Shown here: in pieces, positions 1 through 46,409 of the stretch
How the letters are laid out: every line of letters starts with the position of its first letter
Numbering within the stretch: the stretch's first letter is position 1
Assembly (NCBI RefSeq): GCF_000156655.1
Contig: NZ_DS996848.1
Span: 23,409 to 69,817, forward strand
Source of the DNA: Holdemanella biformis DSM 3989
GTDB taxonomy: Bacteria > Bacillota_I > Bacilli_A > Erysipelotrichales > Erysipelotrichaceae
Reading direction: 5' to 3'
DNA length: 46,409 bases
Notes under the pieces: generated by a model
Told to the model about the DNA's origin: nothing
The model's database searches: none
What the model saw: only the letters and a program-made list of their open reading frames with translations
Program-made: the position numbers and the translations under genes

Positions 1-28
1 AAAAGCCCTTATATAAGGGCTTTATTCA
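1..28. terminator. Bidirectional terminator hairpin at window edge
   Basis: An almost perfect hairpin (AAAGCCCTT, short AT loop, AAGGGCTTT) has T-rich sequence after it and A-rich sequence before it, so it could end transcripts from either side. The gene it serves on the left is outside the window. From here to 185 no gene is visible; a short AT-rich inverted repeat at 174-190 could end the minus-strand gene that follows. Confidence 0.7.
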
Positions 29-185
29 CAAGATGGCGTCGACGGAGGGATATAACTCTATGTCTTTTTATATCTCAGCAATTCTGAATTTCCCTTTACA
101 TAAAGCAGGGAATTATAATAATTAGCAGCATTTTATTTAAGTTTTATGTATAAAGGTTTTCAAAATGTTTTCAAATAAACATTGT

Positions 186-701
186 TTATTCATTTACGCC
201 TTTTATTAGAATTGTCTCATGCTCTCTTAATTTAAATGTTAAAATATCAGATCTGATTATAGAACCTTCCAGAAATTTTATAAAATTAAAACTAGTAAAT
301 AAAAACCAATGTGTAGCATTTTTCTCAATAATTCTCCATGTCGGCTCTATGTCATATCCCGTATTCTTTTTTCGAGTTGATGGTACAAAGTCATTTGTTA
401 AATCAAATAAACTATTAGGAACCACCTTATAAATGCCCTGATCCATTTCTAATTGTCTTATTTGAATTCTTGTACGCAATGCACGAGGCGAATTAAATTC
501 TTTTTGTTTATCTTTAATATATTCTTCAATAGAATCAATTACGGGTTGTATTTCATAAATTTCACAAGTAAAACTTCCGTCCTCTTGAAAAATAGCACCT
601 TGTTCCTTCATTACTTTCAAAAAAGATTTTAGCATTTCATCTTCAGGAAAAATTTGATACCAATCCCCCATTTTATTCTGTACCTTTATTTGATATGGCA
701 T
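186..701 (-). CDS. Hypothetical protein, 171 aa
   Basis: I do not recognise this protein. It is soluble (no signal peptide or membrane segment), mixed alpha/beta in look, rich in charged residues, with a predicted helix around residues 50-75 that includes a KDKQKEF stretch and an aromatic patch around residues 120-145 (WRIIEK, HWFLF, FNFIKF). The start is supported by an AGAGGATG ribosome-binding site just upstream of ATG at 701. It stands alone on the minus strand, with an AT-rich flank on one side and mobile-element-like debris on the other, which suggests accessory DNA. No function is proposed. Confidence 0.6.
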   Translation of the reverse strand: MPYQIKVQNKMGDWYQIFPEDEMLKSFLKVMKEQGAIFQEDGSFTCEIYEIQPVIDSIEEYIKDKQKEFNSPRALRTRIQIRQLEMDQGIYKVVPNSLFDLTNDFVPSTRKKNTGYDIEPTWRIIEKNATHWFLFTSFNFIKFLEGSIIRSDILTFKLREHETILIKGVNE

Positions 702-724
702 AAGTCATCCTCTTTTCTATAAAA

Positions 725-747
725 TAAGGAGAGAAATATTCTCTCCT
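725..747. repeat. Perfect 10-bp inverted repeat
   Basis: AAGGAGAGAA and TTCTCTCCTT flank a 3-base loop. It lies about 25 bases upstream of the start of the minus-strand gene 186-701, so it could be an operator or 5'-UTR structure. It is not followed by a T run on the plus strand, so a terminator role there is less likely. Confidence 0.5.
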
Positions 748-840
748 TCCAAAAAGTTGATAAAGTAGGTGCTTCATACACTGAGAATCATCACTAAGAT
801 CCATACAATCCATTGCTCAGAGCCACTGAATCCATGAAGA

Positions 841-873
841 GAGCCACTTCAAATTATGAAATGGCTCTTTTTA
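841..873 (+). terminator. Rho-independent terminator without a recognisable upstream gene
   Basis: GAGCCACTTC pairs with GAAATGGCTC (one mismatch), then TTTTT. The 9-mer AGAGCCACT occurs at 819-827 and again at 840-848. No intact plus-strand gene ends here, so it may be the tail of a deleted gene. The stretch 702-1109 holds no gene that I can support, only this hairpin and short repeats. Confidence 0.6.
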
Positions 874-953
874 TCGTTCGACTTTTGAATAATCCCCTTC
901 TTTTTAAAAGAATTGTGTAGGATGAGTCACTAAAACTGTAATTGATGGCTAAT

Positions 954-1027
954 TCGGTGTGACTCTAGCGGTTATACCAGTTACTGATGACGGTTTGAAT
1001 CGGTGTAACATAACGGATGATCGGTGT
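954..1027. repeat. Three copies of TCGGTGT, possible insertion-sequence end
   Basis: The 7-mer TCGGTGT occurs at 954-960, 1000-1006 and 1021-1027. The last two copies extend to TCGGTGTAA, and the middle one is in the context GAATCGGTGTAACA. The base composition is more GC-rich than the flanks. Multiple short repeats at an end are known for IS21-family elements, but no transposase is present and the assignment is only a guess. Confidence 0.3.
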
Positions 1028-1109
1028 AATAAGGCCTTAATACCATAGTTTGACTGCGGTGAAACGAGGCATTTTTGTGTTCGAACATTTGGATGTGAGA
1101 TTAGGTGAA

Positions 1110-2333
1110 TTAGTTTATTAAGAAAATTATATCTACAATCTTTAAATTATAATCAAATGATATGTCTGATTGAGTATTAAACTCTTTATCAATATTTGAA
1201 GTTGATTCTTTTATATCATTCTCGAATGTAGAAGGAAAATTAAAAATAATTTGAAGAGTACAAGAATATATATCTTTTCGCGATTTAATGATAATAAATC
1301 TTTGCTCATCAGATAAACTACAATATTTTATAGCAAGATCTAAGATTTTAGTAAAAAAAATCATTTGATTGATGGAATCTAAGCTTGATAAATCATCACT
1401 ATAAAGGGTTGATGTAACTGAAATATGTAAACTTGATAATTGATTTTTTTTATGGTTTAAAACTGTTGAAAAGATTGGGGAATTGGTATATATTTCATTA
1501 AATTCTTTGATTGTCTTGTTTGACAATGATTGAATTAATAAGTCTAGCTCATCATATTTTTTCTGATCTATTAACTGATTAAGTTCAGCACAAGTATGAA
1601 GTAAATTGTGTAAAAATTTAAAATTGGATTCATATTCCTTATTTAAGGAATTAAATTTTGAAATCATCATTTCATTACTTAATTCTGATATTTCTAAACT
1701 TTTTCGAAGGTTTTCGTTTTTGATGATTTGTAGTTGAAACAGTATTGTAATGGAATTAGAAATTAGCAAGAGAAATAAAATAATAACAAGAATCTTGTTT
1801 CCTGAAAAGAGTGTTTGATAGTTTCCATATACAATGAGAAACAATATCGTTATTAATGCAGGAAAAAACAAAATATAAAAGGATTTGGGTAAGTTTGTGA
1901 TTTTAATAGTATGACATATTTTTTGTATGATATATGAAAAAAAATAAGCAAAAAACTGCGTTAAAATTATAATCACCAAATAAGTATTTGATGTGTAGAT
2001 ATTATTTAAAGAGAAACTAGGATTAAATAATTGAAAAAAAACAATTGATAATGACTCTGAAATCCCTATCGTCAAGTAACATACCAAAAACAATATAAAT
2101 TTATTAATTAGCGAACCCTTAAATAAAAATGATATATATATGTATAGTGTAATAAAAGAGAGAATTTTTCCTATCTGATTGATTCCGTTATAATTTCCTA
2201 AATAAGTGCACATAATAGCAAGAAGAAATAATAAAAAAAACATATAATAGGATATTTTTCTTTTGGCAATAAATTGGTTAAAGAAATGTGTAATAAAAAT
2301 AACTGTGAGTATATCGGATAGAAAAATCATCAT
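1110..2333 (-). CDS. AgrC/ComD-type membrane sensor kinase with degenerate ATPase domain
   Basis: The protein has 407 residues. Residues 1-200 form about six hydrophobic segments, a layout typical of peptide-sensing kinases of the GHKL (HPK10) class. A cytoplasmic linker follows, then the dimerisation helix with candidate phospho-acceptor His242 (FLHNLLH) and the conserved-looking segment around 284-296 (SPIFSTVLNHKK). The next block, where family members carry the N-box LLDNAIEAC, reads ILDLAIKYC (residues 330-338): the key Asn is Leu. I see no glycine-rich G-boxes in the last 70 residues. Its start overlaps the stop of the upstream response regulator by ATGA, so the two are translationally coupled. 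It may be a pseudokinase or a very divergent active kinase. Confidence 0.8.
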   Translation of the reverse strand: MMIFLSDILTVIFITHFFNQFIAKRKISYYMFFLLFLLAIMCTYLGNYNGINQIGKILSFITLYIYISFLFKGSLINKFILFLVCYLTIGISESLSIVFFQLFNPSFSLNNIYTSNTYLVIIILTQFFAYFFSYIIQKICHTIKITNLPKSFYILFFPALITILFLIVYGNYQTLFSGNKILVIILFLLLISNSITILFQLQIIKNENLRKSLEISELSNEMMISKFNSLNKEYESNFKFLHNLLHTCAELNQLIDQKKYDELDLLIQSLSNKTIKEFNEIYTNSPIFSTVLNHKKNQLSSLHISVTSTLYSDDLSSLDSINQMIFFTKILDLAIKYCSLSDEQRFIIIKSRKDIYSCTLQIIFNFPSTFENDIKESTSNIDKEFNTQSDISFDYNLKIVDIIFLIN

Positions 2334-3040
2334 AGTATGTTATGCAAATTAGCAAAATATTGATTTGTGAATGACTTTTTAAAATTCTTAGACAACGGGA
2401 TTTTTTCACCATTGTTCATGATGATATCTTTACCATCTGAAGAAAAACCACTAACATAATCAAGATTAACTAAAAAAGACTTATAGGGTTGTCCAAACCC
2501 TTTATTAGATAGTTTTTCAATCCAATGTTTAAGAGGATATGTAGTTTTTTTCTCAATATTATTAACAAAATGAATAATCGTATGTCGATTAAGAAATTCT
2601 ATGTATAACATATCCTTATAGTGAATCTTATATTGAGATATCTTTTTATCGAAAAAACCGTATTGTTGTTTAAATGAAGTTGATAAGACACTCTGCATCT
2701 CTATGTTAAATACTTTTTCATCAATTGGTTTAATAAGATATCTTTTTGCTTCTATTTTATATCCATCTATTAAATATTTTTTAAAGCTAGAAGTAATTAT
2801 AATAATAGAACTACGATTATAGGTTCTTATTTTTGATGCGATTTCTATGCCGTTGTAGTCTCCTAGTTCAATATCCAAAAAAATCAAATCATATTCTAAG
2901 AATAAGTTGGTCCCTACATCGAAGTTCTCAAGATAATCAATCTTATATGATATTTTGTTCGCTAACAAAAAAGAATCTAGTAATTGATGCAAGTGTAGCT
3001 TATCTCTTTCTATATCTTCACAAATTAATATTTTTATCAT
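2330..3040 (-). CDS. LytTR-family response regulator
   Basis: A 236-residue response regulator. The receiver domain (residues 1-120) has the acidic pair Glu8-Asp9 (ICED), phospho-acceptor Asp56 (IFLDIEL), and Lys104 (LIKPI). The C-terminal half is a LytTR DNA-binding domain (residues 140-236) with the typical HTIIHF strand, PYKSFLVNLDYV and final IPLSKNFKKSF. I place the start at 3040 because a GGGAGG ribosome-binding site precedes that ATG; an in-frame ATG at 3052 lies upstream of the binding site. It is the first gene of the operon with the sensor kinase and is expected to bind direct repeats in target promoters. Confidence 0.9.
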   Translation of the reverse strand: MIKILICEDIERDKLHLHQLLDSFLLANKISYKIDYLENFDVGTNLFLEYDLIFLDIELGDYNGIEIASKIRTYNRSSIIIITSSFKKYLIDGYKIEAKRYLIKPIDEKVFNIEMQSVLSTSFKQQYGFFDKKISQYKIHYKDMLYIEFLNRHTIIHFVNNIEKKTTYPLKHWIEKLSNKGFGQPYKSFLVNLDYVSGFSSDGKDIIMNNGEKIPLSKNFKKSFTNQYFANLHNIL

Positions 3041-3098
3041 TATGCCTCCCATTTATTATTTTACACCATTTGTTTACTTATTTATACTTTTGTATGAA

Positions 3099-3142
3099 AT
3101 TATAAAACAGCTATAAAAGAATTAAAGTTTTTAACTTTTAAC
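3099..3142 (-). promoter_or_regulatory. Promoter of the two-component operon with tandem GTTAAAA boxes
   Basis: On the minus strand a TATAAT box (3104-3099) lies upstream of the regulator start. At 17-bp spacing the -35 position reads CTTTAA, which is poor. Just upstream are two tandem copies of GTTAAAA (3142-3129), similar to the GTTAA core of LytTR-family sites. A weak -35 with adjacent activator boxes suggests autoregulation, but the repeat spacing (7 bp) is shorter than the usual helical-turn spacing. Confidence 0.4.
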
Positions 3143-3189
3143 TAATGGACTCATGTAAATAAATAATCAAATATTTGACTTTTTGGGAA

Positions 3190-3291
3190 TCATTCAAAAA
3201 AGCTAATGTGGCAATATTGCCACCATTCATAAAGCATTACATAAAATATAAAAGAGAAAATGCATGTATATTTTAGTGTGTGTAGATTCAT
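3190..3291 (-). CDS. Small hydrophobic peptide ORF, candidate signal peptide
   Basis: A 33-codon ORF directly upstream of the two-component operon, same strand. The peptide starts MNLHTLKYTC, has a hydrophobic stretch FSFIFYVML, and a C-terminal part with WWQYCHISFFE containing one of its two cysteines. The ribosome-binding site is weak (GCGGAAA). No AgrB-like processing protease or transporter is adjacent. It is placed where a pheromone gene would be expected, but the coding case rests on position only, and the palindrome at 3208-3223 lies within it. Confidence 0.2.
   Translation of the reverse strand: MNLHTLKYTCIFSFIFYVMLYEWWQYCHISFFE
3208..3223. repeat. Perfect 16-bp palindrome
   Basis: GTGGCAATATTGCCAC is its own reverse complement. 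It lies about 185 bp upstream of the response regulator start. It could be an operator for a dimeric regulator; no T run follows, so it is not a standard terminator. Confidence 0.5.
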
Positions 3292-3333
3292 TTTCCGCTT
3301 TTTTATTTTAGAATCCGTCGGAGGCATGGGGTC

Positions 3334-3395
3334 TTAGGGGTGCAACCCTAAAAAGTTTGGTCGTTTGGCGTCAGACAAATGACATGCTTGCTACT
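3334..3395 (+). other. Two hairpins resembling a transfer-origin region
   Basis: TTAGGG and CCCTAA (3334-3351) enclose a 6-base loop. Nine bases on, GTCGTTTG and CAAATGAC (3360-3383) form an 8-bp stem with one G-T pair around an 8-base loop, followed by ATGCTTGCTAC. An inverted repeat followed by a short conserved nick region is the layout of relaxase oriT sites, and the block is more GC-rich than its flanks. No relaxase or integrase gene is in the window, so if real it is a remnant. Confidence 0.25.
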
Positions 3396-3517
3396 TTTTT
3401 TAAGGCGATGAGATGTAGGGGGCAAAGGTATGTATGTTAAAATATAAAAATGGGACATAATAAGTATAAAATATGAATGCGTCAATTTAATGCTAAAAAA
3501 GATAAGGAGTATATAGA

Positions 3518-3583
3518 ATGTTAGAAGTAGATTTTAAAAAATTTATTCAAAGCACTAAAGTTAATAAACTCATAATTAAATAA
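3518..3583 (+). CDS. 21-codon ORF with good ribosome-binding site
   Basis: AAGGAG lies seven bases before the ATG. The predicted peptide begins MLEVDFKKFI and ends KLIIK; it is basic and amphipathic. It may be the surviving start of a longer decayed gene, since the sequence beyond the stop stays A-rich and coding-like in short pieces. No function can be given. Confidence 0.25.
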   Translation: MLEVDFKKFIQSTKVNKLIIK

Positions 3584-3687
3584 AAAAGTATCAAAGTTTC
3601 AAACACTACATAGTACAAAAAAGAACAATTTGAAAAATGAAAATAGAAACAAATTTAGTGAAAACAAATTTCTTCAAACATATGTAG

Positions 3688-3771
3688 ATACAACCGTTGA
3701 AAGAAAAAATATCATTATTAGAGGAGCAGATAGCAACAAAAATGGAAATTAAAAAGTATATTGAATGGTAA
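3688..3771 (+). pseudogene. Decayed gene tail with coiled-coil character
   Basis: A 27-codon open stretch without a start reads as a short coiled coil (PLKEKISLLEEQIATKMEI) ending KKYIEW and a stop. It follows an in-frame stop at 3685. It resembles the C-terminal tail of a regulator or recombinase, but it is too short to assign. Together with the short ORF at 3518 it suggests that 3300-3775 is an eroded insertion. Confidence 0.2.
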
Positions 3772-3785
3772 TTCTTGACTATTAT

Positions 3786-3998
3786 TTAGTGTCTTTTCTT
3801 GTAAAACCAATAGAAACCAATGAAAACTATGTCTAAAATACACATGATGATTTGCGCTGTATCATGTGTATAGATACTATAGAGAATCAATACTGCAGTA
3901 ATGGTGAAAAATGAAATCAGTTTCCATTTTGAATAATCTGTAAGTGCAATGAAAAATAAGATGAATTGTACAGTGAATAATAAGTAATACATACGCAT
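3786..3998 (-). CDS. Small membrane protein, 70 aa
   Basis: Starting at MRMYYLLF, the protein is mostly hydrophobic with about three short membrane segments (YLLFTVQFILFFIAL, LISFFTITAVLILYSIY, IIMCILDIVFIGFYWFY) and a basic end KKRH. The start at 3998 is chosen because GGAGG lies five bases before it; longer in-frame starts at 4079 or 4010 lack such a site. I do not recognise the family. It is transcribed away from the TOTE helicase locus. Confidence 0.55.
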   Translation of the reverse strand: MRMYYLLFTVQFILFFIALTDYSKWKLISFFTITAVLILYSIYTHDTAQIIMCILDIVFIGFYWFYKKRH

Positions 3999-4117
3999 TT
4001 GACCCTCCATGAACCTTTCTAATATTATCGTACTTAAAATTTTGATATAGCACAATTTCGTTAATTGGTATTTTATCATTATTTGTTAACACAGAAGGAA
4101 AGGAAAAGGAGTATTAT

Positions 4118-4162
4118 ATGAATAGAACTACTACAAGACTACTACTTGCAGATGTGTTCTGA
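4118..4162 (+). CDS. Leader peptide MNRTTTRLLLADVF upstream of an attenuator
   Basis: A 14-residue ORF preceded by a very strong AAAAGGAG site. It contains three Thr codons in a row and, after one Arg, three Leu codons. The stop codon abuts the terminator hairpin at 4164. GTGTT inside the ORF (4154-4158) can pair with AACAC (4164-4168), which is also the 5' arm of the terminator, giving mutually exclusive structures. This is the layout of ribosome-mediated attenuation; the inducing signal is unknown. Confidence 0.5.
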   Translation: MNRTTTRLLLADVF

Positions 4163-4208
4163 AAACACTCCTCTCCGTCTAACTAACGGAGTCTTGGGTG
4201 TTTTTTTT
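4163..4208 (+). terminator. Attenuator terminator before the TOTE helicase
   Basis: AACACTC pairs with GGGTGTT and, after a small internal loop, CTCCGT pairs with ACGGAG around a 7-base loop; eight T residues follow the stem. It sits between the 14-codon leader and the helicase start at 4255. I see no convincing separate promoter between the hairpin and the helicase, so helicase transcription probably depends on readthrough. Confidence 0.75.
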
Positions 4209-4254
4209 ATTAACTAATTCAATTAAAATAGTATTGAAAAGAGTAGGTGGTTTT

Positions 4255-7191
4255 GTGAAACAGACGAATGACAATTTGACTATCATAGATGACTTAAAAA
4301 AAGAGATTCAATGCTTGAAGAACATTTTGAATCGAGAAGGAATTTCTTATCAGGAAGAATTGGATCAATTAAAGAATTCTGCGAATGCAGAAACTATTGA
4401 AACGAACCAAGAAAGTCGTATTGTTTTTCCAAATGAAATCACAAAAGATATGGCAAATCGATTTTTTGCACGTTTTTGGGGTCGTACAGACGTATACGCA
4501 AAAAGAGTAGAAAACAAGAAAACAAATAAAGCGGGATACTATCCACAATGTATTAATTTTTGGTCAGATGGTTGTGGTAAGAAATGGAATGCAGGATTTC
4601 GTTGCCAAGATTGTCATTACCAAAAGTATAAAGCTTTGACAATTGATAGTATTATGTCACATTTAAAAGGAAATGAAGTGATTGGTGTTTATCCATTGTA
4701 TAAAGATAATACGTGTCGATTTTTAGTTTTTGATTTTGATAATCATGATAAAGATGCAGGAAATGATTTTGCGAATAAAGATGAGAGGTGGAAAGAAGAA
4801 GTTAATGCGATGCGTGAGATTTGTCAATTAAATGGAATTGATCCATTGATTGAACGTTCTAGATCAGGTAAAGGAGCACATATTTGGATTTTCTTTGATA
4901 AACCGATTTCAGCTATTTTGGCAAGAAATTTTGGAAATGCTTTGTTGGATAAAGGTGCAGAACAAGTGAATTTAAAATCATTTAAATACTATGATCGTAT
5001 GATACCAGCACAAGATAGTATGCCAAAGGGTGGTCTGGGAAATTTAATCGCATTGCCATTACAAGGACGAGCATTGAAAGATGGCAACAGTGCATTTATT
5101 GATGAAAATTGGAATGCCTATTCAAATCAATGGAATATATTGTGGTCTAAGCCTAAGCTTTCACAGTCGTTTATTGAAGAAAAGATAAAAGAATGGCATG
5201 GAAATTCAGATGATAAACCTTGGGAGTCTGTTAAAGAATTTGAAAAGAATGAAGTGGATGGAAAAATGCATATCATTTTATCAAATGGTATTTATGTGGA
5301 TACTTCAAATTTAAGCGTATCTATTCAAAATAAAATTCGCAAATTGGCTAGAATTAGTAATCCTATTTATTATAAAAATCAAGGTATGGGAATTTCTACT
5401 TTTGGCATGTATAAATATATATATCTTGGTGAAGATCACGATAGTGGATATATACAAATTCCTAGAGGTTGTTATGATACTTTAATTTCGTATAATAAGA
5501 ACGCTCGGATTCAAATGATGATTGATGATAAAAGGCAACAAGGAAGAAGTATTGATGTTACTTTTAAGGGAGAGTTAAAACCTGAACAAAACGTAGCTCT
5601 AAATAAAATGATTGAGCATGATAATGGTATTTTATTAGCAACTACAGCTTTTGGTAAGACCGTTCTTTGTGCAGATTTAATTGCGACAAAGAAAGTGAAT
5701 ACATTAATTTTGTTGGAAAGTTCATCTTTATTAGAACAATGGAAAGATAAGCTGCAGACATTTTTGGATATAAATGAAGAGTTACCTGAATATACGACAC
5801 CTAAAGGTTTGATCAAAAAGAGAAAATCATTGATAGGTACTTTACAAGGATCTCATGATTCTATGACAGGTATAATTGATATCGCAATGGCTGGCTCTAT
5901 ATGTAAAAAGGGGAAATTTCATAAACTGTTGAATGAGTATGGCATGATCATTGTGGATGAATGTCATCATGCGGCTTCAAATACAGAAAGTGCTGTTTTA
6001 AAGGAAATTAAAGCTAAGTATGTGTATGGTGTTACAGCTGTTGATCGAACGGATCAATTGGATAAGATGAATTTTATGCTTATTGGTCCAATACGACATA
6101 AATATTCCGCAAAAGAACAAGCAAAACAACAAGGGATTCCTCGTTTATTATATCCTCGGTTTACGCATGTAGTTGCACCAAGAGGAATGATGAAAGATGA
6201 AAAGAATCCAAATGAAGCATACTCAATATTACGAGATAATGATTTGCGAGATCAAATGATTATTCAGGATATAAAAGAATGTATAAAGAAAAAACGTACG
6301 CCTGTTGTATTATCAAAATATGTAAATCATTGTAAGAAGCTATATAAACAATTAGAAGGTGTGGCAGATTCAGTTTTCTTATTGATAGGTAGTCAATCAA
6401 AAAAAGAAAATAATCATATTGTTGAATTAATGAAAAGTGTGCCAGAAGACAAAACTATGATATTGGTTGCGACAGGATCACTTGTTGGAGAAGGCTTTGA
6501 CCTTGATAGGTTAGATACTTTGTTTCTAGCAATGCCTGTAGCTAGTAGTAGCGTTATAGAACAATTTACAGGAAGAATTCATCGACTATATGATAAAAAA
6601 GATACAATACTTGTATATGATTATGTAGATGTCCATATTCCGATGTTTGATCGAATGTACGGAAAAAGATTAAAGGCCTATAAAAAATCAGGTTATGAAT
6701 TAATTTCGGATACTAACGGCATAAAAAGTGAATTGAAAATTTCTCAATCTATATATGATGCAAGTAATTATTACGATATGTATAGTCATGACTTAATGCG
6801 TGCAAAGAAGAATATTATTGTATCCAGTCCTTCATTATCTGGCGATAGAGTTCTAGAATTTACTAAATTGATCAAAGAAAAGATGGAAAGTGGAGTTGAA
6901 GTAACCATAGTTTCTTGGATGCCTGATAAAATTAGGTTTGGAAGTTCAAATTATAGAATGCAGTTGTTAGAAGAAATGAGACAATCTGGTTTTTATCTAA
7001 AATCTGCAGAAGATAATTGTGAACATTTTGCGATTATTGATCAGGAAATTGTATGGTATGGAAATATAAATTTATTAGGTAAACAAGATGTAGAAGATCA
7101 TATGATGCGGATTCAAAGTAAAGAAATCGCAAGTGAACTTATGGAAATGACTTTTGGGAATAGTTTATATAATTATTTGAATAACTTCTAG
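4255..7191 (+). CDS. TOTE-type primase-helicase-PLD conflict protein
   Basis: A 978-residue multidomain protein. Residues 1-60 look like a coiled coil. Residues 70-330 match the primase domain of TOTE conflict systems: a Cys cluster (YYPQC, DGCGKKW, CQDCHYQKY), an acidic DFD at 160-162, and RSGKGAH at 203-209. Then comes an SF2 helicase: Walker A TTAFGKT near 465, DECHH at 568-572, and QFTGRIHR at 770-777. The tail has a phospholipase D-like fold remnant (HFAIIDQEIVWYGNINL near 924), where the usual HxK lysine is not seen. The GTG at 4255 follows a GTAGGTGG site; the earlier GTG at 4198 lies inside the terminator and is rejected. Family proteins are proposed to act in defence against invading nucleic acid; the activity here is inferred. 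Confidence 0.85.
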   Translation: MKQTNDNLTIIDDLKKEIQCLKNILNREGISYQEELDQLKNSANAETIETNQESRIVFPNEITKDMANRFFARFWGRTDVYAKRVENKKTNKAGYYPQCINFWSDGCGKKWNAGFRCQDCHYQKYKALTIDSIMSHLKGNEVIGVYPLYKDNTCRFLVFDFDNHDKDAGNDFANKDERWKEEVNAMREICQLNGIDPLIERSRSGKGAHIWIFFDKPISAILARNFGNALLDKGAEQVNLKSFKYYDRMIPAQDSMPKGGLGNLIALPLQGRALKDGNSAFIDENWNAYSNQWNILWSKPKLSQSFIEEKIKEWHGNSDDKPWESVKEFEKNEVDGKMHIILSNGIYVDTSNLSVSIQNKIRKLARISNPIYYKNQGMGISTFGMYKYIYLGEDHDSGYIQIPRGCYDTLISYNKNARIQMMIDDKRQQGRSIDVTFKGELKPEQNVALNKMIEHDNGILLATTAFGKTVLCADLIATKKVNTLILLESSSLLEQWKDKLQTFLDINEELPEYTTPKGLIKKRKSLIGTLQGSHDSMTGIIDIAMAGSICKKGKFHKLLNEYGMIIVDECHHAASNTESAVLKEIKAKYVYGVTAVDRTDQLDKMNFMLIGPIRHKYSAKEQAKQQGIPRLLYPRFTHVVAPRGMMKDEKNPNEAYSILRDNDLRDQMIIQDIKECIKKKRTPVVLSKYVNHCKKLYKQLEGVADSVFLLIGSQSKKENNHIVELMKSVPEDKTMILVATGSLVGEGFDLDRLDTLFLAMPVASSSVIEQFTGRIHRLYDKKDTILVYDYVDVHIPMFDRMYGKRLKAYKKSGYELISDTNGIKSELKISQSIYDASNYYDMYSHDLMRAKKNIIVSSPSLSGDRVLEFTKLIKEKMESGVEVTIVSWMPDKIRFGSSNYRMQLLEEMRQSGFYLKSAEDNCEHFAIIDQEIVWYGNINLLGKQDVEDHMMRIQSKEIASELMEMTFGNSLYNYLNNF

Positions 7192-7214
7192 AAATTTTCC
7201 TAGAAGTTTTTCTA
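7183..7214 (+). terminator. Terminator of the TOTE helicase gene
   Basis: AACTTCTAG and CTAGAAGTT form a perfect 9-bp stem followed by TTTTTCT. The stop codon of the helicase is inside the 5' arm. Confidence 0.85.
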
Positions 7215-7246
7215 TTTGTGATAAAATAATGGGCAGGTGATATTTG

Positions 7247-8014
7247 ATGAGTGAAAAAAGAGAAGGTTACCAGTTTGTTGGTTGGTATATAGATAAAGAG
7301 TGTACAAAAAGATTAAATCCAGGTGGGGTGCTTCCTCATTCTGTGACTTTATATGATAAATGGATTCCTATTTGGTATCCCATTGAATATGATGTGGATG
7401 GCGGAGTTATGTCGCGTCGTAATCCAAGATATACATGCATTGAATCGGAAGAATTATTGTTGTATCCGGCATTTAAGAAGGGCGTTATGTTTGTAGGGTG
7501 GCAGTTTAATGGTGAAATTATAACAAGTTTACCAGCAGGCATTCATGAACCAGTCATATTAACAGCTATTTATAAAGAATGTCCAGTTATCCACTTTGAA
7601 ACGTGTGGTGGAGCCAATTATATGGATGTATGTACGGATGAACATGGCTTATTGGGGGATTTAAAGCCGCCAGTTCGAGTTGGATATACCTTTGATGGAT
7701 GGTTCTGGGATTGTGATTATCGTTGGCGTTATAACTTGGATGAACCCATTCATGAGTCTTGTACTTTATATGCCCATTGGCAAGTAAGTCAATATAAGAT
7801 TACGTATGATTTAAATGGGGGACTAAGTAGTCGAAGAAACCCAAAGTCATATACGTATTTTTCGGATACAATTCATTTGTTGCCGGCAACAAAGCCAGGT
7901 TATGAATTTGTGGGATGGTTTGACGAAAGAGGAAATGAGTTAAATGTCATTCGTGAGCATTCAATGGGGAATAAGCATTTAATTGCACAGTTTAGAAAGA
8001 GGGAATTGAATTAG
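7247..8014 (+). CDS. InlB B-repeat protein without signal peptide
   Basis: The 255-residue protein is made almost entirely of Listeria-Bacteroides (InlB B) repeats, recognised by EGYQFVGWYIDKE, VMFVGWQFNGE, VGYTFDGWFWD and PGYEFVGWFDE, each followed by a strand ending in a YxKW/YAHW-like motif. There are about 3.5 units, because the first begins in mid-repeat. Such repeats normally sit in secreted or cell-wall proteins, but there is no signal peptide, LPXTG or membrane segment. The ATG at 7247 follows GGCAGGTGA; no N-terminal extension is visible upstream because the helicase terminator is there. It is followed one base later by the MATE gene, probably as an operon. Confidence 0.8.
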   Translation: MSEKREGYQFVGWYIDKECTKRLNPGGVLPHSVTLYDKWIPIWYPIEYDVDGGVMSRRNPRYTCIESEELLLYPAFKKGVMFVGWQFNGEIITSLPAGIHEPVILTAIYKECPVIHFETCGGANYMDVCTDEHGLLGDLKPPVRVGYTFDGWFWDCDYRWRYNLDEPIHESCTLYAHWQVSQYKITYDLNGGLSSRRNPKSYTYFSDTIHLLPATKPGYEFVGWFDERGNELNVIREHSMGNKHLIAQFRKRELN

Positions 8015-8015
8015 T

Positions 8016-9392
8016 ATGCAAAATCCATTAGGGCATGAAAAAGAGTCATCATTATTAAAAAAGTTTGCGATACCAAGTATTATCTCAATGCTTGTATCGT
8101 CACTGTATAACATTGTAGATCAAATCTTTATCGGTCAAGGTGTTGGATTTTTAGGAAATGCTGCAACCAATGTGGCTTTTCCATTGACAACCATTGCGCT
8201 TGCGATTGCACTGTTGATTGGGATTGGTTCAGCAAGTTTATTTAGTTTATATCTAGGTGAAAAAAGGCCAGAACGATCAAGTAGTATTGCTGGGAATGGT
8301 ATTAGTATGTCTGTTCTTTGCTCAGTAATCTATGTTGTTTTAGTACTTGTATTTCTTGAACCTCTACTAAAATCATTTGGTGCAACAAGCACAATTATGC
8401 CTTTGGCACTTGAATATACACGAATAACAACTTTGGGTGTTCCGTTTTTGATTACGACAAATGTGATTAGTAACTTGATTCGTGCAGATGGGTCACCAAA
8501 ATATTCAATGACATGTATGGTTGCGGGTGCTATTGTGAATACTATGTTAGATCCACTATTTATCTTTGTATTTCATATGGGTGTCGCTGGGGCTGCCATC
8601 GCTACAGTAGCTGGTCAAGTAATTTCATTTTTTATTGCCGCTTGGTATATTAAGAGTTTTCAACATATTGAATTTAATAAAAAGAGTTTACGTATTTCTT
8701 TAAATGATACAAAGGAAATGGCAACCATTGGAATGAGTGCTTCATTAAATCAGATTGCGATTTTGTTTGTGCAAATCGTATTAAACAATTCATTGACGTA
8801 TTATGGACAGTTTACTAAGTTTGGTAGTGATATTCCTTTAGCTGCCTGTGGCATTGTGATGAAAACCACTGCGATATTATTAGCTATTATTATTGGTATT
8901 TCGCAAGGAATGCAGCCAATTATTGGATTTAATTATGGAGCCCAAAAATATGAGCGTGTCAAAAAGACGTTCAAGCTTGCGATCAGTGTAAATTTGGTTG
9001 TTTCATTTATTGGCTGGGCTTTATTTCAATTCTGCACAAGTACTGTATTATCAATATTTGGATCAGGGGATGCGAACTATTTTGAATTTGCGACAATGTT
9101 TATGCGAATCTATCTAATGCTAGTATGTGTTGATGGAGTACAGATGTTATCGTCTAGCTTCTTTTCGTCAATTAAAAAAGCATATTTAGGAATGTTTTTA
9201 TCTATGACTAGACAAGTATTATTTTTGATTCCATTAGTTTTGATCTTACCTAAATTTTTTGGGTTGAATGGAATCTTATATGCGGCTCCAATTGCGGATT
9301 TTGTTGCTTTTGTAGTTTCTGTTATTTGTATATTAGATGAATTTAAGAAGTTAAATGAATTAGAAAAAAATATGAAAGTAGACTCTCTATAA
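8016..9392 (+). CDS. MATE-family multidrug/cation exporter
   Basis: A 458-residue integral membrane protein with about 12 hydrophobic segments. The N-terminal PSIISMLVSSLYNIVDQIFIG is the MATE hallmark, the internal duplication starts near ASLNQIAILFVQIVLNNS, and GISQGMQPIIGFNYGA is the second typical MATE signature. Members exchange Na+ or H+ for cationic drugs or metabolites across the inner membrane. It begins one base after the InlB-repeat gene with an AGAGGG site in that gene's 3' end. Substrate cannot be told from sequence; many gut Firmicutes carry several DinF/NorM-like copies. Confidence 0.93.
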   Translation: MQNPLGHEKESSLLKKFAIPSIISMLVSSLYNIVDQIFIGQGVGFLGNAATNVAFPLTTIALAIALLIGIGSASLFSLYLGEKRPERSSSIAGNGISMSVLCSVIYVVLVLVFLEPLLKSFGATSTIMPLALEYTRITTLGVPFLITTNVISNLIRADGSPKYSMTCMVAGAIVNTMLDPLFIFVFHMGVAGAAIATVAGQVISFFIAAWYIKSFQHIEFNKKSLRISLNDTKEMATIGMSASLNQIAILFVQIVLNNSLTYYGQFTKFGSDIPLAACGIVMKTTAILLAIIIGISQGMQPIIGFNYGAQKYERVKKTFKLAISVNLVVSFIGWALFQFCTSTVLSIFGSGDANYFEFATMFMRIYLMLVCVDGVQMLSSSFFSSIKKAYLGMFLSMTRQVLFLIPLVLILPKFFGLNGILYAAPIADFVAFVVSVICILDEFKKLNELEKNMKVDSL

Positions 9393-9407
9393 AAGGAGAG
9401 TTTTTTT
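9382..9407 (+). terminator. Terminator after MATE gene
   Basis: ACTCTC and GAGAGT around an 8-base loop, then seven T residues. The stop codon lies in the loop. Confidence 0.8.
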
Positions 9408-9418
9408 CTTTCAATGAC

Positions 9419-9454
9419 ATTCTACGTATTCTGTATTTTAAAAATGCGTAGAAT
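9419..9454. repeat. Inverted repeat upstream of the tig-operon promoter
   Basis: ATTCTACGTAT and ATGCGTAGAAT are 11-bp arms (one G-T pair) separated by 14 bases. It ends exactly where the -35 box of the next promoter begins, so an operator role is possible; there is no clear T run for a second terminator. Confidence 0.45.
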
Positions 9455-9482
9455 TGATTATTGTCGATATTTATGGTAGAAT
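9454..9482 (+). promoter_or_regulatory. Sigma-A promoter of the DUF3196-tig operon
   Basis: TTGATT, 17-bp spacer and TAGAAT, with TGG before the -10 (extended -10 type). The start codon GTG lies 26 bases downstream of the -10, after a GGAGGT ribosome-binding site. Confidence 0.6.
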
Positions 9483-9507
9483 ACTAATGTTTCGCATGGA
9501 GGTATAA

Positions 9508-10239
9508 GTGAACGCATATTATCATTCTTTAATCAAAGAAATAAAAAAAGAGATAGATGAAAAAAGTTATGCCCAGGCGTACGAATTGATTTGTCAGGAG
9601 CTGAACATGCCTTATGTCCCACAAGATGCATTGGAGTTATTAGAATCTTATAAGTCTGAATGTAAACCTTATTTGGAACAGAAGAATAAGAGTATGGATT
9701 TCAACAAGTTACATGATTATATTCATGGAAGTCTAGAACAAAAAATCTATGCGATTTCTATGCTAGAGAACATGAATTTAAGAATGTGTCATGATGAAGT
9801 TCAGGTATTATTGGATTCAGATTTACCTGATGAATATAAGGGTACATTGATTGAGGCTTTAATGGAGCAGAAAATCGATGATCCATTTGATTTGATAAAA
9901 TCCGGATTGAACATTACATTTATTCCAAGTGCCATCTTACCTATGGAGCAAGACTTGTCAATCTGTGAAGCAAGTTCGTTATTTGAAAGTTGGTTTACAA
10001 ATGAAGATCCAACTATGGTTCAATTTTGTATGTCACTTTTGATGCAGCTTGTTTTATATGAAAGACCATTTGATCAAGAAGATAAAGATCCTTACCAACT
10101 TGCGAAAAGTGTAACAAGACTTGTGTATGATGCAATGCAGAAATCCGATGAATGGCCTAGTTTTGTGAAAAAACAAGGTCTTGAAAAAATTGAGGATATT
10201 GAGTTATCCATTGAAAAGCGAGGAGAAAACAATGACTAG
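9508..10239 (+). CDS. DUF3196-like helical-repeat protein
   Basis: A 243-residue soluble, alpha-helical protein. The N-terminal segment with SYAQAYELICQELNMPYVP resembles DUF3196 proteins known from mollicutes and low-GC Firmicutes, which fold as TPR-like helix pairs. Start is GTG with GGAGGT seven bases before. Its last codons overlap the start of tig by 8 bp, so the two are co-translated. The link to trigger factor suggests a role near nascent chains or ribosomes, but nothing in the sequence shows catalytic residues. The family call is from memory of the motif pattern and is moderate. Confidence 0.65.
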   Translation: MNAYYHSLIKEIKKEIDEKSYAQAYELICQELNMPYVPQDALELLESYKSECKPYLEQKNKSMDFNKLHDYIHGSLEQKIYAISMLENMNLRMCHDEVQVLLDSDLPDEYKGTLIEALMEQKIDDPFDLIKSGLNITFIPSAILPMEQDLSICEASSLFESWFTNEDPTMVQFCMSLLMQLVLYERPFDQEDKDPYQLAKSVTRLVYDAMQKSDEWPSFVKKQGLEKIEDIELSIEKRGENND

Positions 10240-11509
10240 TACTTGGACTTTGAAAGAAAATTCTACTGGTGAATTAGAAGTAACAGTAGAAGGTGAAGCT
10301 TGGAAAAAAGCACAGAAAAAAGCATTAAACTATGCTAAATCTCACATGAATTTGAAAGGATTCCGTCAAGGACAAATTCCGGATGCTTTAGTAAAAAAAC
10401 AACTTTCTTCAAAAGCATTATATGATATGGCTAGTGAAGAAGTTGCTAATGAAGCATTATCAGAAGGAATCAAAGAACACAATATCGAATTAGTGGCTCG
10501 TCCTACTTTAGATGTTAAAGAAGCTGATGATGAAAAAGCTGTATTAGTATTTACATGTACAGTGCTTCCTGAAGTAACTTTAGGTGAATATAAAGGATTA
10601 GATATCAAAAAAGCGGATGTAGAAGTTACAGAAGAAGATGTTGAAAACGAAGTTAAACGTGTTCAAGATCGTTATGCAGACTGGGTTGTTCGTGAAGATG
10701 ACGATGCTGCTCAATTAGGTGATCAAGTAGTTATCGACTTTGTAGGAACAAAAGATGGTGTAGCATTCGAAGGTGGATCTGGAGAAAACTATCCATTAGA
10801 ACTTGGTTCAGGATCATTCATTCCAGGTTTCGAAGAACAATTAGTTGGAGTTAAGAAAGGTGAAGAAAAAGACGTTGAAGTAACTTTCCCTGAAAACTAC
10901 CAAGCAGCTGAACTTGCTGGTCAACCTGCAACATTCCACTGCACAGTTCACGAAGTAAAATATAAAGATCTTCCTGAATTAAATGATGAATTAATTAAAA
11001 AGTTAAAAATCGAAAACGTTGAAACAGTTGATGCTTATAAAGAAAAAGTAAAAACAGATTTAACGGCTCAAAAAGAAAGAGAAGCTGAAGAAAACTTCAC
11101 TAATGAATTGTTAGGAAAAGTTTGTGATAACGCAAACGTTGAAATTCCAGCAGCTATGATCGATGCAGAAGTTGATCGTATGTATAGAGAATTCGAAGGT
11201 CGTATGCAACAATCTGGATTTACTGCTAAACAATTCTTAGAAGCAACTCATCAGACTGAAGAAGCAATTCGTGCTCAAATGAGCCCAGAAGCTGCTGCTC
11301 GTGTTAAGACTCAATTAGTATTAGAAGCTATCGTAAAAGCTGAAAGCATCGAAGCTAGTGACGAAGATGTAGAAAAAGAATTTACTACAATGTCTGAAAT
11401 GTACAATATGGAAGTTGAAAAAATCAAATCATTGATTTCTCCAGAAAGTATTAAAGCAGATTTAGCTAATCAAAAAGCATTAGACTTCATTAAAACTTCT
11501 GTAAAGTAG
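10232..11509 (+). CDS. tig: Trigger factor, ribosome-bound chaperone
   Basis: A 425-residue protein with all three trigger factor parts: the N-terminal ribosome-binding domain with the signature loop GFRQGQIP (residues 43-50), the FKBP-type prolyl isomerase domain at about 150-240 (GDQVVIDFVG, FIPGFEEQLVG), and a long helical C-terminal chaperone domain. It binds ribosomal protein uL23 at the exit tunnel and shields nascent chains. The start at 10232 follows GCGAGGAG and overlaps the upstream gene. Codon use is biased to abundant tRNAs, as in highly expressed genes. In Bacillus tig is followed by clpX and lon; here clpX is absent. Confidence 0.98.
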   Translation: MTSTWTLKENSTGELEVTVEGEAWKKAQKKALNYAKSHMNLKGFRQGQIPDALVKKQLSSKALYDMASEEVANEALSEGIKEHNIELVARPTLDVKEADDEKAVLVFTCTVLPEVTLGEYKGLDIKKADVEVTEEDVENEVKRVQDRYADWVVREDDDAAQLGDQVVIDFVGTKDGVAFEGGSGENYPLELGSGSFIPGFEEQLVGVKKGEEKDVEVTFPENYQAAELAGQPATFHCTVHEVKYKDLPELNDELIKKLKIENVETVDAYKEKVKTDLTAQKEREAEENFTNELLGKVCDNANVEIPAAMIDAEVDRMYREFEGRMQQSGFTAKQFLEATHQTEEAIRAQMSPEAAARVKTQLVLEAIVKAESIEASDEDVEKEFTTMSEMYNMEVEKIKSLISPESIKADLANQKALDFIKTSVK

Positions 11510-11522
11510 TATAATGTAAACG

Positions 11523-11546
11523 AAAAAAGACGCTTAGCGTCTTTTT
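11523..11546 (+). terminator. Terminator after tig
   Basis: AAAAAGACGC and GCGTCTTTTT with a 3-base TTA loop. It separates tig from lon, which has its own AAGGAGGT ribosome-binding site; a strong lon promoter is not evident in the 30 bases between, so partial readthrough is possible. Confidence 0.9.
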
Positions 11547-11573
11547 CCATATTTAATATAAGGAGGTTTTTGT

Positions 11574-13880
11574 ATGGAATTAAATACCTATCCTTTAGTT
11601 TGTACAAGAGGAGTCGTACTGTACCCAAATCAAGAAATTGTCATTGATGTAGGTAGAGATACTTCTGTACATGCTGTTGAAAATGCGCAGGATAATTATG
11701 ATAAAAAGATTTGTTTGTTTTCTCAAAAAGAACTTGAACAAGAAAATCCTGCAACCGAAGACATATATTCTGTAGGGACTTTGTGTGAAGTTCGCCATAT
11801 TCGTCGTTTTGATAACTTTTTACGCGTTAAATTCCGTGGAATTAAGCGTGTTAAATTAAATAAATGGATCAATGGAAGCTTGAGTGATCTTGTGGAAGTT
11901 GAAATTCTTGAAAGCGAAAAACAAGATACGGTTGAAGAGGAAGCCTTAATTCGCATGATCGCAGATGAGCTTGATCGCATGCAAGGTCAGGATCGTTTTG
12001 TGACAAAAGAAATTGTTATGGAAATTTCTAAAGGTATGGGCGGTGAATTCTTAAGTGATAAAGCTGTTCAGGGGTTACCTTTAGACCTTGAAAGAAAACA
12101 AAAATATCTTGAAACACTTGGAGTGAATGATCGTTTGATGATGTTGCTTCAAGATATGGCAAAAGAAAAAAAGATGAGTGAAGTTGAAAAACAAATCAAC
12201 GAAACTGTAAAAGAAAGAATCGATCAAGGGCAAAAGGACTACTATCTTCGTGAAAAGATGAATGTCATTCGTGAAGAATTAGGGGATACAGTTGCTCAAG
12301 ATGAAGATGCAGCTAAAATTCGTAAGCGTTTAGCTGAAAATCCATATCCTGACTATATTAAGAAAAAGGTATCAGATGAAGTAAGTCGTTATGAAATGCT
12401 TCCTATGGCTAGTGGAGAAACTGGCGTAATCAAAGCGTATATTGATTGGCTAATGGATCTTCCTTGGTGGCAACAAACAAAAGATAACGAGGATTTAAAT
12501 GCGGCAGAAGCCACTTTAAATGCGGATCATTATGGTCTAGAAAAAGTGAAAGAACGTATTCTAGAATATTTAGCTGTTAAACAAATGACTAATTCATTAA
12601 ATGCACCAATCATTTGTTTGGTAGGGCCTCCTGGAGTTGGTAAAACATCTTTGGCAAAAAGTGTAGCACGTGCTTTGGACCGTAAATTTGTGAAGATGTC
12701 TCTTGGTGGTGTTCGTGATGAAGCGGAAATTCGAGGACATAGAAGAACGTATTTAGGTGCTTTGCCTGGACGTATCATTCAAGGCATGAAAAAGGCAGGC
12801 GTGACAAATCCTGTATTCTTAATTGATGAAATTGATAAAATGGCAAGTGATTATAAGGGAGATCCATCAAGTGCAATGCTTGAAGTATTGGATCCTGAAC
12901 AAAACTCAGTTTTCTCAGATCACTATATTGAAGAGCCTTATGATTTATCAAAAGTATTATTCATCGCAACGGCTAACTATTTAGAAAATATTCCACCTGC
13001 ATTAAGAGATCGTTTGGAAATCATTGAATTATCAAGCTATACAGATGCAGAAAAGGTTCATATTGCTAAGGATCACTTAGTGCCTAAACAATTAAAACTA
13101 AATGGATTAAAACCATCTCAATTAAAAATTGATGATGATATGTTACTATATTTAATTCGTTACTATACTCGTGAAGCGGGAGTTCGTTCATTAGAGCGTA
13201 CAATTGCGACAATTTGCCGTAAAACTGTATTGGCTATCTTAAAAAACAACAAACGCAGCATTAAGTTAACTAAGAAATTAGTTCATGAGTGGTTGGGTAA
13301 TGAAAAAGTTGACTATGGTAAAAAAGAAAAGAAAGATCAAGTTGGAACGGTAACAGGACTTGCCTATACAAGTTTTGGTGGTGACATCCTTCAAATTGAA
13401 GCAACTCGCTTTACAGGTAAAGGTAGACTTGTTCTTACTGGACAATTAGGTGATGTCATGAAAGAAAGTGCTAGTATTGCGTTAGACTATGTTCGTACGC
13501 ATGCAACTGAATTCAAAATCGATCCAAAATTGTTTGAAGAAAATGATGTACATATTCACGTACCAGAAGGTGCTGTACCAAAAGATGGACCAAGTGCTGG
13601 TGTTACAATGACAACGGCATTGGTATCTTGTTTCTCTAATATTCCAGTTAAAGCGAATTTAGCTATGACTGGTGAAGTTACGCTAAGAGGAAATGTTCTT
13701 CCTATTGGTGGATTGAAAGAGAAATCATTGGCAGCACATCGTTCTGGAATTGATACAATCTTGATTCCAAAAGAAAATGTAAAAGACTTAGATGATGTAC
13801 CTCAAGAAGTAAAAGATGCAGTTACTTTTATTCCTTGTTCAAATGTATCTCAAGTGTTACATAACGCATTGGTAAAATAG
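11574..13880 (+). CDS. lon: ATP-dependent protease Lon
   Basis: A 768-residue LonA protease. The N-terminal substrate-binding domain (YPLVCTRGVVLYPNQE) is followed by a helical region, an AAA+ module with Walker A GPPGVGKT at 352-359 and Walker B FLIDEID with Asp418, and the serine-lysine protease domain with catalytic Ser674 (KDGPSAG) and Lys717 (GGLKEK). It degrades misfolded and regulatory proteins in the cytoplasm as a hexamer. Its stop is one base before the start of engB, the same order as lonA-ysxC in Bacillus. Confidence 0.98.
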   Translation: MELNTYPLVCTRGVVLYPNQEIVIDVGRDTSVHAVENAQDNYDKKICLFSQKELEQENPATEDIYSVGTLCEVRHIRRFDNFLRVKFRGIKRVKLNKWINGSLSDLVEVEILESEKQDTVEEEALIRMIADELDRMQGQDRFVTKEIVMEISKGMGGEFLSDKAVQGLPLDLERKQKYLETLGVNDRLMMLLQDMAKEKKMSEVEKQINETVKERIDQGQKDYYLREKMNVIREELGDTVAQDEDAAKIRKRLAENPYPDYIKKKVSDEVSRYEMLPMASGETGVIKAYIDWLMDLPWWQQTKDNEDLNAAEATLNADHYGLEKVKERILEYLAVKQMTNSLNAPIICLVGPPGVGKTSLAKSVARALDRKFVKMSLGGVRDEAEIRGHRRTYLGALPGRIIQGMKKAGVTNPVFLIDEIDKMASDYKGDPSSAMLEVLDPEQNSVFSDHYIEEPYDLSKVLFIATANYLENIPPALRDRLEIIELSSYTDAEKVHIAKDHLVPKQLKLNGLKPSQLKIDDDMLLYLIRYYTREAGVRSLERTIATICRKTVLAILKNNKRSIKLTKKLVHEWLGNEKVDYGKKEKKDQVGTVTGLAYTSFGGDILQIEATRFTGKGRLVLTGQLGDVMKESASIALDYVRTHATEFKIDPKLFEENDVHIHVPEGAVPKDGPSAGVTMTTALVSCFSNIPVKANLAMTGEVTLRGNVLPIGGLKEKSLAAHRSGIDTILIPKENVKDLDDVPQEVKDAVTFIPCSNVSQVLHNALVK

Positions 13881-13881
13881 T

Positions 13882-14466
13882 ATGATCAGTGAATTTGTGA
13901 TTAGTGCTGTTGAAAAAGAACAATGGCCAGAATCTGATTTACCAGAAGTTGTCGTCGTTGGACGTAGTAATGTTGGAAAATCAAGCTTTATTAATGCATT
14001 GACTAATAAGAAGAAACTTGCCTATGTAGGAAATACACCAGGTAAAACACGTTTGATCAATTTCTTTAAGATTGATAATACATGGATGTTGGTGGATGTT
14101 CCAGGATATGGCTATGCGAAAATGTCTAAACAAATGCTGATTAAGATGGGTAAAATGATGGATACTTATTTTAATCAAAGAGAGCAGATTTGTTGTGTTG
14201 TACAACTTGTCGATGCAAGACATGGCGCTACACATGATGATTTAGATATGATTGAAATGATTCAAAGTCTTGGAATTCAAATCGTCATTGTAGCTACAAA
14301 AGTTGACAAGATTCCTAAGACAAAACGTGTTCGTGCATTAAAAGATATTTCTCAACAGCTTCATTTGCCAATGAAAAACATCTTTGGGATTAGTAGTACA
14401 GAAAAAACAGGTTTTGAACCTGTCTTAGAAAAAATCAATGAAATTGTAGAACAGGCTAAAAAATAG
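13882..14466 (+). CDS. engB: Ribosome biogenesis GTPase EngB (YsxC/YihA)
   Basis: A 194-residue TrmE-Era-EngA-EngB-like GTPase with G1 GRSNVGKSS, G2 loop GNTPGKT, G3 DVPGYG and G4 TKVDK. YsxC is essential in Bacillus and helps late assembly of the 50S subunit. The start lies one base after the lon stop and has no strong ribosome-binding site of its own, so it is probably translated by coupling to lon. Length is normal for the family. Confidence 0.97.
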   Translation: MISEFVISAVEKEQWPESDLPEVVVVGRSNVGKSSFINALTNKKKLAYVGNTPGKTRLINFFKIDNTWMLVDVPGYGYAKMSKQMLIKMGKMMDTYFNQREQICCVVQLVDARHGATHDDLDMIEMIQSLGIQIVIVATKVDKIPKTKRVRALKDISQQLHLPMKNIFGISSTEKTGFEPVLEKINEIVEQAKK

Positions 14467-14478
14467 TCTGTTCTTTTA
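14449..14478 (+). terminator. Terminator after engB
   Basis: GAACAGGCTA pairs with TAGTCTGTTC (one G-T pair) around five A residues, followed by TTTTATT. It overlaps the last codons and stop of engB. Confidence 0.85.
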
Positions 14479-14498
14479 TTATAACGTCTGATAATCGA

Positions 14499-14527
14499 TT
14501 GCGTATGTAAGTACATTGACTTATAAT
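14499..14527 (+). promoter_or_regulatory. Promoter of the toxin-antitoxin operon
   Basis: TTGCGT, 17-bp spacer, TATAAT. An AAAAGGAG ribosome-binding site follows ten bases later and the antitoxin ATG lies 23 bases after the -10. Such promoters are normally repressed by the antitoxin; no clear palindrome is visible in the spacer. Confidence 0.7.
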
Positions 14528-14550
14528 AAAGAAAAAAAGGAGCTTATTTT

Positions 14551-14856
14551 ATGTCAAAAACATCAAATGTATACGCAAGAATTGAACCAGAAACAAAAGA
14601 ACAAGCAGAAGCCATTTTATCAAAATTAGGTATACCATCTTCTGTCGCAATTAACATGTTTTATAATCAAATTATTTTAAATAATGGATTGCCTTTTGAT
14701 GTGAAAATTCCATCAAATAAAATTTTAAATGAAGATGAACTTACAAAAGAGGAATTAGCTAAAGAGATATTTGCTGCTCATGATGAAGTTTTAAAAGGGA
14801 ATACAATTCCTTTTGATCAGTTTTATGAATCATTGAAAAAGGATCTAAAATTATGA
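14551..14856 (+). CDS. RelB/DinJ-family antitoxin
   Basis: A 101-residue protein. The N-terminal part (NVYARIEPETKEQAEAILSKLGIPSSVAINMFYNQI) is the ribbon-helix-helix DNA-binding domain of RelB/DinJ antitoxins, in which the first strand contacts operator DNA. The acidic and flexible C-terminal part should wrap the toxin. It overlaps the toxin start by ATGA, the usual arrangement. It is followed by a degenerate gene and sits between conserved housekeeping blocks, suggesting insertion as a small accessory module. Confidence 0.9.
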   Translation: MSKTSNVYARIEPETKEQAEAILSKLGIPSSVAINMFYNQIILNNGLPFDVKIPSNKILNEDELTKEELAKEIFAAHDEVLKGNTIPFDQFYESLKKDLKL

Positions 14857-15197
14857 ATTTTGAAGTAGAAATATCATATAAGGCAAATTTGGATATTCGA
14901 CACATTTACGAGTACTATGTCATGAATAATTTTGATTTGAATTATGTGAAACACTTAATAAACGGAATTGTTTCACTCATTAAATCTTTAGAATATTTGC
15001 CAGAAAGATATCCAAGATTTGAATTATTAAAAAAAGAAACTAATGTTAGATATGCAGTATACAAAAAATCTAAAATAATCTATGAAATAATGGGTGATAA
15101 AGTTTATATATTAAGAGTGATTCATCATTCGCAAAATATTACTACTAATTTTCTTCTTGCAGAAAATGAAATCCCTTATGTGGTAGAATCTGATTAA
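14853..15197 (+). CDS. RelE/ParE-superfamily toxin
   Basis: A 114-residue protein with the ParE/RelE fold pattern: EVEISYKANLDIRHIYEYY at the start, LPERYPRF in the middle, and the closing strands IIYEIMGDKVYILRVIHHSQN. RelE members cleave mRNA in the ribosomal A site, while ParE members poison gyrase. The local sequence ILRVIHHSQN is like the IxRVxHxRR end common to ParE and YoeB/RelE-type toxins, but the catalytic set cannot be assigned with confidence. It is translationally coupled to the antitoxin. Confidence 0.85.
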   Translation: MNFEVEISYKANLDIRHIYEYYVMNNFDLNYVKHLINGIVSLIKSLEYLPERYPRFELLKKETNVRYAVYKKSKIIYEIMGDKVYILRVIHHSQNITTNFLLAENEIPYVVESD

Positions 15198-15274
15198 TTT
15201 TAAATTGTTTAAAAGATTTGAGAATGAAATGATTTTGGTGTGTGAGAATGTTAAAATGAAGCCCTAAAAAGGAG

Positions 15275-16151
15275 TGCTGAGCTTATAAAACAAAACCCAA
15301 CACCTTGTATTACGAATCTTTAATGTTGACAATTGCTGGAATTGTGAATGCTTTTGGAATCACATTGTTTATGATACCTGTAAAATTGTATGATAGTGGA
15401 ATTTCTGGAACTTCTATGCTACTTGAACAGATTACACCATCTTATTTATCTTTATCACTATTCTTATTAATATTAAACATTCCTTTGTTTTTGATTGGAC
15501 TTAAAAAACAAGGAAAGAAATTTACTTTTTATGCTATATATACTGTTTTTATATATTCCTTATTCGCATGGCTGATAACGGATGTTTTTCCAATTGATGT
15601 AAGTATTGCTTCACCTTTAGCAGGTACAGATTTACTCCTTTGTGCCTTGTTTGGTTGTATGATTTGTGGCTTAGCCATTCGCTTTGGAGGAGCTATGGAT
15701 GGTATTGAAGTTATGACTGTGATATTTTCAAAACAGTTAGGTAAAATGGTTGGTACCTTTGTGATGATCTATAATGTGATTTTATATATGTTTGTGGCAT
15801 TGTATTAAATAGTTGGGTATTACCACTTTATTCGGTAGTTGCTTATTCAGCTGCATTAAAAACAATTGACTTTGTCGTTGAAGGTGTTGATCGAGCTAAA
15901 TGTGCCATGATTGTATCTGAGTATCCAAACGAAATATGTGAAGCATTAAGTGATACTTTGGAAAGTGGCGTTACCAGAGTGGATGCCACGGGTGGTTATT
16001 CAAAAAGGCTTAAATCCATTGTCTATTTTGTATAGTCAACCGATACCAAGTGAATCGAATGAAAGAACAAGTTCATGAAATTGATTCTAAAGCTTATATT
16101 ATCATGAGTGAAGTGGCTGATATTTTTTCAAATAATATGGATAAAGCATAA
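15275..16151 (+). pseudogene. Degenerate YitT-family membrane protein gene
   Basis: The longest open stretch (15305-15808) encodes the N-terminal membrane part of a YitT/DUF161 protein (AGIVNAFGITLFMIPVKLYDSG, GISGTSMLL, GGAMDGIEVM). Sequence continues in other frames: YSVVAYSAALKTIDFVVEG with DUF2179 features (15830-16015), then VNRYQVNRMK and SEVADIFSNNMDK up to a stop at 16151. At least two frameshifts are clear (near 15805 and 16033), and the start is also disturbed: the only start in frame is TTG at 15305, 30 bases from the nearest AAGGAG. Function is lost or severely reduced. Confidence 0.85.
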
Positions 16152-16183
16152 AGAAAAGTGGGGGAACTAAATTTCCTCCACTT
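16152..16183 (-). terminator. Terminator of nadE
   Basis: On the minus strand AAGTGGAGGAA pairs with TTCCCCCACTT (one G-T pair) and is followed by TTCTTT. It overlaps the nadE stop codon and also lies directly after the YitT remnant, which converges on it. Confidence 0.7.
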
Positions 16184-18071
16184 GCTTTGTCCATAGATTT
16201 CTTGATGCATCGCTAGGCATTCTCCAATCACCTCTAGGTGAGAAACAAATGGATCCAACCTTAACACCATCAGGCATACAATTTCTTTTGAATTGTTGGG
16301 TAAAGAAACGATTGTAGAATGTTATGATGGCCTTTTTTATTGTTTCCTTTTCTACATCTTTAAATGCAACACAAGCTAAATCATAGATTTTCTTTGGTTC
16401 ATCGTGATGTCTTAACATTTGATATAAGAAGAAATCATGTAGATCATAAGAACCTAATACTTCTTCTGTTTTTTGAGCAATCTTACCATTTTTATCTGGT
16501 GGTAAAAGCTCTGGAGATACTGGTGTATCACAAATATCCATCAATACATCATGTAATACTTCATCTTTTAAGGCAACACTTTCAACAATATAACGAACAA
16601 GTGTCTTAGGAACACTGGCATTGACTGCATACATACTCATGTGATCTCCATTATATGTACACCATCCTAGAGCAAGTTCACTTAAATCTCCAGTACCTAC
16701 AACAATCGCATTGTAAGCATTGCTTAAATCCATAAGAATTTGTGTTCTTTCACGAGCTTGTGAGTTTTCATACGTAATATTATGAACTTCTGGATCGTGG
16801 TGAATATCTTTAAAGTGTTGGTTTACACCATCCACAATAGAAATTTCTTCACTAGATACATGAAGTAGGTCCATTAAGATTTGCGCATTGGATTTAGTAC
16901 GTTTTGTTGTTCCAAAACCAGGCATTGTGATCGCATGAATTCCTTTTGAATCATAATTATTGATTTTAAAGGCTTCATGACATACAAGTAAAGCTAAAGT
17001 AGAATCCAAACCACCACTAATTCCAATCACAACATCTTTACAATGAATCTTAGAAAGACGTGTTGCTAAGCCTTGTGCTTGAATATGTAAGATTTCTAAA
17101 CAACGCGTAATTCTTTCATCTTGATTATTTGGAACAAAAGGATAAGCATCAATATAACGATTGAATTCAATTTCATGGATTGGTTTTGATGCGAAATCTA
17201 CGGTTGTATAATTTACATGAAATAAATCTTGCATGCTTGTCTTATAGTGTAGACGATCATGATTTAAGTGGTCTAAATCAATTTGACCATAAATGATCTT
17301 ATCTGTTTTTGTCTCATTTAAGATAGCCCCGTTTTCACAAATTAAATTGTGTCCAGAGAAAACCAAATCACTTGAACTTTCTGTTGGGCCGGCACTGGCA
17401 TATATATAGCCTGCATAACATTTAGCACTCTGATATTTGACTAAATTTCTTCTGTAATTCGCTTTTGAGATGATTTCATTGGAAGCACTTAGATTACATA
17501 ATATATTTGCTCCAGCTAGTGCATGGGTTGAACTTACTGGAATAGTCACCCATAGATCTTCACATATTTCAATACCTAAACAAGCAGATGTTGTAGTATC
17601 TTTAAATACGATATGATTTGAAACAGGTACTTTTTTATTTTTATAAGTAAATGTTGTGTTTTCTTTCAATTCACTAGCACTTGAGAACCATCTTGTTTCA
17701 TAGAATTCGTTGTAGCTTGGAATATATGTTTTTACTTGAATACCTAGAATATCATGGTTGAAACAAATGGCAGCGCAGTTATAAAGCTTATTATCAATTT
17801 CTAAAGGTAAGCCTAAGACTGCAACAAGGTTTTCTGGTAGTTCTTCGACAATTTCAAATAGAACTTGTTTTGCTTTATTTAATAATGTGTGTTCATAGAA
17901 TAAATCTTGACATGTATATCCAGTAATACATAGTTCTGGAAATACAACAAGTTGTGTATCTGAATCCAATTCTTGAATACATTTTAAAATTTCTTCTTTG
18001 TTTGCCTGTGGATCTCCAATGAAGACTTCAGGAGTACAGGCAGCCGTTTTATAATATGAATAACGATGCAT
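16167..18071 (-). CDS. nadE: Glutamine-dependent NAD+ synthetase
   Basis: A 634-residue two-domain enzyme making NAD+ from nicotinate adenine dinucleotide, ATP and glutamine. Residues 1-290 form a nitrilase-type glutaminase with the Glu-Lys-Cys triad: Glu46 (FPELCITGYTC), a Lys near YIPSYNEFYETRWF, and Cys in GIEICEDLW. Residues about 325-634 form the synthetase with the PP-loop SGGLDS and TGDLSELALGWCTYNGD. The start ATG follows a GAGGT site. It lies downstream of the hydrogenase terminator on the opposite side, so it is probably a separate transcript. Confidence 0.96.
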   Translation of the reverse strand: MHRYSYYKTAACTPEVFIGDPQANKEEILKCIQELDSDTQLVVFPELCITGYTCQDLFYEHTLLNKAKQVLFEIVEELPENLVAVLGLPLEIDNKLYNCAAICFNHDILGIQVKTYIPSYNEFYETRWFSSASELKENTTFTYKNKKVPVSNHIVFKDTTTSACLGIEICEDLWVTIPVSSTHALAGANILCNLSASNEIISKANYRRNLVKYQSAKCYAGYIYASAGPTESSSDLVFSGHNLICENGAILNETKTDKIIYGQIDLDHLNHDRLHYKTSMQDLFHVNYTTVDFASKPIHEIEFNRYIDAYPFVPNNQDERITRCLEILHIQAQGLATRLSKIHCKDVVIGISGGLDSTLALLVCHEAFKINNYDSKGIHAITMPGFGTTKRTKSNAQILMDLLHVSSEEISIVDGVNQHFKDIHHDPEVHNITYENSQARERTQILMDLSNAYNAIVVGTGDLSELALGWCTYNGDHMSMYAVNASVPKTLVRYIVESVALKDEVLHDVLMDICDTPVSPELLPPDKNGKIAQKTEEVLGSYDLHDFFLYQMLRHHDEPKKIYDLACVAFKDVEKETIKKAIITFYNRFFTQQFKRNCMPDGVKVGSICFSPRGDWRMPSDASRNLWTKQVEEI

Positions 18072-18103
18072 GTTGATACCTCATTTCCATTAAAAATTAT
18101 ATC

Positions 18104-18134
18104 AAAAAAAGACGTCCATTTTAAGGACGTCTTT
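18104..18134 (-). terminator. Bidirectional-looking terminator after hydrogenase
   Basis: AAAGACGTCC and GGACGTCTTT form a perfect 10-bp stem around a 7-base loop. On the minus strand seven T residues follow, so it ends the hydrogenase transcript before nadE. Confidence 0.9.
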
Positions 18135-18136
18135 GA

Positions 18137-19654
18137 TTAATGTTCACTTAGTTCGTGAAGACGATCTCCATATGCAGATTCATCTGCATCTTTTTTATCG
18201 TTTTCAGTAGCATATTTTTTAACTAATGCACTTGATTTGTTGATTGGTTGTAAAGTACCAGCACCTGCAACACATCCACCAGGACATGCCATACCTTCTA
18301 GTAGGTATCCGTTTAGTCTTCCGGCTTTTGCCATCATCAACATTGTTTTACAGTTCTTTAATCCTTCAGCAGCTTGAACTTTAACTTCAGTTCCAGGATG
18401 TTCTTTTAGGATTAAATCTTTAACAGCTTTGGCAACACCACCACTCACGGCAAATCCACGACCTGCATTAGTTCCTTCTGTTAATGGATCTGAAGTAGTG
18501 ATTTGGTCTAATTCAATACCTTTCGCATTGAACATACCCATAACTTCCTCAAAAGTTAATACGAAGTCAATATCACTGCGGATTGATTTACGGCTTGCTT
18601 CCAATTTCTTAGCAGCACAAGGACCGATGAATACAACTTTAGCGTTTGGTTTTTCTTTTTTGATCAAACGACCTGTTAATACCATTGGAGTTAATGCCAT
18701 TGAAATATATGGTGCAAAGTCAGGGAAGTTTTTCTTCGCCATAACTGACCATGCAGGACAGCAACTTGTAGCCATAAATGGTTGTTTTTCAGGAACTTTC
18801 TCTAAGAAGTCTTCCGCTTCTTCAATTGTACATAAGTCAGCACCAATCGCAACTTCTACAACATCCGCAAAACCTACAGCTTTTAATGCAGCTTTTACTT
18901 TATCTGGAGTTACAGCTGGACCAAATTGACCAACGAAAGCAGGGGCAACAGCTGCAATGACTTCATAACCCTCTTTCATGGCATAAATTGTTTGGAAAAT
19001 CTGTCCTTTATCAACGATAGCTCCAAATGGGCAGTTAACTAGACACATTCCACAACTAACGCATTTATCATAATCAATTTCTGCTTTTCCATCTGCATCG
19101 GATTTAATTGCATCCATACCGCAGCTAGCAGCACATGGACGTTCTAATTTAGTGATTGCGTGATAAGGACATGCATCCATACAACGTCCACATTTAATAC
19201 ATTTTTCTTGATCAATACAGCTTTTACCATTTACGATATGAATCGCGTCTTTTGGACAAACTTCTGTACATTGGTGTGATAAACATCCTTGACAAGCGTT
19301 TGTTACAAATACTTTCTTTTCTGGACATGCATTACATGCAAATTTAATAATGTTGATAAGTGGATCATCATAGTATTTTTTAGCAATCGTACTTTCTTCA
19401 ATTCCATCAGAAACATTCGTATATTCAGTAATGTCACGAACAGGTAAACCCATACCTAAACGTAATCTTTCGCCAATGATTGCACGTTCTAGAAAGATGC
19501 TGTCACGATATTTTGCTTTTGTACCAGGTAAAATTTCATATGGAATCTCTTCCATACGTTTCGAATAATCTGTATTGTCATCGTACGCCATTGAAGCGAT
19601 GGCAGTAAAGACCTGACGACGAAGGTCAGTTACCGAGTTATAAATTCCTCTCAT
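18137..19654 (-). CDS. Monomeric [FeFe] hydrogenase, ferredoxin-like, group B type
   Basis: The 505-residue protein has several CxxCxxC...C ferredoxin clusters in residues 110-215 (CIKCGRCMDACP, CVSCGMCLVNCP, plus NACQGC and CAASCG) and an H-cluster domain with L1 TSCCPAW (near 297), L2 GPCAAKK (near 342) and L3 GMACPGGCVAGAG (near 455). The L2 motif lacks the MPC...KxxE form of the common group A enzymes and fits group B. The enzyme interconverts protons and H2 with ferredoxin as likely electron partner. Ribosome-binding site AGGAGG. No maturation genes (hydE, hydF, hydG) are in the window. Confidence 0.93.
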   Translation of the reverse strand: MRGIYNSVTDLRRQVFTAIASMAYDDNTDYSKRMEEIPYEILPGTKAKYRDSIFLERAIIGERLRLGMGLPVRDITEYTNVSDGIEESTIAKKYYDDPLINIIKFACNACPEKKVFVTNACQGCLSHQCTEVCPKDAIHIVNGKSCIDQEKCIKCGRCMDACPYHAITKLERPCAASCGMDAIKSDADGKAEIDYDKCVSCGMCLVNCPFGAIVDKGQIFQTIYAMKEGYEVIAAVAPAFVGQFGPAVTPDKVKAALKAVGFADVVEVAIGADLCTIEEAEDFLEKVPEKQPFMATSCCPAWSVMAKKNFPDFAPYISMALTPMVLTGRLIKKEKPNAKVVFIGPCAAKKLEASRKSIRSDIDFVLTFEEVMGMFNAKGIELDQITTSDPLTEGTNAGRGFAVSGGVAKAVKDLILKEHPGTEVKVQAAEGLKNCKTMLMMAKAGRLNGYLLEGMACPGGCVAGAGTLQPINKSSALVKKYATENDKKDADESAYGDRLHELSEH

Positions 19655-19694
19655 ATTTCCTCCTATTTTTATTCCTCATATAGACTCATACAAT

Positions 19695-19772
19695 ATTATA
19701 TAGTAAAAAGTCTATTTGTGAAAGTTTTAATTAGTATAAAATATTATTATTTTTTTCTAATAGTGATATAAT
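19695..19772. promoter_or_regulatory. Divergent promoter region, hydrogenase and HAD genes
   Basis: On the minus strand a TATAAT (19700-19695) lies 41 bases before the hydrogenase start, with a poor -35 (TTTCAC at 17 bp). On the plus strand TATAAT at 19767-19772 with a poor -35 (TTATTA) serves the HAD gene. The AT-rich stretch between contains no coding sequence. Confidence 0.5.
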
Positions 19773-19791
19773 ACCGTGCGGGGTGAATTGT

Positions 19792-20433
19792 TTGGTAAAA
19801 ATTGTATGGGATTGGAACGGAACTTTGTTAGATGATGTTGATTTATGCTTTTCATGTATCAACCGACTTTTAGTGAATCATGAACTACAGCCGTTAAGCA
19901 CTTTAAATCAATATCGAGAAGTATTTACATTTCCAATAGAGGATTATTATAAAAGGGTTGGCTTTAATTTTGATAAAATACCTTTTTCCATATTGGCTCA
20001 CGAATATATGGAAGATTATCAAGAAAAAAGTTATGATTGTAATTTACATGCGGATGTATTGAATGTTGTAGAAAAGGCTAAGCGTTTAGGTTTTTCACAA
20101 ACTGTACTTTCTGCAAGCAAGATGGATTATCTTCTAAAACAAATGCAAAATTTAAATGTAGATACTTTATTTGATTCCATTTATGGAATCAATGATATCT
20201 ATGCGAAAAGTAAAGTGGAATTAGCCCATGCGTTTAAACAAACATGCAGCCAAGATGATGAAATTTATTTTGTAGGAGATAGCGTTCATGATTATGAAGT
20301 CGCAAAAAGTATTGATGCCAAATGTATCTTGGTGACAACAGGGCATCAAAATCGTAAGACTTTAGAAAGTGTGAATGTACCGGTTATGGACAGTTTAATG
20401 GAAAGTTTGGATTTTATTTATGAAAGAGATTAA
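19792..20433 (+). CDS. HAD-superfamily phosphatase, Gph/PpaX-like
   Basis: A 213-residue haloacid dehalogenase-type hydrolase: motif I DWNGTLLDD at residues 6-14 (VWDWNGT, with Asp nucleophile), motif II around LSAS, and motif IV GDSVHDYEVAKSI. The cap is helical (type C1), as in phosphoglycolate phosphatases. I prefer the TTG at 19792, because GGGGTGA lies just before it; a GTG at 19783 overlaps that site. The leader from the predicted transcription start is only about 12 bases. Its 3' end overlaps the next gene by 14 bp. Substrate unknown. Confidence 0.85.
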   Translation: MVKIVWDWNGTLLDDVDLCFSCINRLLVNHELQPLSTLNQYREVFTFPIEDYYKRVGFNFDKIPFSILAHEYMEDYQEKSYDCNLHADVLNVVEKAKRLGFSQTVLSASKMDYLLKQMQNLNVDTLFDSIYGINDIYAKSKVELAHAFKQTCSQDDEIYFVGDSVHDYEVAKSIDAKCILVTTGHQNRKTLESVNVPVMDSLMESLDFIYERD

Positions 20434-21307
20434 GATCAATCAAAATGATGCGAATCAAAGATTAGATAAGTTTTTAATGAAAACTTTTCCTAAGCTAGGC
20501 AAGTCAATGATGTATAAGGCGATTCGAAATAAAAAAATCAAAGTAAATCGCAAGCGTTGTACTTTTGATCAGAAAATCCAGGAAAATGATAGTATTCTAT
20601 TGTTTTTACCTCCGGATGTTTTAGAAGAGAAAAAAGTGGAAACAAATTATATATCATCGAAATTAGATGTCATTTATGAAGATGAAAATATCTTAATTGT
20701 GAATAAGCCATATGGCTTATTATCACAGAGTGATCAAAGTCAAAATCAAGATTGTCTAGTGAATCGTGTGCAGGCATATTTAATGGAGAAAAACGAATAT
20801 GATCCTAATAAGGAACATTCTTTTGCGCCTAGTATTTGTCATAGATTAGATCGAAATACAACGGGTCTAGTGATTGCTGCAAAAAATGCGAATGCTTTAA
20901 GAAAAGTAAATGAGGCAATCGCAAATCGTACGATTCAAAAGATGTATCGAGCCCATGTTGTGGGTACTTTTGAACAAAAAGATTTTACTATGTGTTATTA
21001 CATTCGCAAAGAAAATACAATTGCGAAGGTAAGTGATAAAAAATTAGAAGGCTATCAAAAAGCATTAATGGATGTACATGTTGAAAGAGATGATGGCGAG
21101 AATTCAATATGTACAATTACTCTTCATACAGGAAGATTTCATCAGATTCGTGCTTTAATGGGGCACATACAACATCCTTTGTTGGGTGACGTCAAATATG
21201 GATATCATGGAAAGAAAAGGCCGATAGAATTGATGGCATATCGGTTGGAATTTCATGAAGTAGATTTGCCACTTCAACAAACGGTGTTTGAAATTCCAAG
21301 AGCATAG
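20420..21307 (+). CDS. RluA-family pseudouridine synthase with S4 domain
   Basis: A 295-residue enzyme. The N-terminal S4 RNA-binding domain (RLDKFLMKTFPKLGKSMMYKAIRNKKIKVN) precedes the catalytic domain with HRLDRNTTGLV, in which the Asp forms the covalent link to uridine. GRFHQIR and the HPLLGDVKYG motif are also in place. RluC/RluD enzymes isomerise uridines in 23S rRNA. It starts inside the HAD gene, so translation is probably coupled. Which uridine is modified cannot be told from the sequence. Confidence 0.95.
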   Translation: MKEIKINQNDANQRLDKFLMKTFPKLGKSMMYKAIRNKKIKVNRKRCTFDQKIQENDSILLFLPPDVLEEKKVETNYISSKLDVIYEDENILIVNKPYGLLSQSDQSQNQDCLVNRVQAYLMEKNEYDPNKEHSFAPSICHRLDRNTTGLVIAAKNANALRKVNEAIANRTIQKMYRAHVVGTFEQKDFTMCYYIRKENTIAKVSDKKLEGYQKALMDVHVERDDGENSICTITLHTGRFHQIRALMGHIQHPLLGDVKYGYHGKKRPIELMAYRLEFHEVDLPLQQTVFEIPRA

Positions 21308-21322
21308 TAGGAGGGTATGAAT

Positions 21323-22519
21323 ATGCAAGAATATCGATATCTATTAGATATTGCCTTAATTTTATTAATGACAAAAGCCTTTGGACTTTTTTCTCGTCGA
21401 TTACGTATGCCATCTGTAGTAGGTGCATTGATCGCAGGAATCGTTTTAGGGCCTGCGGTATTAAATATAGTTGAGCCAAGTAAGTTAATTGAATCTTTAT
21501 CGGAAATTGGTGTTATCGTCTTAATGTTTGCGGCTGGTCTTGAAACAAGCATAACAGATTTAAAGAAAGCAGGACTAAAAGCATTTATTATTGCGACACT
21601 TGGTGTGTTGGTTCCATTAGCTATTGGATACGTGGTTGGTGGATTCTATAATGTTGGACCAGATGCATGGTTACACAACTTATTCTTAGGTGTTATTTTA
21701 ACAGCTACAAGTGTTGGTATTACGGTAGAAACATTAAAAGAAATGGGATGTATGTCTACAGAAAGTGGAAATGCGATTCTAGCAGCCGCTGTCATTGATG
21801 ATGTTTTAGGTATTATTTGTTTAACATTAGTAACAGGTATGGCTGATAGTTCAGTTAATATTGGTGTTGTTATGTTTAAAATCTTATTATTCTTTGTGTT
21901 TGCCGTTGTTGTAGGTGTGATTTTACACAAAGTATTCTCATGGTGGTTTGAACATGATTCATGTGGTGGACTACAAAGATATTCAATCGTATCTTTTGCG
22001 TTCGCATTGATTATGGCCTTCTGTTCAGAAGCCTTCTTTGGTGTTGCAGATATCACTGGTAGTTTTGTGGCCGGATTGATTCTTTCTGGTACAAGACAAT
22101 GTGATTATGTCACAAAACGTATTTCAACATTATCTTATATGTTGATTACACCTGTATTCTTTGCGAGTATTGGATTAAAACTTTCTCCAATCACATGGAA
22201 TGCCAAACTTATTGAGTTAGTTATTGTATTATGTGTGGTTGCCGTTTTGACAAAAATTGTTGGATGTGGTTTAGGTGCTATTGCATGTAAATATACACCT
22301 ACACAAGCTATTCGTATTGGATGTGGTATGATTAGTCGTGGAGAAGTTGCCTTGATTGTCGCAAATAAAGGTATGGCATTAGGTATTTTACCTGAGGTCT
22401 TTGTGACTCCGGTATTATTGTGTGTCGTATTCACAACGGTTATTACACCAATCTTATTAAAAATCGTATACAAAAAGAAACCAAATGATGCAGATTTTGT
22501 ACAAACTGCAAATTGTTAA
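21323..22519 (+). CDS. Cation:proton antiporter (CPA2, NapA/KefB-like)
   Basis: The protein has about 398 residues and 12-13 hydrophobic segments. LRMPSVVGALIAGIVLGP is the classic CPA2 start, and AAAVIDDVLGIICLTLV carries the paired Asp-Asp in the ion-binding helix seen in electrogenic Na+/H+ antiporters such as NapA. There is no C-terminal TrkA/RCK regulatory domain, so gating by nucleotides is unlikely. The ATG at 21323 is preferred over 21317 because of better spacing from TAGGAGG. Role: pH or sodium homeostasis at the cell membrane. Ion preference is not proven. Confidence 0.93.
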   Translation: MQEYRYLLDIALILLMTKAFGLFSRRLRMPSVVGALIAGIVLGPAVLNIVEPSKLIESLSEIGVIVLMFAAGLETSITDLKKAGLKAFIIATLGVLVPLAIGYVVGGFYNVGPDAWLHNLFLGVILTATSVGITVETLKEMGCMSTESGNAILAAAVIDDVLGIICLTLVTGMADSSVNIGVVMFKILLFFVFAVVVGVILHKVFSWWFEHDSCGGLQRYSIVSFAFALIMAFCSEAFFGVADITGSFVAGLILSGTRQCDYVTKRISTLSYMLITPVFFASIGLKLSPITWNAKLIELVIVLCVVAVLTKIVGCGLGAIACKYTPTQAIRIGCGMISRGEVALIVANKGMALGILPEVFVTPVLLCVVFTTVITPILLKIVYKKKPNDADFVQTANC

Positions 22520-22553
22520 TAATAAATTCACATTGAGTCTTTATACTGAAAGT

Positions 22554-23033
22554 ATGAAGACTCTTTTATTTATGTTTATAATTACATTTTTAATAAAACC
22601 AATTCAACTATCGACTGTTTATTTCATTTTATTCTTGTATTTTCTTGCCAAAAAAGACTATGAAACGATGTATATTGAAAAGTATTGGATTTTTCCATCG
22701 TTACTTTTTTTATTCTTTTGTTCAAGTTATGTGCCATTATTAAATCGAGTCTGTACAAGTCTAGCTTTTCTTTTTGTCAGTGGAACCATTAAATTGATTA
22801 AATCCGATTGGATTGGCAGTGCGGATGTGTGTTATTTGGCTTTTTTTGGATTTTATTTGGGCATAGAAAGAATGCTTGTAGCTTTATATATTAGTGTTTT
22901 ACTTGGAATACTTTGGATTTTATATAAAAAAAAGCATATCCTTCCCTATATATCGTGTTTGGCAATTGGTGTATGGATTGCCGTTTTGAAAGGATATACG
23001 ATTTTCTATTTTCTAATGAATCTTTTTTCTTGA
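22554..23033 (+). CDS. Minimal A24-type prepilin peptidase-like protein
   Basis: About 159 residues, very hydrophobic, with roughly six membrane segments. LAKKDYETMYIEKYW carries the first Asp in the place where prepilin peptidases have DxxxxxIP, and IGSADVCYLAFFGFYLG carries the second Asp in a GxGD-like motif changed to GSAD. The N-terminal methylase domain with its Cys pairs is absent. Such proteins process type IV pilin or competence pseudopilin leaders. Pilin genes are not in the window. The start is taken at the ATG at 22554; in-frame ATG codons at 22485 and 22488 overlap the antiporter gene. It overlaps the opposite gene tail-to-tail by 28 bp. Confidence 0.7.
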   Translation: MKTLLFMFIITFLIKPIQLSTVYFILFLYFLAKKDYETMYIEKYWIFPSLLFLFFCSSYVPLLNRVCTSLAFLFVSGTIKLIKSDWIGSADVCYLAFFGFYLGIERMLVALYISVLLGILWILYKKKHILPYISCLAIGVWIAVLKGYTIFYFLMNLFS

Positions 23034-23797
23034 GGACAAGTAATATCTACATCATTAAATTGAATATGATGACTTTGAAGTAAAAGTCCTGTATTATCAA
23101 TTTTTTTACCTCCATATAGAGAATCGTTTAAAATGGGATGGTTCAAAGAAGCACATTGAACACGGATTTGATGTTTTCTTCCGGTAAGAATCGTTACTTG
23201 AATTAATGAACAATCTTTATAATTTTTAAGTGTATTAAATATTGAAACACTTTCTTTTCCATTTGGATGAATGATCATTTTCTTGGCATTATGACGATCT
23301 CTTGCGATATTTGAAATGATCTTTTTATTTTTATAATTTGTATGACCTTGTACTAAGGCAATATATTCTTTTTTTATATGGTGCTCTTCCATGTTTTTAT
23401 CGCAATATGCCTGAAAGAATGGATGCTTACAAAATAAGACTAAACCACTTGTTTCATAATCGATTCGATGGATCGCTTGAGCGGGATATTTGTTTTGGTT
23501 TAATTGTAAATATCCATTGACTCGAGCTTGTAGAGTGTCTTGGTTGTTTCCGTCATCGTGAACCAATAAAAATGGAGGTTTAAAGGCTACAATCAAAAAG
23601 GTATTTTCGTATAAAATGTCAACCGGTTCATAATTTATTTCAACATCTTTTTCTGGGTAATTAAAATAAATCGTCTTTTTCTCTTCATCTATTTTAAGAT
23701 GCTTTTTATGTGTTTTTGAAATACAAAAAGTCTCAAAGATTTCTTGAGAAGTTGTTGTATAGCGCATGTAGTTTTCATTTATATCTTTTATGAGCAT
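23006..23797 (-). CDS. RluA-family pseudouridine synthase, second copy
   Basis: A 263-residue enzyme from the ATG at 23797. The catalytic motif HRIDYETSGLVLF is present with its Asp, then GRKHQIRVQCASLNHPI and DSLYGG. There is no full S4 domain, only a short N-terminal piece that could be a reduced one. Start choice: the ORF remains open to a TTG at 23836, but that TTG is part of a TTGACA -35 box, so a start at or after 23797 is more sensible (23767 is the next ATG). Probable role: uridine modification of 23S rRNA or tRNA. Confidence 0.88.
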   Translation of the reverse strand: MLIKDINENYMRYTTTSQEIFETFCISKTHKKHLKIDEEKKTIYFNYPEKDVEINYEPVDILYENTFLIVAFKPPFLLVHDDGNNQDTLQARVNGYLQLNQNKYPAQAIHRIDYETSGLVLFCKHPFFQAYCDKNMEEHHIKKEYIALVQGHTNYKNKKIISNIARDRHNAKKMIIHPNGKESVSIFNTLKNYKDCSLIQVTILTGRKHQIRVQCASLNHPILNDSLYGGKKIDNTGLLLQSHHIQFNDVDITCPQEKRFIRK

Positions 23798-23808
23798 ATC
23801 AATAGAAT

Positions 23809-23836
23809 ATTTTAATGATGTGTGGCATAATGTCAA
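23809..23836 (-). promoter_or_regulatory. Promoter of the second RluA gene
   Basis: On the minus strand TTGACA (23836-23831), 16-bp spacer, TAAAAT (23814-23809). Predicted transcription would start around 23802, very near the ATG at 23797. A plus-strand TGGCATAAT at 23823-23831 could be the divergent promoter of the superoxide reductase gene, overlapping this one. Confidence 0.55.
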
Positions 23837-23858
23837 TAGAAGAACAGGAGGAATACTT

Positions 23859-24227
23859 ATGAAAATCTTTAAAAATTTAGAAAACGGTAGTGTTGTTGAA
23901 GGATTGTTGATGGATGTTGTTCCTAATGGGTATCGTGAATTAAAAGCTGGTGAAGTGGATGCGGCACAAGAAAAACATGTTCCACAAGTAAGTGTAGAAG
24001 ATAATAAACTTAAAGTTGTAGTTGGAAGTGTCGAACATCCAATGTTAGAAGCACACTATATCACAAATATCTGGGTTGAATATAGTGATGGAACTGTGGA
24101 TCGTGCAGGACTAGTACCAGGAATGAAACCAGAATATGTTTTCGATCCAAAAGGAAGAACAGGCAAAGTAACTGTGTATGAGTATTGTAACTTGCATGGT
24201 TTGTGGAAAAATGAAATAGAATTGTAA
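23859..24227 (+). CDS. Superoxide reductase, one-iron type with relic N-terminal domain
   Basis: A 122-residue desulfoferrodoxin/neelaredoxin-family protein reducing superoxide to hydrogen peroxide. The active-site iron ligands are visible: Glu38-Lys39-His40 (EKHVP), His60, His66 (HPMLEAHYI), Cys110 and His113 (YCNLHG). The first 35 residues align in pattern with the rubredoxin-like domain of two-iron enzymes but contain no Cys, so this iron site is lost, as in class III enzymes such as that of Treponema. Start at the ATG with CAGGAGGA before it. Fits an oxygen-sensitive host. Confidence 0.93.
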   Translation: MKIFKNLENGSVVEGLLMDVVPNGYRELKAGEVDAAQEKHVPQVSVEDNKLKVVVGSVEHPMLEAHYITNIWVEYSDGTVDRAGLVPGMKPEYVFDPKGRTGKVTVYEYCNLHGLWKNEIEL

Positions 24228-24245
24228 CGGAAATGTAAAAATGAT

Positions 24246-24283
24246 AACAGATTGTTGAAATAAACAATCTGTTTTCTTATAAT
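24246..24283 (+). promoter_or_regulatory. Terminator of superoxide reductase overlapping promoter of CLC gene
   Basis: AACAGATTGTT pairs with AACAATCTGTT, followed by TTCTT: a terminator for the upstream gene. A promoter uses the same bases: TTGAAA at 24255-24260, 17-bp spacer, TATAAT at 24278-24283. Predicted transcription start is about 24290, which is the A of the CLC start codon. Confidence 0.7.
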
Positions 24284-24289
24284 AAATGT

Positions 24290-25510
24290 ATGTATAAAGA
24301 GAAATTAAGAGAATCATTTAAAGTATATGATGAAATCGTATTAAAGTGTTTTTGCGGAATTTTTATTGGCGCAATTGTTGCGATTTGTGAAGTTGTTTTT
24401 GGCAAAGGTCTAGAATGGATCTTAAATTTTAGAGAACATATGGGATGTGTTATGTTAGTAGGACTTCCGTTTGCTGGTTTAGCAATTGTGTTCTTGTTTG
24501 ATCATTGGGGAAGAATCTCAAGAAAAGGTATGGGGCTTGTCTTTGAAGTTGATCAAGGAAAGAGTGATTGGATTCCTCTTCGTATGGCACCGTTTATGGT
24601 TGTATCGACATGGATCACGCATTTCTTTGGTGGTAGTGCTGGTCGAGAAGGAGTTGCAATGCAGATTGGAGCGACTGTATCCCATTATTTTGGTAAGTAT
24701 TTTCGTTTTAAAAATAGTGGTGTCATCTTCATGGTTGCAGGTATGGCAGCTGGTTTTGCCGGTTTATTTGGGACTCCAATTACGGCTATTTTCTTTGCCT
24801 TAGAAGTACTTGTTGCGGGAACCTTAAAATATCGAGCTATGTCATGTGCAATTCCGGCTAGTTTTACGGCAGCTTATGTTTCTGGTTTGTTTGGATTACA
24901 CAAAAGTACTTTCAAGATAGGAAATGTTGCCGAACTAAATATGGAATTATCTATAAAATTATTAGTGTTAGGTATTTTGTTTGGTATGGTTGGTGGTTTA
25001 TTTGCGTATTTCTTAAAACATACCAAGGCTTTTGTCACAAATAAAATTACGAATCCCTATAAACGCATTTTTATGATGGGTATTATTGTTGCGATTTTAT
25101 TGTTTGTATTTGGCAAGTGTCGTTATTCTGGGGTTGGTGAAAACTTGATTGTGGGATCTTTTACATCTGAAAAGATATATAGTTATGATTGGATCTTAAA
25201 ATTTATTTTAACAATTTTAACTTTATCAGCTGGTTTTCAAGGTGGAGAAGTTACACCATTATTTGCGATTGGGTCAAGTCTAGGAGTTATAATTGCGCCT
25301 GTTTTTGGATTAAACCCTTTATTTGTCGCATCTTTGGGATATTGTAGTGTTTTTGGTGCTGCGACGAATACCTTTTTAGCGCCGATTGCGATAGGTATGG
25401 AAGTATTTGGATATCAATATTTTCCGTTCTTCTTTGTAGTATGTGCTATCTCCTATATAGTAAACCAAAATGAGTCAATTTATGCTTTACAAAGACAAGT
25501 CAGAGAATGA
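24290..25510 (+). CDS. CLC-family chloride channel/transporter
   Basis: A 406-residue membrane protein. Selectivity and gate motifs are seen: GGSAGREGVAMQIGA (the gating Glu is in GREG), FAGLFGTPITAIFFALE, YSGVGENLI, and GFQGGEVTPLFAIGSSLG near the C terminus. No CBS domains. CLC proteins move chloride or fluoride in exchange for protons or as channels; the GREGV form and the absence of a fluoride-type GREGT do not settle which. No ribosome-binding site precedes ATG 24290, and the promoter -10 is seven bases before it, so the mRNA may be leaderless. The next in-frame ATG is far inside the first membrane region. Confidence 0.92.
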   Translation: MYKEKLRESFKVYDEIVLKCFCGIFIGAIVAICEVVFGKGLEWILNFREHMGCVMLVGLPFAGLAIVFLFDHWGRISRKGMGLVFEVDQGKSDWIPLRMAPFMVVSTWITHFFGGSAGREGVAMQIGATVSHYFGKYFRFKNSGVIFMVAGMAAGFAGLFGTPITAIFFALEVLVAGTLKYRAMSCAIPASFTAAYVSGLFGLHKSTFKIGNVAELNMELSIKLLVLGILFGMVGGLFAYFLKHTKAFVTNKITNPYKRIFMMGIIVAILLFVFGKCRYSGVGENLIVGSFTSEKIYSYDWILKFILTILTLSAGFQGGEVTPLFAIGSSLGVIIAPVFGLNPLFVASLGYCSVFGAATNTFLAPIAIGMEVFGYQYFPFFFVVCAISYIVNQNESIYALQRQVRE

Positions 25511-25523
25511 TTTGTCTTTTTTT
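25491..25523 (+). terminator. Terminator after CLC gene
   Basis: AAAGACAA and TTGTCTTT form an 8-bp stem around 13 bases, with further T residues. The stop codon lies in the loop. Confidence 0.8.
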
Positions 25524-25572
25524 ATAGTGATTTGAAAACGCATACAAATTTCCTTAAATAAGTAGATTTTAT

Positions 25573-25601
25573 TTGAAAAAGTGCTATACTTTAGTTATAT
25601 A
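25573..25601 (+). promoter_or_regulatory. Promoter of the glycogen operon
   Basis: TTGAAA, 17-bp spacer, TATATA. The -10 is 25 bases before the glgC start; a strong AGGAGGATG site follows. No catabolite-responsive element is obvious in the window upstream, but TTGAAAACGCATACAA at 25531-25546 is partly similar to one. Confidence 0.6.
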
Positions 25602-25625
25602 AAGAGTATTATTAGGAGGATGATT

Positions 25626-26765
25626 ATGAAACAGAATAATATGCTCGCCATGATTTTAGCGGGTGGCCGCGGTACACGTCTTTTAGAACTAACTAAAAAG
25701 AATGCGAAGCCGGCTGTTTATTTCGGAGGAAAATATCGTATTATCGATTTCCCACTAAGTAACTGTGCGAATTCAGATATCAACGTTGTAGGTGTTTTAA
25801 CGCAGTATGAGTCTGTAGAATTAAATGCTTACGCTGGCGCTGGACAAAGATGGGGACTTGATGCACGTGGAAGCGGAGTTTATGTTCTACCACCACGTGA
25901 AAAAGATGGAACAAAATTTGACGTTTATCAAGGAACGGCAGATGCCATTACTCAAAACATTGACTTTATTGACAAGTTTGATCCTGAATATGTATTGATC
26001 CTTTCAGGTGACCACATCTATAAAATGGATTATGCGGATATGTTATCTTGTCATAAGGCAAACAATGCTGATTGTACAATTGCAGTACTTCCAGTTCCAA
26101 TGAAAGAAGCAAGCCGTTTTGGTATTATGAATACGGATGATGAAGGAAGAATTGTTGAATTTGAAGAAAAGCCAGAACATCCAAAAAGTAATTTAGCAAG
26201 TATGGGTATTTATATCTTTAACTGGAAACAATTGCGTAAAGCATTGATTTTGGACATGACTGCAGAAGGCTCTCACCATGACTTTGGTAAAGATATTATT
26301 CCTAACTTCTTAAATGCAGATAAGCGTTTATATGCTTACAAATTTGAAGGATATTGGAAAGATGTTGGTACAATTGATTCATTGTGGGAAGCTAACATGG
26401 ATTTGTTAAACAAAAATAATGAATTGAATTTGGATGATCCAAATTGGAAAATTTATACAGAAGATATTCCAACTTTACCTCACTATGTAGGTCCAACTGG
26501 AAAAGTAGAACATTGTTATATTAACCAAGGTGCTGTCATTAGAGGACATGCAGTGGATTCCGTATTATTTAATAATGTTGATATTGATGAAGATGCATTT
26601 GTATCTCAAGCTGTATTAATGCCGAATGTTAAAGTTGGTAAAGGCGCAAAAATCTATCGTGCAATTGTTGCGGATGGTGTAAAAATTGATGATGGTGCTG
26701 TTGTTGGTAGTCCAGACAGTGAAGAAATCGTATTGATTTCAAAAAGAGTAAAGAAGGGTGAATAA
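25626..26765 (+). CDS. glgC: Glucose-1-phosphate adenylyltransferase, catalytic subunit
   Basis: A 379-residue ADP-glucose pyrophosphorylase making ADP-glucose from glucose-1-P and ATP. Motifs: [11 protein letters not shown] nucleotide loop, [48 protein letters not shown] and a left-handed beta-helix C terminus with hexapeptide repeats. AGGAGG precedes the ATG; an upstream in-frame start at 25581 precedes the -10 and is rejected. It is the first gene of glgC-glgD-glgA, and the pair with GlgD is the usual heteromeric arrangement of Firmicutes. Confidence 0.97.
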
Positions 26766-26767
26766 TT

Positions 26768-27883
26768 ATGTGTAACGCTTTAGGAATAATTACTTACAAT
26801 GATTCTTCTGTATATGTAGAAGGTATGCAAAAATATCGTCCAATCGCTGGATTTAGCTTTTTAGGGCGTTATCGTTTAGTTGACTTTGCGATTTCAAATA
26901 TGTCAAATTCAGGAATTGATGATATCCAAATTTATGTAAATGGAAATCCTCGTTCTTTAATTGATCATGTTGGAACAGGTCGTCACTATAATATAAACTC
27001 AAAACATGGACACTTATCGTTAGTGCCTGTATATACAGATGGTGGAACTTCACGTTTTACTACAGATATTTCATGTTATGCAGAAAATATTCATGCAGTT
27101 ATGGAAAACCACAATGATTATGTTGTGATTGCTCCTGCTAACATGCTTTATAAAGGAAATTATGAAGAACTATTAAAACAACATATTGAAAGTGGTGCAG
27201 AAGTTTCTGTTTTATATCAACATGTTGATAACGCAAAAGAAAACTACATTGGATGTGATGTTCTTCAAATGAATAAACAACGTGGTGTATTGAGTATTGA
27301 ACAAAATTTAGGTAACTATAAATCTAGATATTTATCTTTACAAACATACATTATGTCAAAGGAAATCTTCAAAACATTAGTTGAAGAAGCTCAAGAAACA
27401 AGTTCAATGTATTGGTTTAAAGATATTTTGAATGACAAATGTGTAGATATGGATATTCGTGGATTGAATTATCGTGGACACGTTTATGTTATTAATGATT
27501 TGAAATCATATTATGAAAGTAATATGCAATTCTTAACAGAAGAAAAAATGAAAGATATTAATGATCCTGAATGGCCTGTATATACTCGTACAAGTGATTC
27601 AGCTCCAGCTATTTATTTAAATGGTGGTACTGCAACAGGTTCATTAATTTCGAACGGTTGTGAAATTAGTGGTGTAGTTAAGAATTCGATTGTGGGTCGT
27701 TCTTGTAAAATTGGAAAAGATGCATTAATTGAAAATTGTATCATTATGCCAGATGTAGAAATTGCAGATGGTGCACATTTGAAAAATGTGATTGTTGACA
27801 AACATTCTAAAATCGCAAAGAAAAAAGATTTAGCAGGTTTGGAAGAACAACCTTTGTATATTGGTAGAAGGGAGAACGTTTAA
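26768..27883 (+). CDS. glgD: GlgD, regulatory partner of ADP-glucose pyrophosphorylase
   Basis: A 371-residue paralogue of GlgC. The fold is kept (FLGRYRLVDFAISN, AENIHAVMENHNDY), but the nucleotide-binding loop GGRGTRL is replaced by ITYNDSSVYVEGM, and the SGDH catalytic region reads APANMLYKG, so it is expected to be catalytically weak. In Bacillus and Streptococcus GlgD increases the activity of GlgC. Starts two bases after glgC with AGGGTGAA in the glgC end. The stop overlaps the glgA start (TAATG). Confidence 0.95.
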   Translation: MCNALGIITYNDSSVYVEGMQKYRPIAGFSFLGRYRLVDFAISNMSNSGIDDIQIYVNGNPRSLIDHVGTGRHYNINSKHGHLSLVPVYTDGGTSRFTTDISCYAENIHAVMENHNDYVVIAPANMLYKGNYEELLKQHIESGAEVSVLYQHVDNAKENYIGCDVLQMNKQRGVLSIEQNLGNYKSRYLSLQTYIMSKEIFKTLVEEAQETSSMYWFKDILNDKCVDMDIRGLNYRGHVYVINDLKSYYESNMQFLTEEKMKDINDPEWPVYTRTSDSAPAIYLNGGTATGSLISNGCEISGVVKNSIVGRSCKIGKDALIENCIIMPDVEIADGAHLKNVIVDKHSKIAKKKDLAGLEEQPLYIGRRENV

Positions 27884-29322
27884 TGGCATCAATTTTGATG
27901 GTTGCTGGGGAAGGATTACCATTCATTAAGACAGGTGGACTTGCTGATGTTATTGGTTCTTTACCACAAGCACTTACTGAAAGAGGACATGAAGTAAAGG
28001 TTGTAATGCCTTTATATAAGAAAATTAGTGATAAATACTATAATGAACTTCACTTTGATTGTGAATACTCAGTTTCAATCAATTATCATGAAGTACCGGT
28101 GCGTGTATTCTCAAAAGTGGTAGATAATGTTTGTTTCTTCTTCATTCAACATCAAGGTTATTTTGAAAGAGATTCATTATACGGTTATCAAGATGATGGT
28201 GAACGTTTTGGATATTTCCAAAAAGCTGTTATCGAAATGTTGAATCAGTTGAACTATTGGCCTAACATTATCCATTGCCATGATTGGCATACAGGTATGA
28301 TTCCATGTATGGTAAAAGAAACACATGATGCAGATCCTAGATATCGTGCTATTCGTTTCGTATATACTATTCACAACATGGCATATCAAGGAAACTTTGG
28401 TCCTGAAATGTTAGATAGTTGTTTAGGCTTACCATACTATTTGTTAGACAATGGTAATGTGCGTTTTGATGGTGGAATTTCATTCATGAAATCTGGTATT
28501 TTATATGCAGATAAAGTTACAACTGTATCACCAACTTATGCTCAAGAAATTTTATCACCTCAATATGGTGAACACTTAGAAGCTGTATTGAATATGCGTA
28601 AATATGATTTGTGGGGAATTGTAAATGGAATTGATATCCAGTTATGGAATCCGAGTACAGATCCAGAAATTCCTTATCACTTTGATAAGGTAAATATTAC
28701 GGCTCAAAAGAAAAAGGCAAAAATGGCTCTTCAAGAAGAATTAGGATTGGAAAAAAATCCAGATGTTATGATGGTTGGAGTCGTTTCTCGTCTAACTTGG
28801 CAAAAAGGATTCTATCTATTGATGGAACAATTAGATGCATTATGTGCTGCTCCTATTCAATTGGTTATTTTGGGTAGCGGAGAAAGTCAAATTGAAAATA
28901 AATTCCGCGAATTGGAAGATGGAAACAAAGGCAAAATTTGTTTCTATTACGGATATAATGAAAGTTTGGCACACCGTATTTATGCGGCAAGTGATCTATT
29001 CTTGATGCCTAGTTTATTTGAACCATGTGGTATTTCGCAATTGTGTTCTATGCGTTATGGTACTTTACCTCTTGTTCGTGAAACAGGTGGTTTAAAAGAT
29101 ACAGTCGATGCATATAATGAATATGAAAAATCAGGAAATGGATTTAGTTTTGAGAACTACGATTCAAATGAATTGATCCACACATTGTATTATGCTTGTG
29201 ATGTTTACTATAATCGCAAAGAAGATTGGGAAATGTTACAACGCAATGCGTTAAACACAGATGTATCATGGCAACAAAGTGCTAAAACATATTCTTTGTT
29301 GTATGATGAATTAGTAGACTAA
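27883..29322 (+). CDS. glgA: Glycogen synthase (ADP-glucose type)
   Basis: A 479-residue GT5 glycosyltransferase. N-terminal GLPFIKTGGLADVIGSLP is the ADP-glucose binding KTGGL motif, HCHDWHTGMIP is typical, and the C-terminal Rossmann half has VSRLTWQKGF and PSLFEPCGISQLCSMRYG with the catalytic Glu. It transfers glucosyl units to alpha-1,4-glucan. It overlaps glgD and the next gene by one base each (TAATG), so all four genes are likely one operon. No branching enzyme or phosphorylase gene is in the window. Confidence 0.97.
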   Translation: MASILMVAGEGLPFIKTGGLADVIGSLPQALTERGHEVKVVMPLYKKISDKYYNELHFDCEYSVSINYHEVPVRVFSKVVDNVCFFFIQHQGYFERDSLYGYQDDGERFGYFQKAVIEMLNQLNYWPNIIHCHDWHTGMIPCMVKETHDADPRYRAIRFVYTIHNMAYQGNFGPEMLDSCLGLPYYLLDNGNVRFDGGISFMKSGILYADKVTTVSPTYAQEILSPQYGEHLEAVLNMRKYDLWGIVNGIDIQLWNPSTDPEIPYHFDKVNITAQKKKAKMALQEELGLEKNPDVMMVGVVSRLTWQKGFYLLMEQLDALCAAPIQLVILGSGESQIENKFRELEDGNKGKICFYYGYNESLAHRIYAASDLFLMPSLFEPCGISQLCSMRYGTLPLVRETGGLKDTVDAYNEYEKSGNGFSFENYDSNELIHTLYYACDVYYNRKEDWEMLQRNALNTDVSWQQSAKTYSLLYDELVD

Positions 29323-29747
29323 TGAGAATTCTTGTTAGTGCATGTTTATTAGGATATAACTGTAAGTATAATGGGAAGAACAATTATAATTCGAAAATTG
29401 TTGAACTTTTAAAAGAACATGAAGTGGTTCCTGTTTGTCCAGAAATGCTTGGTGGACTTTCTTGTCCGCGCATTCCTTGTGAAAAAGTTGGGGATAAAAT
29501 TATGGATAAAGAGGGGAACGATTGTACAAAACAGTTTATCAAAGGAGCAGAAATTGCTCTAAATATAGCGAAAGAAAAACAAGTGGATTTTGCGATTTTA
29601 CAAAGAAGATCACCTAGTTGTGGATATTCCCTAATTTATGATGGGACTTTTAATGGGAATCTTATAGTTGGTAGTGGTATCTTTGCCCAAAAGTTGCAAA
29701 GTTTAGATATTCCAATTATGGAAGCGGAATCAGAAAAATTCGTTTAG
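29322..29747 (+). CDS. DUF523/TudS-like protein (thiouracil desulfidase family)
   Basis: A 141-residue member of DUF523. Three conserved Cys patterns that hold a [4Fe-4S] cluster in the studied TudS enzymes are visible: SACLLGYNCKYNG, CPEMLGGLSCPR and RRSPSCGYS. Some members desulfurise thiouracil; the cellular role here is not known. It is co-translated with glgA by a TAATG junction, an unexplained pairing with glycogen synthesis. The Lys commonly seen before SPSCG is Arg here. Confidence 0.85.
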   Translation: MRILVSACLLGYNCKYNGKNNYNSKIVELLKEHEVVPVCPEMLGGLSCPRIPCEKVGDKIMDKEGNDCTKQFIKGAEIALNIAKEKQVDFAILQRRSPSCGYSLIYDGTFNGNLIVGSGIFAQKLQSLDIPIMEAESEKFV

Positions 29748-29750
29748 GTA

Positions 29751-29779
29751 TTGTTTTCTTTAGCAAAATGTCATAAAAT
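29751..29779 (+). promoter_or_regulatory. Promoter of ptsH
   Basis: TTGTTT, 17-bp spacer, TAAAAT, then AGGAGG and the start at 29809. Confidence 0.55.
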
Positions 29780-29808
29780 ACATTTAGATTTGATTTAGGA
29801 GGATAATT

Positions 29809-30075
29809 ATGAAACAAGTAACTGTAACTGTAGTAGATCCAGTAGGTCTTCACGCACGTCCAGCAACTGTAGCTGTTAACGCTGCTAGTAAATTCAAAAG
29901 TGAAATCAATGTAGCTTTCAAAGGACGCGAAGTAAACATGAAATCTATCATGGGAGTTATGTCTTTAGGAATTCCTACACAGTCAGAAATCACAATTAGC
30001 TGCTCAGGCGAAGATGAAGATGCTGCTGTAGCTGCAATCGAAGAAGTATTGCGCGCTCAAAAGATCATTGCTTAA
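29809..30075 (+). CDS. ptsH: Phosphocarrier protein HPr
   Basis: An 88-residue HPr. The EI-phosphorylated His15 is in GLHARPAT, and the HPr-kinase site Ser46 is in NMKSIMGVMSLG, so it can act in both sugar transport and carbon catabolite control. High-expression codons; strong AGGAGG. Enzyme I is not adjacent: the gene stands alone between two terminators or junctions, unlike the ptsH-ptsI pair of Bacillus. Confidence 0.98.
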   Translation: MKQVTVTVVDPVGLHARPATVAVNAASKFKSEINVAFKGREVNMKSIMGVMSLGIPTQSEITISCSGEDEDAAVAAIEEVLRAQKIIA

Positions 30076-30080
30076 TTAAG

Positions 30081-30110
30081 AAAAGTCTCATAGTTTATGA
30101 GACTTTTTTA
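30081..30110 (+). terminator. Terminator after ptsH
   Basis: AAAAGTCTCATA and TATGAGACTTTT with a short loop, then T residues. Confidence 0.93.
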
Positions 30111-30141
30111 TTTCAAAGTTAGAAAAGAAGGAGAATGAATA

Positions 30142-31836
30142 ATGTCTATTGTTGAAGAAAGATATTCAAAATGGTTGAACCATGAAAATTTAGCCCCTCA
30201 ATATAAACCTGTTTTAGAAGCTATGGATGCTGAAGAAAAAAATGATGCATTCTATACTACAATTGAATTTGGAACTGCAGGTATGCGTGGTCTTTTAGGT
30301 CCAGGAACAAATCGTATTAATATTCATACAATTCGTAAAGCTACTCAAGGATATGCGAACTACATTAACGAAAATAATGGTGGAAAAGCTGGTATTGCGA
30401 TTGGGTATGATAATCGTCATATGTCAAAAGAATTTGCGTTTGACTGCGCTGATTTATTAGCAAAAAATAATATTAAATCTTATGTGTTTGAATCATTAAG
30501 ACCAACACCAGAATTAAGTTTTGCGGTACGTCACTTAAATTGCTTTGGTGGTATTATGATCACAGCGAGTCATAATCCAAAAGAATATAATGGTTATAAA
30601 TTGTATGATGATAAAGGATGTCAATTGATTCCATGTTTAGCGAGTCAGGTTATTGATAAAGTAAACGCAATTGAAGACGAATTGGCTATTGATGCAAATT
30701 GTACAGAGGAACAAAAGAAATTGATTACAGTCATTGGTAAAGATGTCGATGAAGAATACTACAAGAATGTATTGAGTATTCAATTAAATCCTGAAGTTAA
30801 AAAAGATATCAAAATCGTATTCTCACCAGAACATGGTACGGCAAATATTCCAGTACAAGAAGTTTATAAACGTGCAGGATATACTTGCATTCCAGTTGTT
30901 GAACAATGTAGTCCAGATCCTGATTTTTCAAACACACCAACACCAAACCCAGAACAAGCCGGTGCTTATGAATTATCATTGAAATACGCAAAAGAAAATA
31001 AAGCTGATTTGATCTTAGTTTGTGATCCTGATGCTGATCGTATGGGTGTTGGAGTATTGCATAATGGAGAATATGTTGTTTTAACTGGTAACCAATCTGG
31101 TTCTGTTGAAATTGAATATATTTGTTCACAGCTTCAAAAACAAGGTAAAATGCCTGAAAACCCTGTAATGTTCAATACAGTTGTAACTAGTGATCTAGGT
31201 GAAAAGGTAGCTTCTGATTATGGTGTATCAACAGAAAAAACATTGACAGGATTTAAATTCATTGGTGAAAAAGTCGCTAAATATGAAAAAACGCACGAAA
31301 AGAATTATGTATTCGGATATGAAGAGAGTTATGGTTCATTAATCAAACCTTTCGTTCGTGACAAAGATGCGCCTCAAGCTTGTTTGATGCTTGCAGAAGC
31401 TTGTGCATTCTACAAAGAACAAGGAAAAGATTTAGTCGATGTATTAGATAGCTTGTATGATCGTCATGGAACATATGAAGAAAGTCAAGTGGCTTTATCA
31501 TTAGCGGGCGAAGCAGGTGCTAAGCGTATAAAAGAAATTCTAGCTACATTAAGAAAAGATGCTCCAACCCAAATTGGTGGTACGAAAGTTGTTCGTAGTG
31601 AAGACTATAAAGAATGTACAATCAAAGAAGGAGATACAGTCACTGAACTTACAGGATTCACTAAATCCGATGTATTAAAATACTATCTAGAAGATGGAAG
31701 TTGGATTGCGGTACGTCCTAGTGGAACAGAACCAAAATGTAAATTCTACTATTGTATCAAGGGAGCTTCAAAAGAGGATGCTCACAACAAAACAGTTCAT
31801 TTCCAAAAGGCAATGGATGATTTGATTGCTAAGTAA
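30142..31836 (+). CDS. pgcA: Alpha-phosphoglucomutase
   Basis: A 564-residue alpha-D-phosphohexomutase. Active-site phosphoserine Ser143 lies in TASHNPKEYNG, the metal loop is DPDADRMG, the sugar loop GYEESYG, and the phosphate loop RPSGTEPKCKFY. It interconverts glucose-1-P and glucose-6-P, linking glycogen and UDP-glucose to glycolysis. The length fits PgcA of Bacillus (about 580). Ribosome-binding site AGAAGGAG. The gene is next to ptsH and the glycogen operon, in agreement with its pathway role. Confidence 0.97.
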   Translation: MSIVEERYSKWLNHENLAPQYKPVLEAMDAEEKNDAFYTTIEFGTAGMRGLLGPGTNRINIHTIRKATQGYANYINENNGGKAGIAIGYDNRHMSKEFAFDCADLLAKNNIKSYVFESLRPTPELSFAVRHLNCFGGIMITASHNPKEYNGYKLYDDKGCQLIPCLASQVIDKVNAIEDELAIDANCTEEQKKLITVIGKDVDEEYYKNVLSIQLNPEVKKDIKIVFSPEHGTANIPVQEVYKRAGYTCIPVVEQCSPDPDFSNTPTPNPEQAGAYELSLKYAKENKADLILVCDPDADRMGVGVLHNGEYVVLTGNQSGSVEIEYICSQLQKQGKMPENPVMFNTVVTSDLGEKVASDYGVSTEKTLTGFKFIGEKVAKYEKTHEKNYVFGYEESYGSLIKPFVRDKDAPQACLMLAEACAFYKEQGKDLVDVLDSLYDRHGTYEESQVALSLAGEAGAKRIKEILATLRKDAPTQIGGTKVVRSEDYKECTIKEGDTVTELTGFTKSDVLKYYLEDGSWIAVRPSGTEPKCKFYYCIKGASKEDAHNKTVHFQKAMDDLIAK

Positions 31837-31840
31837 AATT

Positions 31841-31869
31841 AAAGGATGTCAAAATGGCATCCTTTTTTT
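31841..31869 (+). terminator. Terminator after pgcA
   Basis: AAAGGATGTC and GGCATCCTTT pair (one G-T) around a short AT loop; seven T residues close it. It faces the terminator of the minus-strand aminotransferase. Confidence 0.85.
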
Positions 31870-31880
31870 GTGCTTAATTG

Positions 31881-31915
31881 AAAAAAAGGATTTAGACTAA
31901 TTTTCTAAATCCTTT
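31881..31915 (-). terminator. Terminator of the aminotransferase gene
   Basis: On the minus strand AAAGGATTTAG pairs with CTAAATCCTTT, followed by TTTTC. The stop codon lies in the 5' arm. Confidence 0.85.
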
Positions 31916-33057
31916 AAGAATTGTTCTAGGCGAACAATGGCTTCTTTAATATGGTCAATACTATACGCATAGGAGATACGGACATATCCTTCTCCGCTAT
32001 CTCCGAAAGCGTTTCCTGGAACACAGGCTACTTTCTGTTCTTGTAGTAGTCTTTCACAGAATGTTTCTGAATCAAGCCCAGTTGATTGAATATTACAGAA
32101 AACATAGAATGTACCATGTGGCATATTTGTTTTTAGACCCATACGATTCAATCGGTTGACTAAGAAATTTCTTCGTTTTAGATAATCTTCTTTCATCATC
32201 AATACATCGTCATATCCATTTTTGATGGCTTCAATACCAGCATATTGGGACATAACAGGAGCTGACATAATCACATACTGGTGAATCTTATTCATTACAG
32301 AAGATAGTTCTTTATTGGCCATACAATAGCCAAGTCGCCATCCTGTCATCGCATAGGCTTTTGAAAATCCGTTAACGACAATAATTTGAGATTTGATTTC
32401 ATCAAATTGAGCTAATGAAGCAAATGGCTGATCAAAACTAAGTTCTGCATAGATTTCATCACTAATGACGTAAATGCCAGATTCTTTAATGATATCAATG
32501 ATCTTTGCGTAATCTTCTTTAGTCATGACACCACCAGTAGGATTGCTAGGGTAGTTAATGATCATAGCTTTTGTCTTTGGTGTGATCACTTTCTTTAAAT
32601 CTTCTGGAAGAATTTTAAAATCATTTTCTTCTTTTAATTTTAAAGGAACAACGACACCATCACTTAATATAACACTAGGTGCATAGGCAACATAATTTGG
32701 GTCCAATACAATGACTTCATCTCCAGGATTTAAAAGGGCACGCATACATAGGTCAATGGCTTCACTTCCACCAATTGTAACAATGACTTCATTTTCAGGA
32801 TCATATACTTGATTGTAGTGTTCTTTATGAAATTTACAGATTTCTTCACGAAGTTCTAATAACCCACGATTAGCAGTATAGTGTGTGTGACCTGTGCTCA
32901 TATAATGAATTGCATTTTCACAGATGTGCCATGGTGTCGCAAAATCAGGCTCACCAACACCTAAAGAGATAACCCCTTCCATGGTGCTTGCTAAATCAAA
33001 AAATTTTCGGATCCCACTCGGTTTAATGGATGTTGCTTTTGTAGATAAACATTTCAT
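31897..33057 (-). CDS. PLP-dependent class I/II aminotransferase
   Basis: A 386-residue fold-type I aminotransferase, closest in pattern to PatA/AspC-like proteins: SLGVGEPDFATP at the start, NYPSNPTGGV, DEIYAEL, the PLP-binding Lys in VNGFSKAYAMTGWRLGY, and the substrate Arg in GYVRISYA. Its start overlaps the Lrp stop by one base (TAATG), so they form an operon. Lrp/AsnC genes often control neighbouring amino-acid metabolism; the substrate (aspartate, aromatic or branched-chain) is not identified by sequence. Confidence 0.93.
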   Translation of the reverse strand: MKCLSTKATSIKPSGIRKFFDLASTMEGVISLGVGEPDFATPWHICENAIHYMSTGHTHYTANRGLLELREEICKFHKEHYNQVYDPENEVIVTIGGSEAIDLCMRALLNPGDEVIVLDPNYVAYAPSVILSDGVVVPLKLKEENDFKILPEDLKKVITPKTKAMIINYPSNPTGGVMTKEDYAKIIDIIKESGIYVISDEIYAELSFDQPFASLAQFDEIKSQIIVVNGFSKAYAMTGWRLGYCMANKELSSVMNKIHQYVIMSAPVMSQYAGIEAIKNGYDDVLMMKEDYLKRRNFLVNRLNRMGLKTNMPHGTFYVFCNIQSTGLDSETFCERLLQEQKVACVPGNAFGDSGEGYVRISYAYSIDHIKEAIVRLEQFLKDLEN

Positions 33058-33551
33058 TATGGAGTCACAACCAATCTTGATTCTTTGTCTTCAGGCTTGT
33101 CAATCATAACAATACCACTTTGTTTATATTGTTTTAAGACAAATAAAGTCTTGGTAGATCGTACATCTTCTACACAAGCAATTTTATCTGATACAAAGCG
33201 AGCCACTTCAAACATTGTTTTTCCTTGTACTAAACACAAGAAATCACAATCTCCACTTAAAAGATACATAGTATCGACTTCTGGATAATTGGCGATCAAT
33301 GCTGCCGTTTTGTCATACCCTCTATTTCTAGTTGGTGTACAACTTACTTCTATATAAGCTAAGACTTTTTGGTCTTTTAATGCTTTGTTGTAGTTGATAA
33401 TCGTGTGATAACCACAAATGATCTTATTTTTTTCTAAAGATTGAATCTCGGATTTTATACTCGCTTCATCGTCGTTTAGAATATCTGCTAAATCTTGTGA
33501 TGATAAGCGAGCGTTATTTTCTAGTAAATCTAGGATTAAACTTTGGTTCAT
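33057..33551 (-). CDS. Lrp/AsnC-family transcriptional regulator
   Basis: A 164-residue regulator. An N-terminal winged HTH (LILDLLENNARLSSQDLADILNDDEASIKSEIQSLEK) is followed by a C-terminal RAM domain (KVLAYIEVSC, YLLSGDCDFLCLVQG). The start at 33551 is chosen because AAGGAGG lies before it; a longer in-frame start at 33584 lies upstream of this site. A minus-strand TTTACA-N17-TTATAT promoter lies just upstream. Likely effector is an amino acid bound by the RAM domain octamer; the target is probably the downstream aminotransferase. Confidence 0.92.
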   Translation of the reverse strand: MNQSLILDLLENNARLSSQDLADILNDDEASIKSEIQSLEKNKIICGYHTIINYNKALKDQKVLAYIEVSCTPTRNRGYDKTAALIANYPEVDTMYLLSGDCDFLCLVQGKTMFEVARFVSDKIACVEDVRSTKTLFVLKQYKQSGIVMIDKPEDKESRLVVTP

Positions 33552-33684
33552 TTTGAATTCCTCCTTTTGAATATAATAGCACAATTAAGGTTATGTAAAA
33601 AGTGTGAAAGCACTTGAGAATGGACTGTAAATAGTCTAAAATATAAGTGGTTGTTAGTTGTTAAAAGTTTTACTTGTTAGAGAA

Positions 33685-33713
33685 TTGACAAATTAACGGT
33701 AGGCTTTTATAAT
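33685..33713 (+). promoter_or_regulatory. Consensus promoter of gap
   Basis: TTGACA, 17-bp spacer, TATAAT: a perfect sigma-A consensus, in keeping with very high expression of glyceraldehyde-3-phosphate dehydrogenase. AAAGGAGG follows 13 bases later. Confidence 0.9.
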
Positions 33714-33744
33714 AACAATGGTATTTAAAGGAGGATTTACTGAC

Positions 33745-34758
33745 ATGACAGTAAAAGTTGCGATTAACGGTTTTGGACGTATCGGACGTTTGGCATTCCG
33801 TCAAATGTTTGGTGCTGAAGGCTACGAAGTAGTAGCTATCAATGACTTGACTAGCCCTAAGATGTTAGCTCACTTGTTGAAATATGATTCAACTCAAGGA
33901 ACTTACGCTAAGGCTGACACAGTTGTTGCTGGTGAAAACTCAATTACAGTAGATGGAAAAGAAATCACTATCTACGCAGAAGCTGATGCTTCTAAATTAC
34001 CTTGGGGTGAATTAGGAGTTGACGTAGTATTAGAATGTACAGGATTCTATACTTCAAAAGCTAAAGCAGAAGCACACATTAAAGCAGGTGCTCGTAAAGT
34101 TGTTATCTCTGCTCCAGCAGGAAATGACTTACCAACAATCGTTTACAATGTAAACCACGAAACATTAAAACCAGAAGATACAGTAATTTCTGCAGCTTCT
34201 TGTACAACAAACTGTTTAGCTCCAATGGCTAACGCTTTGAACAAATTAGCTCCAATTAAATCAGGTATCATGACTACAGTTCACGCTTACACTGGTGACC
34301 AAATGACATTAGACGGACCTCAACGTAAAGGTGATTTACGTCGTAGCCGTGCTGCTGCAGTTAACATTGTTCCTAACTCAACAGGTGCTGCAAAAGCTAT
34401 CGGATTGGTTATTCCTGAATTAAACGGAAAATTAATCGGATCTGCTCAACGTGTTCCAACTCCTACAGGATCAACTACTATTTTAGTAGCTGTTGTTGAC
34501 GGAGAAGTTACAGTTGACCAAATCAACGCTGCTATGAAAGCTGCTACAACTGAATCATTCGGATATACTGAAGAACAATTAGTATCTAGTGATATCGTTG
34601 GTATGCGTTACGGATCATTGTTCGATGCTACTCAAACAATGGCTCACTCATTAGGTGACGGAACTACTCACGTACAAGTTGTTTCTTGGTACGACAACGA
34701 AAACTCTTACACTAGCCAAATGGTTCGTACAATTAAGTATTTCTCAGAATTAGCTTAA
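33745..34758 (+). CDS. gap: Glyceraldehyde-3-phosphate dehydrogenase
   Basis: A 337-residue NAD-type [13 protein letters not shown] at residues 8-15 is the dinucleotide fold, Cys153 in SCTTNC is catalytic, and [13 protein letters not shown] near the C terminus is typical. It oxidises glyceraldehyde-3-P to 1,3-bisphosphoglycerate. Start 33745: the in-frame ATG at 33718 precedes AAAGGAGG and is rejected. Codon bias is strong. It is monocistronic; pgk and tpi are not neighbours. Confidence 0.98.
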
Positions 34759-34775
34759 TTATCGTAAGACTTTTT

Positions 34776-34804
34776 AAAGGAATCCAATTGGATTCCTTTT
34801 TTTT
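34776..34804 (+). terminator. Terminator of gap
   Basis: AAAGGAATCC and GGATTCCTTT with AATT loop, then many T residues. Confidence 0.95.
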
Positions 34805-34890
34805 CATCTTAACTAAAAAGTGCAAACCAAAACTTGAAATAAATAGGTAAATACTGTATTCTAACCTTTAGAGATTGTGAGGTGCTAGCG

Positions 34891-35067
34891 ATGGGAATTC
34901 GACATCGTTTGACAGATTCTGAGCGCGATGATTTGACAAAAGATGTAGATGATTTGGATGCTGTCTACATGGAAAAATTAAGAAAAGACGGAATTAGTGA
35001 AGATCTATTGGCTCAGTTTCGTGATTTAACTTTAGAATTAGAAAAGGATAAGGATAAAGATGAGTAA
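34891..35067 (+). CDS. Hypothetical small acidic protein, 58 aa
   Basis: Starts MGIRHRLTDSERDDLTKDV and ends in ELEKDKDKDE; strongly charged and helical, no Cys. ATG at 34891 follows TGAGG with eight bases spacing; a GTG at 34882 is inside that site. It overlaps the next gene by 8 bp. Not recognised; it may be a partner of the membrane-anchored protein that follows. Confidence 0.6.
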   Translation: MGIRHRLTDSERDDLTKDVDDLDAVYMEKLRKDGISEDLLAQFRDLTLELEKDKDKDE

Positions 35068-35737
35068 GAATTTAAATTTAATAATTATCGTCATAATGAC
35101 ATTGGTTTTTATTTTTGTGCCAATCATTATGAAGAAAGTGGTATGGAAAAAATTGTTATCTCAATTGGATAATGAACAATATGATGAATTCTATAAAACA
35201 TTGGATTCAAATGCTTGTAAATTTTCATATCAAGCATTTAATCGTGAGTATATGCGTTTAAGTGGATACTTAGCGCAAAGAAATGATGCTAAAATTGAAG
35301 AACAATTTGATTTATTGAAAAACATGCGTATTTCAAATAAACAAAAAGCAAGTGTTGCTTCTCGTGGATTCTATTATTATTTAGAAAAAGGTAAAATTAA
35401 AAAAGCAGAGGGTATGCTTTCTTATGGAAAAAGCTATATTGATGAAAAATCATTTAAGAATATGCAAATTCAATTTAGCATTCTAATGAAGAAAGAAGCC
35501 AAATATATTGAGGATTGCAAAGATATCTTAAATGGTATGTGGGATGGAAAATCTGAGCTTGACAACAATAAGAAATTTCCAGTTGGAACCATTCAATATT
35601 TAATTGGACTTCAATATTCATATTTGAAAGATGTAGATCATATGATGGAATATTTTACACCGGCATTAGAAAATTTAGCAGGTACACCATATGAAGAAGA
35701 TATTCGTCGTATTATGAATAATTTACATGTAAGCTAA
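35060..35737 (+). CDS. Membrane-anchored helical-repeat protein, unknown
   Basis: A 225-residue protein with one N-terminal membrane helix (LIIIVIMTLVFIFVPIIM) and a cytoplasmic, all-helical remainder with TPR-like pairs (LLSQLDNEQYDEFYKTL, LLKNMRISNKQKASVASRGFYYYLEKGKIKKAEGML). It has no catalytic motif. It is coupled to the preceding small acidic gene by an 8-bp overlap, with a terminator after it. Possible scaffold at the membrane; function not recognised. Confidence 0.6.
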   Translation: MSKNLNLIIIVIMTLVFIFVPIIMKKVVWKKLLSQLDNEQYDEFYKTLDSNACKFSYQAFNREYMRLSGYLAQRNDAKIEEQFDLLKNMRISNKQKASVASRGFYYYLEKGKIKKAEGMLSYGKSYIDEKSFKNMQIQFSILMKKEAKYIEDCKDILNGMWDGKSELDNNKKFPVGTIQYLIGLQYSYLKDVDHMMEYFTPALENLAGTPYEEDIRRIMNNLHVS

Positions 35738-35760
35738 CCTTTTGGTTAGCTTTTTTTTTT
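35731..35760 (+). terminator. Terminator after the unknown gene pair
   Basis: AGCTAACC and GGTTAGCT, loop TTTT, then ten T residues. Confidence 0.95.
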
Positions 35761-35809
35761 CGAGCTTTGTATTGTATAATAAACTGTATGAATTGGAGGA
35801 CATTTTATT

Positions 35810-37141
35810 ATGAAATTATATAATAGTTATTCTCAAACAATTGAAGAATTAAAACCCATCGAAGAAGGTAAGATTTCTATGTATGTATGTGGACCTACAG
35901 TATACAATTATCCACATATTGGAAATGCACGTCCTATCGTTGTATTTGATACATTAAAAAAAGCATTGTCTGCACAAGGCTATGAAGTGACTTTTGCTTC
36001 AAACTATACAGATGTAGATGATAAGATCATCAAAACGGCAATTGAACAAAACGTGTCTGAAAAAGAAATTACAGATAAATTCATTGCTGCCTACAATGAT
36101 GTACGAAGAGGACTTCATGCAGATCTTCCCGATTATGCACCACGTGTAACAGAAACTATGGATCGAATTATTGAGTTCATTGATAAGATGGTTAAAAATG
36201 GTTCAGCTTATCAAGTTGGAGGCGATGTTTATTTCCGAGTTAATAGTGATAAAAAATATGGAGAACTATCTCATCAAAGTATTGATGATTTAATGGTAGG
36301 AGCTCGTATTGATGAAAATGAAAAGAAAGAAAATCCATTAGATTTTACTTTATGGAAAGAGACAACAGAAGGTATTAAATGGGATTCACCTTGGTCAAAA
36401 GGACGTCCAGGATGGCATACAGAATGTGTTGTAATGATTCAGGATGTATTCAAGAAAACATTGATTGATATTCATGGTGGTGGATTGGATTTAAAATTCC
36501 CACATCACGAAAATGAAATTGCCCAATGTGAAGTATGCAACGATACACACTTGGCAAATATCTGGGTACACAATGGTATGATCAATATCAATGGTATTAA
36601 AATGTCTAAATCTTTAGGAAATGTATGGTGGGCTAAAGATTTGATTGCCAACCACGGAGGTAATTTAACTCGTTGGTTAATGATTTCTACACACTATCGT
36701 GCACCATTAAATTTAAATGAAGAAGCTTTCGCAACTTCAAAGAAGGAACTAGACAAGATTGCGGCAGCTTATAAACAAGCATGCGTAAAATTGGTATTAT
36801 CAAGTGCTCAAGAAGCTACTACATTTGATGAAACATATACTGCATTTATTGATGCATTAAATGATGATTTAAATACGCCAAATGCGATAAGTGTTGTATA
36901 TGAATTGGTTAAGAAAATCAATCAGGCCGTACGTCAAAGAGAAATCGATGTTGAAAATTTAGCTGTTTTAGTACATACATTAGAAAAGATGCTTTATATT
37001 CTAGGTATTGAATTCGATAAAGTTTCAATGACTAACGAAGACAAAGAGATGTATCAAAACTGGAGAAGTGCTGTAAAAGAAAAAGATTTCAAAACAGCGG
37101 ATACACTTCGTCAAACATTGATTGAAAAAGGAATTCTGTAA
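35810..37141 (+). CDS. cysS: Cysteinyl-tRNA synthetase
   Basis: A 443-residue class I synthetase. HIGH-type motif PHIGNARP, KMSKS motif IKMSKSLG, and zinc ligands (Cys in MYVCGPTVYNY, WHTECVVM, PHHENE). It charges tRNA-Cys. The stop overlaps mrnC by one base (TAATG). Only about 50 bases lie between the preceding terminator and the start, so there is no room for a T-box; a TATAAT at 35775-35780 marks the promoter. Confidence 0.98.
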   Translation: MKLYNSYSQTIEELKPIEEGKISMYVCGPTVYNYPHIGNARPIVVFDTLKKALSAQGYEVTFASNYTDVDDKIIKTAIEQNVSEKEITDKFIAAYNDVRRGLHADLPDYAPRVTETMDRIIEFIDKMVKNGSAYQVGGDVYFRVNSDKKYGELSHQSIDDLMVGARIDENEKKENPLDFTLWKETTEGIKWDSPWSKGRPGWHTECVVMIQDVFKKTLIDIHGGGLDLKFPHHENEIAQCEVCNDTHLANIWVHNGMININGIKMSKSLGNVWWAKDLIANHGGNLTRWLMISTHYRAPLNLNEEAFATSKKELDKIAAAYKQACVKLVLSSAQEATTFDETYTAFIDALNDDLNTPNAISVVYELVKKINQAVRQREIDVENLAVLVHTLEKMLYILGIEFDKVSMTNEDKEMYQNWRSAVKEKDFKTADTLRQTLIEKGIL

Positions 37142-37527
37142 TGGAAATAGTAACAGAAAATGCGACTAGTCTTGCATGGATTGGTGATGCCGTTATGTCT
37201 TTGGCAGTACGTGAACACCTTTTGAGTTTAGGCTTTCGTAAGGCCCATGTTCTTCAAAAGAAAAATGCTGTTATTTGTAGCGCAAAAGGACAAGCCATCA
37301 TGCTAAATAAAATGATGGAAGAAGATTTTTTTACAGAAGATGAAAAGACAATTTTAGCGCGTGGAAGAAATGCCACTATTCATTCAAAAGCTAAAAATGC
37401 GACACACAAAACATACTTAGAAGCAACCGCATTGGAATCAATGCTTGGCTATTTGTACTTATATGGCCATCAAGAAAGACTGAAGGTTTGTCTTGATAAA
37501 ATTATTGAAATAGGGGATAGTCTATGA
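37141..37527 (+). CDS. mrnC: Mini-ribonuclease III
   Basis: A 128-residue RNase III catalytic domain without the double-stranded RNA-binding domain. LAWIGDAVMSLAVREHLL carries the acidic catalytic centre, and YLEATALESMLGYLYLYG the second acid. It matures 23S rRNA ends in Bacillus. It shares one base with cysS and overlaps rlmB by ATGA; the order is as in Bacillus. Confidence 0.95.
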   Translation: MEIVTENATSLAWIGDAVMSLAVREHLLSLGFRKAHVLQKKNAVICSAKGQAIMLNKMMEEDFFTEDEKTILARGRNATIHSKAKNATHKTYLEATALESMLGYLYLYGHQERLKVCLDKIIEIGDSL

Positions 37528-38241
37528 TCGTATATGGAAAAAACGTATATTCTACACTTCAAAATGATATGGATTCAATCGAAAAGGTATATGTACTTCA
37601 AGGATTGAAAGATGCAAAACTTTTGAAGTCAATCCAAAAATCAAATTTAAAAGTAGAATATTGTAATCGTGCAAAATTAGATAAGATTGCCAATACTACA
37701 CATCATAATGGTGTGGCAGTTAAGGTCAGTGAAATTGAAACGTATAGTATTGAGCAGATTGTATCTCGCGCAAAAAAAACCAGGTCTTCTTGTTGCCTTG
37801 GATGGAATACAAGATCCACATAATGTAGGTGCAATTTTAAGAACTTGTGATTGTGCAGGTGTAGATGGTGTAATTTTAACAAAACACAACAGTTGTGGCT
37901 TAACACCAACGGTTGTGAAGGCAAGTACAGGAGCAGCGTATACAGTGCCTGTTTCCATTGTTACAAATTTATCACAAACACTTAGAAACCTAAAACAAGA
38001 AGGATATTGGGTTGTCGGAACCGATATGAAAGATGCCAGGGAATATCGTGAAGGTATGTATGATTCACCGACTGTATTAGTAATTGGTTCAGAAGGGCAA
38101 GGCATTTCAAATCTTGTAAAAAAACAATGCGATTATATGGTTTACTTACCGATGGTAGGAAGTATCACTTCATTAAATGCGAGTGTGGCAGCTGCTATCT
38201 TGATGTATGAAGTATATAATCAAAGAAATCCAAAAAAATAA
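37524..38241 (+). pseudogene. rlmB: rlmB, TrmH-family 23S rRNA methyltransferase, interrupted by a frameshift
   Basis: The first open part (37524-37823) gives the N-terminal substrate domain (YGKNVYSTLQ). The SPOUT catalytic domain follows in another frame: LLVALDGIQDPHNVGAILRT, VIGSEGQGIS, and LPMVGSITSLNASVAAAILMYE, all motifs intact. The frames meet at a run of eight A at 37772-37779; seven A would give a continuous protein (AKKPGLLVALDG) of about 238 residues. This could be a sequencing error, a recent mutation, or slippage-corrected expression. The enzyme methylates G2251 ribose (E. coli numbering) in 23S rRNA. Confidence 0.85.
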
Positions 38242-38268
38242 GTCAATTTTTAAAAATTGGCTTTTTTA
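38241..38268 (+). terminator. Terminator after rlmB
   Basis: AGTCAATTT pairs with AAATTGGCT (one G-T) and is followed by TTTTT. The last A of the rlmB stop begins the stem. Confidence 0.75.
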
Positions 38269-38314
38269 ATGTCTTTTTCACATTGCCTTATTATAATGAA
38301 TTTAGGTGATAGTT

Positions 38315-38911
38315 ATGAACATATATGAAAGTATATACTTGATTCAAATGAATGATTTTTATGAGATGAATCATTTAATCCAATATTACAGACCTATGGT
38401 TACAGAAATATGGGCGGATATATTTGTGCGTAAGACGAATACAATATTATGTGAAAGAGATGAGTTTTACAGACATGCAGACTTATTGTTGTATCGATGT
38501 ATTTTTGAATATCGTATGGATCGTGTATTAACATTTACAAGTTTTTATAGGCGTTGCACCAAAAATAAAGGGTATGATCTTTTACGTCAAGCCATACGCA
38601 AACAATGTTATCTAAATCAGGTTTGTATAAGTTTTGATCAAAAAGTGAAAGAAGATACGAACTTGTATTATAGTACAATCAGCACGGATGATTCTTTAGA
38701 AGTACATGAAATTGTGATGGATAAGTTGATGTGGGAGCACATTAAGACAAGAATTATGAATTTATTTGGCGAAGAATATGTTCAAATTGTCGATTTACGT
38801 ATGGAGGGATATACCTTTAAATATATAGCGCAAAAACTTGGATTAAGCTGTGCAAAGGTTAACTTTATGTTTGAAAAGGTAAAAAAATGGTATACGACAA
38901 TTGACAGTTGA
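38315..38911 (+). CDS. sigH: SigH-like sigma-70 factor, divergent
   Basis: A 198-residue sigma factor. Region 2 ([39 protein letters not shown]) aligns in pattern with Bacillus SigH, and region 4 is an HTH ([33 protein letters not shown]). It sits in the SigH position between rlmB and rpmG; yacP, which lies there in Bacillus, is absent. ATG 38315 follows AGGTGAT. In non-sporulating relatives SigH/ComX factors drive competence genes; the minimal prepilin peptidase elsewhere in this window could be a target. Symbol given by synteny plus region 2 similarity. Confidence 0.8.
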
Positions 38912-38955
38912 ATGGTTTAAATGGTACATTTAATGAGTTAAGGAGCGTGAAGGAA

Positions 38956-39105
38956 TTGGCAGATAAAGTTGTTTTGACGTGTACAGAGTGTCTATCAAGA
39001 AATTATACGACCGAAAAGAATAAGAAGACCAACACGCAACGTCTTGAAATTAAAAAGTATTGTCCAAAGTGTGGCAAACATACTTTGCATAAGGAAACAA
39101 AGTGA
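38956..39105 (+). CDS. rpmG: 50S ribosomal protein bL33
   Basis: A 49-residue protein from a TTG start at 38956, the normal length of bL33, with ten bases from AAGGAG. The Zn ribbon is complete (CTEC near the start, CPKC and KHTLHKETK at the end). A GTG at 38947 would be too near the ribosome-binding site. Position between sigH and secE is as in Bacillus. Confidence 0.93.
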
Positions 39106-39114
39106 GGAATCCAT

Positions 39115-39312
39115 ATGAGTAAAGAAAAAAAGGAAAGAACATATTCACCTTCAAAGGTGTTCAAAGAATTAAAGACTGTAAAATGGCCAACATTTAAAGA
39201 ATTGATGTCATCAAGTGCTTTAGTTATTGTATTTACAGTATTATTTGGTTTGTATTTCTTTGTTTGTGAGGTTTTATCAAGTGGTCTAGTTAAAATGATC
39301 GTTGGCGCATAG
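39115..39312 (+). CDS. secE: Preprotein translocase subunit SecE
   Basis: A 65-residue single-span protein: basic N terminus, VFKELKTVKWPTFKEL amphipathic helix (the conserved SecE segment) and one membrane helix. It clamps SecY. Ribosome-binding site GAGGA; nine bases after rpmG. Confidence 0.96.
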   Translation: MSKEKKERTYSPSKVFKELKTVKWPTFKELMSSSALVIVFTVLFGLYFFVCEVLSSGLVKMIVGA

Positions 39313-39322
39313 GGAGGAAATT

Positions 39323-39868
39323 ATGTCAGAGTTAAAAAAAGAATGGTATGTAGTAAATACATATGTAGGTCAAGAAAATCGTGTAAAAGAAAACTTAGAA
39401 CGTCGTATTAAAACTATGGGTCTTGAAGACTTCTTGTTTCAGATCGTCGTTGCGGAAGAAAAAGAAATTGAATATAAAAATGGTAAACCAGTTGAAAAAA
39501 CACATAACTTATTTTCTGGTTATTTGTTAGTGCAAATGATTATGACAGATGAAGCATGGTATATTGTACGTAATACACCAGGTGTAACTGGATTTATCGG
39601 ATCAAGTGGAAAGGGTGCAAAACCATTCCCAGTAGCTCAAGAAGAAGTAGATGCGGTATTGCGTCGTTTAGGTCGTCAAGATGTAAATGTTCAGGTTGAT
39701 TTTGAAGTGGGAGATCGCGTAGAAATCACAAATGGTGCATTCAAAAATTCAGAAGGTACTATTGAATCTATGGATGAAGAAAAGAAAGAAGCTACAGTAT
39801 TATTGATTTTATTTGGTCGTGAAACACCAACAGAAATTCCATATATGGATTTAAAGAAAGTCGACTAA
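39323..39868 (+). CDS. nusG: Transcription antitermination/elongation factor NusG
   Basis: A 181-residue NusG: WYVVNTYVGQENRVKENL (NGN domain), MTDEAWYIVRNTPGVTGFIG, and KOW motif GDRVEITNGAFKNSEGTIES. It binds RNA polymerase beta-prime and modulates pausing. The ATG at 39323 has GGGAGG before it; the in-frame start at 39302 precedes this site. It ends in a strong terminator. Confidence 0.97.
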   Translation: MSELKKEWYVVNTYVGQENRVKENLERRIKTMGLEDFLFQIVVAEEKEIEYKNGKPVEKTHNLFSGYLLVQMIMTDEAWYIVRNTPGVTGFIGSSGKGAKPFPVAQEEVDAVLRRLGRQDVNVQVDFEVGDRVEITNGAFKNSEGTIESMDEEKKEATVLLILFGRETPTEIPYMDLKKVD

Positions 39869-39882
39869 GACTTTCTTTTTTT
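39853..39882 (+). terminator. Terminator of nusG
   Basis: AAAGAAAGTC and GACTTTCTTT around 6 bases with T residues; the nusG stop lies in the loop. Confidence 0.9.
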
Positions 39883-39892
39883 AGGTATGTTT

Positions 39893-40663
39893 ATGAAGAC
39901 TTTAGTATTTGATTTAGATGGCACAATGTATCGTGGTACCCAAATTATTGAAAGTGCTCATCAATTTTTAGATTATTGTATCCAAAATAAGATTCCGTTT
40001 ATTTTTTTGACAAATAATTCTATGCGTACGCCACAAGAAAATGTAAAACATATGCAAGATATGGGATATACAAACATAGAGCCGTCCATGTTTTATAATA
40101 GTGCTATGGCAGCTTGTCAATATGTTAAGAAACACTACAAGGGAAATAGGGCATATTATATCGGAAAACAAGGTATGAAAGATGCGTTGGATCAAGAAGG
40201 TTTTATTGTTGATGATGAAAATCCGGATTTTGTGTTTATTGGATTGGATAAAGATGCAACATATAAATCTTATTCAAAAGCGTTATCTTTGATTTTAAAT
40301 GGAGCTAAGATCATTGGTACAAATAATGATCGTATTTTGGCAAAACCTGGCGGATTTGAAGTAGGCAATGGAAGTGTAGTCGATATGTTTGAGTATGCAG
40401 CCAATCAAAAATCGCCTCGTATTGGTAAGCCCAATCGAGCTATTCTTGATTTATGTTTGGAGTATTTTGGCTTAAAAGAAGATGAAATCATATTGATCGG
40501 TGACAATTTAGAAACGGATATTAAACTTGGATTTGAACAAAATATTGAAACAGTACTTGTACAGACGGGTGTTCATAAAAAGGAAGATATTGAACAACTA
40601 AAGATTTATCCGACGCACGTAGTGGATACGTTAATGGATTTAGTGGGCTATAATTTTGACTAG
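39893..40663 (+). CDS. NagD-like HAD-IIA phosphatase
   Basis: A 256-residue HAD hydrolase of the NagD/AraL group: motif I LVFDLDGTMYRG, motif II FLTNNSMRT, the C2-cap, and GKPNRAILDL with IGDNLETDIKLG (motif IV). Members dephosphorylate sugar phosphates or nucleotides. ATG at 39893 follows TAGGT; an ATG at 39887 lacks spacing. It begins just after the nusG terminator, probably by readthrough. Confidence 0.9.
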   Translation: MKTLVFDLDGTMYRGTQIIESAHQFLDYCIQNKIPFIFLTNNSMRTPQENVKHMQDMGYTNIEPSMFYNSAMAACQYVKKHYKGNRAYYIGKQGMKDALDQEGFIVDDENPDFVFIGLDKDATYKSYSKALSLILNGAKIIGTNNDRILAKPGGFEVGNGSVVDMFEYAANQKSPRIGKPNRAILDLCLEYFGLKEDEIILIGDNLETDIKLGFEQNIETVLVQTGVHKKEDIEQLKIYPTHVVDTLMDLVGYNFD

Positions 40664-40680
40664 TATTTTTTTTGAATTAT

Positions 40681-40689
40681 TGGTATAAT
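40681..40689 (+). promoter_or_regulatory. Extended -10 promoter of secG
   Basis: TGGTATAAT is a perfect extended -10; a -35 is poor. The start codon of secG is 30 bases downstream. Confidence 0.55.
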
Positions 40690-40718
40690 CGAAATATCGT
40701 AGAAGGTGTGATGAAAAA

Positions 40719-40949
40719 ATGAAAGATATATTAAACGTGGTTTTAATGACATTATCTGGTGTTATTATTATATTAACATTATTACAAAGTGGTAAATCAG
40801 ACGGATTATCGGCTGCCTTTACAGGAAGTGGAGATTTGAACTTGTTTGCGGTACAAAAAGAAAGAGGACCAGAAAAAGTTATCTCTCGCTTAACTTTGTT
40901 TTGTGGGATTTTGTTCTTTGCGATTGTGATCGCATTGCAGATTGTGTAA
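40719..40949 (+). CDS. secG: Preprotein translocase subunit SecG
   Basis: A 76-residue protein with two membrane helices, the SGKSDGLSAAFTGSGDLNLF loop that is diagnostic of SecG, and RGPEKVISRLT before the second helix. It assists SecYE. As in Bacillus, it is followed by rnr after a short gap (yvaK is missing). Confidence 0.95.
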   Translation: MKDILNVVLMTLSGVIIILTLLQSGKSDGLSAAFTGSGDLNLFAVQKERGPEKVISRLTLFCGILFFAIVIALQIV

Positions 40950-40951
40950 TT

Positions 40952-40975
40952 AAAAGACCGTTAAGGTCTTTTTTC
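40952..40975 (+). terminator. Terminator after secG
   Basis: AAAAGACC and GGTCTTTT around GTTAA; a weak intervening terminator before rnr. Confidence 0.85.
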
Positions 40976-40995
40976 TGTTTTAAAGGAGGAAAGAA

Positions 40996-43062
40996 ATGAA
41001 AGAAAAAATCATTCAATATTTAGAAGAAAAAAAAGAATGTAAAATACGAGATTTAGAAAAAATAGTAAGACCTAAATCAAGTAAAGAATTTACAGAAATG
41101 GTGAAGTCTTTAAATGAGTTAGAAGATGAAAAGTTGATTTATAACGATCATACAAGTTTGTATTTGATTGATGATATACATTTTATGGCTGGAAGCGCAA
41201 AAGATATTTCGAGATATGAAATAGCTGTCTTTAATGAAAACAATAAAGTATATGTTCCGAAAAATAAAAAGATGAAGATCTTTGATAAAGATGAAGTGTT
41301 AGTTCGCTTAAAGCCTGAACCATCTTTAATTAAAGTGTTTAATCATGGATTGACAAATATTACAGGAGTTATGATTGTTAAAAAGAAGAAGACATTCTTT
41401 TATAGTGATCTAGACTTACATTGTTCGATTCGTGTAGTCAATGAAAAAGAATTTAGTTTTAAAAAACGTACAAAAGTTGTATGTCAAATCGTGAAATATG
41501 CAGATCCACTAGAAGTAAGAATTATTCAGGTTCTAGGACATCCAGATGATGCAGGTGTTGATATTAGTGCGATGCTTACAAGTAATCAAGTGCGCCAGGT
41601 GTTTAATGGAAAAATTGTGAAGGAGTGCAAAAGAATTCCTGCTAAAGTACAAAAGGATGAACTTGAAAATCGTAAAGATATAAGAGGCTTATTAACGGTT
41701 ACCATTGATGGGGATGATGCCAAGGATTTTGATGATGCGATTTCTATTGTGAAAAATGAAAAAGGATATGTATTGTATGTACATATTGCGGATGTTTCTC
41801 ATTATGTAAAAGAAAATAGTGCCCTTGATCAAGAAGCCTATTTACGAGGAAATTCTATATATGTTTGTGATCGAGTTGTTCCTATGCTTCCATTTGATTT
41901 AAGCAATGGTATTTGTTCATTAAATCCAAATGTAGATCGACTCACAATTACTTGTGCTATGCAAGTGGATGAAAAGGGAAATCTATTGACATACAATATT
42001 TTTCCAAGTGTGATTCATTCTGACAAGCGTTGTACATATAAAAAAGTGAATGCGTGTTTAGATGGTGATAAAGCAATTTTACAAGAGTATTCTGAAGTAA
42101 AAGAATTGTTGTTTACTTTAGAGTCTTTGGCTAAACTATTAAAGAAACAATCGCATAATCGTGGATGTATTGATTTTAATACAAAAGAAGCAAAGATCAT
42201 TATGGATAAAAATGGATATCCAGTGGATGTTAATGTGTTAGAACGTGGTTTTGCCGAACAAATGATCGAAGAATGTATGATTTTAGCCAATGTTTGCGTA
42301 GCTCACCATATGCATGTCAATAAGATACCAAGTATGTATCGTGTGCATGAAAATCCAGATCCTAAAAAGGTGGCAACAATTTGTACGGTTGCGAATTCTT
42401 TGCGTATTCCATTTGATTTTTATCCAGATGAAGTCAATGCGAGTCAAATTCAAAAATTTTTAGAATCCATTCAAGATGAAAATGCATATGAAGTCCTGTC
42501 TATGGTTTCTTTGCGTTCTATGCAAAAAGCGCGTTATGATGCACATTGTCTTGGACACTTTGGACTTGCTTTAGAAGAATATTGTCATTTCACAAGTCCA
42601 ATTCGTCGTTATTCAGATTTAGTCGTACACCGTATGTTGCATGCATATTGTTTTAAAGAACAAAAGCGTACACCATCAAATGATGAAAAGAAAATCGAAA
42701 AACAAGCCTTCCATATTTCTGAAAAAGAAAGAGATGCGATCATGATGGAAAGAATGGTCAATGATTATAAAAAGGCACAATATATGGAAAAACGTGTAGG
42801 TCAAGTTTTTGAAGGTACAATTGTTGGTGTAATGAGTTTTGGATTCTTTGTGGAAATGGATAATACGGTTGAAGGTCTTGTTCCTGTTCATACTCTTTCA
42901 AACGACTTCTACGATTATGATGAAGATACAATGACTTTAAAGGGACAGACACATGGTAAAGTGTTCCAAATGGGCATGCGTGTACGTGTGGTTTGTACGG
43001 ATGTTCAAAGGGAAAAAGGACAAGTTACATTTAGCTTGTTAGAAAGGAGAAATTATGATTAA
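40996..43062 (+). CDS. rnr: Ribonuclease R
   Basis: A 688-residue 3'-5' exoribonuclease. N-terminal winged-helix-like segment (1-60), cold-shock domains (about 70-190), RNB catalytic domain with GDDAKDFDDAISI near residue 240 holding the metal-binding Asp residues, CHFTSPIRRYSDL near 535, and an S1 domain at the end (EGTIVGVMSFGFFVEMDN). It degrades structured RNA and assists trans-translation. It is shorter than Bacillus RNase R at its C terminus (no basic tail). AAAGGAGG site; overlaps the next gene by 8 bp. smpB is absent here. Confidence 0.97.
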   Translation: MKEKIIQYLEEKKECKIRDLEKIVRPKSSKEFTEMVKSLNELEDEKLIYNDHTSLYLIDDIHFMAGSAKDISRYEIAVFNENNKVYVPKNKKMKIFDKDEVLVRLKPEPSLIKVFNHGLTNITGVMIVKKKKTFFYSDLDLHCSIRVVNEKEFSFKKRTKVVCQIVKYADPLEVRIIQVLGHPDDAGVDISAMLTSNQVRQVFNGKIVKECKRIPAKVQKDELENRKDIRGLLTVTIDGDDAKDFDDAISIVKNEKGYVLYVHIADVSHYVKENSALDQEAYLRGNSIYVCDRVVPMLPFDLSNGICSLNPNVDRLTITCAMQVDEKGNLLTYNIFPSVIHSDKRCTYKKVNACLDGDKAILQEYSEVKELLFTLESLAKLLKKQSHNRGCIDFNTKEAKIIMDKNGYPVDVNVLERGFAEQMIEECMILANVCVAHHMHVNKIPSMYRVHENPDPKKVATICTVANSLRIPFDFYPDEVNASQIQKFLESIQDENAYEVLSMVSLRSMQKARYDAHCLGHFGLALEEYCHFTSPIRRYSDLVVHRMLHAYCFKEQKRTPSNDEKKIEKQAFHISEKERDAIMMERMVNDYKKAQYMEKRVGQVFEGTIVGVMSFGFFVEMDNTVEGLVPVHTLSNDFYDYDEDTMTLKGQTHGKVFQMGMRVRVVCTDVQREKGQVTFSLLERRNYD

Positions 43063-43435
43063 AGGTATTCATCATGTCGCATTTAAATGTGAGACACAAG
43101 AACAATATGATGAAATGATTTATTTTTATCACGAATTACTTGGATTTCCTATTTTAAGAAAGTGGGATTCAGGAATTCATTTGGATTGTTTTAATAGTTG
43201 TATTGAAATCTTTTTGGATGGCACAAAATCCGTCGGTGAAGGATGTATTCGTCATTTTGCGTTTGCGACAGATCATGTGGATGAAATTGTTGAAAGAGTT
43301 CATAATGCTGGCTATAAAGTGAGTGTTGAACCTATAGATGTAGTTATGAAAACAGATCCTGTATTTCCTATTCGAGTAGCTTTTATTGAAGGTCCGCTTC
43401 ATGAATCTATCGAATTGTTCTGGGAAAAGGCATAA
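43055..43435 (+). CDS. VOC-superfamily (glyoxalase-like) protein
   Basis: A 126-residue protein with the paired beta-alpha-beta-beta-beta modules of the VOC fold: GIHHVAFKCE, FYHELLGFPILRKWDSG, IEIFLDG, and a second module RHFAFATDHVDEIVERV with ESIELFW. Putative metal ligands are His5 or His6, Glu residues in the strands. Substrate unknown: glyoxalase, dioxygenase or drug-binding activities all occur in this superfamily. It is translated with rnr by an 8-bp overlap, with no clear link in function. Confidence 0.85.
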   Translation: MIKGIHHVAFKCETQEQYDEMIYFYHELLGFPILRKWDSGIHLDCFNSCIEIFLDGTKSVGEGCIRHFAFATDHVDEIVERVHNAGYKVSVEPIDVVMKTDPVFPIRVAFIEGPLHESIELFWEKA

Positions 43436-43468
43436 TCGGTAGGTTTTCTGTCCAAGTTGGTACTTGAT

Positions 43469-43496
43469 TTGCACAAAATAATTTCTTTGTTAGAAT
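43469..43496 (+). promoter_or_regulatory. Candidate promoter of the ankyrin/EF-G-like locus
   Basis: TTGCAC, 16-bp spacer, TAGAAT. Predicted start near 43503, so the transcript would have about 24 bases before the leader ORF. The -35 matches consensus poorly. Confidence 0.5.
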
Positions 43497-43526
43497 GAAA
43501 TCAGGTTAGACAAAGGAGTGATTGAG

Positions 43527-43598
43527 ATGAATCAAGTTCAAGGTGTAAAATTAAATAAAATTTCAATCTTTTCTTTGTACATATGTAAACTGGGGTGA
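43527..43598 (+). CDS. Leader peptide, 23 aa, ending inside a terminator stem
   Basis: ATG at 43527 with AAAGGAG eight bases before it. The peptide begins MNQVQGVKLNK and continues ISIFSLYICKLG. The part IFSLYIC resembles, over seven residues, the stalling segment IFSIFVI of the ermC macrolide leader, which may be chance. The last three codons and stop (AAA CTG GGG TGA) are exactly the 5' arm of the following terminator. The design suits ribosome-controlled attenuation of the downstream genes. Confidence 0.55.
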   Translation: MNQVQGVKLNKISIFSLYICKLG

Positions 43599-43616
43599 AC
43601 TATCATTCCAGTTTTT
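43587..43616 (+). terminator. Attenuator terminator before ankyrin gene
   Basis: AAACTGGGGTGA pairs with TCATTCCAGTTT (12 bp, two G-U pairs) around ACTA, followed by TTTTT. A ribosome on the last leader codons would prevent the stem. No promoter is apparent between the hairpin and the ankyrin gene 43 bases on. Confidence 0.8.
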
Positions 43617-43658
43617 CTGTGATTTCATGAACAATAAAGGATGAGGAGGATGATTGAA

Positions 43659-44330
43659 ATGGATCAGAATTTTAATAAGGTATTTTGGGATGCATGCGCA
43701 AATGGTGATTTCCCAATGGTTTGTTCTCAAATCAAAGCAGGGGCAGATGTAAATTATCAGAATGGTGATGGACGTACAGCTTTGATGCGTGCAAGTAAAC
43801 GTGATCGAAAAGATGTTGTACAGGTTTTACTTGATAATGGGGCAGATGTGAATATTACAGATAATAAAGGGAAAACAGCTTTGATGACAGCTGCAAAAAA
43901 AGGCAATAAAACAATCTTAAAGGCTTTGATTGATGCAGGGGCAGATGTAAATGCCAAAGATGATAGAGGTCGTACAGCTTTAATGCGTGCTTGTTTATTA
44001 GGACAAGATCGTTGTGTTGAAGTGTTATTAGATGCTGGGGCAAGAATCAATGATCAAGATGAAGTAGGTCGTAGTGCTTTAATGGAAGCTTGTATCGCAT
44101 TTAAACGTGACACAATTCACTTATTGCTTGAAAGAAACGCCGATGTGAATTTATTTGATAATAATGGTGTAACTGCATTGATGCGTGCTGCTTATGGTGG
44201 ATATCCAAGTTTAGTTGAAAAATTATTGGCGTATGGAGCTGATAAAGATATGACAGATAAACAAGGTCGTGTTGCATTGGATTATGTTCGTGAACATTGT
44301 AGAGCTCAATTAGAGCCTATCTTAAGATGA
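43659..44330 (+). CDS. Ankyrin-repeat protein
   Basis: A 223-residue protein built of about six ankyrin repeats, each with G-x-TALM-x-A and a hairpin such as LLDNGADVN, ALIDAGADVN or LLERNADVN. No signal peptide or membrane helix, so it should be a cytoplasmic protein-binding scaffold. ATG 43659 with GAGGAGG nine bases before. The EF-G-like gene follows after 10 bases, pointing to an operon; a role as its partner is an inference. Confidence 0.92.
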   Translation: MDQNFNKVFWDACANGDFPMVCSQIKAGADVNYQNGDGRTALMRASKRDRKDVVQVLLDNGADVNITDNKGKTALMTAAKKGNKTILKALIDAGADVNAKDDRGRTALMRACLLGQDRCVEVLLDAGARINDQDEVGRSALMEACIAFKRDTIHLLLERNADVNLFDNNGVTALMRAAYGGYPSLVEKLLAYGADKDMTDKQGRVALDYVREHCRAQLEPILR

Positions 44331-44340
44331 GGTTAAGCGT

Positions 44341-46409
44341 ATGAGAGATTATCAAAGTTTTGAAGTACGTAACGTAAGCGTAATCGGACATAGTGGAGCA
44401 GGAAAAACAAGTGTATTAGAAGCTATGTTGTATTATACAAAGGCAACAGATCGTTTTGGAAAAACAACAGAAGGAAGTTCAATGATTGATTTTGACACTG
44501 AAGAAATTCGTCGTGGCCTATCTGTTTATACAACTATTGTTCCAATTGAATGGGAAGATAGTAAGATTAATTTTATTGATACACCAGGTTATTTAGACTT
44601 CGTTGGTGAAAAACAAGGTGGTTTTTCAGTTGGTGATTCAAGTTTAATTGTAGTCAATGCCAAAGATCCTTTACAATCAGGAACAAAACTTGCGTATAAA
44701 CAAGCCGTTGCTGAAAAGAAACCTACTATTTTCTTTATTAATAAATTAGATGAAGAACACACAAGCTTTGATGCTAGTTATCAAGCGTTGCGTGAAGAAT
44801 TTGGTAAAAGTGTTATTCCGTTTGAAGTTCCTATCGTTGAAGATGGAAAAATCGTTGGATCTGTAAATATCATTAAAAATAAAGCTTGGTATTACAGTCC
44901 AGAATTAGCGGATAAACCATGTCCAGTTCCAGAATCTATGCAAGAAGAAGTGGCTCTATATAAAGATCAGATTGCAGAAGCTGTAGCTATGGGGGATGAT
45001 GAATTAATGGAAAAATTCTTCTCTGGTGAAGAATTTAGTGATGCAGAATTAAAACGTGGTGTTCGAATTGGTGTGCGTAATGGAGAAATTTGTCCAGTAT
45101 ATTCTGGTAGTGCAGTTAATTCAATTGGTATTCAACGTTTGATGGATTTAATCGTTAGTTATTTCCCAACATATTCAGAAAGAGGTATGTATACAGCTAC
45201 AACTCCAAATGGTGTTAAAGTGGAATTGTTGACAAGTGAAACGGAAGTTTTAACAGCGCAAGTATTTAAAACAATCGTAGACCCATTTGTTGGAAGAATT
45301 AGCTATGTCAAAGTATTGAGTGGTGTGCTTGCAGCTGATAGTACAGTAGTGAATGCCAATAATGGTAAACCAGAAAAGATCAGTCAAATCTATATTGTTA
45401 AGGGTAAACATCAGACAGCGGCTGGTAAATTATTTACAGGTGATATTGGAGCTTTAGTTAAGTTACAAAACACAAAGACAAATGACACTTTGTGCGATAA
45501 AGGTAAATTGTTGATGGCTGATCCAATCACATTCGATACGCCAATGTATGGTCAGGCTGTTTTACCTAAGACTAAAAATGATGAGGATCGTTTATCAAAT
45601 GGTCTTGCTCGTTTACAAGAAGAAGATCCAACATTTAAAGTTGTGAATAATCCGGAAACAAAAGAAACAGTGATTTATGGTATTGGTGATCAGCATTTAG
45701 ACGTGATTGTGAATAAATTAAATTCTAAATTTAAAGCTGAAGTTGTCTTAAGTAATCCAAAGGTTACTTATCGTGAAACCATCACAAAGACAGCTATTGG
45801 TGAAGGTCGTCATAAAAAACAATCGGGTGGACATGGACAATTTGGACATGTATTTGTAGAATTTAGTCCTAATCCTGATGAAGAAGAAATGGTATTTGCA
45901 GAAAAGGTATTTGGTGGAGCTGTTCCTAAACAATATTTTCCAGCTGTTGAAACGGGTCTTCGTGAATGTTGCCAAAAGGGTCCTTTAGCAGGATATAAGA
46001 TGGTAAATGTAAAAACTACATTGTTAGATGGTAAATATCATGATGTTGACTCAAGTGAAATGGCATTTAAGATGGCTGCTCACTTAGCTTATAAAGATGC
46101 GATGACAAAAGTTCGTCCAATCTTATTAGAACCAATCATGAATGTCAAGATTCGTGTTCCAGATGAATTTACAGGTGCTGTCATTGGTGATTTGAACAAG
46201 CGTAGAGGTTCAATCATGGGTATGACTCCAGTGGATTCAGATCAAGAAATTGATGCACAAGTTCCTATGGCAAACATGTCTAGATATTGTGTTGAACTTA
46301 GAAGTATGACAACTGGTTTAGGAACATATACAATGGAAATGGACCGTTATGATCCAGTACCAGAACCTTATGCTTCAAGAGTGATTGAAGAGAGCAAGAA
46401 AGAAAAAGA
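44341..46409 (+). CDS. EF-G-like translational GTPase (FusA2-type), 3' end beyond window
   Basis: Starts MRDYQSFEVRNVSVIGHSGAGKTS. The reading frame stays open for 689 codons up to the window edge. G1 is GHSGAGKTS, where canonical EF-G has the GHIDAGKTT form; G3 is DTPGYLDF, G4 NKLD, and the switch I region reads EEIRRGLSVYTT. Domain II (VFKTIVDPFVGRISYVKVLSG), domain III, domain IV (YRETITKTAIGEGRHKKQSGGHGQFGHV) and domain V (LLEPIMNVKIRVPDEFTGAVIGDLNKRRG) are all present. This fits the EF-G-like branch found beside the true fusA in many Gram-positives, function unknown. The true fusA should be elsewhere (in the str operon). Confidence 0.92.
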   Translation, partial: MRDYQSFEVRNVSVIGHSGAGKTSVLEAMLYYTKATDRFGKTTEGSSMIDFDTEEIRRGLSVYTTIVPIEWEDSKINFIDTPGYLDFVGEKQGGFSVGDSSLIVVNAKDPLQSGTKLAYKQAVAEKKPTIFFINKLDEEHTSFDASYQALREEFGKSVIPFEVPIVEDGKIVGSVNIIKNKAWYYSPELADKPCPVPESMQEEVALYKDQIAEAVAMGDDELMEKFFSGEEFSDAELKRGVRIGVRNGEICPVYSGSAVNSIGIQRLMDLIVSYFPTYSERGMYTATTPNGVKVELLTSETEVLTAQVFKTIVDPFVGRISYVKVLSGVLAADSTVVNANNGKPEKISQIYIVKGKHQTAAGKLFTGDIGALVKLQNTKTNDTLCDKGKLLMADPITFDTPMYGQAVLPKTKNDEDRLSNGLARLQEEDPTFKVVNNPETKETVIYGIGDQHLDVIVNKLNSKFKAEVVLSNPKVTYRETITKTAIGEGRHKKQSGGHGQFGHVFVEFSPNPDEEEMVFAEKVFGGAVPKQYFPAVETGLRECCQKGPLAGYKMVNVKTTLLDGKYHDVDSSEMAFKMAAHLAYKDAMTKVRPILLEPIMNVKIRVPDEFTGAVIGDLNKRRGSIMGMTPVDSDQEIDAQVPMANMSRYCVELRSMTTGLGTYTMEMDRYDPVPEPYASRVIEESKKEK

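Follow-up and report, generated by a model that had tools for sequence, protein, structure and literature searches.

Several described leaders resemble the one analysed here. The rli80-hflXr leader of Listeria monocytogenes has a short ORF and an intrinsic terminator before the gene of a GTPase that acts on the ribosome, and its ribosome-dependent attenuation involves a 14-aa ORF, an RLR arrest motif and an antiterminator/anti-antiterminator (PMC6310831). Similarly, the vmlR leader of Bacillus subtilis contains a uORF with a Shine-Dalgarno sequence (SD) and a terminator and places a translation-protection factor under ribosome-mediated control, and there the uORF lies within an anti-antiterminator and is accompanied by two separate hairpins, one for pausing and one that sequesters the SD (PMC9226507). 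In the trp, his and ilv attenuators, the translation of a leader with a run of regulatory codons sets the fate of an intrinsic terminator that has a competing antiterminator, while in the ermC leader, whose start and ORF pair internally, the position of the ribosome is the signal and an arrest peptide controls translation of the methylase. As for a spare EF-G, the gene fusA2 (EF-G2) of the gut commensal Bacteroides thetaiotaomicron is under carbon control by BT4338, a transcription activator that binds the promoter; a leader attenuator and an ank gene are not described there (PMC6989115). EFG II paralogues are widespread, and their role was termed unknown in a survey (PMC4342817). Moreover, a survey of attenuators mentions EF-G only in the leader of the rpsL-fusA operon (PMC2965389), and our literature searches found no description of the leader presented below or of ank-EF-G operons.

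The window (the whole stretch of 46,409 nucleotides from Holdemanella biformis DSM 3989 that was analysed) ends in the operon ank-EF-G2, which is preceded by a leader with two traits of the ribosome-mediated transcription attenuators, namely a conserved SD-led short ORF and an intrinsic terminator before the first gene; control of termination by the ribosome position is predicted from geometry. The features of this locus are as follows:

43468..43496, + strand: promoter candidate from a consensus scan, -35 TTTGCA and extended -10 TGTTAGAAT
43511..43529, + strand: leader SD/start region, 5' partner (A) of the self-pairing helix, from computed pairing
43527..43598, + strand: leader ORF of 23 codons, MNQVQGVKLNKISIFSLYICKLG, with the stop TGA at 43596-43598, read from the sequence
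43559..43578, + strand: segment inside the ORF, AATTTCAATCTTTTCTTTGT, 3' partner (B), complementary to the leader SD/start, from the duplex calculation
43587..43616, + strand: predicted intrinsic terminator (5' arm 43587-43598, loop 43599-43602, 3' arm 43603-43614), from the fold
43643..43649, + strand: SD of ank, GAGGAGG, read from the sequence
43659..44330, + strand: ank, ankyrin-repeat protein, gene 1 of the operon (Pfam Ank_2, 9e-56)
44341..46409, + strand: EF-G2, EF-G paralogue of the EFG II type by its motifs, running past the end of the window and of the contig (NF009381, 5e-257)

Direct reading and folding confirmed the order given in an earlier note on this DNA, that is, a promoter candidate, a 23-codon ORF with a strong SD and a 12-bp terminator. 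The candidate promoter combines the -35 hexamer TTTGCA (43468-43473) with the extended -10 TG-T-TAGAAT (43491-43496), scoring 9/12 with a spacer of 17 nt, and 52 of 57 relatives have a TANRAT box at -75..-14 from the start of the leader. The SD core of the leader, AAAGGAG (43512-43518), is strong. The terminator hairpin (43587-43614) has 12 pairs and a 4-nt loop, and its U-tract (43612-43616, then CTG) is short, being only TTTTTCTG. Its 5' arm, AAACTGGGGTGA, reads AAA CTG GGG TGA, i.e. the leader codons K-L-G followed by the stop, exactly as the same note had described it. This hairpin is absent from the generic terminator scan; it is present in the fold and recurs in relatives. No Rfam covariance-model match was found in the window, nor in ten homologous loci at E<=1. 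In addition, the promoters of the clade to which the window belongs (window 43454-43470; L012, L015, L051, L068, L070 and L073) have TTGTCC..TTGGTACTTGATTTG in common over and upstream of the -35, and the TTG-type motifs at these sites, spaced about one helical turn apart, resemble an activator site.

The two downstream genes are those named earlier, an ankyrin-repeat protein and an EF-G-like GTPase, as seen from the matches to Ank_2 and to NF009381 and the EFG domains. The Pfam profile match makes Ank a plain ankyrin-repeat protein, and its start is best placed at 43659 (MDQ, kept in orthologues). The best profile for EF-G2 is NF009381 (5e-257), with Pfam EFG_IV, EFG_C and EFG_III also matched, and all five EF-G domains are present. 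The other EF-G of the genome, encoded directly 5' of an EF-Tu-like gene (G000:C29), shows 37% identity to EF-G2. The switch II motif of EF-G2 is DTPGY and not DTPGH, and the Tyr is found in 44/44 relatives from the family and the class with a readable motif (DTPGY was sampled in the window, L178-L206 and L255-L271). Switch I reads RGLSV in the window and is of the RxxS type in nearly all relatives. The hallmark of EFG II is the relaxation of the G2 motif RGITI to xxxSx (PMC3150367), and EF-G2 is, judged by its DTPGY and RxxS motifs, an EFG II paralogue. Furthermore, GTPase activation and phosphate release are among the processes in which PMC4532990 gives the switch-II histidine a role, and the presence of Tyr at the place of this catalytic His suggests altered GTP hydrolysis.

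Of 273 Erysipelotrichaceae genomes, 237 encode an orthologue of Ank, and EF-G2 lies directly 3' of ank wherever coordinates of both are listed. We gathered 153 family regions upstream of ank, and a hairpin with a U-tract precedes ank in 149 of them, nearly always at a distance of 20-60 nt. The leader start was picked by SD strength alone, blind to frame; dereplication to one leader per 65% identity group left 58 leaders, and the other-frame controls were read from after the ATG (ATGA would be an immediate stop in the +1 frame). With kinship shared among the leaders, a crude dereplication by identity and heuristic calls of terminators and starts, the leader ORF is open up to the hairpin in 54/58 (12 and 12 in the other frames, 17.5±3.2 in dinucleotide shuffles), and its stop lies between -12 and +14 nt relative to the hairpin edge in 44/58 (3 and 5 in the other frames, 10.0±2.7 in shuffles). 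On this comparison the ORF-on-terminator architecture before ank-EF-G2 is beyond chance, and the look at the intergenic region of relatives that had been proposed as a check shows both the short ORF, in its frame and stop position, and the terminator kept across the family. The clean version of the leader is missing in about 10-20% of the family members, and one genome (G198) has ank-EF-G2 without a terminator before ank. The gene 5' of the leader differs between genera, so the leader element belongs to the ank-EF-G2 operon and travels with it. The window and about 0.71 Mb from other contigs, together about 0.75 Mb or roughly 30% of the genome, contain 738 genes. A scan of these found 120 with a terminator 14-110 nt upstream, and only 2 of these 120, the ank leader included, have a short SD-led ORF that ends on the terminator. 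Such a leader is rare elsewhere in the scanned 0.75 Mb. The sole other match of the scan is an element at 4095-4212 (+ strand) of the window with the SD AAAAGGAG and a 14-codon ORF MNRTTTRLLLADVF, which ends directly before a strong hairpin with a T-run, shortly 5' of a 997-aa helicase-like ORF.

The frame and stop of the leader ORF are kept while its peptide drifts. Substitutions between close leader pairs number 76/65/75 at codon positions 1/2/3, with a pN/pS of 0.76, and by this measure the leader peptide is under close to no amino-acid constraint and is not the sensor. The leader of H. porci (L010), the nearest named relative with 99% identity in Ank, has a one-base insertion compared with the window; the nucleotides TTTCAATCTTTTCTTTGTACATATGTAAACTGGGG are identical and are read there as ..NFNLFFVHM*, and the stop lies one base 5' of the stem, the same hairpin being reached despite the change of frame. 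The segment IFSLYIC, which had been likened to the ermC stalling segment IFSIFVI, occurs in the window only. The frame change in H. porci and the drift of the peptides, with no selection at the amino-acid level, indicate that this likeness is due to chance, and the ermC-like arrest segment was dropped. An RLR-type macrolide arrest motif was found in 0/50 leaders; likewise, the leaders contain no run of regulatory codons of the trp/his type, and no residue is enriched in them beyond the common hydrophobic ones. A slippery U-run before the stop (TTTTTTAA), seen in one clade, was also dropped, since the other clades do not have it. The leaders of clade g31 (L099-L175) carry a block TCTTTTCGGCGGGGTTG (LFGGV) about nine codons 5' of the stop, in which third positions are kept too.

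Comparison between the leaders also revealed a feature that the earlier note had missed, the predicted self-pairing of the leader start. In the window, the A:B pairing amounts to -17.3 kcal/mol (z -3.8). Over 50 dereplicated leaders, pairing of the SD/start with the ORF of the same leader has a mean z of -1.39±0.19, and the mean dG with the own partner is -14.4, compared with -11.25±0.34 when the partners are swapped between species (9 SD). The same holds within clades, own versus swapped values being -18.5 versus -13.25±0.6 in the window clade, -12.1 versus -11.0±0.34 in g31 and -15.4 versus -11.9±0.3 in the others. Moreover, variants of the SD, read by comparison, change together with their partners: AAGGAGT with ACTCTTTT, AAGGAAGT with ACTTCTTT, AAAGAGGT with ACCTCTTTT, and AAGGGAG with CTCCTTT. 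Pairing of the ORF or the start with either terminator arm, as in an antiterminator, shows no excess over shuffles (mean z -0.19 to 0.09), which is a statistical negative, and neither does pairing across the leaders that would hide the ank SD. A long helix in the window fold that joins the ORF to the region of the ank SD was rejected because it is not a family feature, and the consensus RNA fold of the g31 clade contains the terminator only.

To calculate how a ribosome at the leader stop would meet the terminator, its A site was placed on the stop codon and its front edge was set 16 nt away from the first base in the P site, which is the toeprint distance of PMC9226507. In this model at least half of the stem pairs are masked in 46/56 leaders and all pairs in 40/56, whereas the same masking calculation with other-frame stops gives 9/111; in the window and in H. 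porci the entire stem is masked. The earlier idea that a held ribosome blocks the terminator thus stands as to the geometry and the conserved ORF, stop and terminator before ank and an EF-G paralogue, and falls as to the arrest peptide. We assume, with a probability of roughly 0.64, that the leader is a peptide-independent, translation-gated transcription attenuator of ank-EF-G2. The leader would be transcribed and, by default, the intrinsic terminator directly before ank would stop the transcript (OFF). A ribosome loading on the strong leader SD would arrive at the stop and cover the 5' arm of the terminator, and if it is there while the polymerase makes the 3' arm, the terminator would remain unfolded and ank-EF-G2 would be transcribed (ON), the identity of the leader peptide being irrelevant. 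The SD/start would pair with its own ORF about 30-50 nt downstream, and the start would soon shut unless a ribosome has already loaded, which would restrict the gate to an early-loading ribosome. That the terminator functions in the cell and that ribosome occupancy leads to readthrough is what we infer from sequence, and the sign (translation gives readthrough) follows from the geometry of the stop on the terminator arm. The leader would in this way report the translation status to the spare EF-G, and a high ribosome supply, slow termination/recycling or drug-slowed ribosomes would each suffice to place a ribosome on the stop at the right time. The mechanism assumes a certain timing of polymerase and ribosome; in Firmicutes the polymerase is often ahead of the ribosomes, and the gate may therefore require a pause.

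Compared with rli80-hflXr, the ank leader has no peptide motif and no antiterminator signal, and its stop lies inside the terminator arm. Unlike the vmlR uORF, the ORF of the ank leader itself comes to its end on the terminator, with its own SD in the predicted sequestering helix. It shares with the trp, his and ilv attenuators the proposed dependence of an intrinsic terminator on leader translation, but has neither a regulatory codon run nor a competing antiterminator signal. As in ermC, the leader start would pair with the ORF and the ribosome position would be the signal; however, a transcription gate with a free peptide is proposed here. If this is true, it would be attenuation at its minimum, consisting of a stop in the terminator arm, a self-closing start and a drifting peptide, and such elements would escape screens that are based on arrest motifs, codon runs or antiterminators. 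A more specific version, conceivable and at present doubtful, is that the leader gauges ribosome termination/recycling or EF-G function: a ribosome lingering because EF-G/RRF action or GTP is short would mask the terminator and turn the spare EF-G on, forming a homeostatic loop over carbon-catabolite control with no peptide, antiterminator or protein regulator.

Other explanations account for part of these observations. Where attenuation is of the classical trp type, the terminator is favoured once the leader has been fully translated, and by analogy translation of the ank leader could favour termination, either because the ORF is kept from other structures or through quick release at the stop, so that loss of translation would give readthrough. 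We regard this opposite sign as unlikely, since no alternative structure needing prevention was found and the stop is on the terminator arm, so that a ribosome at this place would impede folding and not help it. The parts list of uORF, terminator and gene for a ribosome factor is the same as in rli80-hflXr (PMC6310831) and vmlR (PMC9226507), which would agree with a drug-responsive arrest attenuator of the erm/hflXr/vmlR kind, in which the terminator is blocked by a ribosome that a macrolide, a lincosamide or a like drug has arrested on a particular nascent peptide, the version put forward in the earlier note. This is quite unlikely, however, given that there is no conserved peptide or arrest motif, that the nearest relative lacks IFSLYIC owing to its change of frame, and that no antiterminator signal was found, though both of those systems use one. 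It could also be thought that the leader is an independent small gene for a small protein or an sRNA, as it is equipped with a promoter, an SD, an ORF and a terminator of its own and a transcript ending at 43616 would resemble a small gene; ank-EF-G2 would then be expressed by constant leaky readthrough and be unregulated at this point. Yet the peptide drifts and differs between clades while the frame and the stop on the hairpin are kept, and the element stays with ank-EF-G2 while the upstream gene varies, which makes this very unlikely. Autoregulation is frequent among the operon leaders of translation genes, and the covariation that keeps the leader start structured would suit a protein (e.g. 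EF-G2, Ank or a ribosomal protein) that binds it and exerts feedback on leader translation. Nevertheless, the paired sequences vary between clades with no common motif beyond the SD, and there is no Rfam match, so that control by a protein seems highly improbable.

Apart from the translation-gated attenuator, which remains our preferred reading, the relatives have a further feature that had been overlooked, namely cre-like boxes. With at most one mismatch allowed, 23 of 48 relatives have such a box 5' of the leader, where mononucleotide shuffles predict 0.34, and 12 of 15 genomes from outside the family have one 5' of EF-G2, where 0.13 are expected. The boxes (TGNAANCGNTNNCA) overlap or adjoin the promoter, for example in L017, L045, L074 and L089, and outside the family in L272-L285 and L207. 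The promoter region of the window contains no clear cre, its best CcpA candidate being below the curated cut-off. Judged by these boxes, a CcpA-type operator probably adds carbon control in many relatives and would bring EFG II under such control in this class, which would be the counterpart of the control of fusA2 in B. thetaiotaomicron. A family-wide leader coupling EFG II expression to ribosome behaviour, together with the cre boxes, would tell when these factors are wanted. Inspection of the genomes outside the family by eye showed neither a leader ORF with terminator nor an ank gene directly 5' of EF-G2. The cre boxes 5' of EF-G2 in these leader-less genomes make catabolite control of EF-G2 look older and the leader look like an addition in Erysipelotrichaceae. 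In addition, the EF-G2 start in genomes from outside the family (AAGGAGCGTGAT..ATG; L207, L272 and L273) resembles the leader start of the Merdibacter group (GGAGCGTGGT..ATG; L053 and L074-L076), and the leader may be derived from an ancestral EF-G2 promoter and start.
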